This document shows positions 1 to 42,390 of a stretch of DNA of 42,390 nucleotides, piece after piece. Below the pieces are notes generated by a model that searched no databases, was not told the origin of the DNA, and worked only from the letters and a program-made list of their open reading frames with translations. Numbering within the stretch: the stretch's first letter is position 1; the number at the start of each line of letters is the position of its first letter. Made by a program: the position numbers and the translations under genes. Source of the stretch: Gemmatimonadota bacterium. Its GTDB lineage: Bacteria > Gemmatimonadota > Gemmatimonadetes > Longimicrobiales > Gaopeijiaceae. The stretch covers positions 1 through 42,390 of the forward strand of contig DQPL01000071.1 of NCBI GenBank assembly GCA_015664885.1, read 5' to 3'.

Positions 1-366
1 ACGATCGATCCCATGCCCGCCGATCAACGGACCCGTTACGGACTGCCATTAGATAACCTCGCGTCCGAGATCTATGACCGGCGCTTCCGGGTGGACGAGA
101 CCGGAAACCCGACGACTGGGTTCCCAACTGGTTCCGAGTGGTATGAAAGCGTGGTCGCCGTCGCGGAGTTCGAGGGGGACGAAGTCATTGAGATACGCCT
201 CTATCCGATTGAACTCGGGTGGAAGGCCCCGCGCTCGCAGCGGGGCACTCCGCGGATTGCCCCCGAAGAGCTGGCCCGGAAGATCATCGAGCACCTCGCC
301 GAGCTTTCGGCTCCGTTTGGCACCCGGATTGACTACGAAGGCGGGATCGGGGTCTGGAGGCGGTAG
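1..366 (+). CDS. CapA-family (PGA_cap-like) protein, C-terminal part
   Basis: The reading frame is open from base 1, so this is the C-terminal 121 residues of a gene that starts outside the window. The segment contains GSEWYESVVAV, then a strand ending IEIRLYPIELGW, then SQRGTPRIAPEELARKI and LSAPFGTRIDYEGG. This pattern fits the tail of CapA/poly-gamma-glutamate-capsule-type metallophosphatase-like proteins, where a 'xLyPidLGf...prsqRGrPrlA...ilerLaxLSapfGT' ending recurs. The catalytic part is not visible, so the substrate cannot be inferred. The gene converges on the minus-strand small ORF ending at 444. Confidence 0.6.
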   Translation, partial: TIDPMPADQRTRYGLPLDNLASEIYDRRFRVDETGNPTTGFPTGSEWYESVVAVAEFEGDEVIEIRLYPIELGWKAPRSQRGTPRIAPEELARKIIEHLAELSAPFGTRIDYEGGIGVWRR

Positions 367-409
367 AGCTTCCCATCCTGCGCGGTGAACTCAGGTATCT
401 TCTTCCCTC

Positions 410-424
410 CGCGGCTACGCCGCG
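410..424. terminator. Small GC hairpin between convergent genes
   Basis: CGCGGC (410-415), a 3-base loop and GCCGCG (419-424) form a perfect 6-bp stem. It lies between the end of the CapA-like gene and the end of the small minus-strand lipoprotein ORF. No T-tract follows on either strand, so a terminator role is only a guess from position. Confidence 0.25.
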
Positions 425-443
425 CGGCCCGGTGAAGAATGAC

Positions 444-611
444 CTACGGTGTTCTGCGCAACCGTGCTCTGAACGCGAGAGGCACATCAGCCACGTCCAC
501 GTCCATGATCTGGCGCTCGGAGGAACAAGCCGCCAGTGCGAGGAGGCCGAAGGTTGCCAGAGCGGGGCTCCGGACACTCGTGGCGGCTGCGAACTCGAAT
601 AACCGTTTCAT
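444..611 (-). CDS. Putative small lipoprotein, 55 aa
   Basis: The ORF starts at an ATG (609-611) preceded by AGGAAGGA, a good Shine-Dalgarno sequence. The protein begins MKRLFEF and has a hydrophobic stretch ending LLALAACSS, a textbook lipobox with lipidated Cys at about residue 29. After the lipobox only about 25 residues follow (ending FRARLRRTP), which is short for a mature lipoprotein. It may therefore be a genuine small lipoprotein or the surviving 5' end of a decayed longer gene. It sits 200 bases downstream of the PQQ dehydrogenase on the same strand. I do not recognise a family. Confidence 0.45.
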   Translation of the reverse strand: MKRLFEFAAATSVRSPALATFGLLALAACSSERQIMDVDVADVPLAFRARLRRTP

Positions 612-726
612 CTGAGTCCTTCCTCTGCTGAAGTGGCACAGACAGGATCTGGGCGAGGCATAGCTGTCGGCAAGCGGGACCTGCTCACTGATCGCATGGC
701 CCTTGATCAGGCGCTTGCCCGCTCGA

Positions 727-767
727 CCATGGCAGCGCCCCGAGTTCGGGGGCAAGCTCCGCCATGG
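727..767. other. Stem-loop downstream of PQQ dehydrogenase
   Basis: CCATGGC (727-733) pairs with GCCATGG (761-767). Inside, CCCCG (738-742) pairs with CGGGG (747-751) around the loop AGTT. This gives a two-part hairpin starting 45 bases after the stop codon of the minus-strand PQQ dehydrogenase. No T-run follows, so it could be an mRNA 3'-end structure rather than an intrinsic terminator. Confidence 0.4.
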
Positions 768-811
768 TGACACCGGCTCAGCGACTTGAGGACGTGGCCA
801 CGGGCGGCTTG

Positions 812-2770
812 CTATCGCCGCTCGCGTAGTGCCAGTGCCACCCATTCGGCTTGGTGACCCCCTCCCCCGATCGCAACGACGATGTACTGTCGCCCTTCGT
901 GGAGGTAGGTCATCGGTGCCGATGTCGTCCCGGCCTCCAGATCCGTCGACCAGAGTACGTCGCCCGTCGCTTTGTCGTAGGCCATGAACGCCGTGCCCCA
1001 CCCATCCCGTCCCGTGCCGAGGACGGGATCGCCGCCCTCGCCGATGAAGAGCAGCGTCCGGGTGAGGAGGGGGGCGCCCCGCCCCGTGACCCCGAGTGGA
1101 GGGAGATCGAGGTGGGCGATCAAGGGGTGGTCTCTCGGACCATCGCCGTTCGCGGCGACCCACGCGTGCTCGCCCTGGTTCATGTCGATCGCGGTGATCC
1201 GTCCGTACGGAGGCTTGAAGATCGGGAGGCCCTCGATGCGGGGAACGTTCGTCTCCTCGTTCCAGTCCCCGGCGTACTCCATCGTCGCCTCGTCGCTCGA
1301 CGGTTTCATGATGCTGTAGACGTCCGGGAGCTGATGCGAAACGGCGTAGTAGTAGCCGGTCTCCGGATCGAACGCCCCGGTATGCCAGTTGCCCGAGCCC
1401 CACGTGCCGGGCCTTCCCAGGTTGCCCTTCGTACCTCCCTCCGAAGGATCATAGAGAACCGGTGGTGTGAAGATCGGGCCGATCTCGAACGGCTCGAGCA
1501 GATCGAGAGCGCGCGCCCGCAGCTCCGGCGTGAAGTCGATGAGATCGTCCTCTGTGACACCCTGCGCGCCGAATGGAGGCGGCTTGGTGGGAAAAGGCTG
1601 CGTCGGGGAGCTGACCTCCCCGGGCACGGTCGACTGCGGTACCGGCCGCTCCTCGATGGGCCACACGGGCTCACCCGTCACCCGGTCGAAGACATAGACG
1701 AAGCCCGTCTTGCTCGGCTGCATGACGGCCCTGATCCGCCGTCCGTCGACCACGATCTCACCCAGCGTCGGTGGACCCACGGTGTCGTACTCCCAGAGGT
1801 CATGATGCACCATCTGGAAGTGCCAAGCTCGCTCCCCGGTGCGCACGTCGATCGCAACGAGGCTGTTCGAGAAGAGATTCCATCCCGGACGGTGGCCGCC
1901 GTAGTACGCAGCCGTCGGCGCGGAGAACGGCACGTAAACCAAGCCCAGCTCCTCGTCCGCACTCAAGCAGCACCACGACCCGAGGTCCCCGGACCACTCC
2001 CAGGAACGGTCGCCCCAGGTGTCGTTCCCCAGCTCACCTTCTCTGGGCACTACGTGGAAGGTCCACAGCAGTCGGCCAGTCCGAGCATCGAAGCCACGAA
2101 CATCTTCGGGCGTGGCCTCCTTGATGTCGCCACCGTCTCCCGCCGCACCGACGATGCCGGCAACGACGATGACGTCGCCGACTACGATCGGGCCCGAGCT
2201 CGAACGATAGTTCTCGCCATCGGCGGCTTCAGGCGTAAGGAGCACGCGTCCCCCCTCTCCGAAGTCCAGCACATAAGCTCCGGTTCGGCGGTCGAGCGCG
2301 TAGAGGTAGGGCTCGCGGACGAGGATGATCCGCTCATCGGCCCCGGACGACCAGATGTCCAGGCCCTTGTTGCTACGCCCACGAGCCTCGTCCAGCGTAG
2401 CCGCGAACGGCCGCTGCAGCCACAGCGTCTCCCCCGAACTCGGATCGAAGGCCTCGACGAGACCGATTCCGTTCGGTGCGTAGAGGACTCCTTCCACCAT
2501 GATCGGCGTCGACCGCAGGTAGTTGGACACAGTCAATCCGTCGAACGACTCGGTGAAAGACGGATCGGCCGCCGGTCGCCTCCACACCACCCCCAGTCGG
2601 TCCACGTTGGACCCATCGATCTGCTCGAGCGCGGAGTAACGGGTGAAGGCGTGGTCGCCCCCGAAGTACGACCAATCCGGCCCCGTCTGGGCCTGAAGCC
2701 CGACCGTCGCGACGGCACCGACGTGAGTCACGCAGAGGCACACGGCAGCGACGTGATAAAAGCGAAGCAT
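812..2770 (-). CDS. PQQ-dependent dehydrogenase (quinoprotein, GDH-like), secreted
   Basis: A 652-aa protein with an N-terminal signal peptide (about residues 1-28, ending GLQAQ). It starts at an ATG preceded by GGGAGG. It shows repeated beta-propeller blades of the pyrroloquinoline-quinone dehydrogenase family: FGGDHAFTRYSALEQID near the N-terminus, FDPSSGETLW, DARTGRLLW, DVRTGERAW, MVHHDLWEYDTVGPPTL, VFDRVTGEPVWPIEERPVP, and ATGDVLWSTDLEAG near the C-terminus. It resembles membrane glucose-dehydrogenase-type quinoproteins without the N-terminal transmembrane helices, so a periplasmic enzyme oxidising a sugar or alcohol is likely. The substrate is not predictable. No cytochrome c domain is fused, and no PQQ biosynthesis gene is present in the window. 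A vicinal Cys-Cys (GSWCCLS) lies in the middle of the protein; I do not assign it a role. Confidence 0.88.
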   Translation of the reverse strand: MLRFYHVAAVCLCVTHVGAVATVGLQAQTGPDWSYFGGDHAFTRYSALEQIDGSNVDRLGVVWRRPAADPSFTESFDGLTVSNYLRSTPIMVEGVLYAPNGIGLVEAFDPSSGETLWLQRPFAATLDEARGRSNKGLDIWSSGADERIILVREPYLYALDRRTGAYVLDFGEGGRVLLTPEAADGENYRSSSGPIVVGDVIVVAGIVGAAGDGGDIKEATPEDVRGFDARTGRLLWTFHVVPREGELGNDTWGDRSWEWSGDLGSWCCLSADEELGLVYVPFSAPTAAYYGGHRPGWNLFSNSLVAIDVRTGERAWHFQMVHHDLWEYDTVGPPTLGEIVVDGRRIRAVMQPSKTGFVYVFDRVTGEPVWPIEERPVPQSTVPGEVSSPTQPFPTKPPPFGAQGVTEDDLIDFTPELRARALDLLEPFEIGPIFTPPVLYDPSEGGTKGNLGRPGTWGSGNWHTGAFDPETGYYYAVSHQLPDVYSIMKPSSDEATMEYAGDWNEETNVPRIEGLPIFKPPYGRITAIDMNQGEHAWVAANGDGPRDHPLIAHLDLPPLGVTGRGAPLLTRTLLFIGEGGDPVLGTGRDGWGTAFMAYDKATGDVLWSTDLEAGTTSAPMTYLHEGRQYIVVAIGGGGHQAEWVALALRERR

Positions 2771-2998
2771 GGGCGCCTCCCTGACTCTGTGAATTACAAG
2801 GCAACAGCGACTCGTACTCGTGCTCCAGGTCGACGCCGCTGCTCTGGAAACTTATCATGGCGCCTGACGGAAAGGGCTACGTGGAGTACTATGCAGGGTC
2901 GGAAGACTGAGTCCGTGCCCGCACTCGCAACCCAGCTAGGGCAGTCCATCCTTGCCGTTCCAAGTCCCCAAAGGTGTACGGCACTTGCGACCCTGTAA

Positions 2999-3208
2999 CG
3001 GGTCGGGAGCGCGAGCCTCCCTCCCAAGCCGAAGCTCGCAGGAGGCCAGTTCCACCCCTACCGCAGACTGTGGGCGACCGAGCGCAAGCATCTACCCATC
3101 CAGGACGTGGCAGCCGCGGGTGGATGGAAGACAGTGGAAACCGTCCAGCGGCTCTATCAACTAGCGGACGGAGCGACCACGTTGGCGGCTGTGGAGGGCG
3201 GAAAATGA
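2999..3208 (+). pseudogene. Tyrosine recombinase (phage-type integrase) C-terminal remnant
   Basis: An open stretch with no plausible start encodes about 69 residues ending ADGATTLAAVEGGK. It contains HPYRRLWATERKHLPIQDVA, then AAAGGWK, then RLYQLAD. This is the C-terminal catalytic portion of a tyrosine site-specific recombinase: the HxxR box (His-Pro-Tyr-Arg), the Trp of the H/W position, and the Tyr nucleophile. The N-terminal arm-binding and core-binding parts and the first catalytic Arg are missing, because an in-frame stop lies immediately upstream (2996-2998). It points away from the PQQ dehydrogenase and towards tRNA-Asn, about 120 bases away. Most likely it is the decayed trace of an integrated element. 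Confidence 0.65.
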
Positions 3209-3329
3209 CCCAGGACCGATTTTTCTTGTACCCTCGCCAGATGCAATAGAGATGCAATCGTCTTATCGGGATCCAACGAGAAAAACCCCACAAGGCCATA
3301 AAGCGTTGCAGGACAGAATCTTCCAACTA

Positions 3330-3402
3330 CTGGGGCGGGTGGGTTCGAACCACCAACCTCCTGGTTAACAGCCAGGCGCTCTGCCGGTTGAGCTACACCC
3401 CA
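3330..3402 (-). tRNA. tRNA-Asn(GTT)
   Basis: On the minus strand a full 73-base cloverleaf can be read. The acceptor stem TGGGGTG pairs with CGCCCCA (with a G-U pair) and the discriminator base is G. The D arm reads AGCTCAACCGGCAGAGC, the anticodon loop CTGTTAA gives anticodon GTT, and the T arm contains GGTTCGAAC. The 3'-terminal CCA is not encoded. The 3' end of the tRNA faces the integrase remnant, the usual orientation at tRNA attachment sites. Confidence 0.96.
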
Positions 3403-3454
3403 TCATTCCGCTGAGAGTATCGGCCTACTCTCTTTCGCTTCTGAACCACCAACG

Positions 3455-3488
3455 AAAAACGGTCGCGATCCTGTCCGGGATCGCGGCC
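3455..3488 (-). terminator. Rho-independent terminator of mdh
   Basis: 3461-3471 pairs with 3478-3488 (11 positions with one mismatch) around a 6-base loop. On the minus strand the stem is followed directly by GTTTTTCG. It lies about 140 bases after the mdh stop codon and before tRNA-Asn, so it ends the moa/mdh transcript. Confidence 0.8.
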
Positions 3489-3625
3489 GTCTCGCTCGCT
3501 GTCTGCTCAGCTATACGAGCGCGTCACCGCCTCCTGGGAGGGGGTTTCGGTTTCGATTCACATTTCGATTCGCGAGCAGCTTCATTATGCCTGTAGTCTG
3601 CGGGACAACCACGCCGGCGTCAACG

Positions 3626-4567
3626 CTACGCTTCGAGCGCCTTCAGTGCAGCGACTGTCGAGCGCACGTGCTCAGCGCTGCTCGCCAACGCGGCCTTCTC
3701 GTCCGCGTCGAGCTCCACCTCGAAAATGCGCTGGAGCCCGCCTTCACCGAGCATGCACGGCACACCCAGGTACATGTCGTTCATGCCGTACTCGCCCTGC
3801 AGCCAAGCCGCACATGGCAGGATACGCTTTTTGTCCTTCACGATCGCCTCCGCCATCTGCACCGCGGCCGCGGCCGGCGCGTAGTACGCGCTCCCGGTCT
3901 TGAGGAACGCGACGATCTCGCCACCTCCCTTCCGCGTCCTTTCGACCAGCGCGTCGATCCGATCCTGGGCGAGCAGTTGCGTCAGAGGAATCCCACTGAC
4001 CGAAGTGTAGCTGGCGAGCGGCACCATAGTGTCGCCGTGGCCGCCGAGCACGAGCGCCTGGATGTCCTCGATGCTGACGTCGAGTTCCAGCGCGATGAAG
4101 GAGCGGTACCGCGCGGTGTCGAGCACGCCGGCCATGCCGATGACGCGCTCCCGTGGGAATCCCGTCGTCTCGAGCGCGACCTGTGCCATCACATCGAGCG
4201 GGTTGGTCACGACGATCACGATCGAGTCGGGCGCAACGTTCTTGATCTCCCCGCAGACGGAACGCACGACGCCGGCGTTGATCTTCAGAAGATCGTCCCT
4301 GCTCATGCCGGGCTTGCGCGCGATACCGGCCGTCACGATGAAGATGTCTGAGCCCGCGGCTTCCTCGTAACCGTTCGTGCCGATGACGCGCGAGTCACAG
4401 CCCAGGATGGGCGCGCTCTCCCACTGGTCAAGCGCCTTGCCCTGCGGAATCCCCTCGGCGATGTCGACCAGGATCACCTCGCGCGCGAGTTCCTGTTGGG
4501 CGAGCAACTGCGAGCAAGTGGCACCAACATGTCCGGCACCGACGACTGTAATCTTCTTCACGCTCAT
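3626..4567 (-). CDS. mdh: Malate dehydrogenase (LDH-like type)
   Basis: A 313-aa NAD-dependent malate dehydrogenase, converting malate and oxaloacetate in the TCA cycle. The Rossmann fold starts [10 protein letters not shown], with Asp35 (LVDIAEG) as the NAD ribose ligand. The substrate loop [11 protein letters not shown] carries the malate-specific Arg84 and Arg90. NPLDVM, Arg153 and catalytic His177 ([10 protein letters not shown]) follow. The length and motifs match the type-3 MDH found in many bacteria rather than E. coli-type MDH. It lies 93 bases downstream of moaA on the same strand and has its own terminator. No strong Shine-Dalgarno sequence is visible before the ATG. Confidence 0.95.
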
Positions 4568-4660
4568 GGGACGATTTCGCTTCGAGGGGGGGGTCTATGG
4601 GAGATCGAACGACCGGGCCGCCAGGTCGCACTTGGAGTATAACCGCCTGCCTGCCGCGGT

Positions 4661-5641
4661 CTACCCGCCGGTTTGAGACAGCGCGACGAGTCCGCCGGAC
4701 CCTGCGGCGCTACCCTGGATGAGGTAGTGCCTCTCCGGCTTGATGCGGAGCGTTTCTTCGATGAGTGGCCGCAAGTCCTGCCCAGCGCGCAGTGGGTCGC
4801 GCAGGTTGGTCTCGATGTCTCCGAAGAGGCACGGACGTAGCTGCCCGGAGGCAGTCAGCCGCATGCGATTGCACCGGTCGCAGTAGTTGTGGCTCATCGG
4901 CGTGATGACCCCAACCGTTCCCGGAGCACCGGGGAATCGATAGTACGTGGCGGGGCCGTTCCCGAACGGACCGTCCACTGGCTCGAGCTGTTCGATCTTG
5001 CGGACTCGACGCAGTGCGTCGGCGCACGACACGAAGCTGTTGGCGCTCAAGTCGAGGTTGGCCCCAGTGGGCATGAGCTCTATGAAGCGGATGTGCCAGG
5101 GGCGCTCGCGCGTGATGCGCGCGAAGTCTTCGATCTCGTCGTCGTTCTGACCACGGATGAGCACCACGTTGATCTTGAGGGGCGCGAAGCCGACCTCTTC
5201 AGCGGCATCGAGCCCCTCCATGATCTTCGAATAGGAGCCGGGCCGGCGTGAGATCGCGTCCACGCGATCCGCCTGCAGCGAGTCCAGGGAGATGTTGAGG
5301 CGCTGGACGCCCGCCTGCTTCAGCGCTTCGGCTTGATCGGCGAGCAACACCGCGTTCGTGGACAGAGAGAGATCCTCGATCTCGGGCACGTCCGCGATCA
5401 TCTTGACCAGATCGGAAAGGTCGCGGCGGATGAGGGGCTCGCCTCCCGTGATGCGAACGCGCTCGAGCCCCATTCCCGCCATGGTGCGAACGACCTCCGC
5501 AATCTCCTCGTAGGTGAGGATCTCCTCGCGCTTGAGCCAGTCCAGTCCCTCGAGCGGCATGCAATACACGCAGCGCAGATTACACTTGTCGGTGACCGAG
5601 ACGCGTAGGTAGCGCACCGTGCGCCCAAACTGATCGATCAC
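4661..5641 (-). CDS. moaA: GTP 3',8-cyclase MoaA
   Basis: A 326-aa radical SAM enzyme catalysing the first step of molybdenum cofactor synthesis, GTP to 3',8-cyclo-H2GTP. The N-terminal cluster motif CNLRCVYC (Cys20, Cys24, Cys27) binds the SAM [4Fe-4S] cluster. ITGGEPL follows. The second cluster ligands are Cys254, Cys257 and Cys271 in CDRCNRMRL...LRPC. The protein ends in the conserved Gly-Gly needed for activity in the family. It starts at GTG, which forms a GTGA overlap with the moaE stop codon, so the two are translationally coupled. moaC is not in the window. Confidence 0.96.
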   Translation of the reverse strand: MIDQFGRTVRYLRVSVTDKCNLRCVYCMPLEGLDWLKREEILTYEEIAEVVRTMAGMGLERVRITGGEPLIRRDLSDLVKMIADVPEIEDLSLSTNAVLLADQAEALKQAGVQRLNISLDSLQADRVDAISRRPGSYSKIMEGLDAAEEVGFAPLKINVVLIRGQNDDEIEDFARITRERPWHIRFIELMPTGANLDLSANSFVSCADALRRVRKIEQLEPVDGPFGNGPATYYRFPGAPGTVGVITPMSHNYCDRCNRMRLTASGQLRPCLFGDIETNLRDPLRAGQDLRPLIEETLRIKPERHYLIQGSAAGSGGLVALSQTGG

Positions 5642-6126
5642 GCGTCACCCCCTGTTCCAACCGCCACTCCAACCGCCACAGGCTCAGCGCCCGACGCGGT
5701 GCCCGGCGGTACGTTGCCTTCGACCCACTCGGAGACGCCGTCGACGTAGTGCTCCTTCTTCCAGACGGGGAGGCGCTCCTTCAACTGCTCGATCACGTAC
5801 CGTGACGCCTCATACGCCTCTTCCCGGTGCGGACTAGAGACTGCGATCGCAACGCTGACCTCACCGATCGCCAACTCACCGAAGCGATGCACAACCGCGA
5901 CGCGGTCCGTGCCCAGACGCTCGGCAGCTTCTGCGGCGATCTTGCTCAGGACCTCACCTGCCATCTCCTCATAGGCGTCGTAGCGCATGCCCGAGACCGG
6001 TCGGTCGTCGGCGTGATCACGCACGACGCCCAGGAAGAGCAGCGTGGCACCGTCTCGGTCGGATCCAACACGAGCCAGAACTTCCGCCGGATCGATCACC
6101 TCGGACGCCACACGCGCAAAGATCAC
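5638..6126 (-). CDS. moaE: Molybdopterin synthase catalytic subunit MoaE
   Basis: A 162-aa large subunit of molybdopterin synthase. With thiocarboxylated MoaD it converts cPMP to molybdopterin. Family signatures are GATLLFLGVVRDH, YDAYEEMA, VAVVHRFGELAIGEVSVAIA, SPHREEAYEASRYVIEQLKE and PVWKKEHYVDG, where the paired lysines are active-site residues. A Gly/Ala/Val-rich tail follows the usual end of the family. It begins 2 bases after moaD and overlaps moaA by 4. Confidence 0.95.
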   Translation of the reverse strand: MIFARVASEVIDPAEVLARVGSDRDGATLLFLGVVRDHADDRPVSGMRYDAYEEMAGEVLSKIAAEAAERLGTDRVAVVHRFGELAIGEVSVAIAVSSPHREEAYEASRYVIEQLKERLPVWKKEHYVDGVSEWVEGNVPPGTASGAEPVAVGVAVGTGGDA

Positions 6127-6128
6127 GG

Positions 6129-6380
6129 TCAGCCGCCCGCGACCGGTGGGATGAACGCGACCTCGTCCCCCGCGCCGAGCGGCTCGTCCAGCATCGCATA
6201 CGTGCGATTGACCGCCACCGCGGGCTGTTCCGGCAAGATGTCGAACGGAGAGCCCCGTCCCCTCAACTCCGCCACGAGGTCGGCAACCGTAGCGCCCTGT
6301 GCTAGCTCGACCGTCAACTCGGAGAGCCCGAGCCGATCACGGTAGGCGGCAAAAAAGAGCGTATGGACGGGAACGGACAT
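6129..6380 (-). CDS. moaD: Molybdopterin synthase sulfur carrier MoaD
   Basis: An 83-aa ubiquitin-like sulfur carrier, ending VAFIPPVAGG. The terminal Gly-Gly is adenylated and thiocarboxylated before sulfur transfer in MoaE. The fold pattern (short N-terminal strand, a helix around TVADLVAELRG, AVNRTYA, GDEVAFIPP) fits MoaD. It is the first gene of moaD-moaE-moaA and lies about 60 bases after the Spy-like gene on the same strand. Confidence 0.94.
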   Translation of the reverse strand: MSVPVHTLFFAAYRDRLGLSELTVELAQGATVADLVAELRGRGSPFDILPEQPAVAVNRTYAMLDEPLGAGDEVAFIPPVAGG

Positions 6381-6441
6381 GAGTCCTTAGGGGAGGGTGG
6401 CGCGCTGAGTTGACTGAGTTTGGGAGACCCCGCGGGCTACG

Positions 6442-7119
6442 TCAACGTTCCTCCGGGAAAACTCCGAGCAGGGGCAACTCAGAACCGTGCGATCGGCTGA
6501 ACGCGCGTCCGCCTCCGAAGGGCCCCAGCACCACGCCGTCCAGCCCGATATCGCCGCCACCTGGTCGCAGATCGCCGGCACCGCCACGACGACCTCCCCC
6601 CCGGCCGTCCCCGCGTCCCGGCTGACCTCGCAGCCGTTGGATACGCTGACCGAGTTGCTCTCGCAAGTGCACGAGCCGCAAGACTTGCATGGGCGTGAGC
6701 ACCTCGAGCAATGCCTGGTGCTCGGCCTGGATCAGTTCCGCCTCTTGCATGTGCAGCGCGGACATGCGCTGCAGTAGCTCCGCCGCCTCGGCCGAGTCCT
6801 GCCCACCCTCGAGCACGAGGCTCTCCACGCGGAGTCTGACGGCCCGCTCCTGACGCCCCAACTGCCGGCGCTGCTGCTCGAAGCCCTGAACGATCTCGGT
6901 GAGGCGGGCGTCCTCCTCGTCGCTGAGGCCGAGCTGCTCCCGCATCATCTCGGCCATGCGCGCACGCACGCGCCGTTCCAGCTCCATCCTCTCTGGCCCC
7001 TGACTCTGCCCTCTCCGCCCCCTTTGCGAACCTCGCTGTGCCTCCAGCGGCACTACGACGAACAGCGAAAGCAACATCGAAAGCAGGAACCCGGTCCTGG
7101 CCAGCCGCAAAATGTTCAT
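6442..7119 (-). CDS. Spy/CpxP-like periplasmic protein
   Basis: A 225-aa exported protein with a signal peptide (about 1-27, ending PLEAQ). The mature part is almost entirely charged helix: LGLSDEEDARLTEIV, then long Arg/Glu/Gln heptad-like helices, then LLEVLTPMQVLRL, which resembles the LTxxQ motif of Spy/CpxP/ZraP periplasmic chaperones and metal sensors. A Gly/Arg-rich low-complexity tract (about 165-185) precedes a C-terminal tail. Its ATG overlaps the anti-sigma stop codon (ATGA). With the sigma and anti-sigma genes it forms a three-gene operon, so a role in sensing or buffering envelope stress is inferred. Confidence 0.75.
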   Translation of the reverse strand: MNILRLARTGFLLSMLLSLFVVVPLEAQRGSQRGRRGQSQGPERMELERRVRARMAEMMREQLGLSDEEDARLTEIVQGFEQQRRQLGRQERAVRLRVESLVLEGGQDSAEAAELLQRMSALHMQEAELIQAEHQALLEVLTPMQVLRLVHLREQLGQRIQRLRGQPGRGDGRGGGRRGGAGDLRPGGGDIGLDGVVLGPFGGGRAFSRSHGSELPLLGVFPEER

Positions 7120-7592
7120 GCCGAACCTCCCGCTCCGCCCACGTCCAACTCATCCAGAAATTGCAGCAAGGCCTCGTCACTCAGAGCATCGAGCGCCGGC
7201 GCGCCGGCGATGAGCCCGTCGTCACTGAGCCAGAGGTTCTCGTCGTCGAGCTCGTAGGCGTAGCCCGGAATCGCCGACTCGCTTTGCTCAGGACGGTCCG
7301 AAGAGAAGCCGATACCTAGAGCGAGAGCCGCCACTGCAGCCGCGGTGATACCCCACCAGGGACGACTGACAGACCTGCGGTCGTAGCGCACGGCGTCGCG
7401 GACGCGGTTTGCGAGGCCGTCCGGCACATCGACGCGAGACTCGAAAATCAGCCGCGCGAGCTCGACTTCGGCCCTGCACTCGTCGCAGGCCTTCAGGTGC
7501 GACCGCACCGAAGTGTCGTCGAGTCGGGCGAGTCGCCCACTCACGTAGTCGGGAACCCACTCCCGCACCGTTTCGCACTTCATATTGCTCAT
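7116..7592 (-). CDS. Anti-sigma factor, zinc-finger (zf-HC2/ZAS type)
   Basis: A 158-aa protein with an N-terminal zinc-binding anti-sigma domain (Cys6, then HLKACDECRAEV giving His-x3-Cys-x2-Cys), a single transmembrane helix (about residues 80-98, GITAAAVAALALGIGF) and an acidic periplasmic tail. Members of this family hold an ECF sigma factor at the inner membrane. It is coupled by ATGA overlaps to the sigma gene upstream and to the Spy-like gene downstream, so its partner is almost certainly the sigma factor at 7589-8149. Confidence 0.9.
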   Translation of the reverse strand: MSNMKCETVREWVPDYVSGRLARLDDTSVRSHLKACDECRAEVELARLIFESRVDVPDGLANRVRDAVRYDRRSVSRPWWGITAAAVAALALGIGFSSDRPEQSESAIPGYAYELDDENLWLSDDGLIAGAPALDALSDEALLQFLDELDVGGAGGSA

Positions 7593-8149
7593 TGCAGCAA
7601 CTCCCTGAGCCGTCGGATCCCATGAAAGTAGTTGACCCTGGCAGCACCTTCGCTGGATCCGATGATCTCGCCGATCTCTTTGAAGCTCAGCCCCTCTTCT
7701 ATCCTAAGTGCAACGGAGAGCTTCTGCTTCTCCGGTAGTGTCCCCATCATCTTTCGTGCCCACGCGGCCTCCTGCGCATCGACCGCTTCCATGTCCGGCG
7801 GCTTCTGCTGCGACCGAACCGGCCCCGCATCCTCTAACGCCGTCTCTCTCCGGCGTCCTCTTCGGCGCAGTGCGCTTCGCGCCTCATTGCCGGCGATCGT
7901 GAGAATCCAGGTCCGAAACGACGCCTCGCCCCGAAACCCCGCCAGCGCTCGAAACGCCTTGATGAACGCATCCTGCACCACATCCTGCGCTGCATCGTCT
8001 TCCTGCAGCATCGAGAACGCCACGCGGTACGCTGCCGCGTGATGTCGCTCTACCAACTCGCTGAGGGCAGCGTCGTCGCCGGCGCGCCCCCTCTCGACCA
8101 ATTCCTCGTCGGAAAGAACCTCGCCCGACCCTTCGTCGTCCCTCACCAA
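7589..8149 (-). CDS. RNA polymerase ECF sigma factor (RpoE-like)
   Basis: A 186-aa sigma-70 family ECF factor. Region 2 includes DDAAQDVVQDAFIKAFRAL and FRTWILTIAGNEARSALRRR. Region 4 includes LPEKQKLSVALRIEEGLSFK and EIGEIIGSSEGAARVNYFH. The most upstream start is TTG (8147-8149), followed directly by GTG. No ATG is available before region 2, so the exact start is uncertain. It is the first gene of the sigma / anti-sigma / Spy-like operon. Confidence 0.93.
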   Translation of the reverse strand: MVRDDEGSGEVLSDEELVERGRAGDDAALSELVERHHAAAYRVAFSMLQEDDAAQDVVQDAFIKAFRALAGFRGEASFRTWILTIAGNEARSALRRRGRRRETALEDAGPVRSQQKPPDMEAVDAQEAAWARKMMGTLPEKQKLSVALRIEEGLSFKEIGEIIGSSEGAARVNYFHGIRRLRELLQ

Positions 8150-8224
8150 GCGTCAGACGCTCGCGCGCCCGAAAACGTTAAATGAGGGTGGGGTGAACTG
8201 ACCGAGGTACGGCCCGCCCATGAA

Positions 8225-8524
8225 TCAGCCGGAAACTTCGTCCAGCCTGGCGACGCGGCTACGAAGATGCTTGGAGGGCTTGAAAACGGGCACGGACCGT
8301 GAGGGCACTTCGACCGGATCCCCCGTTCGGGGGTTGCGAGCGACCCGCGTCTTCCGCTTGCGCACCTTGAAGGTACCAAAGCCTCGGATCTCGATGTTGT
8401 CGCCGTTCGCAAGCGCACGCTTCACGGCATTCAGAAAGCCATCCACGACGAGTGCGCAGTCCTTCTTGGTGATCCCGGGGCCGATCGCTTCGGCCACCTG
8501 CTCGACCAGGTCCGCCTTCGTCAT
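8225..8524 (-). CDS. HU/IHF-family DNA-binding protein
   Basis: A 99-aa nucleoid protein. It has the DNABII architecture: helical dimerisation part (MTKADLVEQVAEAIG, then VVDGFLNAVKRAL), GDNIEIRGFGTFKVRKRK, and the DNA-intercalating arm with ARNPRTGDPVEVPSRSVPVF followed by KPSKHLR. It bends DNA as a dimer. Sequence alone does not separate HU from IHF. The ATG is preceded closely by GGAGGAAGG. It stands between carA and the ECF sigma gene, all on the minus strand. Confidence 0.93.
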   Translation of the reverse strand: MTKADLVEQVAEAIGPGITKKDCALVVDGFLNAVKRALANGDNIEIRGFGTFKVRKRKTRVARNPRTGDPVEVPSRSVPVFKPSKHLRSRVARLDEVSG

Positions 8525-8664
8525 CCTTCCTCCAGAAGATCGTCTTCAAGGGGCTTCTGAATGCAGTTGCCTCGCTAGGGGGCAGGCACGGTAACGACGG
8601 CTTGGTACGGCCGCAAGGTGGCCGGAATCGTTGTTACAGCATGGACTTAGGTGCGAGACCCGAA

Positions 8665-9765
8665 TCAGGCCGAGGACCCTCGGCGCTCTTCCATGAGCTC
8701 GAGGAAGCGGTCGAAGAGATAGCGACTGTCGTGCGGCCCCGGGGCTGCCTCGGGATGATACTGCACCGAGAGCACAGGGTATTCGCGGTGCTCGACACCC
8801 TCGACCGTGAGGTCGTAGAGATTGAGATGAGTGAGCCGCAAATCGGGGGCGCCCGGAATCTGGTCGCCTTCGCCACCGCTCACGGCAAAACCGTGGTTCT
8901 GCGAAGTAATCTCCACCTTCTGGTTGTCGAGGTTCTTCACGGGATGGTTTCCACCGTGGTGTCCAAACGGGAGCTTGAACGTGCTAGCTCCATAAGCACG
9001 ACAAATGAGCTGATGTCCCAGGCAGATTCCAAAGACCGGTACGTCAGCCTTGGCGAGCCCCAGGATCGCGGCCTCAGCCTGCTCAACCGCCGCCGGGTCT
9101 CCGGGCCCGTTGGAGACGAACATGCCGTCCGGCGGATCGTCGAGGATCTCCTCAACCGGCGTGTTCGCCGGAATAACGGTGACCCGACAGCCACGTTCGG
9201 CGAGCAGCTTCGGGGAATGGGCCTTCACCCCAAAATCGTAAGCCAAGACGTGGAAGCGCTCTTCCCCAACAGCGGGCACGGAGTATGGCTGCTCCGTCGA
9301 CACTCCGCAGGCGAGCTCGAGGCCCTCCATGAGCGGGTGCGCCAGCACCTGCTCCAACACCTGCTCTTCGGCCGTATCCACGAGAGCGATTGCCCCGCGC
9401 ATCGCTCCTTGCGAACGGATGTGGCGCGTGAGCGCACGCGTGTCGAGATCGGCGATTCCCGTGATGCCGTGCTGCTTCAGATAGGCGTCGAGGCCGCCTT
9501 CGGCGCGCCAGTTGGAGTGGAGCCGCGAGGCTTCGCGAACGATGAAGCCCGCGACCTGAGGGACCGGAGATTCACAGTCCTCGGAGTTGACGCCGTAGTT
9601 GCCGATGAGCGGGTAGGTCATGGTGACCAACTGGCCCGTGTACGACGGGTCCGTCAGGACCTCCTGATACCCCGTCATACAGGTGTTGAAGACTACCTCA
9701 CCCAGCGCGAGATCCGACGCGCCCACGAGGTCACCGTCGAAGCGGCGACCGTCTTCTAAGAGCAA
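8665..9765 (-). CDS. carA: Carbamoyl-phosphate synthase small subunit
   Basis: A 366-aa glutamine amidotransferase subunit that delivers ammonia for carbamoyl phosphate in the pyrimidine and arginine pathways. The N-terminal domain (GEVVFNTCMTGYQEVLTDPS) is CarA-specific. The class I amidotransferase domain has nucleophile Cys248 (FGICLGHQL) with His337 and Glu339 (VQYHPEAAPGPHDS). No ATG fits the N-terminus. The best start is TTG (9763-9765), with an in-frame CTG six codons upstream as an alternative. carB is not in the window. Confidence 0.95.
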   Translation of the reverse strand: MLLEDGRRFDGDLVGASDLALGEVVFNTCMTGYQEVLTDPSYTGQLVTMTYPLIGNYGVNSEDCESPVPQVAGFIVREASRLHSNWRAEGGLDAYLKQHGITGIADLDTRALTRHIRSQGAMRGAIALVDTAEEQVLEQVLAHPLMEGLELACGVSTEQPYSVPAVGEERFHVLAYDFGVKAHSPKLLAERGCRVTVIPANTPVEEILDDPPDGMFVSNGPGDPAAVEQAEAAILGLAKADVPVFGICLGHQLICRAYGASTFKLPFGHHGGNHPVKNLDNQKVEITSQNHGFAVSGGEGDQIPGAPDLRLTHLNLYDLTVEGVEHREYPVLSVQYHPEAAPGPHDSRYLFDRFLELMEERRGSSA

Positions 9766-9927
9766 GTAGGCTGTGCTTTCCAGGGATGCCTCACGGTCGC
9801 CAGCGGGTCGTCGGGCGAAAGCTACCTAGCGGGGATATGCGGTCAACCCGGACTCCCGACAGCGTAGGGTCATACTTAGGTTGAACGGCCGATTGCCCCT
9901 CGCGATCACCCTTTACATGAGCATGAG
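9766..9927. other. Divergent intergenic region carA / RNase H-like gene
   Basis: These 162 bases separate the divergently transcribed carA (-) and RNase HI-like gene (+) and must hold both promoters. I see no clear -35/-10 pair, operator palindrome or terminator. Confidence 0.5.
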
Positions 9928-10518
9928 ATGAGCACCGCAGTCGTCTACATCCACGCCGATGAGTCCTGTCTGGGAAATCAGTTCCAGAAAAGGGCCAACC
10001 CAGGTGGGGCCGGCGGCCTGGTGGAGGTGTGGAAGGACGGGGCTTGGGAGAGACGAGACTATTGGATCTCCGAGCCCGACACGACCAACAACCGTATGGC
10101 GCTCGGAAGCGCGATCGAGGGGCTGCGCGTGCTCAGGCGTCCCTGCATCGTGCACTTCGTCTCGGACAGCCAGTACCTGGTGAAGGGAATCTCCGAGTGG
10201 ATGCCGAACTGGAAACGAGCGGGCTGGAAGAGAAAGTCCGGCAAGATCGAGAACCTGCAGCTCTGGAAACGCTTGGACACCCTTCTCCAGCGCCACGACA
10301 TGCGCCCCCTCTGGGTGAAGGGCCACGCGGGGCATCCAGAAAACGAGTACGCCAACGAGCTCGCGACCACCGCTGCCAAGGATCGCTCGAACTCAGGCGG
10401 ACTGATCGACTCAGGCTTCCAGGAGTGGCTGGACGCGCTGCGCGAAAAGGGGAAATACCTGGACTACATGGAGTTTCAGGCGCCGAAGGATCGCTTCGGA
10501 GGGAAGAAGAAGAAGTAG
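9928..10518 (+). CDS. RNase HI-like protein with substituted catalytic residues
   Basis: A 196-aa protein collinear with E. coli RNase HI: YIHADESCLGN, a short insertion, PGGAGG, TTNNRM, FVSDSQYLVKGISEW, NWKRAGWK, LWVKGHAGHPENE and ANELATTAA. Aligning by eye, catalytic Asp10 is present (Asp11) and Asp70 is present (Asp80), as is the His124 equivalent (His134). The Glu48 position is Ala58 (NNRMAL instead of NNRMEL) and the Asp134 position is Asn143. A C-terminal extension of about 45 residues ends in GGKKKK. It probably binds RNA/DNA hybrids, but normal hydrolysis is doubtful unless Glu64 or another acid substitutes. It is the only complete plus-strand gene in the window. Confidence 0.85.
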   Translation: MSTAVVYIHADESCLGNQFQKRANPGGAGGLVEVWKDGAWERRDYWISEPDTTNNRMALGSAIEGLRVLRRPCIVHFVSDSQYLVKGISEWMPNWKRAGWKRKSGKIENLQLWKRLDTLLQRHDMRPLWVKGHAGHPENEYANELATTAAKDRSNSGGLIDSGFQEWLDALREKGKYLDYMEFQAPKDRFGGKKKK

Positions 10519-10554
10519 GGGCGCCGACCCGGGAAGGCAGCGCCAACCCTGGGT

Positions 10555-10579
10555 GGGAGCTTCGAACACCCCTGCTCCC
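10555..10579 (+). terminator. Possible weak terminator after RNase H-like gene
   Basis: GGGAGC (10555-10560) pairs with GCTCCC (10574-10579) around a 13-base loop, 37 bases after the stop codon. A short TTTT follows 10 bases later, at 10590-10593. The stem is short and the T-run is not adjacent, so this is tentative. Confidence 0.3.
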
Positions 10580-10589
10580 AAGGGTCGCG

Positions 10590-10719
10590 TTTTCAGGGGT
10601 GAGATTTGGATGTGAGCCAAGGCGGGCAAGGTGAGCGAGCGAGGCGTAGCAAACTACGCCGCAGCCGAGTCGAGTCCGTAGTCCCAACGCGGGCTCGCGC
10701 CGAAGATTACCCCTGAAAA
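10590..10719. repeat. 130-base element bounded by 11-bp inverted repeats
   Basis: TTTTCAGGGGT (10590-10600) and ACCCCTGAAAA (10709-10719) are perfect reverse complements 108 bases apart. Between them is a perfect 7-bp hairpin GGCGTAG-CAAA-CTACGCC (10643-10660). The layout resembles a REP-like or MITE-like unit, or one large folded RNA. No target-site duplication is evident, and I found no second copy in the window. The right arm also supplies the T-tract of the minus-strand terminator at 10715-10760. Confidence 0.5.
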
Positions 10720-10760
10720 AGCGAAAGGGCCCGAACCGTAGTTGCCTACGATCGGGCCCT
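10715..10760 (-). terminator. Strong intrinsic terminator, minus strand
   Basis: 10726-10734 pairs perfectly with 10752-10760 (9 bp), and 10737-10741 pairs with 10746-10750 above it. On the minus strand the stem is followed by TTTCGCTTTTTC. No protein gene precedes it within 600 bases on that strand, and lipB has its own terminator at 11317-11341. It therefore most likely ends a separate transcript. Confidence 0.7.
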
Positions 10761-11187
10761 CTCTAACTCGAGGGACTCTTCCGGCCGCTTCACGCTGCGC
10801 CCTTCAGCTCCCTACCGCGCTGTCGGATCCTGGCCCTGCTTGGGTCCGCCTTCGTGCCGGCGGCCAGGCCTCTCTCCTTTCACCCTCGTATTGTCGCGCG
10901 GTCGCGACCGAGAGCACCCCTTCGCTTTCGGGGCTTCTGATGGGGGCCAGCGAACTCCCCCACCTGGCTCCCCAGAAATCCCAAGTTCCGGTTTGCCTCA
11001 CCACCTCTGCGCCGTCGCGCCTGGCAGCTCACTCTTCAGACTCATCTGAGGGATGACCAACGCCATCGTCTTTCGATGATCCGCATCTGAATTGCGAAAG
11101 ATAGATACCGGTTCGTTAGCACGATGGCAAGGGTCCGATGGAGAAACATCTGTGGTTCTACGTATGACGACCTAAGTGGTTGTTGTA
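10726..11187 (-). ncRNA. Candidate structured noncoding RNA of unknown family
   Basis: This is part of an 844-base gap between the RNase H-like gene and lipB with no convincing protein ORF. On the minus strand a promoter-like sequence (11194-11222) is followed by about 460 bases ending at a strong intrinsic terminator. The GC-rich part (about 10740-11050) holds several stems: 10829-10835 with 10862-10868 (7 bp), 10941-10946 with 10957-10962 enclosed by 10935-10939 with 10973-10977, and 10917-10920 with 10930-10933. I looked for hallmarks of RNase P RNA, tmRNA and SRP RNA and found none. Both boundaries are inferred. Confidence 0.45.
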
Positions 11188-11193
11188 TAACAT

Positions 11194-11222
11194 TTTAAAT
11201 GCTACGCCACATGTTTTTTCAA
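11194..11222 (-). promoter_or_regulatory. Promoter-like -35/-10 pair for the candidate RNA
   Basis: On the minus strand TTGAAA (11222-11217) and TTTAAA (11199-11194) are separated by exactly 17 bases. The pair lies inside a stretch of about 36% GC (11161-11320, counted by eye) in an otherwise GC-rich window. Transcription would start near 11187. TTATAC just downstream is an alternative -10. Confidence 0.4.
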
Positions 11223-11316
11223 GATTTGTTCAGGGCATTTGTAAACATATGGATTAGGGAACATTCTTTCCCGAAACAAATGGGTTAACGCCTATGCGAA
11301 ACATAAAATTCGCTTA

Positions 11317-11341
11317 AGAAAAGGTGGTCGCAGGAGCGACC
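11317..11341 (-). terminator. Rho-independent terminator of lipB
   Basis: GGTCGC (11326-11331), a 4-base loop and GCGACC (11336-11341) form a perfect 6-bp stem. On the minus strand it is followed by ACCTTTTCTT. It lies 22 bases after the lipB stop codon and probably ends the E1/E2/lipB transcript. Confidence 0.7.
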
Positions 11342-11362
11342 AGAAGCGTTGATTTTTGTTGT

Positions 11363-12028
11363 CTACGCTACAATAATATCGCGCAAAAAGACGTCGGCGA
11401 AGCGCTCGACCAGGGATTGCGACGCTTCGGGGATACCCACCGCACGACCAAGCTCACGCTCGAGCGATGTCACGGCCCGATCTGGGATCCCACAAGGGAC
11501 GATCGTGCCAAAATATTCGAGGTCGGTCGATACATTGAGCGCCACGCCATGAGACGTGATCCACCCCGAAGACACCCTGACACCGATCGCGGCGAGTTTG
11601 CCCATCTTGGTCCAAACGCCGGTCAGGCCGTCGTTGCGCTCGGCCTGCACGTCGAATGACGCCGCCACGGCGATCAGCACGGCCTCCAGGTCCCTCAGAT
11701 ACCGGTGCAGGTCCTTGCGGTCCGGCTTGAGGTCCAAAATAGGGTAGGCGACAAGCTGACCGGGTCCGTGATAGGTCACGTCACCCCCCCTCCCCGTCTC
11801 GAAGAGCTCGATGCCTAGGCGGCCTCGCTCGGCCTGGTCTATGAGAACATGCGCGGGGTCCGAGCTCGAGCCGAGAGTCACGACGTGCGGATGTTCCAGA
11901 AGTAGAAGCGTGTCGGGGATCTCGTCGGCCCGGCGTTTTTTCACCAACTCGACCTGCAGCGCGAGTCCTTCAGCATATGGGACGAGCCCCAGCTCTCGCA
12001 GCGCTAGTGGCTTACGCTGTTCGTTCAT
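11363..12028 (-). CDS. lipB: Octanoyl-[acyl carrier protein]:protein N-octanoyltransferase LipB
   Basis: A 221-aa enzyme that moves octanoate from ACP to the lipoyl-domain lysine of 2-oxoacid dehydrogenases, the first step of endogenous lipoylation. Motifs are LLLEHPHVVTLG, GRGGDVTYHGPGQLVAYPIL, the acyl-binding Lys144 (KMGKLAAIGVRVS), WITSHGVALNV, and the conserved Cys179 (GTIVPCGI). Its ATG is 9 bases after the E2 gene, whose lipoyl lysine is an obvious substrate. LipA is not in the window. Confidence 0.95.
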   Translation of the reverse strand: MNEQRKPLALRELGLVPYAEGLALQVELVKKRRADEIPDTLLLLEHPHVVTLGSSSDPAHVLIDQAERGRLGIELFETGRGGDVTYHGPGQLVAYPILDLKPDRKDLHRYLRDLEAVLIAVAASFDVQAERNDGLTGVWTKMGKLAAIGVRVSSGWITSHGVALNVSTDLEYFGTIVPCGIPDRAVTSLERELGRAVGIPEASQSLVERFADVFLRDIIVA

Positions 12029-12037
12029 GCCCCACGA

Positions 12038-13456
12038 TCAGGCGTCCTCAGGGAAGCTCTGGAGCATGTCCTTGAGCGCCGAGAGGAAGCGAGCGGCGTC
12101 CGCGCCGTCCACGATGCGATGGTCGTAGGCGAGCGAGAACAGCGACCGCTTCCGGATCGCCATCACATCGGCTCCAGTCTCGGCGTCCGAGACCACCACG
12201 ACGCGCTTTTCGATCGCGCCCGTGCCCAGGATGGCGGATGTGCCCTTCGGGATGATCGGGAGGCCCACCAGGGTACCTAGCACGCCGGGGTTCGTGATGG
12301 TGAACGTTGCACCTTGAATCTCAGCCGGCATGAGCTTTCGGTCACGCGCGCGCGTCGCCACGTCGACGATCGTGTTGCCGATGCCGATGAGCCCTAGATG
12401 ATCCGCGTCGTGAACAACTGGTACGATCAAGCCCGGGTTCAGGTCGACCGCCATGCCCAGGTTCACGTTGCCACGGTAGATCACGTTGTTCCCCGAGACC
12501 GCCGAGTTGACCGTGGGAAACTCGCGCAGCACTCGCGATACCGCCCAGGCCACAAACGCGGTGTAACTGACGCGGGCGCCCTGCGCTACCCAGCGCGCCT
12601 TGTTAGCGGACCGGATGCGGTCGACAGACGAGAAGTCGATCTCGATGAACGAGTGCACGTGCGGTGCGACCCGCTTCGCCATGACCATGTGCGCGGCGGT
12701 GAGACGACGGATCTTGTCCATCGGCTCCACCTGGTCGGCCGCGCGCACCGGGTACTCGGGATGCTGAACCTCGCCGTAGAACGCAGCCCAGAGATCGGAG
12801 ACAGCGGTTGCAGCAGCCGGCGCCGATGGCGGAGCGGCCGGCGCCGCGACTGGAATCGAAGCCGCAGGTGCGGGCGTCACCGCAGCGGGAGCCGCGGGGG
12901 CTGCAGGAGCCGCGGGCGGGACCGCGCCTGCACCCGATTCGATGAAGTTCAGAATGTCGCGTTTGGTTACGCGACCGGCATGCCCCGTTCCCGGTACGTT
13001 CGCTATGTCGATACCCTGCTCGTCCGCGATCTTCCGGACAACCGGAGTAGAGCGGGTGCGCAACCTCTCCTCGGCACTCTGGCCTCCAGCCGACGGAGCC
13101 GCGACGGTGGCGACGGGAGGTGGTGCCGGAGCTTCGGCGGTAGGCATCGTCGCTGCAGGCACAGCGGCTTCAGGTACAGCCGCCGCAGCCGGTGCGCCGA
13201 CGCCAGGCGCGGCACCATCGGGATCGATGAACGCCACGATTGTGCCGACTTCGACGGTCTCGCCCTCTGCAACCGAGATCTCAACCAGCGTCCCCGACGC
13301 GGGCGACGGGATCTCCGCATCGACCTTGTCGGTCGATATCTCCAAAATGGGCTCATCGCGCTCGACGGTCTCGCCAAGCTGCTTGAGCCACTTCGAGACC
13401 GTGCCCTCGGCAATCGACTCACCCATCTGGGGCATCGGGACTTCAATGCGAGCCAC
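12038..13456 (-). CDS. 2-oxoacid dehydrogenase E2 (dihydrolipoamide acyltransferase)
   Basis: A 472-aa protein with one N-terminal lipoyl domain (about 1-80; lipoylated Lys44 in EISTDKVDAEIPSPASG), a long Ala/Pro linker, a peripheral subunit-binding domain (about 133-175; STPVVRKIADEQGIDIANV then GRVTKRDILNFI), a second Ala/Pro linker (about 178-215) and a CoA-dependent acyltransferase domain with the active-site HRIVDGADAARFL near the C-terminus. It forms the core of the complex with the E1 subunits encoded upstream. Sequence does not decide between pyruvate and branched-chain 2-oxoacids; the KWLKQLGETVERDEP lipoyl domain fits either. E3 is not in the window. Confidence 0.92.
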   Translation of the reverse strand: MARIEVPMPQMGESIAEGTVSKWLKQLGETVERDEPILEISTDKVDAEIPSPASGTLVEISVAEGETVEVGTIVAFIDPDGAAPGVGAPAAAAVPEAAVPAATMPTAEAPAPPPVATVAAPSAGGQSAEERLRTRSTPVVRKIADEQGIDIANVPGTGHAGRVTKRDILNFIESGAGAVPPAAPAAPAAPAAVTPAPAASIPVAAPAAPPSAPAAATAVSDLWAAFYGEVQHPEYPVRAADQVEPMDKIRRLTAAHMVMAKRVAPHVHSFIEIDFSSVDRIRSANKARWVAQGARVSYTAFVAWAVSRVLREFPTVNSAVSGNNVIYRGNVNLGMAVDLNPGLIVPVVHDADHLGLIGIGNTIVDVATRARDRKLMPAEIQGATFTITNPGVLGTLVGLPIIPKGTSAILGTGAIEKRVVVVSDAETGADVMAIRKRSLFSLAYDHRIVDGADAARFLSALKDMLQSFPEDA

Positions 13457-13543
13457 GCTCGATCACTCCACTCTGTCGTGTCTGGGTAGCGACGCCTCGG
13501 TTACCCTCGGCGTCACCCTTCGGTCCTTGCTTCTCTTCAAGAA

Positions 13544-14566
13544 TCAGTAGGCAGCGAGATAGCGCACGGCCTTCACTACATCGTCCACTTGAGGGAGAAA
13601 GTAGTCCTCGAGTGAGCCCGAATACGGGACGGGCGCATCGATGGCCGTGACACGCAGCATCGGAGCGTCCAGCCACTCGAACGCCCTCTCACTGACTCGT
13701 ATCGCGATCTCTCCCGCGATGCCTCCGGTCCGCGTGTCCTCGTGCACGACGAGCAGCCTCCCTGTTCGCTTCACACTTTCAACGATCGCGTCTTCGTCGA
13801 GCGGGAGCAGCGTTCGCAGATCGATGACCTCGACTCCGACTCCGTCGCCTTCGAGCGTCCGCGCGGCCTCGACCGATTTGTGAACCATGGCACCATACGT
13901 GACGATGGTCAGGTCCTCGCCTTCCAGTACGGTGCGAGCCTCACCTAGCGGCACGATGTAGTCCTCGGCCGGAAGAACCTCGCGCAGCGCCGGAGCCCGG
14001 TAGAGCCCCTTGTGCTCCTCGAAGATGACTGGATTATCGTCACGAATCGCTGCCTTTATGAGTCCCTTCGCATCGTACGCCGTGCTCGGATACACGATTT
14101 TGAGCCCCGGCGTGTGGAAAAACGCCATCTCGATGTTCTGCGAATGGAACGGCCCACCGCGGTTCCCGCCGCCTACCGGTCCTCGAATCACCATGGGCAT
14201 CGGCCCGGCTCCGCGGTACAACGAGGTCGCGATGTAGTTGGTCAGCACATCGTATGCGGGTGAGATGAAGTCCATGAACTGCATCTCGACCACCGGACGG
14301 AGACCCATGTGAGCGGCCCCGGCCGCGGCTCCCGTGAAGCCACCCTCGGCAATCGGTGTGTCGATCACGCGCCGATCACCGAACGCCTCCAAGAAACCTC
14401 GTGTGACCTTGAACGCCCCGCCATACACGCCGATGTCCTCCCCCATGAGGAAGACGCGATCGTCGCTGACCATCTCCTCATACAGGCCCTCGCTGATCGC
14501 CTCCAGGAGCGTAACCTCCTCACCCCGCGCGGTCTTCTGCAAATGCTCGGGCACGACTTGGCTCAT
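13544..14566 (-). CDS. 2-oxoacid dehydrogenase E1 component, beta subunit
   Basis: A 340-aa transketolase-like subunit of the heterotetrameric E1. It starts at ATG 14564-14566 (MSQVVPEHLQ), preceded by a GAGGT-like site. A longer in-frame ORF to 14650 would overlap E1-alpha by 74 bases with an unconserved sequence, so I reject that start. Family motifs: LLEAISEGLYEEM, VFLMGEDIGVYGGAFKVT, DTPIAEGGFTGAAAGAA, EMQFMDF, GGGNRGGPFHSQNIE, VVHEDTRTGGIAGEIA and DAPVPYSGSLEDYFLP. It lies 10 bases after E1-alpha. Confidence 0.93.
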   Translation of the reverse strand: MSQVVPEHLQKTARGEEVTLLEAISEGLYEEMVSDDRVFLMGEDIGVYGGAFKVTRGFLEAFGDRRVIDTPIAEGGFTGAAAGAAHMGLRPVVEMQFMDFISPAYDVLTNYIATSLYRGAGPMPMVIRGPVGGGNRGGPFHSQNIEMAFFHTPGLKIVYPSTAYDAKGLIKAAIRDDNPVIFEEHKGLYRAPALREVLPAEDYIVPLGEARTVLEGEDLTIVTYGAMVHKSVEAARTLEGDGVGVEVIDLRTLLPLDEDAIVESVKRTGRLLVVHEDTRTGGIAGEIAIRVSERAFEWLDAPMLRVTAIDAPVPYSGSLEDYFLPQVDDVVKAVRYLAAY

Positions 14567-14576
14567 AGTCGATACC

Positions 14577-15626
14577 TCACGCGCTGCGCGAGTCCGATAT
14601 CTCGGCCCGCGTCCAGGGGTGGGGCATCGAGACGTCGGTGTATACGTCATCTACCGCGTCGGGTCCGAAAGGCATCGGCTCGGCGATCGCTTGCTCGGCT
14701 GCGACCTCGCACTCCTGCTCGACCTCTTGGCGAATCGCCAGTAGCTCACCCTCAGGCGCCCATCCGCGATCGAGCATACGTGTGTGGAAGAGCTCCAGTG
14801 GATCGCGGGCTGCCCATTCAGCGATGAGCGCGGGGTCCACATAGTCCTGGGAATCGTGCTGCGCGTGCCCCAGGCGCCGGAAGTAGCGCAACTCCACCAT
14901 CTGCGCCCCCTCCCCGGAACGCGCCCGCGCCGCGGCGCGGGCCACAGCCTCGTACACGGCGAGCACATCGGTCCCATCGACCGACTCGGCTGCGATGCCG
15001 TATCCCGGAGCCTTTTCCGTGAAGCTCTCCAGACGCGTGTTCTTGACCGTCGGGCTCGAGAACGCCCACTGGTTGGCCTCGACCATCAGGATGAGTGGGC
15101 AACGCTGGACGGCTGCGAAATTCAAGCCCTCATGCCACGCACCCGTCGAAGACGCGCCGTCGCCGTAGAAGACCATACCCACCCGGTCTTCACCGCGAAG
15201 GTTGAAGGAGAGCGTGATGCCCGCCATGACCTCGAGCATGGTGCCCAGGGGCGACACCGGACCCACGAAGCCCTTTTGATAGTCGACCCAGTGTACGTTG
15301 GCCTCGCGACCCTTGGTGGGGCCGGTGGCGCGCGCCATGTACTGACGGAAGAAGTCGACCAGATCTCCTCCAAAAAGGAAGAGCGCTCCGACCGCGCGTA
15401 CGGTGGGAGCCAAGAAGTCGCCCGTGCCATCCGTCCGGCGCCGAAGCGCGAACGCTGCGCCGACGGCACCCGCCTCCTGGCCCAGGGAGCGGTACAGGCC
15501 GCCGGTCATGTGCCCCTGCTTTTGCAGGAGCTCCAAGCGTTCCTCGGCTGCCCGCGTCAGGCACAGGGCGCGATACAGCTCGAGTAGCTGGTCGCGGTCG
15601 AGCCCTGGAGAGAGGTTTTCAGCCAC
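14577..15626 (-). CDS. 2-oxoacid dehydrogenase E1 component, alpha subunit
   Basis: A 349-aa ThDP-binding subunit that decarboxylates the 2-oxoacid and passes the acyl group to E2. The ThDP motif is GDGASSTGAWHEGLNFAAV ... VEANQWAFSS; the usual Asn-Asn is Ala-Asn here. Also present are GHMTGGLYRSLGQEAGAVG near the N-terminus and YFRRLGHAQHDSQDYVDP, whose serine region corresponds to the phosphorylation loop of eukaryotic homologues. The start is GTG (15624-15626). It begins 29 bases after secG and leads E1-alpha / E1-beta / E2 / lipB. Confidence 0.93.
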   Translation of the reverse strand: MAENLSPGLDRDQLLELYRALCLTRAAEERLELLQKQGHMTGGLYRSLGQEAGAVGAAFALRRRTDGTGDFLAPTVRAVGALFLFGGDLVDFFRQYMARATGPTKGREANVHWVDYQKGFVGPVSPLGTMLEVMAGITLSFNLRGEDRVGMVFYGDGASSTGAWHEGLNFAAVQRCPLILMVEANQWAFSSPTVKNTRLESFTEKAPGYGIAAESVDGTDVLAVYEAVARAAARARSGEGAQMVELRYFRRLGHAQHDSQDYVDPALIAEWAARDPLELFHTRMLDRGWAPEGELLAIRQEVEQECEVAAEQAIAEPMPFGPDAVDDVYTDVSMPHPWTRAEISDSRSA

Positions 15627-15655
15627 GGCTCACCGAGTCAGGGGCTGCGAACGGG

Positions 15656-16027
15656 TCAGTTCCCCGAGTTGCCCGGGTCTGCGGCGTCCGCGTCTCCCGT
15701 GCCTTGCGCTGGCTCCCCGACCAGGCCGGGTAGGACCGGTGCCGGCGTCGCAGCCACGGGAGCGTCGACCTGGATGATCGAAGAAGGCTGCCGGGCACGT
15801 GAGGACATGATCGACAAAACCAGGGCCAGAACCATGAAGATGGTGCCGGAAGTCCAAGTGGCGCGTGTCAGCACGATGTTGGCCTGGCGGCCGCCGAGGA
15901 TGCCTTCGGTCATGGCGGCGCCCCCGCCTACGGCGGCGAGCCCCCCACCTTTTCCAGACTGGAGGAGGATGATGACCGTCATGAAGATGCCGTCCAATAC
16001 GAGGAGGGCGAGCAATAATGCGTACAT
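15656..16027 (-). CDS. secG: Preprotein translocase subunit SecG
   Basis: A 123-aa inner-membrane subunit of the SecYEG channel. Two transmembrane helices are visible (about 2-22, LLLALLVLDGIFMTVIILLQ; and about 55-74, TSGTIFMVLALVLSIM), separated by the conserved cytoplasmic loop SGKGGGLAAVGGGAAMTEGI. An Ala/Pro-rich tail follows. It lies 58 bases after tpiA, a very common secG neighbour. Confidence 0.92.
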   Translation of the reverse strand: MYALLLALLVLDGIFMTVIILLQSGKGGGLAAVGGGAAMTEGILGGRQANIVLTRATWTSGTIFMVLALVLSIMSSRARQPSSIIQVDAPVAATPAPVLPGLVGEPAQGTGDADAADPGNSGN

Positions 16028-16085
16028 CTAGGCTACGAATCCCTTCAAAGTGAGACGTTAAACGTCGATGAGGTCCAGAGGGGTG

Positions 16086-16835
16086 TCAACGACCCCCTGC
16101 TGCGGCAATCTCGGCGAAGGAACGGGGATCCAAGCTCGCGCCGCCAACCAATACACCGTCTACGTTGGCGGCACCGAGAAGATCCGCTGCGTTGCTCGGC
16201 TTCACGGAGCCTCCGTAGAGGATTGGCCTGCGCACGGCAGCTGCGAGGCCTAGAGCAGCCTCGAGTCGCGTACGAAGCGTGCTGTGGGCATTGGCCGCGT
16301 CGTCAGGCGTTGCGGTTTCCCCCGTGCCGATGGCCCAGACCGGTTCGTACGCGAGCAGGAAGCGTCCGTCGTTGCCCTCGAGGGCCTGCAGCGCCGCATC
16401 TAACTGCCCGAGGATGACCTCGTCGACGCGACCCTCCTGCCGCTGCGAGAGAGTCTCCCCCACACAGACCACCGGGACCAGGCCATGGCTACAGCAGGCC
16501 GCGATCTTCAACGCTACCTCTTCGTTCGTTTCGCCAAAGACGTGCCGCCGCTCCGAGTGTCCGATCAGCACGTGACTCGCCCCGGCTTCGGCTGCCATGG
16601 CGGCGGAGGTCTCACCGGTGAACGCGCCTCCATCCTGCCAATGGATGTTTTGCACGCCCAGCTGAATACGGGAATCGCGATCGGGGCATGCAGCGGCCAC
16701 CCCCAACGAACTCACAGGCGGAAAGATCAGCAATTCGTTCTTGCTGGCGCTCTCGTCGAGGTCGAGTTCGGCAAAAAAGGCACGCGTCTGGGCTGCACCC
16801 ATGTGCATCTTCCAGTTGCCAGCAATCACAGCCAT
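16086..16835 (-). CDS. tpiA: Triosephosphate isomerase
   Basis: A 249-aa glycolytic enzyme interconverting DHAP and glyceraldehyde-3-phosphate. Catalytic residues are Asn7 and Lys9 (AGNWKM), His93 (VLIGHSERR) and Glu164 (AYEPVWAIGTG). The phosphate-binding ending is ILYGGSVKPSNA ... DGVLVGGASLD. Full family length. The ATG overlaps the end of pgk by 10 bases, so it is translationally coupled to it. Confidence 0.97.
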   Translation of the reverse strand: MAVIAGNWKMHMGAAQTRAFFAELDLDESASKNELLIFPPVSSLGVAAACPDRDSRIQLGVQNIHWQDGGAFTGETSAAMAAEAGASHVLIGHSERRHVFGETNEEVALKIAACCSHGLVPVVCVGETLSQRQEGRVDEVILGQLDAALQALEGNDGRFLLAYEPVWAIGTGETATPDDAANAHSTLRTRLEAALGLAAAVRRPILYGGSVKPSNAADLLGAANVDGVLVGGASLDPRSFAEIAAAGGR

Positions 16836-18046
16836 CTGTCGTACTCCCTATCGCTCAGTGACTCGACCCCGGGTAGCGCCGCGCCCGCCAGCAACGCGAG
16901 CGAAGCGCCGCCACCCGTGGATACGTGGCTCAGTCGCTCGACGACGCCGGCCTGCGCCGCCGCCGACGCGGTCTGCCCCCCGCCCAGGACGCCGAGCGCT
17001 CCTTCGTCACATGCATCGGCTAAGGCGCGCGCCACCTCCACCGTGCCCGCGGCGAACGCGGGAATCTCGAATACCCCCATGGGTCCATTCCAGACGACCG
17101 TGCGCGCGCTGGAGACGATGCTCCGGTACAGAGCTCGGGTCTCGGGACCGATGTCCACGATTCGATCCATGTCCCCGACCTCGGCCCGAGCAACCACTCG
17201 CGTCTGCGCGTCTGGGGAGATGTCGCGCGCCACGACGCAGTCGACGGGCAGCGTGAGTTTGTCACCGGCTGCTTCGACCAACTCGCCGGCCATGTCGATG
17301 CGATTCTCCTCGACGAGCGATTCGCCGGTGGCCAACTGCATGGCCCGAAAGAACGTGTTCGCCATGGCTCCCCCGATGAGCAGGCAATCCACACGCGGCA
17401 GCAGCGCCTCAACCACATCGATTTTCCCCGAGATCTTCGCTCCACCGAGAATCGCGACGAAAGGTCGCTCAGGACTCTCCAGCGCCTCCCCCAGAAACTC
17501 GAGCTCACGCGCCATCAGGAGTCCCGCGACCGCGTCGCCGCCTCGCGCTGTTACCGCCCTCGCCAAACCCACGGTGGAGGCATGTGCCCGATGCGCGGCC
17601 CCGAACGCGTCGTTCACAAACAGGTCGGTCAGTCCAGACCAGGTGGCCGCGAGTTCCGGGTCGTTCACCGTCTCGCCGGGGTGAAAGCGGGTGTTCTCGA
17701 GCAACGCGATCTCTCCGTCGCCTAACGCGAAGATGGCGTTCTCTCCGCCCTGGCCAACCGCGTCTCGCACGAACAGCACAGGTCTCCCCAGCCGATCGCC
17801 CAGGTACGCAGCCACTGACGCGAGCGAGAGGTCCGGACTCGGGCGGCCTTGCGGCCGACCCATGTGCGACAGGACGACCGTGCGAGCCCCCGCCTCGTGA
17901 AGCGTAGTGAGCGTCGGCATCGAGGCCTCGATACGCTGTACGTCCAGGACACGCCCGGACTCTATGCGCACGTTGAGATCCGTGCGGACCAGCACCGTGC
18001 GACCGCGCAAGGTCGCTCGGTCGATGTCGGCGAGCGTCTTCTTCAG
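16826..18046 (-). CDS. pgk: Phosphoglycerate kinase, probable non-ATG start
   Basis: A 406-aa enzyme making ATP from 1,3-bisphosphoglycerate. Motifs are VLVRTDLNVRI, the substrate-binding VVLSHMGRPQG, PFVAILGGAKISGKIDVVEA, NGPMGVFEIPAFAAGT and GVLGGGQTASAAAQAG, followed by the family's ending VSTGGGASLALLAGAALPG. Homology begins at KKTLADID, right after the upstream stop codon, and no in-frame ATG or GTG exists there. The CTG at 18044-18046 gives the family-typical N-terminus. The next canonical option is TTG at 18010, which would lose about 12 residues. An upstream ATG (18172) would add 42 unconserved residues inside the preceding gene. It lies 4 bases after the GWxTD-like gene. Confidence 0.92.
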   Translation of the reverse strand: MKKTLADIDRATLRGRTVLVRTDLNVRIESGRVLDVQRIEASMPTLTTLHEAGARTVVLSHMGRPQGRPSPDLSLASVAAYLGDRLGRPVLFVRDAVGQGGENAIFALGDGEIALLENTRFHPGETVNDPELAATWSGLTDLFVNDAFGAAHRAHASTVGLARAVTARGGDAVAGLLMARELEFLGEALESPERPFVAILGGAKISGKIDVVEALLPRVDCLLIGGAMANTFFRAMQLATGESLVEENRIDMAGELVEAAGDKLTLPVDCVVARDISPDAQTRVVARAEVGDMDRIVDIGPETRALYRSIVSSARTVVWNGPMGVFEIPAFAAGTVEVARALADACDEGALGVLGGGQTASAAAQAGVVERLSHVSTGGGASLALLAGAALPGVESLSDREYDRWL

Positions 18047-18050
18047 CGGC

Positions 18051-20918
18051 TCAGTCCCAGTCCTGATCCGGGTCCTCGCGCCGATCCAGGTCGCGCTGAG
18101 CGACCACGCCGGCTCCAACCTCCGGAACGTCCACGATGATACGCAGTGTGTGCCTGCCCCTTTTGACATCACTCAGCGCGACCGTGAGGAATTCGCTCGT
18201 GAGGCCGCCCGCGGCAGGGAAGCGATCCCAAGTCGGTCGGAAGCCGTCCTCCCCGGCTGGGCGGATGGGCACGCCGGTCACGACACCGGTCTCTCGATCC
18301 ACGACCTCCGCACGCAATCGGTACCAGGGCACAGCGGCTCCGGTCTCGTACACCTCGAAGTAGACCCCGAGCGCATCGGAATCGAGTGAGTTGACGAGCG
18401 AGAGCGGCTCGAACCACTCGGCGTAGCGCGAGACGTGCTTAGGCGAGCGAGTCGGCCGCACCATGAGCAGGTCCGAGACCGCCACCGATCCGTGCGCGAC
18501 CAGCGGCATCACGGCTTGACGGATCGCGCCGGCCTGCCCGGTCCGGCGGTTGAAGAACTCGACCACGACGCTCGCGACCTCCGGTGAGGTCAGCGCGCGT
18601 AGGGCAACCGGGGTCACTTTAGCTCTAATGCGGCGTTGTGTGACCCCACCAGGGATCTGGTTTCCCTCTGCGTCAATCAAGAAGAGTCTCAGGTCGAGCG
18701 TATCGGACAGATTCCTCGCGAGGAACTCCGGCACCTCGGTATGGATCTGCACCTCGAGCGCTCCCGGCTCACCACCATAGAAGCGCGTCACCTGCCCAGG
18801 AAGCGTGAACACCGACCGGCTGGCGGCGCCATAACGGTGCGCGAGCACCTCGCGCAGGTCGTCCGCATACGCGCGCCCTTCCGTGGTCAGGTCCATGGCC
18901 CGCGAAGAGCCGACCCTCGAGAACGTGAAGTCGGGGCCAGCACCGTAGTCCCAGAACTCGGTCCGTAGTCCCGCGCTCCGACCGATGGTCTTGATGTCCG
19001 TCGGCCGTCCATAACGAATCCACACCTCGCCAGCGTCGCTGGACGTCGATCCGAAGCGCAACTGGGAGTATGCAGAGCGCGCGATGTGCTCGACGGACCG
19101 CTCGTTCACCGCGGTGGACAGGATGGGGTCGAGCGGGGCCCAAAACCGCTGCTCCCATTCCCGCCGTTCGTCGCCCGCCTCGCGCCGATAGTCTGCAAGA
19201 GCCTCTTCGCCCAAAACGAAGCGCACGTCCTGAAGCGCATCCGCCTCTGATTCGGACAAACCCCGAAGCGCCAGCGTAAACTGGTCCTGAGCCTCGTCAG
19301 AACGAGCCAGGCGCTGAAGCGCGAGACCGCCGATGAGCAACCCGTAGGGGTGGCCCCTGGAGGCTCGCACGAAGCGTCGGGCACCATCGAGCACCTCGCT
19401 CCAACGGCCCTCGTCGGCCAGTGCAAGCAGGACTTCGACGTTGGCCCCGACATGTTCCGGATAGGCGGCAACGGCGGTGTGGAACGAAGACATCATGTCA
19501 CCGAGATTGTCCGTCCCCCGCTGCTCGGTCGCCTCGAACCCAGAATCCAATACGTCGGCGAGCTCCTCCGGACACAGGTAATTCCAGGCGATGAGCCGGT
19601 CTGCCAAAGCGAAGTCGCCGCCGCCCCTGTCCGTCGACGTAGCCGTCGCGCAGAAAGCGCCGTCAAAAGCGTCCGCGGACACACGGCCGAGATCGCGGTA
19701 CGCGAGCCAAGCTTCCTTGATCAACGTCGCCCGCTGGTAATGGAGCTCGGCGAAGAGGCTCGGACTGACGCCAGCGCCCGCTCGCTCGGCGCGCTGAATA
19801 CCCCGCTCGAAGAGGGCGCGGGCTTCGGTTCGAAGGCCCTGTTTCCGACGGATTCGTGCCAGCGCAAGGAGTGGCGCCGGATTGTTCGGGTCACGCACCA
19901 TGGCCTGCTCGAGCACCAAAGTGACTCCGGAGCGCCATTGGGTCGGCGCGGCTCCCGCCGGGGGCTCCCCGGCGAGAATCGATTCGATGGGACCCAACTC
20001 CTCGATGACATCGTGGTCATCGATCGCGACTTCCAGAAGCTCTCCGGCTTCCCGCTGCACGGGCGCCAGCAGGGCGATCTCGCCCTGCCACTCCGGGATC
20101 AAGGTCAGGTCGAGCGGCTCATCGACTTCCGGGCCCTCGAACGCTTCTACGACCGGGAGCGCGAGCGGATCGATCGCATCCGGGTTCGTCCGGAAGACGA
20201 CGGGGAACTGGACCCACGTCCCCACGGGGCTTCCCCGCCTGGTCGCGGGAACGAAGCGGATCGAAGCTGCTACCTGAAGCGCTACACGGTCGAGCTCAGG
20301 CACGCCCGAGCCCTCCACCAGGTTGACGTTGTCGACCGCGCCGGTCGAGTCGACCCAGAGCATCAACGCGACCGAACCGCCGATGCCCGCGCGCTGGAGT
20401 GCGAGGGGGTAGCCCCGAAAGACCAGAGCCTCCACCCGAGCGCGATCCGCCACCTCGGGCAAGGTGGGCGCGGGCCAGTCAGTTCGCTCGATAGCCTCGG
20501 GCCCCGCCGGCGGCTCCATGGGCACCGTACCGCGCCGAGAGACCTCTTCGGTCCGCTCGACGGGCGGCGGCACCACAACCGCCGGCGTCGGATCCGGCTC
20601 TGTCGGTCTCGCCTCTGGCTGCGCATCCGCCGGAACGGCATCGTCACTCTGGAAGGAGCCGATCAGACGGACCAGCGATGCTCGAGCCGAAGGCACTCCG
20701 GCGGTCGCCAGAAGCAATGCCACCACAGCGGCGGCCGCAAACGGACGGACCGAGGTCCGGCGCCGGGACTTCAATCCAACCCATGCCTGAGCAAGCTCGG
20801 CCTCGAGCTCCGGCCCAAACGATGGCCGTTCCTCATACCGAATCGCGGACAGTTCGGCGTCCAACGCGCGCAGCTCGTCGGGCATCGGCGAGGCCTCGCG
20901 GGCGAATCTATTCTTCAT
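18051..20918 (-). CDS. Anti-sigma-like / TonB C-terminal / GWxTD-like fusion protein
   Basis: A 955-aa membrane-anchored protein. Residues 1-57 form a charged cytoplasmic segment placed like an anti-sigma domain, without a zinc motif. About 58-78 is a transmembrane helix (RPFAAAAVVALLLATAGV). About 95-150 is Pro/Glu-rich linker. About 160-245 is a TonB C-terminal-like domain (PLALQRAGIGGSVALMLWVD, VEGSGVPELDRVALQVAAS, RFVPATRRGSPVGTW). About 335-560 are helical TPR-like repeats (ALARIRRKQGLRTEARALFE). About 588-645 resembles the GWxTD domain (REWEQRFWAPLDPIL, NERSVEHIARSAYSQLRFG, GEVWIRYGRP) but without the literal GWxTD motif. A beta-rich C-terminal part follows. Its start overlaps the ECF sigma gene by 11 bases, so it is probably that factor's membrane regulator. 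Function unknown. Confidence 0.75.
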   Translation of the reverse strand: MKNRFAREASPMPDELRALDAELSAIRYEERPSFGPELEAELAQAWVGLKSRRRTSVRPFAAAAVVALLLATAGVPSARASLVRLIGSFQSDDAVPADAQPEARPTEPDPTPAVVVPPPVERTEEVSRRGTVPMEPPAGPEAIERTDWPAPTLPEVADRARVEALVFRGYPLALQRAGIGGSVALMLWVDSTGAVDNVNLVEGSGVPELDRVALQVAASIRFVPATRRGSPVGTWVQFPVVFRTNPDAIDPLALPVVEAFEGPEVDEPLDLTLIPEWQGEIALLAPVQREAGELLEVAIDDHDVIEELGPIESILAGEPPAGAAPTQWRSGVTLVLEQAMVRDPNNPAPLLALARIRRKQGLRTEARALFERGIQRAERAGAGVSPSLFAELHYQRATLIKEAWLAYRDLGRVSADAFDGAFCATATSTDRGGGDFALADRLIAWNYLCPEELADVLDSGFEATEQRGTDNLGDMMSSFHTAVAAYPEHVGANVEVLLALADEGRWSEVLDGARRFVRASRGHPYGLLIGGLALQRLARSDEAQDQFTLALRGLSESEADALQDVRFVLGEEALADYRREAGDERREWEQRFWAPLDPILSTAVNERSVEHIARSAYSQLRFGSTSSDAGEVWIRYGRPTDIKTIGRSAGLRTEFWDYGAGPDFTFSRVGSSRAMDLTTEGRAYADDLREVLAHRYGAASRSVFTLPGQVTRFYGGEPGALEVQIHTEVPEFLARNLSDTLDLRLFLIDAEGNQIPGGVTQRRIRAKVTPVALRALTSPEVASVVVEFFNRRTGQAGAIRQAVMPLVAHGSVAVSDLLMVRPTRSPKHVSRYAEWFEPLSLVNSLDSDALGVYFEVYETGAAVPWYRLRAEVVDRETGVVTGVPIRPAGEDGFRPTWDRFPAAGGLTSEFLTVALSDVKRGRHTLRIIVDVPEVGAGVVAQRDLDRREDPDQDWD

Positions 20919-21531
20919 GGCCTCGCACGTCCGCCGTGGGGTCCTGCACCACGTCCTTCAGGCGCTTGAGCGCGCGGTGGAGGCGCACTGCAACCGCGTT
21001 GTTGCTGATGTCCAGATATTCGGCGATCTCGGCGTTCTGGAGTCCCGAGCCGTATCTCAGCGAGAGGATGTCCTGATCCGCCTTGCGCAGCATCTGACTT
21101 CCGTTGAGCAACCGCTGAATGCGCTCCTGTTTGATGACGCGTTCTTCGGCCGACGGCACGTTGGCAACCAGATCGGGAATCCGGTCGAGAGACACGTGCA
21201 GCGAGCCTCTGCGCTGGAGGGCCCTCAAGTGGTCGGTCACGGCGTTGCGAGCGATCCGCAACAGCCAGGTGCGCGGCGACGCACGCGAAGAATCGTACCG
21301 ATCGAACGACCTCAAAGCCTTCATGAAGACGTCGGAGGTCACGTCCTCGGCGGCTTCGCGCGTGGCTACGCGGAAGCGTATGCAGCGAAAGACCGCGCTC
21401 TGGTGCTCACGAAACCAGGTCCCGAAGTCGTCTGGAAGTGCTAAAGGCGCGGGGGCCGGAGCAACGCGGGGCGCTGGGTCGGATACTCTCAGTAGTGTCT
21501 GCATCGCCCTCGTATACGGGGATTCAGCCAC
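20908..21531 (-). CDS. RNA polymerase ECF sigma factor
   Basis: A 207-aa ECF sigma factor. Region 2 has TREAAEDVTSDVFMKALRSF and SPRTWLLRIARNAVTDHLRAL. Region 4 has LRKADQDILSLRYGSGLQNA and EIAEYLDISNNAVAVRLHRA. The longest frame starts at GTG (21529-21531) after AAGG. An ATG nine codons in (21502-21504), preceded by GAGGG, is an equally good start. It is coupled to the fused membrane protein downstream and lies between gap and pgk, so it may share the glycolytic transcript. Confidence 0.92.
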   Translation of the reverse strand: MAESPYTRAMQTLLRVSDPAPRVAPAPAPLALPDDFGTWFREHQSAVFRCIRFRVATREAAEDVTSDVFMKALRSFDRYDSSRASPRTWLLRIARNAVTDHLRALQRRGSLHVSLDRIPDLVANVPSAEERVIKQERIQRLLNGSQMLRKADQDILSLRYGSGLQNAEIAEYLDISNNAVAVRLHRALKRLKDVVQDPTADVRGHEE

Positions 21532-21541
21532 GGACCTTACA

Positions 21542-21558
21542 CACGCGCGACGCGCGTG
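21542..21558. other. GC stem-loop between gap and sigma gene
   Basis: CACGCGCG (21542-21549) and CGCGCGTG (21551-21558) are perfect complements separated by one base, forming a tight 7-8 bp hairpin 37 bases after the gap stop codon. No T-run follows on the minus strand. It could lower read-through from gap into the sigma gene or protect the gap mRNA 3' end. Confidence 0.4.
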
Positions 21559-21595
21559 CCCCCACCGTCACCGTTTAGTGGCTCGATCACTCCTT

Positions 21596-22624
21596 CTAGA
21601 CGTCGGCCGTCGCCGGCAGGCGCTCGCCGACGTAGCGCACAAGATCCACGACGCGATTCGAGTAACCCCACTCGTTGTCGTACCATGAGAGGACTTTCAC
21701 CATCCGGCCGGACATGACCGAGGTGGAGAGCGAGTCGACGATCGAGCTGAACGGGTTGCCGCGGTAGTCGATGGAGACGAGCGGCTCGTCTGAAACGTCC
21801 AAGATGCCTTGCAGGGCACCACTCGCGGCGTCCCGGAAGGCCGCGTTGACCTCTTCGGCAGTGGTGTCCTGCTCCACTTCGACGACGACATCGACGATGG
21901 ACACATCCGAGGTCGGTACACGCAGTGCCATGCCGTCGATGCGACCCGCGACCGCTGGCAGTACGAGCCCGGTCGCCTTGGCCGCACCAGTGGTGGTCGG
22001 GATCATCGAAATGCCGGCCGCACGAGCGCGCCTGAGGTCGCTGTGCGGCAGATCCAGGATACTCTGGTCGTTGGTATACGCGTGGATGGTCGTCATCAAG
22101 CCGTGACGGAAGCCGAAGCTCTCCACGAGTACTTTCACCACGGGCGCGAGACAGTTGGTCGTGCAACTCGCGTTGGAGATCACATCGTGAGTCTCGGAGT
22201 CGTACTGATCGTGGTTGACACCGAGCACGATGGTGATGTCCTCGTTCTTTCCGGGAGCGGAGATGATCACCTTCTTCGCACCCGCCGTAAGATGTTTGGC
22301 CGCTCCATCACGGTCACTGAAATGACCGGTCGACTCGATGACGATGTCGATGCCGAGGTCCGCCCAAGGGAGCTGAGCGGGGTCGCGCTCGCTGAAGACT
22401 GCGATCTCGTCGCCGTCGACCACCAAGCCGCCGTCGGCGACGTCGACGCTGCCAGGGTAGTGCCCGTGCACCGAGTCGTATTTGAGCAGGTGAGCGAGCG
22501 TCGCCGCGTCGGTGAGATCGTTCACCGCGACGAAGTCGATGTCCTCGCCGCCGGCCTGCTTCGCGCTGCGTAGGACATTGCGGCCGATGCGACCGAATCC
22601 GTTGATGGCTACCCGGATTGGCAT
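21596..22624 (-). CDS. gap: Glyceraldehyde-3-phosphate dehydrogenase, type I
   Basis: A 342-aa NAD(P)-dependent enzyme that makes 1,3-bisphosphoglycerate. N-terminal [10 protein letters not shown]-type nucleotide fold ([14 protein letters not shown]), VNDLTD, catalytic Cys154 in [12 protein letters not shown] and His181 in [10 protein letters not shown]. Then [20 protein letters not shown], and near the C-terminus [12 protein letters not shown]. It is preceded by AGGAG. It heads the gap, sigma, fusion protein, pgk, tpiA array. Confidence 0.97.
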
Positions 22625-22676
22625 GAGTGAGTGGCTCCTACTAAGTCGATTGCTGAGGCAGGCTAGAAGGTAACCC

Positions 22677-23428
22677 CTAAACGGCCGCGAACCGATCGCT
22701 TGGAAGGGCCCTCGCGTAGGCGATCAGGGTGACCCGCGCAGCCCCTGACATGAGTAGCGTCTCTGCGGCTTCACACCCGGTCGCTCCTGTGGTGAGCACG
22801 TCGTCGATAAGGAGGACGTGCGCGCCTTCCAGCACGGCCGACGCCCCGCGGCCAGCGAGAACGCGCCTGCCACGTTCGCGCGCCGCTCGGACGGGTGCAA
22901 CGACGTCTGGGAGGCATCAGCCCCAGCGCGCACGAGCAGCTCCTCGAGTGGCAGCGCACGCGTGCTCGCGTAAGATTCGGCGAGCAGGCCGGCCTGGTTG
23001 TAACCACGGGTTCTCAGTCGCTTGGCCGTCGTCGGGACAGGAATTACCAGCGCTCGCCCACCCTCGTTCGGCACTGAGAGCGAGGCCATTGCCGAAGCCA
23101 TGAGCGGGGCCAACTCCGGCCACCCCTCGTACTTGAGCGCGTGCACGAGGTCATCAGCGGGCGGCGCGAGCACATACGCATAACGCGCCGCAGAGAGCGC
23201 AACCGACCAGTCCCGGCAGCCGCGACATTGCAGATCGCTGGTGCGTCCCGTGCCGCTGGGAAAGTGGCAGCGCTCGCAGCACGGCCACGCTGCCACCTTG
23301 AGTCGAGTCCGACAGCGGGCGCACGCGAGCGGCGCGGCCGAACCCCCTGGCACCCAGATTCCACAAGAGATAGAGCCGGCCGGTAGCAGTAGATCGGTGA
23401 AGTCCGCGGCCCATGAAGCCGCACTCAC
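22677..23428 (-). pseudogene. comF: ComF-family phosphoribosyltransferase-like protein, frameshifted
   Basis: The gene encodes the N-terminal zinc-ribbon region of ComF (CARCRTRLKV, CCERCHFP, CRGCRDW), ALKYEGWPEL, VIPVPTTAKRLRTRGYNQA and RRANVAGAFSLAAG. The frame then changes. The expected PRPP loop, VLLIDDVLTTGAT, and the C-terminal helix are encoded in another frame down to a stop at 22677-22679. Without the shift the original frame ends at 22724 in an unrelated tail. One extra base in the C-run 22844-22847 (a G-run in the mRNA) would restore the full protein. The start is taken as GTG 23426-23428, which makes a GTGA overlap with aroE. It may be a sequencing/assembly error, a real lesion or a programmed shift. 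Confidence 0.85.
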
Positions 23429-24264
23429 CCAGCCTGGCTCCCCTTCATCGCGGCACGCATCACCTCCACCGGAGCGGGCGTGCTCCACCAGCGCTCGAAC
23501 GAGGCCGCGGCCTGCTGCACGAGCATCTCCCCGCCGTCGGTCGCCCGAATTCCAAGCGCTTCGGCCGCGCGAACAAAGGGAGTGGTCTTCTTGGCATATA
23601 CGAGGTCCATGGCGGCACCGACTCGGTTGAGGATCTCGAAGTCCAGGGGCGAGGGATCGGATTCACCCAGGCCCAACCGAGTAGCGTTTACTACCAGATC
23701 GAAGCTTTCGCTTCGCAATCCCTCGAGAACGGGAGCGACGCGCGCCTTCTGTCCCCCGATGCGACGTGCGACCGCGCGGGCGCGTTCAGCCGTGCGATTG
23801 AAGATCAGCACTTCGTCGGCGCCCTCCTCGAGCAAGCCCATCAGCGCCGCACGCGCGGCGCCGCCCGCACCGAGCAGCAGCACACGGATTCCGGCGGGCG
23901 AGCCCTCCACGAAGCTGCCGAGAGCGCGTCGGAAACCGTCTACGTCGGTGTTGTCGCCGTGGACCCGGCCGTCCTCATCGCCCCAGAAGGTGTTGCAGGC
24001 CCCGGTCCGTCGCACCGCGGGGCTCGCCACGTCCACGACGGACGCAGCTTTTTCTTTGTGTGGCAGCGTGATGTTTCCGCCGCCACCTGCCCGGGACAGC
24101 CCCCGCATGAAGCCGTGTAGGTCGTCTGAGGCACAGCGAACGGCCAAGTAGACCCCGTCGACATCGGCCGCCGAAAAGGCGGCGTTCTGGATCGTCGGAG
24201 ACATGGAATGACCGACCGGATCGCCCAACAAGACGAGCGCGCGAGTGGATGCGGTGACGCTCAC
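23425..24264 (-). CDS. aroE: Shikimate dehydrogenase (NADP+)
   Basis: A 279-aa enzyme of the shikimate pathway, reducing 3-dehydroshikimate. Motifs are GDPVGHSMSPTIQNAAF, NITLPHKE with catalytic Lys70, GDNTDVDG with Asp107, the dinucleotide loop LLGAGGAARAAL, and NRT for NADP specificity. A C-terminal AlaGluAlaLeuGly-type segment is followed by GGEMLVQQAAASFERW. It overlaps the LMW phosphatase gene and the downstream comF by 4 bases each. Confidence 0.95.
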   Translation of the reverse strand: MSVTASTRALVLLGDPVGHSMSPTIQNAAFSAADVDGVYLAVRCASDDLHGFMRGLSRAGGGGNITLPHKEKAASVVDVASPAVRRTGACNTFWGDEDGRVHGDNTDVDGFRRALGSFVEGSPAGIRVLLLGAGGAARAALMGLLEEGADEVLIFNRTAERARAVARRIGGQKARVAPVLEGLRSESFDLVVNATRLGLGESDPSPLDFEILNRVGAAMDLVYAKKTTPFVRAAEALGIRATDGGEMLVQQAAASFERWWSTPAPVEVMRAAMKGSQAG

Positions 24265-24755
24265 TTCTCGACCACTGCCTCGAGATGCTCGAAGGCCCGC
24301 GCGATGAGCCGCTCGAGGAACTCGAAGGTCTCGAGGTAGTGCTCATCCGGACCTCCGATGGGATCGGGGACCGATCCCCCGGAGTCCTCCTCGCGACCTT
24401 CTGCGAACGACGTGATCAGCGCAGCGGTCTCCCCTGCCCCGAGCTCGACAACCCTCAAGAGGTGCGCCGGTGACATCACCAAAATGAGGTCGGCCCACTC
24501 GGCTAGCTCGGGAGTGAGTTGGGTCGCTTGGTGCTGCGACAGGTCCAGGCCGTTCCGGGCCGCAGCCCGAACCGCCCCACCGGAGGCACGATCTCCCTCG
24601 GACGCAGCGACACCCGCTGAGCGCACCTCGACGCCCGGCAAAGCCAACTCGACGACCTCACGACGAGCGATGACCGCCGCCATTGGGCTGCGACACGTAT
24701 TGCCGGTGCACACGAACAGGAGGCGGAACCCGCCTTCTCTAGAGGACGTTTGCAT
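24261..24755 (-). CDS. Low-molecular-weight protein-tyrosine-phosphatase family protein
   Basis: A 164-aa protein. The N-terminal P-loop FVCTGNTCRSPMA has Cys16-x5-Arg22, the phosphatase signature, and VPDPIGGPDEHY supplies the general-acid Asp near the C-terminus. The start is ATG 24753-24755, 5 bases after the tsaC stop codon. A longer ORF to 24911 would run into tsaC with unconserved residues. In this neighbourhood homologues are annotated as LMW-PTP or arginine phosphatase-like, and the substrate cannot be decided. Confidence 0.9.
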   Translation of the reverse strand: MQTSSREGGFRLLFVCTGNTCRSPMAAVIARREVVELALPGVEVRSAGVAASEGDRASGGAVRAAARNGLDLSQHQATQLTPELAEWADLILVMSPAHLLRVVELGAGETAALITSFAEGREEDSGGSVPDPIGGPDEHYLETFEFLERLIARAFEHLEAVVEK

Positions 24756-24781
24756 GAATTCTAGGGATGGTTTGCATGAAT
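24749..24781. repeat. 11-bp direct repeat at tsaC/LMW-PTP junction
   Basis: TTTGCATGAAT occurs at 24749-24759 and again at 24771-24781, a 22-base period. One copy covers the last tsaC codons and the other the phosphatase start codon. It looks like a small duplication by replication slippage. Confidence 0.5.
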
Positions 24782-25426
24782 CTCCGGTATCACGGAACGA
24801 AGCCTGCCCACCGGAACGGTACCCTCTCGCAGCACGGTGGGCGTGCCGCTCGTACAGTCGATGATCGTGGAGGGGCCAGACTGCGGAAGCGTGCCCCCGT
24901 CCAGGAGCCATATGTCGCTGCGACCGAGTCGCTCGATCACCTCGGTCGCCTCGGCCCCTGACCGGGCAGGCTTCCGGCCCGGTTCGTTCAGGCTTGTCGA
25001 CGTGAGCGGGACCGCCAGTCGCTCGAGCAGCCGTTCCACGATCGGCTGCGGGCTCACCCGCACCGCAACCGTACCGTCCAGGCTGCGCACGCCTGGACGG
25101 AAGATACGGTGCGGGTCGCGCAGTACCAGGGTCACCGATCCGGGCCAGAAGATCGACGCCAACTCCCTCGCTTCATCGGTCCAAACAAGCCCCTGCACCG
25201 AGCCCGCCGACGGTACGAGAGCAATCAGGGGCCTGTCCGCCTTGCGACCCTTGAGCTCCTGCACGTTACGGATGCCCTCTGATGTGCCCAGAGCACCGAA
25301 GCCGTACACGGTCTCGGTCGGATAGCCGATCACCCCGTCACCCTCCAAGTGCGCGACGACCAGCGCCAGGTCGGCTTCTGGATCTTCGCGCAGGTCCGTG
25401 CGGCGCCCGAGCTCAGCCATGGTCAC
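24761..25426 (-). CDS. L-threonylcarbamoyladenylate synthase (TsaC/Sua5 family)
   Basis: A 221-aa YrdC-domain protein making threonylcarbamoyl-AMP for t6A37 in tRNAs. Motifs are GVIGYPTETVYGFGALGTS, the KxR-type site in LKGRKADRPLIALV, WPGSVTLVLRD, DGTVAVRVSPQP, VPLTSTSLNEPGRKPA (family usually STSAN.SG) and STIIDCTSGTPTVLREGTV. The C-terminal Sua5 domain is absent, so this is a TsaC-length protein. It overlaps ispD by 14 bases. Confidence 0.93.
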   Translation of the reverse strand: MTMAELGRRTDLREDPEADLALVVAHLEGDGVIGYPTETVYGFGALGTSEGIRNVQELKGRKADRPLIALVPSAGSVQGLVWTDEARELASIFWPGSVTLVLRDPHRIFRPGVRSLDGTVAVRVSPQPIVERLLERLAVPLTSTSLNEPGRKPARSGAEATEVIERLGRSDIWLLDGGTLPQSGPSTIIDCTSGTPTVLREGTVPVGRLRSVIPEIHANHP

Positions 25427-26105
25427 TTCGCGCAGCCAGAATCGATTCCGCGATGGGGATATCTTCGGGCCGAGTCACTTTGATGTTGGTGGACCCAGCA
25501 TCGACCATCTGGATGTCGCCGCCGACGGACTCCACGAGCGCCGCGTCGTCCGTGCCGCTGCTGGCTCCCTCGTACGCGCGCCGCACAAGTTCGGCAGGAA
25601 ACACCTGCGGCGTGTGCGCATGCCACAACTCGGCTCGGCTCGGAGTGTCGAGCACGCGCCCGTGCGGATCGACTCGCTTCATCGTGTCGATCGCAGGGCA
25701 CCCCGCAACCGCCCCGCGGCCTTCAGCCGCGACGTCGATGCAACGCGAGATCATGTCCCGAGTCACCAACGGGCGCGCCGCGTCGTGAACCGCGATGATG
25801 TCCAGGTCGTTGGGCAACGCAGCAACCGCATTTCGTACCGAGTCGGTGCGCGTCTCGCCTCCGGCTACGACGCTCACACGATCGTCGAGATCGGCGATCC
25901 AGGCTGGGGGCTGGCCGGCGTCGTCGGGCGCGAGAGCGACGACCACCGCCACGACACGCGGCTCGGTCAAGAACGGTCGCAGCGCATGGAGAAGTACCGG
26001 CTCACCAGCCAACTCCAGGAACGGCTTCCTCAGTCCACCCATCCGACGCCCGAGTCCAGCCGCGGGAACCGCGACCCCCACCCTAGGAGGGGGATGCTCG
26101 TTCAT
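25413..26105 (-). CDS. ispD: 2-C-methyl-D-erythritol 4-phosphate cytidylyltransferase
   Basis: A 230-aa MEP-pathway enzyme that activates MEP with CTP for isoprenoid synthesis. N-terminal CTP-binding loop VPAAGLGRRMGG ... KPFLEL, GGETRTDSVRNAV, VHDAARPLVT, HTPQVFPAELVRRAY, TDDAALVE and KVTRPEDI match the family along its length. It overlaps dnaB by 4 bases upstream. ispF does not follow. Confidence 0.95.
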   Translation of the reverse strand: MNEHPPPRVGVAVPAAGLGRRMGGLRKPFLELAGEPVLLHALRPFLTEPRVVAVVVALAPDDAGQPPAWIADLDDRVSVVAGGETRTDSVRNAVAALPNDLDIIAVHDAARPLVTRDMISRCIDVAAEGRGAVAGCPAIDTMKRVDPHGRVLDTPSRAELWHAHTPQVFPAELVRRAYEGASSGTDDAALVESVGGDIQMVDAGSTNIKVTRPEDIPIAESILAARSDHG

Positions 26106-27529
26106 GGACCGAAGCTCGGCCCCTCGCTCTGTGGCTCGCCCGAGCCCCCTCCGGGTCCGCGCTGTACGGAATCGAACCGAGTGTAGGCCTTCTGGAAGAA
26201 CAACTCCACGACGCCGGTCGGGCCGTTTCTCTGCTTGCTCACGATCAACTCCGCCTTGCCCTCGAGTTCCTCACGCTTCTCCGCTGAAGCGTAGTACTCG
26301 GGCCGGTAGAGGAACATGACGATATCGGCATCCTGCTCGATCGAACCGGAATCTCTGAGATCCGACAACATGGGTCGCTTGTCCGTCCGCGCCTCGGGCC
26401 CGCGGCTCAACTGGGAGAGTGCCACGACGGGGACTTCGAGCTCACGAGCGAGCGCCTTCAGTCCGCGAGAGATCTGGCTGACCTCCTGAACGCGACTCTC
26501 CGACTTTCCGCCGCCCGACATCAGCTGCATGTAGTCGATGACGATCATGCCCAGATTCTTGCCGTCAGCACGCAACTCCGACTGGAGGCGGCGCGCCTTG
26601 GCGCGGATCTCGAGCACGTTGCTGCCGGGCGCATCGTCGATCCAGATCGGCGCGGTATTGAGGTGCCCGGCGGCGGCGGCAAGCCGCTGGTGTTCCTCCG
26701 GCGAGAGGCGCCCCCGGCGTAGCTTCAGAGCGTCGATGCGCCCTTCGGCGCAGAGAAGTCTCTGGACGAGTTGCTCGGACGACATCTCGAGTGAGAAGAT
26801 CGCCACGGGAATGTTGTTCGAAATGGCGGCATTCGCGGTGACGTTGAGCACCCACGAGGTCTTTCCCATCGAAGGGCGCCCCGCGACGATGGCCAAGTCA
26901 CCCTTCTGTAGCCCCGTCGTCATGCGATCGAGATCCTGGAATCCGGTGGCGACGCCGGTGATGCCGGTGGCGGACTCCTGAAGCCGCTCAATGTGCTCGA
27001 AGGTCGACCAAAGAACCTCCTTGATCCAGACGAAGCCCTTTCGCTTGTGGCTCTCCGCGACCTGGAAGATCTTCGCTTCCGCCTCGTCGAGGATCTCATC
27101 GACGTCGCGTTCACCCTGGTCGTAGACGTCCCGGATGATCTGTGACGATTGCTCGACGAGTCGCCGCAGCAACGCCTTGTCGCGAACAATGCGCGCGTGG
27201 TATTCGAGGTTGGCCGCAGTGGGAACCGCGTCGACGAGCGCTGCGAGGTAGTCAAATCCCCCGGACGACTCCATTTCCCCGGTCTTTTTGAGCTCCTCCG
27301 AGACCGTGATCACGTCGATCACGTCGCCGCGCTCGAAAAGACGGACCATCGACCGATAGAGCCGCCGGTTCGCCTCGCGGTAGAACATGGACTCGTTGAG
27401 GAGCTCCACGGCCTTCGGCACCGCGTCACGGTCGATCAGCATGCCGCCCAATACTGCCGTTTCCGCCTCGAGCGAGAACGGAGGGGTCCGATCGAATACG
27501 GTCTGGGCGAAGTTCGGTGAGGCTTCCAT
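26102..27529 (-). CDS. dnaB: Replicative DNA helicase DnaB
   Basis: A 475-aa hexameric helicase of the replication fork. The N-terminal primase-interaction domain begins PPFSLEAETAVLGGMLID. A linker helix region runs about 150-190. The RecA-like motor has Walker A GRPSMGKT (Lys223), FSLEMSSEQL, Walker B VIDYMQLM, and SQLSRGPEARTDKRPMLSDL with an arginine finger near RPEYY. A Gly/Ser/Pro tail ends the protein. No intein is present. It is preceded by the uracil-DNA glycosylase gene (34 bases). Confidence 0.96.
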   Translation of the reverse strand: MEASPNFAQTVFDRTPPFSLEAETAVLGGMLIDRDAVPKAVELLNESMFYREANRRLYRSMVRLFERGDVIDVITVSEELKKTGEMESSGGFDYLAALVDAVPTAANLEYHARIVRDKALLRRLVEQSSQIIRDVYDQGERDVDEILDEAEAKIFQVAESHKRKGFVWIKEVLWSTFEHIERLQESATGITGVATGFQDLDRMTTGLQKGDLAIVAGRPSMGKTSWVLNVTANAAISNNIPVAIFSLEMSSEQLVQRLLCAEGRIDALKLRRGRLSPEEHQRLAAAAGHLNTAPIWIDDAPGSNVLEIRAKARRLQSELRADGKNLGMIVIDYMQLMSGGGKSESRVQEVSQISRGLKALARELEVPVVALSQLSRGPEARTDKRPMLSDLRDSGSIEQDADIVMFLYRPEYYASAEKREELEGKAELIVSKQRNGPTGVVELFFQKAYTRFDSVQRGPGGGSGEPQSEGPSFGP

Positions 27530-27563
27530 GAGTCCTAAGATAACACGCCGTCAAGCGCGCAAT

Positions 27564-28364
27564 CTACGCGCTATCCATGATCCCTCTGAGCAACTGCAGG
27601 TCGTCCCAAAACGCCCGCGTCCACTTCGGATTTCTTAGCAGCGCGGCGGGATGATACGTAACGACGAGAGGGACCCCGTGGTAGCTGTGCACCTCTCCCC
27701 GAAGCTTCCCCAGAGCGATTTTTTGGCGACCGGTGAGAAGCTGCGCTGCAAACGTTCCGACCGCCAGCAGCACCTCCGGCTGGACCAGCTCGATCTGCTT
27801 CTCGAGGTACGGGGAGCAGGACTCGATCTCGTCGGGCATCGGATTTCGGTTCCCGGGCGGCCTGCACTTGAGCACGTTGCAGATGTAGACCGAGTCCTCG
27901 CGAGAGAGATCTACGGTGGCCAACAGCAGGTCCAGGAACTTGCCCGCCTGGCCGACGAAGGGTAGGCCGGTCTTGTCCTCGTTGGCGCCGGGTGCCTCAC
28001 CGACCACCATCAGTCGTGCGCTCTCCGAGCCGTCCGAGAACACGACGTTGGTACGCCCCTCGGCGAGACGACACCGCGTGCAAGACATCGCGGCATCTCG
28101 CAGCTCCGTGTAGGACGTCGGCAGCAGGGGGAGGGCCCCTCCTCCGGCGGAGGGGCCTGTGGGTTCCGGGGCGGCCGATACCGATGCGGAGGTGGCCGAT
28201 GGGGGATCGGCTCTCGACGCCGGCGCCGCGGACCGGGCGGCCGCCGCAAGCCGGAGCGCTTCTGGCCGAGTGAGATTGTCCATGAAGAGGTCGGTCGCAT
28301 CAATCTCGGCGCGTTGGCGCAATAGTCGTGCAGCTTGGGTGAGCAGCTGATCACGGCTGGTCAC
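27564..28364 (-). CDS. Uracil-DNA glycosylase, family 4 (Fe-S)
   Basis: A 266-aa base-excision repair enzyme. After an Ala/Pro-rich N-terminal 75 residues comes CTRCRLAEGRTNVVF (cluster ligands Cys95 and Cys98), VVGEAPGANEDKTGLPFVG (motif A), NVLKCRPPGNRNP (Cys167), Cys183 and YHPAALLRNP (motif B). The four Cys spacing fits the [4Fe-4S] cluster of family 4. The start overlaps coaBC by 4 bases. Confidence 0.93.
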   Translation of the reverse strand: MTSRDQLLTQAARLLRQRAEIDATDLFMDNLTRPEALRLAAAARSAAPASRADPPSATSASVSAAPEPTGPSAGGGALPLLPTSYTELRDAAMSCTRCRLAEGRTNVVFSDGSESARLMVVGEAPGANEDKTGLPFVGQAGKFLDLLLATVDLSREDSVYICNVLKCRPPGNRNPMPDEIESCSPYLEKQIELVQPEVLLAVGTFAAQLLTGRQKIALGKLRGEVHSYHGVPLVVTYHPAALLRNPKWTRAFWDDLQLLRGIMDSA

Positions 28365-29602
28365 GCTTTGCCGTCCAGGCCACGAAGCACGCGCTCGATC
28401 AGCTCTTCTGCGACGGCTTCCTTGCTCATGAGCGGAAGCTCTTCCGGAGCGCCGTCTCTGGACAGGAACGTGACACGATTCGTCGGCACCTCGAAGCCCG
28501 AGCCGACCTCGGTCGCGTCGTTCGCCACCAGCAGGTCGAAGTCCTTGGCCTCGAGCTTCTTCTGGGCGTTCACCAGTAGATCGTTGGTTTCGAGCGCAAA
28601 GCCGACTGCGAAGCTTCCCCGCTTTCGAAGGCCCATGGTATCGGCTGCCACGTCAGGGTTCGCGACCAGTGGCACGGTCAGGCTATCGCCGGTCTCGGCG
28701 CGCTTCACTTTCTGAGCTTTCGCCTCGAGGGGCCGGAAGTCCGCGACCGCCGCCGCGAATACTGTGACGTCTGCGGAGGAGACCAGGCCTTGCACGGCAT
28801 CGTACATCTCGACTGCGCTCTCTACTGGAATCAGATCGACTCCGACGGGGATCTCGAGCGTGGTGGGTCCCGAGACGAGCGTGACCGCCGCGCCGTGCCG
28901 CCAGGCAGCCTGTGCGATCGCGAAGCCCATGCGGCCCGAGGACCGATTGCCCAAATAGCGAACCGGGTCCACCGCCTCTCGCGTCGGACCCGCGGTGACC
29001 AACACGCGCTTCTGAGTGAGCGAGCCTTTGCCCGACAGCGCACGACCGACGTACTCCTCGATCTGCCACGGCTCGATCATGCGGCCGGGGCCCTCGCCTT
29101 CACCCACCGCGAGCGCCCCTTCGGCAGGCCCCGCCACAGTGTAACCGAGTTTGTCCCTCAGGTGAGCCAGGTTCGCTTGCACCTGCGGGTGCGAGAACAT
29201 CTTGTCGTTCATCGCCGGACAAACGATGACCGGCGCCCTGGTTGCGAGCAGCGTCGTGCAGATGAGGTCATCGGAGCGGCCCTGAGCCGCGCGAGCCAGG
29301 AGATCCGCCGTCGCCGGTGCGATGCAGATCACGTCGGCCTCGCGCCCCAAGCGGATGTGGAGCGCGGCCCCCTCTGCGGAGAAGAGGTCCGTAAGCGCCG
29401 CCCGACCCGTGACGCCTTCAAAACTGAGGGGCGCCACGAAGTTTTGAACCGACTGGGTGAGAACCGAATCGACCTTGGCTCCCAGACGCGTCAGATCACG
29501 TGCGACCTGGATCGACTTGTAGGCCGCGATCCCCCCGGTGACCCCCAAGACGACGTGCTTGTCCTTCCACGGCCGTCGGGGAGTCAGTCGGAGGTCCGGC
29601 AT
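28361..29602 (-). CDS. coaBC: Bifunctional phosphopantothenoylcysteine decarboxylase/synthase
   Basis: A 413-aa coenzyme A biosynthesis enzyme. The N-terminal flavoprotein decarboxylase domain (CoaC) has VVLGVTGGIAAYKSIQVARD, active-site His in AALHIRLGREAD, and CPAMNDKMF. The C-terminal CTP-dependent synthase domain (CoaB) starts KRVLVTAGPTREAVDPVRY, with LGNRSSGRMGFAIA, VFAAAVADFRP and KLEAKDFDLLVAND. It lies 50 bases after rpoZ; the gap carries a CCGAGGT/ACCTCGG stem. Confidence 0.95.
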   Translation of the reverse strand: MPDLRLTPRRPWKDKHVVLGVTGGIAAYKSIQVARDLTRLGAKVDSVLTQSVQNFVAPLSFEGVTGRAALTDLFSAEGAALHIRLGREADVICIAPATADLLARAAQGRSDDLICTTLLATRAPVIVCPAMNDKMFSHPQVQANLAHLRDKLGYTVAGPAEGALAVGEGEGPGRMIEPWQIEEYVGRALSGKGSLTQKRVLVTAGPTREAVDPVRYLGNRSSGRMGFAIAQAAWRHGAAVTLVSGPTTLEIPVGVDLIPVESAVEMYDAVQGLVSSADVTVFAAAVADFRPLEAKAQKVKRAETGDSLTVPLVANPDVAADTMGLRKRGSFAVGFALETNDLLVNAQKKLEAKDFDLLVANDATEVGSGFEVPTNRVTFLSRDGAPEELPLMSKEAVAEELIERVLRGLDGKA

Positions 29603-29652
29603 ACGATGCTTTGGCTTCCTCGGCCGAGGTGGCTACCTCGGCCGGCTCCTGT

Positions 29653-29886
29653 TCAGGAGGAGGTCGGCCCGTCCTCATCCTTGCGGCGACGCTTCACCAG
29701 ACGGAACTCGATCTGTCCGGAGGTCAGTGCCTCGAGGGAGCGTGTGGTGAGCTTCTTTTCTTCGCCCAGCGGCATGGACTCACGCGGAAGCGTGTTGAGC
29801 TCTCGCGCGTACTTCGCGGCAACCAGCACACCGAGGTACTTGCTCTCGGTGCCGGTAGCGACTTCGTCGGGTGTAAAAACCCTCAT
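29653..29886 (-). CDS. rpoZ: DNA-directed RNA polymerase omega subunit
   Basis: A 77-aa small subunit that assists beta' folding. It begins MRVFTPDEVATGTESKYLGV, then VLVAAKYARELN, and ends with a charged tail (KRRRKDEDG). The sequence is short and weakly conserved, but its place directly after gmk (10 bases) and before coaBC is the classic rpoZ position, which supports the call. Confidence 0.85.
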   Translation of the reverse strand: MRVFTPDEVATGTESKYLGVLVAAKYARELNTLPRESMPLGEEKKLTTRSLEALTSGQIEFRLVKRRRKDEDGPTSS

Positions 29887-29896
29887 ATCTGCTCCT

Positions 29897-30550
29897 TTAG
29901 CTGCTTACGTTCTCGTATTCTTCTGCGAGCACCCGCGCGATACCTGCGCGAAGCACATCGATGTTCTCCAACGGAACTGCATTGAGCGCTTCTGTTTGCT
30001 CCCCCGTCACGATTTCCTCGATCTGCTCCAGGCACCGATCGAGGTCGTCGTTTACCACGCGATGCTCGAACTCGGACGCGGCTTGCAACTCGTCCAGTGC
30101 CGACCGCAGCCGGCGCTCCACCTCACCTGCTCCTTCCGTCCCTCGCCCCGTCAGCCGCTTCATCAGCACCGCCACAGAGGGCGGTAGCACGAAGATCAAT
30201 CTCGCATCGGGGACCGAATCTCGGATCTGACGCGCTCCCTGCACGTCGATGTCTAGCACTACATGCTCACCTCGCAAGGCCGCTGCTTCAAGGGCTGCGC
30301 GCGGCGTGCCATACAGACGGCTATGCACAGCGGCCCATTCAGCGAGCTCACCGGCGTCGATCATCGCCTCGAAATCGTCGTCGCTGACGAAATAATAGTC
30401 GACTCCGTCCTGCTCGCCCCCCCTAGGCGCACGCGTCGTCGCGGAGATGGAGAAAACGAACCGGTCCGAAGCCGCGACGAGCCGATGGGCGAGTGTCGTC
30501 TTACCAGCGCCGCTCGGTGCGACCAGGACCACGGGAGCTGCTCGTGTCAC
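29897..30550 (-). CDS. gmk: Guanylate kinase
   Basis: A 217-aa kinase, GMP + ATP to GDP. P-loop VLVAPSGAGKTTLAHRL, GMP-binding SISATTRAPRGGEQDGVDYY, FVSDDDFEAMID, LAEWAAVHSRLYGTPRAAL, and VVLDIDVQGARQIRD. The GTG start (30548-30550) forms a GTGA overlap with the yicC stop codon. Confidence 0.96.
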   Translation of the reverse strand: MTRAAPVVLVAPSGAGKTTLAHRLVAASDRFVFSISATTRAPRGGEQDGVDYYFVSDDDFEAMIDAGELAEWAAVHSRLYGTPRAALEAAALRGEHVVLDIDVQGARQIRDSVPDARLIFVLPPSVAVLMKRLTGRGTEGAGEVERRLRSALDELQAASEFEHRVVNDDLDRCLEQIEEIVTGEQTEALNAVPLENIDVLRAGIARVLAEEYENVSS

Positions 30551-31434
30551 TCGATGTTCTCGACTTGCTCGCGAATACGCTCGACCTCCTCCTTGAGTCT
30601 CACAGAGTCGTGCGAGATCTCAGAGTCGTTCGCTTTCGATCCGATCGTATTAGCCTCGCGGTGCATCTCCTGAACGAGAAAACCCAGCCGCTTGCCGACC
30701 GGCTCCGCGCCGTCGGCGGAAAGCGCCTGCTGAAACAACTCGATATGCGAACGGAAGCGAACCAACTCTTCGTTGATGTCCCACTTCTCCGCCAGGTATG
30801 CGACTTCGCGCGCCAACCGGTCCTCGTCGACCGGGACCTGCTCGGAGAGCTCCTTCACCGCCTCCCGCAGTCGGTCCCGCTCCGCCAGAAGCCGTGCTGG
30901 GGCTCGTGTCTCCACGCGCTCGAGCGCCTCGGTCATGGCGGCCAGACGCCCTTCGAGATCCACGCCAAGCCGTTCACCTTCGGCTTCCCGAAGCGATCGC
31001 GCCGACCGTCCCGCATCCTCTGCAAGCGCTCGGACCAACTCGGGCTCAACGTTCAAAGTGCGATCCTGCTCGGGCGCCCGGAATAGTTCGCTGAAACGCG
31101 CCAGCATGGCCAAATCGACTTCGCCCGGCACGTCGAGCTCGGACTGAAGCGACTCGAGCGACGCGCGAATCTGCCGCGCCCGATCGAGATCGATCTGACG
31201 TTCGGTGGCGCCTTCCGTCACGGAACGGTCGATCGTCAACAACGCGCTGATGTGGCCCCGGGACAGGTACCGTTTCAGCGCTTCAGCGATGTCACGTTCG
31301 AATTTGTCGAAGCCCGATGGTGTCTTGATACTGGTATTGAAGAACCGATGGTTGACCGTCTTCACTTCCAGCCTCAACCGACCCGCGGGCGATTCCCGCT
31401 CGGCCTCTCCGTACCCGGTCATGCTCCGGATCAT
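30547..31434 (-). CDS. YicC/YloC-family endoribonuclease
   Basis: A 295-aa protein beginning MIRSMTGYGEAERE, the invariant N-terminus of the family, which fixes the start at 31432-31434. A longer ORF to 31488 adds unconserved residues. VKTVNHRFFNTSIKTPSGF follows, and the C-terminal DUF1732 part includes VDEDRLAREVAYLAEKWDIN and LGFLVQEMHREANTIGSKAN. Family members are RNA endonucleases. It is coupled to gmk, as in many bacteria. Confidence 0.92.
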   Translation of the reverse strand: MIRSMTGYGEAERESPAGRLRLEVKTVNHRFFNTSIKTPSGFDKFERDIAEALKRYLSRGHISALLTIDRSVTEGATERQIDLDRARQIRASLESLQSELDVPGEVDLAMLARFSELFRAPEQDRTLNVEPELVRALAEDAGRSARSLREAEGERLGVDLEGRLAAMTEALERVETRAPARLLAERDRLREAVKELSEQVPVDEDRLAREVAYLAEKWDINEELVRFRSHIELFQQALSADGAEPVGKRLGFLVQEMHREANTIGSKANDSEISHDSVRLKEEVERIREQVENIE

Positions 31435-31497
31435 ATCAGCCCTCCGCACAGCCGAAAAAGGTAACGCCTGTGGGGTGTCCTGTCCCAAGACAGGACG

Positions 31498-33426
31498 TTA
31501 GTTCCACATCGTCCAGCGTAGGCCGTACCAGGTGCGGGTAATGGGCAGCACTCGCCCCGGGAAGTTCTGCAGGTTGCGCCGGCGAATGAAGTTGTCCCAC
31601 CCGATGAAGATCTGAACGGTGACGATGCGGATCTGGATGCGCCCGTACCAATTCTGATAAAACGGCACGGTCTCGAGCGGGCGCAGCCCGTCTTCGTCTT
31701 CCTCGGCGAGAATGTGCACGCTCATCGGGCTATTCCCGCGCACGCCGAGCTTCCACCAGAGCTCGAAGTTGCCGGTCTCCAGATAGGTCTTGTGGAAGAC
31801 CAATGCACCCCGATAGATCTGCTCCGGCAGGTAGGGACCGGGCTCCTCCCACTGCTGCAGCGAGCCTTCCAGGCTCAAGTGTTCCCAAAACGTCGGGATC
31901 CTGCCCCACACTTCCCACCCAGACCGCTTCGCGCCCGCCAAGAACGGTGAACCCCGATCTGGCTCGATTCCGAGCGGTATCAGCGAGTCCGACTCGACCT
32001 CAAGCACCGCGCCGGAAAGGGAAACACCGCGCCAGGAAAGCGCTGCGCCCAGTCTGGTGGCGCGGCGGTCGGTGATGCCGAAGAGCGGCACGGCCGTGAC
32101 ACCGTCTTCGGTCTCCGGTGGCTCGGCCGCTTCTCCATCGGTCGAATCCGGAAGAAGCACCGCGTCGAGCAACGGCATCGTGCGCGACCCGTAGGTACCC
32201 GACTCCCTGGAGCCGAAGAGTGAGAGCACGCCCAGAAGAGGCTCGGTCCACGCACGCATACGCGTGCTCGACGTCGAGTTGCCGGACCACGATCCGCGCG
32301 CGAGGTCGGCTGAGAGGCCGCCAATGCCCTGCCGAATGGCACCACCGGTCAAGTCGATGCGGTTGGCCGGCAGATCGTCCCCGCTGAAGCGTCGGTATTC
32401 CCCTCGGGCCCACAGGCCCGAGCGGCTGAATCCGAGACGGAGCCCCTGTTGGCTCCGGCTTCCTCCTTCCAGCTCGTAGGCGTCTCGCTGGTCGTCCACG
32501 TCGTGCGACGACTTGCCGGTATAGGCTTCTCCCACCAAGCCTTCGGCCAGGCGCATCCGCCCTCTCAGCGTCCAGTCCGTTCGGGTGATGGGTGAGGCGA
32601 AGTCGGGCAAGTCGGACTCGGTTCGCATGCGCCGGAAGTCCAGCGCGAGGCCGACATCGTCGCCTCGGTGCATCTGATATCGCAGCCAGTTCCCCGTTCG
32701 GTTGCCCTTTTCCCGGCCTCCTGGACCCCGAGTATCGACACGTTCCAGGCCTACGCCGACGCTTCCCCCCAGGGCGGTGGGATCGGCAAAGGTGCCACGG
32801 AAGATATTCGTGCCCAGGTCACCCGTACCCGCCTCTACCAGCGAATAGGGCCGCCCATCGTCGTACACATGCGACCACAACTCCAACCGCAACTGGCCCA
32901 TCCCGCGCTCGAGTCGAACACGCCTTATGCCGGCAAGCCCAATTCGTGCCAGGTCAACGACGCCGCCCTCGAGCGGGAAGATCTCGAAGCCGTCCCTGAA
33001 CACCCTGACACCACCGCCTCCGGAGCCAAAGGCGCTGATTGCGGACGGAGTACCGTAATCGCCCGCGGCCAGCACGATCAGGCCCGGAATCTCTGCCACG
33101 AGTTCGGCGAGCGTGTTGGCGCCGGCGGCCATGATGCCGCTCTGGTCCCATGACCAGACGCCGGTGCCCCATCCATCTGGCACCTCGCCCTCGAAAGACG
33201 GCAGGTTGTAGAAGATCGTGTCGGCTTCAACGCTGTCCGGAGCGAGTTCGAGCGCGAGCGAGTCCGCGACCAGGCTGTCCGCCTGTGCGGCGAGCGAATC
33301 CTGCGGCTCCTGGCCCGCCAGGGAGGCGAGCGGGCCCAGCGAGAGCACCCCCACGAGGGCACGCAGCAACGCCCCGACCCGCAGCAGGGATCGGGGCGCG
33401 GAGAGCGGTCCCGAGGAGTGGCTCAC
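31498..33426 (-). CDS. TonB-plug-domain outer-membrane beta-barrel protein
   Basis: About 642 aa. A GTG at 33424-33426 makes a GTGA overlap with pepA and is followed by a signal peptide (RSLLRVGALLRALVGVL ... ASLAGQ). An ATG 7 codons upstream is the alternative. After a Ser/Asp/Leu-rich linker comes a plug-like domain (LAELVAEIPGLIVLAAGDYG, then GVRVFRDGFEIFPLEGGVVD and IRRVRLERG). Alternating beta strands rich in aromatic residues follow to an aromatic end (YGLRWTMWN). The barrel region of about 450 residues is shorter than in typical TonB-dependent receptors, and no TonB box is evident. The ligand is unknown. It is an unusual member of an otherwise cytoplasmic housekeeping array. Confidence 0.78.
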   Translation of the reverse strand: MSHSSGPLSAPRSLLRVGALLRALVGVLSLGPLASLAGQEPQDSLAAQADSLVADSLALELAPDSVEADTIFYNLPSFEGEVPDGWGTGVWSWDQSGIMAAGANTLAELVAEIPGLIVLAAGDYGTPSAISAFGSGGGGVRVFRDGFEIFPLEGGVVDLARIGLAGIRRVRLERGMGQLRLELWSHVYDDGRPYSLVEAGTGDLGTNIFRGTFADPTALGGSVGVGLERVDTRGPGGREKGNRTGNWLRYQMHRGDDVGLALDFRRMRTESDLPDFASPITRTDWTLRGRMRLAEGLVGEAYTGKSSHDVDDQRDAYELEGGSRSQQGLRLGFSRSGLWARGEYRRFSGDDLPANRIDLTGGAIRQGIGGLSADLARGSWSGNSTSSTRMRAWTEPLLGVLSLFGSRESGTYGSRTMPLLDAVLLPDSTDGEAAEPPETEDGVTAVPLFGITDRRATRLGAALSWRGVSLSGAVLEVESDSLIPLGIEPDRGSPFLAGAKRSGWEVWGRIPTFWEHLSLEGSLQQWEEPGPYLPEQIYRGALVFHKTYLETGNFELWWKLGVRGNSPMSVHILAEEDEDGLRPLETVPFYQNWYGRIQIRIVTVQIFIGWDNFIRRRNLQNFPGRVLPITRTWYGLRWTMWN

Positions 33427-34904
33427 CCGGCGCGACTCCGGACCCATTGCACGAGTAGACGCGTCGGGAATCCGTACCCGCCCTTTCGCTGATAGGGGAG
33501 CTCGCCATCCCCGTACGCGGTGCCCGCAACATCCAGGTGCGCCCACGCAGTATCACCGACGAATTCGGAGAGAAACGCAGCCGCCGTAATCGCTCCGCCC
33601 GGACGGCCGCCGATGTTCTTCAGATCGGCGGTGTCGCTCTCGAGCTGCTCGCTGTACTCCTTCCACAAGGGCAACGGCCAACACCGCTGCCCCGAGTCGG
33701 ATCCGGCCGCGATCAACTGTTGAATGAGGTCCTCGTCGTTCCCGATCACGGCCGCGGCATGGTGGCCCAGCGCGATCACCACCGCACCCGTCAGCGTGGC
33801 GCAGTCGACCATGGCAGCGGGATTCAGCTTGGCGGCGTACGCCAGCGCGTCCGCCAGAAGGAGGCGTCCTTCGGCGTCGGTGTTGATCACTTCGACGGTC
33901 TTGCCGCCCAGCGTGTCGATGACGTCACCCGGCTTCACCGCGGTGCCCGAGGGCAGGTTCTCCGATGAGGGCACGATGCCTACGACATTCGCCTTCAGGT
34001 CGAGCTCGGCAATCGCCTTCATCGCGCCGATCACCGCGGCGCCACCGGACATGTCGAACTTCATGTCCTCCATCCCCGCTGGGGGCTTGAGCGAAATGCC
34101 TCCGGCGTCGAACGACAGCCCCTTGCCCACCAAGACCAGCGGCGCCTCGCCTTCGGCTCCGCCGTTGTGCTCCATGATGATGAAGCGGGCCTCTTCCTCG
34201 GACCCGCGCGAGACCGCGAGGATCGCGTGCATGCCCTCTTCCTGCATGCGCGCCTCGTCGAACACCGTGACCGTCAGGCCCACGTCCTCGCTCATGCGCT
34301 GGGCGGCGGCGGCGATGTGCGACGGCGTCGCCACATTGCCGGGCCTCGACTGCAACGTGCGCGCGAGGTTCTCGGCCGCGCCGATCGTGGCGCCGAGCGC
34401 GACGGCGTCCGCGGCGCCCTCGCCACCCCCTAGCACGTCGACGCCAGTGACACCCCCGTCGTCGTCTTCGTCGCCGCTCTTCAACTCACGAAACTTCCAG
34501 GCTGCGAGCGCCGCTCCCTCTGCGGCAGCCTGCGCCGCATCGTCGTCATCGACTTGCCCCAAGCCGTCCAGCGATACGCTCAGCAAGGTGATTCCGAGGC
34601 GCTCGGCGACACGAACCGCTCGAGCGGCAAAGCGTCGAACCGACTCGGGGTCTAGCTCATCCGAGGCGCCGACCCCGAGCAAGAGCACACGGTCCGGCCC
34701 ACCTTCGATGCCGTATAAGACGACCTCGTCCTTGGCACGCCCTTTCATGTCGCCGGAGGCCAGCGCGCGAGCAACCGCCCCGTTCAGGGCTGCGTCCAAC
34801 GGGGCCAGTGAGCCTTCCGCCTCGGCGGTCCCTTTGACGACCGCGACCGCCAACAGCGCCGTGGCATGGGACGGCGCGTCCGAGTCGACGTAACGAGGCT
34901 GCAT
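33423..34904 (-). CDS. pepA: Leucyl aminopeptidase (M17 family)
   Basis: About 493 aa from ATG 34902-34904. An in-frame ATG at 34982 would add 26 residues; no clear Shine-Dalgarno sequence decides between them. The dinuclear-metal and catalytic motifs of M17 are all present: LVGKGLSFDAGGISLKP (Lys and Asp ligands), KFDMSGGAAVIGAM, and VEVINTDAEGRLLLADALAY with metal ligands Asp and Glu plus the catalytic Arg. The C-terminal part reads NIGGRPGGAITAAAFLSEFV and WAHLDVAGTAY. It hydrolyses N-terminal residues from peptides and may bind DNA in some species. Confidence 0.93.
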   Translation of the reverse strand: MQPRYVDSDAPSHATALLAVAVVKGTAEAEGSLAPLDAALNGAVARALASGDMKGRAKDEVVLYGIEGGPDRVLLLGVGASDELDPESVRRFAARAVRVAERLGITLLSVSLDGLGQVDDDDAAQAAAEGAALAAWKFRELKSGDEDDDGGVTGVDVLGGGEGAADAVALGATIGAAENLARTLQSRPGNVATPSHIAAAAQRMSEDVGLTVTVFDEARMQEEGMHAILAVSRGSEEEARFIIMEHNGGAEGEAPLVLVGKGLSFDAGGISLKPPAGMEDMKFDMSGGAAVIGAMKAIAELDLKANVVGIVPSSENLPSGTAVKPGDVIDTLGGKTVEVINTDAEGRLLLADALAYAAKLNPAAMVDCATLTGAVVIALGHHAAAVIGNDEDLIQQLIAAGSDSGQRCWPLPLWKEYSEQLESDTADLKNIGGRPGGAITAAAFLSEFVGDTAWAHLDVAGTAYGDGELPYQRKGGYGFPTRLLVQWVRSRAG

Positions 34905-35006
34905 CTGGGGGTCGCTTTGGCTTGCGGAGCCTATGAGATGAACGGCGACCCATAGTTCACGAGATTCGCCGCTTCGTTCCATCCCAGCAGGGTCCGCTGG
35001 GACGGT

Positions 35007-36131
35007 CTAGGTAGCAGACTTCGTCTGGTTTTCGACGCCCTCTGCGGTCTGGAGCACCAATTGGTCCACCACCGCCCTGAGGTCTCCGGTCTCCGCGAAC
35101 GTCGCGAGCTGCCGGTCGGCGCTCGTACCCTCCTCCATGATCTTGAACGCGTACTCGATCTGCTCGCGAGTTCCGAGCTCGTCCACGACATCCGAGAGGA
35201 AGTCGAGGAACTCGTGGATCACATCGCGAGCGGGCCGCTCGGCCTCTTGACCGAGATCGAGCAGCTTGCCTTCCACGCCGTAGCGAACCGCCCGCCACTT
35301 GTTCTCTTCGATGAGCGAGAGCGGATAGACGCGGAACGACATGTTGTCGCGACGCATCTTCCAGAGCTTGGCGACGACGGCCTGGAAGATCGCCGCGATG
35401 CACACAGCCTCATCGACGCGCGTGCACATGTCGCAGAGCCGGAACTCGAGGGTCGGGTAGAGATGGTGTGGCCGAATGTCCCACCAGATCTTGGATGCGT
35501 CGGGAATCGCGTTCGCGTTGACGAGAACGCGCACGATCTTCTCGTAGTCGGCATACGTCTCGAACGTCGGCGGGACGCCCGTGCGGGGGAAGTTGCGCCA
35601 CAGCACGCTCCGGTACGACTTCAGCCCTGTGTTGCGGCCAATCCAGAAAGGTGAGCTGGTGGTGAGCGCCAGGATGTGGGGCAGGAAGTAGCGCGACACC
35701 CTCATCGCATCGATCAAAAACTCCGGATCCTCGATGCCGACGTGCACATGCATGCCGAAAATCAGATTCTTGCGCGCTAGATCCTGCAGGTCTTGCTCGA
35801 CCCCCTGGTAGCGTTCGAGCGGTGTGATTTCCTGGTCTATCCATGAGGAAAACGGATGAGTGCCGGCGGCAAGAATCTTCAGGCCGTCCTTAGCCGCCAG
35901 GTCGATGACCGCGCGCCGGAGTCGCACGACCTCCTCGCGGATCTCGGCAGGGGTCTCACACACCGTGCTGCCGACCTCCACCACCGACTGATGCAGCTCA
36001 GGCTTGATGTCCTCGACGGTAATGACCCCGTCTTTGAGGATCTGCGTGATGAAGGATTTCAGCTCGCCGGTCTCAGGGTCGACGATCTGGTATTCCTCTT
36101 CGATTCCGAGGGTAAGGGAGGGCGCTTTCAT
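35007..36131 (-). CDS. Carboxylate-amine ligase, YbdK/GCS2 family
   Basis: A 374-aa ATP-grasp-like ligase of the glutamate-cysteine ligase 2 family. It starts LTLGIEEEYQIVDPETGEL. Next come ELHQSVVEVGSTVCETPAE, GLKILAAGTHPFSSW, FGMHVHVGI, and WDIRPHHLYPTLEFRLCD, which carry conserved metal/ATP ligands. Members show weak gamma-glutamylcysteine synthetase activity in vitro, but the true substrate is unsettled. It follows icd by 17 bases. Confidence 0.9.
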   Translation of the reverse strand: MKAPSLTLGIEEEYQIVDPETGELKSFITQILKDGVITVEDIKPELHQSVVEVGSTVCETPAEIREEVVRLRRAVIDLAAKDGLKILAAGTHPFSSWIDQEITPLERYQGVEQDLQDLARKNLIFGMHVHVGIEDPEFLIDAMRVSRYFLPHILALTTSSPFWIGRNTGLKSYRSVLWRNFPRTGVPPTFETYADYEKIVRVLVNANAIPDASKIWWDIRPHHLYPTLEFRLCDMCTRVDEAVCIAAIFQAVVAKLWKMRRDNMSFRVYPLSLIEENKWRAVRYGVEGKLLDLGQEAERPARDVIHEFLDFLSDVVDELGTREQIEYAFKIMEEGTSADRQLATFAETGDLRAVVDQLVLQTAEGVENQTKSAT

Positions 36132-36148
36132 GGGTCTCCTCCGGCCTT

Positions 36149-38374
<2,226 letters not shown>

Positions 38375-38410
38375 GCGCTCGCTGGTGGTGGCTGGTGGGT
38401 ACGGCTCAGA

Positions 38411-38428
38411 GGCTTCGCAGGCGAAGCC
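38411..38428. other. Hairpin between thioredoxin and icd
   Basis: GGCTTCGC (38411-38418) and GCGAAGCC (38421-38428) are perfect complements separated by two bases. The structure lies 37 bases after the thioredoxin stop codon, without a following T-run. It could be a weak terminator or attenuator ahead of icd. Confidence 0.35.
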
Positions 38429-38464
38429 CGCAAAGTAGTGGAGGGCTCGGCCGTGGTCGACTTC

Positions 38465-38839
38465 TCAGGCCTCTGGCTGCTCCGACTCGACGAGCTGTCG
38501 CAACTCGCGCTCGAGAACCGGCTTGGGCACCATACCCACCATCTCAAAGAGCGGCTCGCCGTCCTGGAAGAACAGCAACGTGGGGATCGAGCGAATCCCG
38601 AAGTCGCTCGAGGTCTTGGGCGCTTCGTCCACGTTGACCTTCACGACCCTCACCCCTGCGTCGGCCTGCTCGATAGCGATTTCTTCGAGGATCGGCTCCA
38701 TCATGCGGCAGGGACCGCACCACGGAGCCCAAAAATCCACTACCGTGACCCCCGGCTGTTCCTCGACACAACTCGTGAAGTCCGAGTCGTCGGCGTGGAT
38801 GATCGGCGCCTCAGGGCGCGGTCGCTTTCGGAAAAACAT
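38465..38839 (-). CDS. Thioredoxin
   Basis: A 124-aa thiol-disulfide oxidoreductase. The active site WCGPC has Cys41 and Cys44 after VTVVDFWAP. The cis-proline segment is GIRSIPTLLFFQDGEPL. A basic N-terminal tail (MFFRKRPRPEAP) of about 12 residues is extra compared with E. coli TrxA. No signal peptide is seen, so it is cytoplasmic. It is one of possibly several thioredoxins, so I give no specific symbol. Confidence 0.93.
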   Translation of the reverse strand: MFFRKRPRPEAPIIHADDSDFTSCVEEQPGVTVVDFWAPWCGPCRMMEPILEEIAIEQADAGVRVVKVNVDEAPKTSSDFGIRSIPTLLFFQDGEPLFEMVGMVPKPVLERELRQLVESEQPEA

Positions 38840-38949
38840 CGATGTGGGCCGGATTCGCTGGAGGGCGTTCTCGGATCACAGTACGACGTTTCCGCGGAGA
38901 CGCGCTACGGCGTTCCCGCAGAGCGTCTCCTAGAAGCGCTTCGCACTGG

Positions 38950-41247
38950 TCAACGTCGGGCGCGTGCCACCTTTGTAAGCACGTCGAGCAGCGCATCCCT
39001 GTCGACGGGCTTCGACAGGTAGTCCGTCATTCCCGCCGCGAGATACTCATCTCGATCACCCTTCATGGCGTTCGCGGTAAGTGCGACGATCGGCAAATCT
39101 CCAACTGCGCCGGGCAACTTACGGATCATGCGGGTCGCCTCCACGCCATCCATCTCGGGCATGTGGATGTCCATGAGCACTAGGTCGTAGGGAGTACGCT
39201 GAACGGCGCTGACCGCCTCGTTACCGTCCGCTACGATGTCGACGTGATGGCCGAAGTGGGCCAGTATGCCACGGATCACCAACTGGTTCACGGTGTTGTC
39301 TTCGGCGACGAGGATACGCAGCAGCCGCTCCGGGTCGGCCAACTGGGTCATGTCGATCTCCTCCGCACTGCTCTTCCGTCGCAGGCCTTCGACGACCGCC
39401 GGATCGCCGACACCGCACCGGACCGTGAACCAGAAGGTCGTTCCCACCCCCGGGGTGCTCTCGAAATCCATTTCGCCTCCGAGCAACTCCGTGAGGGCCT
39501 TGGAGATCACCAGGCCGAGCCCCGTACCACCGTACTTCCGCGTCGTCGACGTGTCCGCCTGGCTGAACTTTTTAAATATGCGGGAGCGGGCCTCGGCCGG
39601 TATGCCGATGCCGGTATCCGTCACGGCGAAGCACAGCTGGTATTCGTCGCCGGGCAGAGAGCGCTGGGAAACGCCGAGCGTGACGCCTCCCTCCTCGGTG
39701 AACTTGCTGGCGTTGCCAATCAGGTTGAATAGGACCTGGCGGATGCGGGTCGGATCCGACCTCAAGACCCCACGAACCTCAGGAGCGACCTCCACACGGA
39801 AGGTCAGACCCTTGCCCTCGCGGCGTGAATCCCAAAGCGCGGAAACACTCTCGAGCAAGTCCTGGAGATCGAAGTCCATCGTCTCGAGGGTGACGGCACC
39901 CGCCTCGATTTTCGACAGGTCGAGGATGTCATTGAGAAGTGTGAGCAAGGACTCGCCCGACTCCTTGATGGTTCGCGCCTGCTCGCGCTGCTCGGGAGTC
40001 AGCTCGGAATCCAGCAGCACACCCGCCATGCCGATCACGCCATTCATGGGTGTCCGGATTTCGTGGCTCATCGAGGCCAGGAACTCGGACTTGGCCTGGT
40101 TGGCCTCTTCTGCCACCTCCTGTGCCTGGACGAGATCGTCCAAGGTCTTGTTGACAGCCATGGCGAGAAAGCCGAACTCGTCCGGGGGGCCGGGATCGAC
40201 GCGGTACTTGAGGTCGCCGTCGCTGACTCGTCGGGCCCCCTCCAACAGTCTCGTCACGGGGCCCACGATGCCGCGGGCCATCATCGTCATGAGGATGGCG
40301 GTGGCCACGAATAGGCCCGCGGTTAAGATGAGCAACGTACGTGTGAACGCGTCCAGCGGACGCATGACTTCGTCGAGGGGCGCCACCGCGATGATGCTCC
40401 AGTCCATCGCGCGGTTGACGCCGAATTCAGCCATGTCGGCATAGCCCGCCATCACGAGGTCGCCGTCTGCGTCCTGGTACGTCGTGTTGCCCACTTCGCC
40501 CTGATTCGCGAATCGATCGAGCAGATCGGGTTGCACGGCGAGATCCGGGAACGGGGACAGGACCGGGGTCGATGGATCAGCGGACACCAGAACGTTGCCA
40601 TCGTTGTCCACCAGGTAGACATATTTGTCGCCGATCACCCGAGCGTCGAAGTCGGCGACGATCGACGCGACGATGTCGAGATTGACTTCGACGAGCATGA
40701 TTCTGACGACCACTAGGTTGCTTTCGTCGGTGATCGGCGTCAGGAACGCCAATCCAGGGCCCTTGTCCAAGTCGAGTACGTGTGAGACGAACACCTCACC
40801 CTGGCGAGCCGAGGTAACTGCGCTGAACACCGACTCCAAGCTCGGACGCTGGGTCAGGACATGCTCGCCCCGCTCATTCTGCTCGCCGGAGCTGGCGACG
40901 ATGATGCCGTCGGTATCGATGATGTCGATGTCATCCAGGTACGGAGTTTCTTCGATGACCTCCGTCAGATACTGGATGATGGCATCCAGGTTTGAACCCT
41001 CGAGCACATCTGCCTGGGAGAGGATTCGAACATCCCGTTCGCGCTGCAAGAAAAACCGGTCGATACCGGCGCCTACCAAGAACGACTTTTCCTCAAGGCT
41101 GGTTCTCAGGGTCTCCAAGAGCACACTCGAAGTGGTCTGGGAGGCGAGCAGATAGATGACGACCTGTGGAATCAGAGAGAGGAACACAGCCATGGCTGCG
41201 AACTTCGTTACCAGTCTCCGATGCGGAGCGATCGTCTGGTACTTCAT
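38950..41247 (-). CDS. Hybrid sensor histidine kinase with Cache-type sensor
   Basis: A 765-aa inner-membrane protein: TM1 about 16-36; a periplasmic dCache-like sensor about 40-295 ([47 protein letters not shown]); TM2 about 302-324; HAMP about 325-378. The HisKA domain has phospho-acceptor His395 ([13 protein letters not shown]). The HATPase has N box [15 protein letters not shown]1 DTGIGI and G2 [12 protein letters not shown]-terminal receiver has phospho-acceptor Asp693 ([13 protein letters not shown]) and the conserved Lys in YLSKPVD. There is no output domain or HPt, so it must pass the signal to a partner encoded elsewhere. It is transcribed divergently from the ImuB-like gene. Confidence 0.94.
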
Positions 41248-41374
41248 CCGGTGGTGATCCCGAGTTGTCTAGTCTTCGAACCGAGTACGGCTGTTTCTAA
41301 GTATCGGCGGGAAGTGGTGCGGGCTTCAGCCAGCCGCCCGCCCATGTCACCCATCTGCTTGCACCCCCAAAATC

Positions 41375-41415
41375 TTCGGCTTATCTTCGGGATATATCTT
41401 TCGGTATTTATTCGG
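41375..41415. promoter_or_regulatory. Four TTCGG direct repeats upstream of ImuB-like gene
   Basis: TTCGG occurs at 41375-41379, 41386-41390, 41400-41404 and 41411-41415, as two pairs each with an 11-base period. The region lies between the divergent sensor kinase (-) and the ImuB-like gene (+). On the plus strand TTGCAC (41359-41364) and TATCTT (41382-41387) are 17 bases apart, so the first repeats would overlap that promoter. The spacing resembles direct-repeat LexA operators (GTTC-N7-GTTC) of Alphaproteobacteria. Function is inferred. Confidence 0.4.
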
Positions 41416-41517
41416 TTAAGCCCTCGGTACCGACGCGGTTAGTGGCGGTGTGATGCGGAGTGCATCGGTAGCCGGAGGTCGTCGTCTCTGTCTTTTTTCG
41501 GTTAGGCCCAAACAGCT

Positions 41518-42390
41518 ATGTCGGAGCTCCATCCGCGCTTGCAAGGTGTTCCCACCCACCAAGGCCGAGGGTCGGCTCCAGCAGACCAACACACAGGATG
41601 GGCTGCAGGCCCGGGCTCTGGCTCGGCCTTCCTGTCGGCCTCGCCACGCGTCTCCTCGGGGAGTCGCCAAGCGCTCTGCCTTTGGCTGCCCACCTTCGAG
41701 CTACGCCTCGAGCTCGTGCGCTCCCCCGAGCTCGACAGCACGTCGATCGCCCTGCTCGCGTCAGGCGAAAGCTCTCGGCGCACGATCTGGCAGGTCTCGG
41801 AGCGTGCTCACGAAGCCGGAGTGCGTCCCGAGCAACTCGTTTCGCAAGCGGTCTCCATGTGCCCTTCTCTCACGCTGCTCGAACCTGATCCGGCGCACTA
41901 CGACGCCGCGGTTGAATCCATGCTCGAGCTGCTCGCTGAGATCACACCCATCCTCGAGCCCGCGGGCCGCGGACGCGTATTCCTCGGCATGGACGGCCTA
42001 GGCCGCCTCTTCGGTTCTCCCAAGCGTCAGGCGAAGCGGGCCCTCAATTCGCTCTTCCGCATCTTCCCCGCTCCGCTCGTCGCTGCAACCCGAGCGGGCA
42101 TGGCACCCGGTAAGTTCGGCGCGTGGGTCGCGGCGGCGTCTGCCCGGTCCGGCGAACCAGCGATCATCGCAGAAAGCGAGCTTTCTCGGTTCCTGGCCCG
42201 CTGTCCGGTGGGCTCCTTGCCCGTAGATCCGCTCATCGTTCAACGTCTGGAGCGGCTCGGTGTGCAGACACTCGGAGAGCTTCGACGCTTCCCGGAGCCC
42301 TCGCTCATCGCCCAGTTCGGCGACGAAGGCCGCAGTGCATTGGCTTGGGCTACGGGGCGACGCATCGATCCGGTCCGGCCATGGCATCGC
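41518..42390 (+). CDS. ImuB-like Y-family DNA polymerase protein, partial
   Basis: The frame runs from ATG 41518-41520 off the right edge (291 codons visible). Homology starts at QALCLWLPTFELRLELVRSP, the typical ImuB opening. QVSERAHEAGVRPEQLVSQA and LEPDPAHYDAAVESMLELLA follow, then RVFLGMDGLGRLFGSP, the little-finger-side PVGSLPVDP and RLERLGVQTLGELRRFP. The acidic residues of active Y-polymerases (the DxD-type and SxDE motifs) are not at the expected places, as in ImuB, an accessory factor of DnaE2 mutasomes. The first 50 residues are Gly/Ser/Pro-rich and unconserved, so the real start may be further in (no ATG is available there). Confidence 0.8.
   Translation, partial: MSELHPRLQGVPTHQGRGSAPADQHTGWAAGPGSGSAFLSASPRVSSGSRQALCLWLPTFELRLELVRSPELDSTSIALLASGESSRRTIWQVSERAHEAGVRPEQLVSQAVSMCPSLTLLEPDPAHYDAAVESMLELLAEITPILEPAGRGRVFLGMDGLGRLFGSPKRQAKRALNSLFRIFPAPLVAATRAGMAPGKFGAWVAAASARSGEPAIIAESELSRFLARCPVGSLPVDPLIVQRLERLGVQTLGELRRFPEPSLIAQFGDEGRSALAWATGRRIDPVRPWHR

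Follow-up and report, generated by a model that had tools for sequence, protein, structure and literature searches.

The window, a 42,390-nt stretch of Gemmatimonadota DNA, carries a sigma factor gene and a gene for a 955-aa membrane protein inside a glycolytic array, and this raises the question of whether the two form a switch, what it might sense and whether it acts on the glycolytic genes around it. A sequence-only reading had placed the pair between gap and pgk, with pgk 4 nt downstream and an overlap of 11 bp between the two ORFs, and the ORF coordinates agreed on each point (20908-21531 and 18051-20918, both on the minus strand). As shown by tblastn synteny, the order sua5-lmwPTP-aroE-comF-gap-[pair]-pgk-tpiA-secG-pdhA-pdhB is kept in most relatives. 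The features of the locus are listed in Table 1. A literature search returned no paper on this sigma/TonB_C-GWxTD pairing, and none containing 'GWxTD'.

Table 1. Features of the gap-pgk region, with their coordinates in the window
Feature	Position	Strand	Evidence or remark
gap, upstream neighbour	21596..22624	-	PF00044/PF02800; beyond reach of the predicted promoter
Predicted sigma-dependent autoregulatory promoter, TGTAAG-N17-CGTATA	21513..21541	-	Conserved bipartite motif
ECF sigma factor	20908..21504	-	ATG start at 21504; Pfam Sigma70_r2/r4_2
Membrane anti-sigma-like protein, 955 aa	18051..20918	-	ORF, domain matches, orthologous loci
Head, residues 1-57 (cytoplasmic)	20748..20918	-	Two predicted helices, 14-29 and 34-51; motif LDxELxxIxxEERPSFGPEL; conserved in every architecture
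Single TM helix, residues 61-77	20688..20738	-	Hydropathy maximum KD 2.16
Predicted amphipathic helix 76-90 with P76-x-A78-R79-A80	20649..20693	-	Candidate signal peptidase I (site-1) site
TonB_C, residues 170-243	20190..20411	-	PF03544 E 6e-14, above Pfam cut-off
TPR-like alpha-superhelix, residues 286-563	19230..20063	-	AF2 pLDDT about 90 over most; Foldseek matches are TPR proteins
GWxTD domain without GWxTD motif, residues 561-658	18945..19238	-	TIGR04514 35.3 bits, cut-off 28
Two Ig/FnIII-like beta-sandwich domains, residues 702-947	18078..18815	-	AF2 pLDDT about 85-95 over most
pgk	16826..18046	-	PF00162; probably CTG start, 4 nt past the anti-sigma stop; presumed co-transcribed target
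tpiA, next array gene	16086..16835	-	tblastn synteny in relatives

The sigma factor and its membrane partner

The 207-aa sigma ORF matched Sigma70_r2 (E 3e-17) and Sigma70_r4_2 (E 1e-11) in Pfam, both above cut-off, and it holds region 2 and region 4 only, which makes it an ECF sigma factor. ECF sigma factors usually serve in stress, envelope or metal responses. The true start is most likely ATG 21504 rather than GTG 21531, because the conserved promoter occupies 21513-21541 and an ATG at such spacing is kept in relatives; the longer ORF from GTG 21531 would run into the promoter. The best NCBIfam match was the BldN family TIGR02952, with 125.4 bits and the curated cut-off of 206.45 not reached, and the best PDB match was 6dxo (BldN/RsbN, Streptomyces). 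In both matches the pair resembles BldN/RsbN, from which it differs in a sigma factor under the family cut-off and in a partner whose head shows no sequence match to RsbN.

The partner had been described as a cytoplasmic head, one TM helix and TonB C-terminal-like, TPR-like and GWxTD-like domains, and Pfam, NCBIfam, AF2 and hydropathy together recovered these parts. TonB_C was present in 21/21 TonB-bearing homologues scanned. TonB energy transducers share this domain and carry a conserved His in the TM helix, which couples to ExbB/D; none of the TM segments tabulated holds a His, and TonB-like energisation via ExbB/D is therefore unlikely for the 955-aa protein. By sequence TPR_19 reached only E 4e-4, under its Pfam cut-off, and the Foldseek matches of the N-terminal half were filled by TPR proteins. 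The GWxTD assignment extends to 14 of 16 homologous tails, which match TIGR04514. As had been noticed before, the eponymous motif is missing, with FGSTSSDAGEV in its place, and it is absent from the aligned homologous tails too. In the AF2 model pLDDT stays <50 over most of the GWxTD core, and the tail gave no meaningful match to the PDB by sequence. The C-terminal pair of beta-sandwiches was not part of the earlier description; by fold it found generic matches, the best with Z 10.2 (rmsd 3.0, 112 aligned) to RbmA.

Class I anti-sigma domains (ASDI) form a three-helix bundle with a fourth helix, and in class II domains of the CnrY type two helices bind sigma4 and sigma2 (PMC7406223). AF2 modelled the head as two helices ahead of the TM helix, with low confidence (pLDDT 62-73), and these would form the whole sigma-binding part, as in CnrY/CnrH (PMC7406223). 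The likeness is one of layout: there is no sequence match to CnrY, the head model is a low-confidence one, and sensor and target differ. No known anti-sigma domain was found in the head by Pfam and no meaningful match in the PDB, and the Hx3Cx2C zinc motif, which is optional in class I ASDI, was absent from the aligned heads.

A candidate release site beside the membrane

Directly after the TM helix the protein carries P-x-A-R-A, in a helix that AF2 predicts, at low confidence, to be amphipathic. The motif was found in 26 relatives among the tabulated heads and was absent from G009, which lacks TonB_C. Proteases of the M50 and S26 types are both encoded in the genome; as such enzymes are near-universal, their presence is permissive only. 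In RsiV an amphipathic helix contains the AXA site for signal peptidase, and ligand binding makes this site accessible (PMC8844934); the corresponding juxtamembrane AXA site was seen here in the sequence and the model only. Like RsiV/SigV and RsiP/SigP of Bacillus, the pair joins an ECF sigma factor to a single-pass anti-sigma protein with a signal-peptidase-type site just past the TM helix, in RsiV within an amphipathic helix and here predicted to be so (PMC8844934). Unlike RsiV and RsiP, the window protein gave no Pfam match of the DUF4179 kind, its ectodomain is TonB_C-TPR-GWxTD, it lies in a glycolytic operon, and its cleavage site is a candidate only. By this analogy, release by signal-peptidase-type cleavage is a tentative proposal, at somewhat less than even odds.

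It is rather doubtful that the anti-sigma protein is instead released without such cleavage, by a conformational change or through a TonB-dependent receptor in a simplified form of cell-surface signalling, with PxARA as a juxtamembrane anchor only. Such a route would suit TonB_C, which in canonical systems is the domain meeting TonB boxes, and it would suit the weakening of PxARA in several genomes of genus g25. Among the aligned TonB-bearing homologues, however, P76, A78, R79 and A80 vary little or not at all within an otherwise variable stretch, which speaks against a mere anchor. The comparison with FecI/FecR cell-surface signalling also bears on this route: as there, the pair would link outer-membrane TonB-system proteins to an ECF sigma factor (PMC9249621, PMC11637429), but in the present pair TonB_C is part of the anti-sigma protein itself, Pfam matched no FecR domain at E up to 1, and the conserved neighbours on either side, from sua5 to gap and from pgk to pdhB, include no gene for a TonB-dependent receptor.

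Distribution and history of the pair

In a first survey of 59 relatives, a sigma orthologue was found in 15, all of family f1. A wider survey covered 395 genomes drawn from the phylum, and 41 genomes of f1 matched the sigma factor at E <1e-60, which together with G011 and G013 gives 43 genomes. Outside f1, five genomes only reached 1e-45, all of family f4, and these weak sigma relatives are not near gap. The gap-sigma-pgk synteny suggested for checking in Gemmatimonadota held throughout these f1 genomes, with sigma directly after gap in 43/43 and pgk next where the contig allows; pgk follows the anti-sigma gene or its remnant wherever the contig reaches, G140 being the exception. The pair is thus a fixture of one Gemmatimonadota family and not a single-assembly oddity, and the pairing of the sigma factor with the 955-aa protein is no chance event, because 43 orthologous loci share it. 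A contig search added one locus, JAJCZZ010000059.1 (a Gemmatimonadota MAG), which is the same contig as G019. The similar-sized gap-pgk insert of family f2 was considered as a divergent sigma pair and rejected, being a Zn-ribbon gene and an alpha/beta hydrolase.

In a tree of gap+pgk+tpiA, the 11 pair-less f1 genomes form one clade and the pair lies in its sister clade (support 0.65). Within the pair clade about six losses were counted (G028, G024, G034, G012, G022 and the group G031/G015/G004), some inner nodes being weak. The losses are clean and remove both genes jointly, with gap-pgk adjacency restored each time. On the tree used, the pair arose once and was then lost jointly about six times, and such joint loss is expected for a sigma factor and its inhibitor. 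Decay of the two genes together is under way in genus g14: G014 has an in-frame TAG in sigma, and TAG plus frameshifts in the anti-sigma gene, and in G304 one deletion fuses sigma, at residue 162, to the anti-sigma protein, at residue 884. Many of the pair losses fall in small genomes.

The second gene takes several forms at the same locus: a short one of 250-280 aa with head, TM helix and TonB_C, a long one of about 940-955 aa, one of about 700 aa without beta-sandwiches in genus g6, and one of 547 aa without TonB_C in G009. The head and the TM helix are the sole parts common to all architectures. The tails of the anti-sigma proteins group together, away from the relatives' separate TPR-GWxTD proteins (branch support 1.00), for which the simplest explanation would be a single fusion with later losses of the tail. 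Some separate tail homologues begin with signal-peptide-like sequences, which fits an exported tail.

The promoter and the proposed switch

Ahead of the sigma gene lies a conserved ECF-type motif, TGTAA[C/G]-N16/17-CGTA, which ends 7-11 nt before the sigma ATG. The -35 element of BldN resembles TGTAAC. The motif was strict in 24 and at least loose in 33 of the 43 orthologous loci, compared with mononucleotide shuffle means of 0.0075 and 0.18 and maxima of 1 and 4, respectively; 10/43 loci are without even the loose form. Its definition comes from inspection by eye of the 15 genomes obtained first, 11 of which have it, and the strict form recurred in 13/28 genomes fetched afterwards. Upstream of gap, pgk, tpiA, aroE and comF there was no strict match and at most one loose match, and no such promoter was found upstream of gap in 41 genomes. 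In nearly all cases the ATG lies 7-11 nt past the -10 hexamer, so that a transcript with no leader, or almost none, is expected.

Over whole genomes, strict sites numbered two in this genome and 0-6 per genome. A reversed control pattern gave as many sites or more in most genomes, which indicates that most isolated strict matches are chance. In six genomes the full motif with an ATG was found at sigma, once per genome; beyond these there were two additional sites, and the reversed control had no match. Most other exact promoter matches have no gene in common. One extra site is common to G000 and G019. It lies ahead of two genes, the first for an esterase-like lipoprotein (with PF10503 or PF06500 as its best Pfam match, just under cut-off) and the second OMP-barrel-like. 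In all likelihood the sigma gene is autoregulated via its conserved promoter, and as this promoter is almost unique in the genome, the sigma factor would chiefly drive its own near-leaderless operon, reading into pgk-tpiA.

A scan of the region found no sigma70-type promoter, and no terminator was seen in the window between the anti-sigma gene and pgk. Between gap and the sigma promoter no terminator was consistent across the genomes examined, strong hairpins there being restricted to genus g5 (z -3.7 and -4.3) and so not general. The sigma factor probably controls pgk-tpiA, and the earlier suggestion of a tie to central carbon genes gains real support from a predicted autoregulatory promoter that would read into pgk.

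It is also conceivable, though unlikely, that the pair sits between gap and pgk by descent, with ordinary positive autoregulation of itself and perhaps control of an envelope unit, and that pgk is transcribed from a promoter before gap. The repeated clean losses leave pgk intact, the lipoprotein and OMP-barrel-like genes of G000 and G019 provide a second motif-bearing unit, and the measured distances from the anti-sigma gene to pgk range between 0 and 153 nt, with a 2.5-kb insert in G140, all of which suits such a history. Against it stand a position unchanged across 43 genomes, the near-uniqueness of the promoter in the genome, and a pgk gene that usually follows within 0-150 nt (0-2 nt in some), so that read-through is expected where no terminator intervenes, as in the window. 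That the 955-aa protein is no anti-sigma factor but some other envelope component, TonB-like or belonging to secretion, that shares a transcript with sigma agrees with a head for which Pfam and the PDB gave no known anti-sigma domain, but is very improbable given that this head alone among the soluble parts persists in short, long and TonB-less architectures, that both genes vanish or decay jointly, and that they overlap and follow one another as sigma and anti-sigma genes typically do.

The two genes very probably encode a sigma/anti-sigma pair. The earlier proposal of a transmembrane regulator stands in part: the conserved head, the gene overlap and the joint loss suggest sigma/anti-sigma-like behaviour, and TonB_C, TPR and GWxTD parts are predicted outside the membrane. 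That the ectodomain senses a TonB-dependent partner is much less secure and seems unlikely. We moderately favour a switch made of an ECF sigma factor and its anti-sigma protein, autoregulated and forming part of the gap-pgk-tpiA array, which would be released at PxARA and would raise pgk and tpiA. At rest, the head would hold sigma at the membrane in the manner of CnrY-type two-helix anti-sigma domains. The ectodomain would sense an envelope change, perhaps by TonB_C meeting a TonB-dependent receptor or by the tail meeting another partner, and signal peptidase I would thereby gain access to PxARA within the amphipathic helix beside the membrane. Sigma would next be released by a protease of the RseP type, as for RsiV, and would fire its own near-leaderless promoter. 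Sigma, anti-sigma, pgk and tpiA would rise above the level from transcription starting upstream of gap. Related genomes that lack the pair have gap and pgk side by side, so its presence is not required for making pgk.

In its fullest form the proposal is speculative: a dedicated sigma factor, tethered to the membrane and acting mainly on lower glycolysis, a repurposed TonB_C that may read the uptake or envelope state of the outer membrane, and proteolysis with a self-amplifying near-leaderless promoter that may set pgk-tpiA. We read it as a known type of switch, new in its sensor and unusual in its target. If true, it would connect the cell envelope directly, at the level of transcription, to core metabolism through a sigma factor retained across the family within the central glycolytic array, would give the GWxTD domain a first testable role, and would show TonB_C as a sensor part instead of an energy transducer.

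The gap-pgk interval and the start of pgk

In the window genome, and also in genome G001, pgk apparently starts with CTG (first codons CTG AAG AAG), 4 nt downstream of the anti-sigma stop codon, whereas ATG, GTG or TTG is used in several relatives. In family f2, the same gap-pgk interval was filled by an unrelated insert that encodes an alpha/beta hydrolase along with a small Zn-ribbon protein (L067-L073). A Zn-ribbon-like ORF was also observed in one genome of f1, the family holding the pairs. About 2.5 kb intervenes between anti-sigma and pgk in G140 only (L173), with ORFs of 212 aa and 387 aa, the latter lipoprotein-like.

Coordinates of features between gap and pgk
Feature	Sequence	Positions
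Apparent pgk start	window	18044-18053
Zn-ribbon-like ORF between gap and sigma, G003	L039	1558-1797

A candidate second promoter target

A motif resembling the sigma promoter was found 5' of an esterase-like lipoprotein gene and an OMP-barrel-like gene at loci L096 and L094 (G000:C106, G019:C11), and the esterase ORF was longer in G019 than in G000. These genes are a possible second target.

Hairpins and decayed pairs

In genus g14 (L037 and L185), the sigma and anti-sigma genes were both broken by lesions differing between the two genomes, while pgk was intact; these loci are natural knock-outs usable for comparison. In genus g5 (L035, L186), strong GC hairpins, with z of -3.7 and -4.3, were observed in the stretch that separates gap from the sigma promoter; they are possibly terminators. 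If they do terminate transcription, pgk there would rely more on the sigma promoter.
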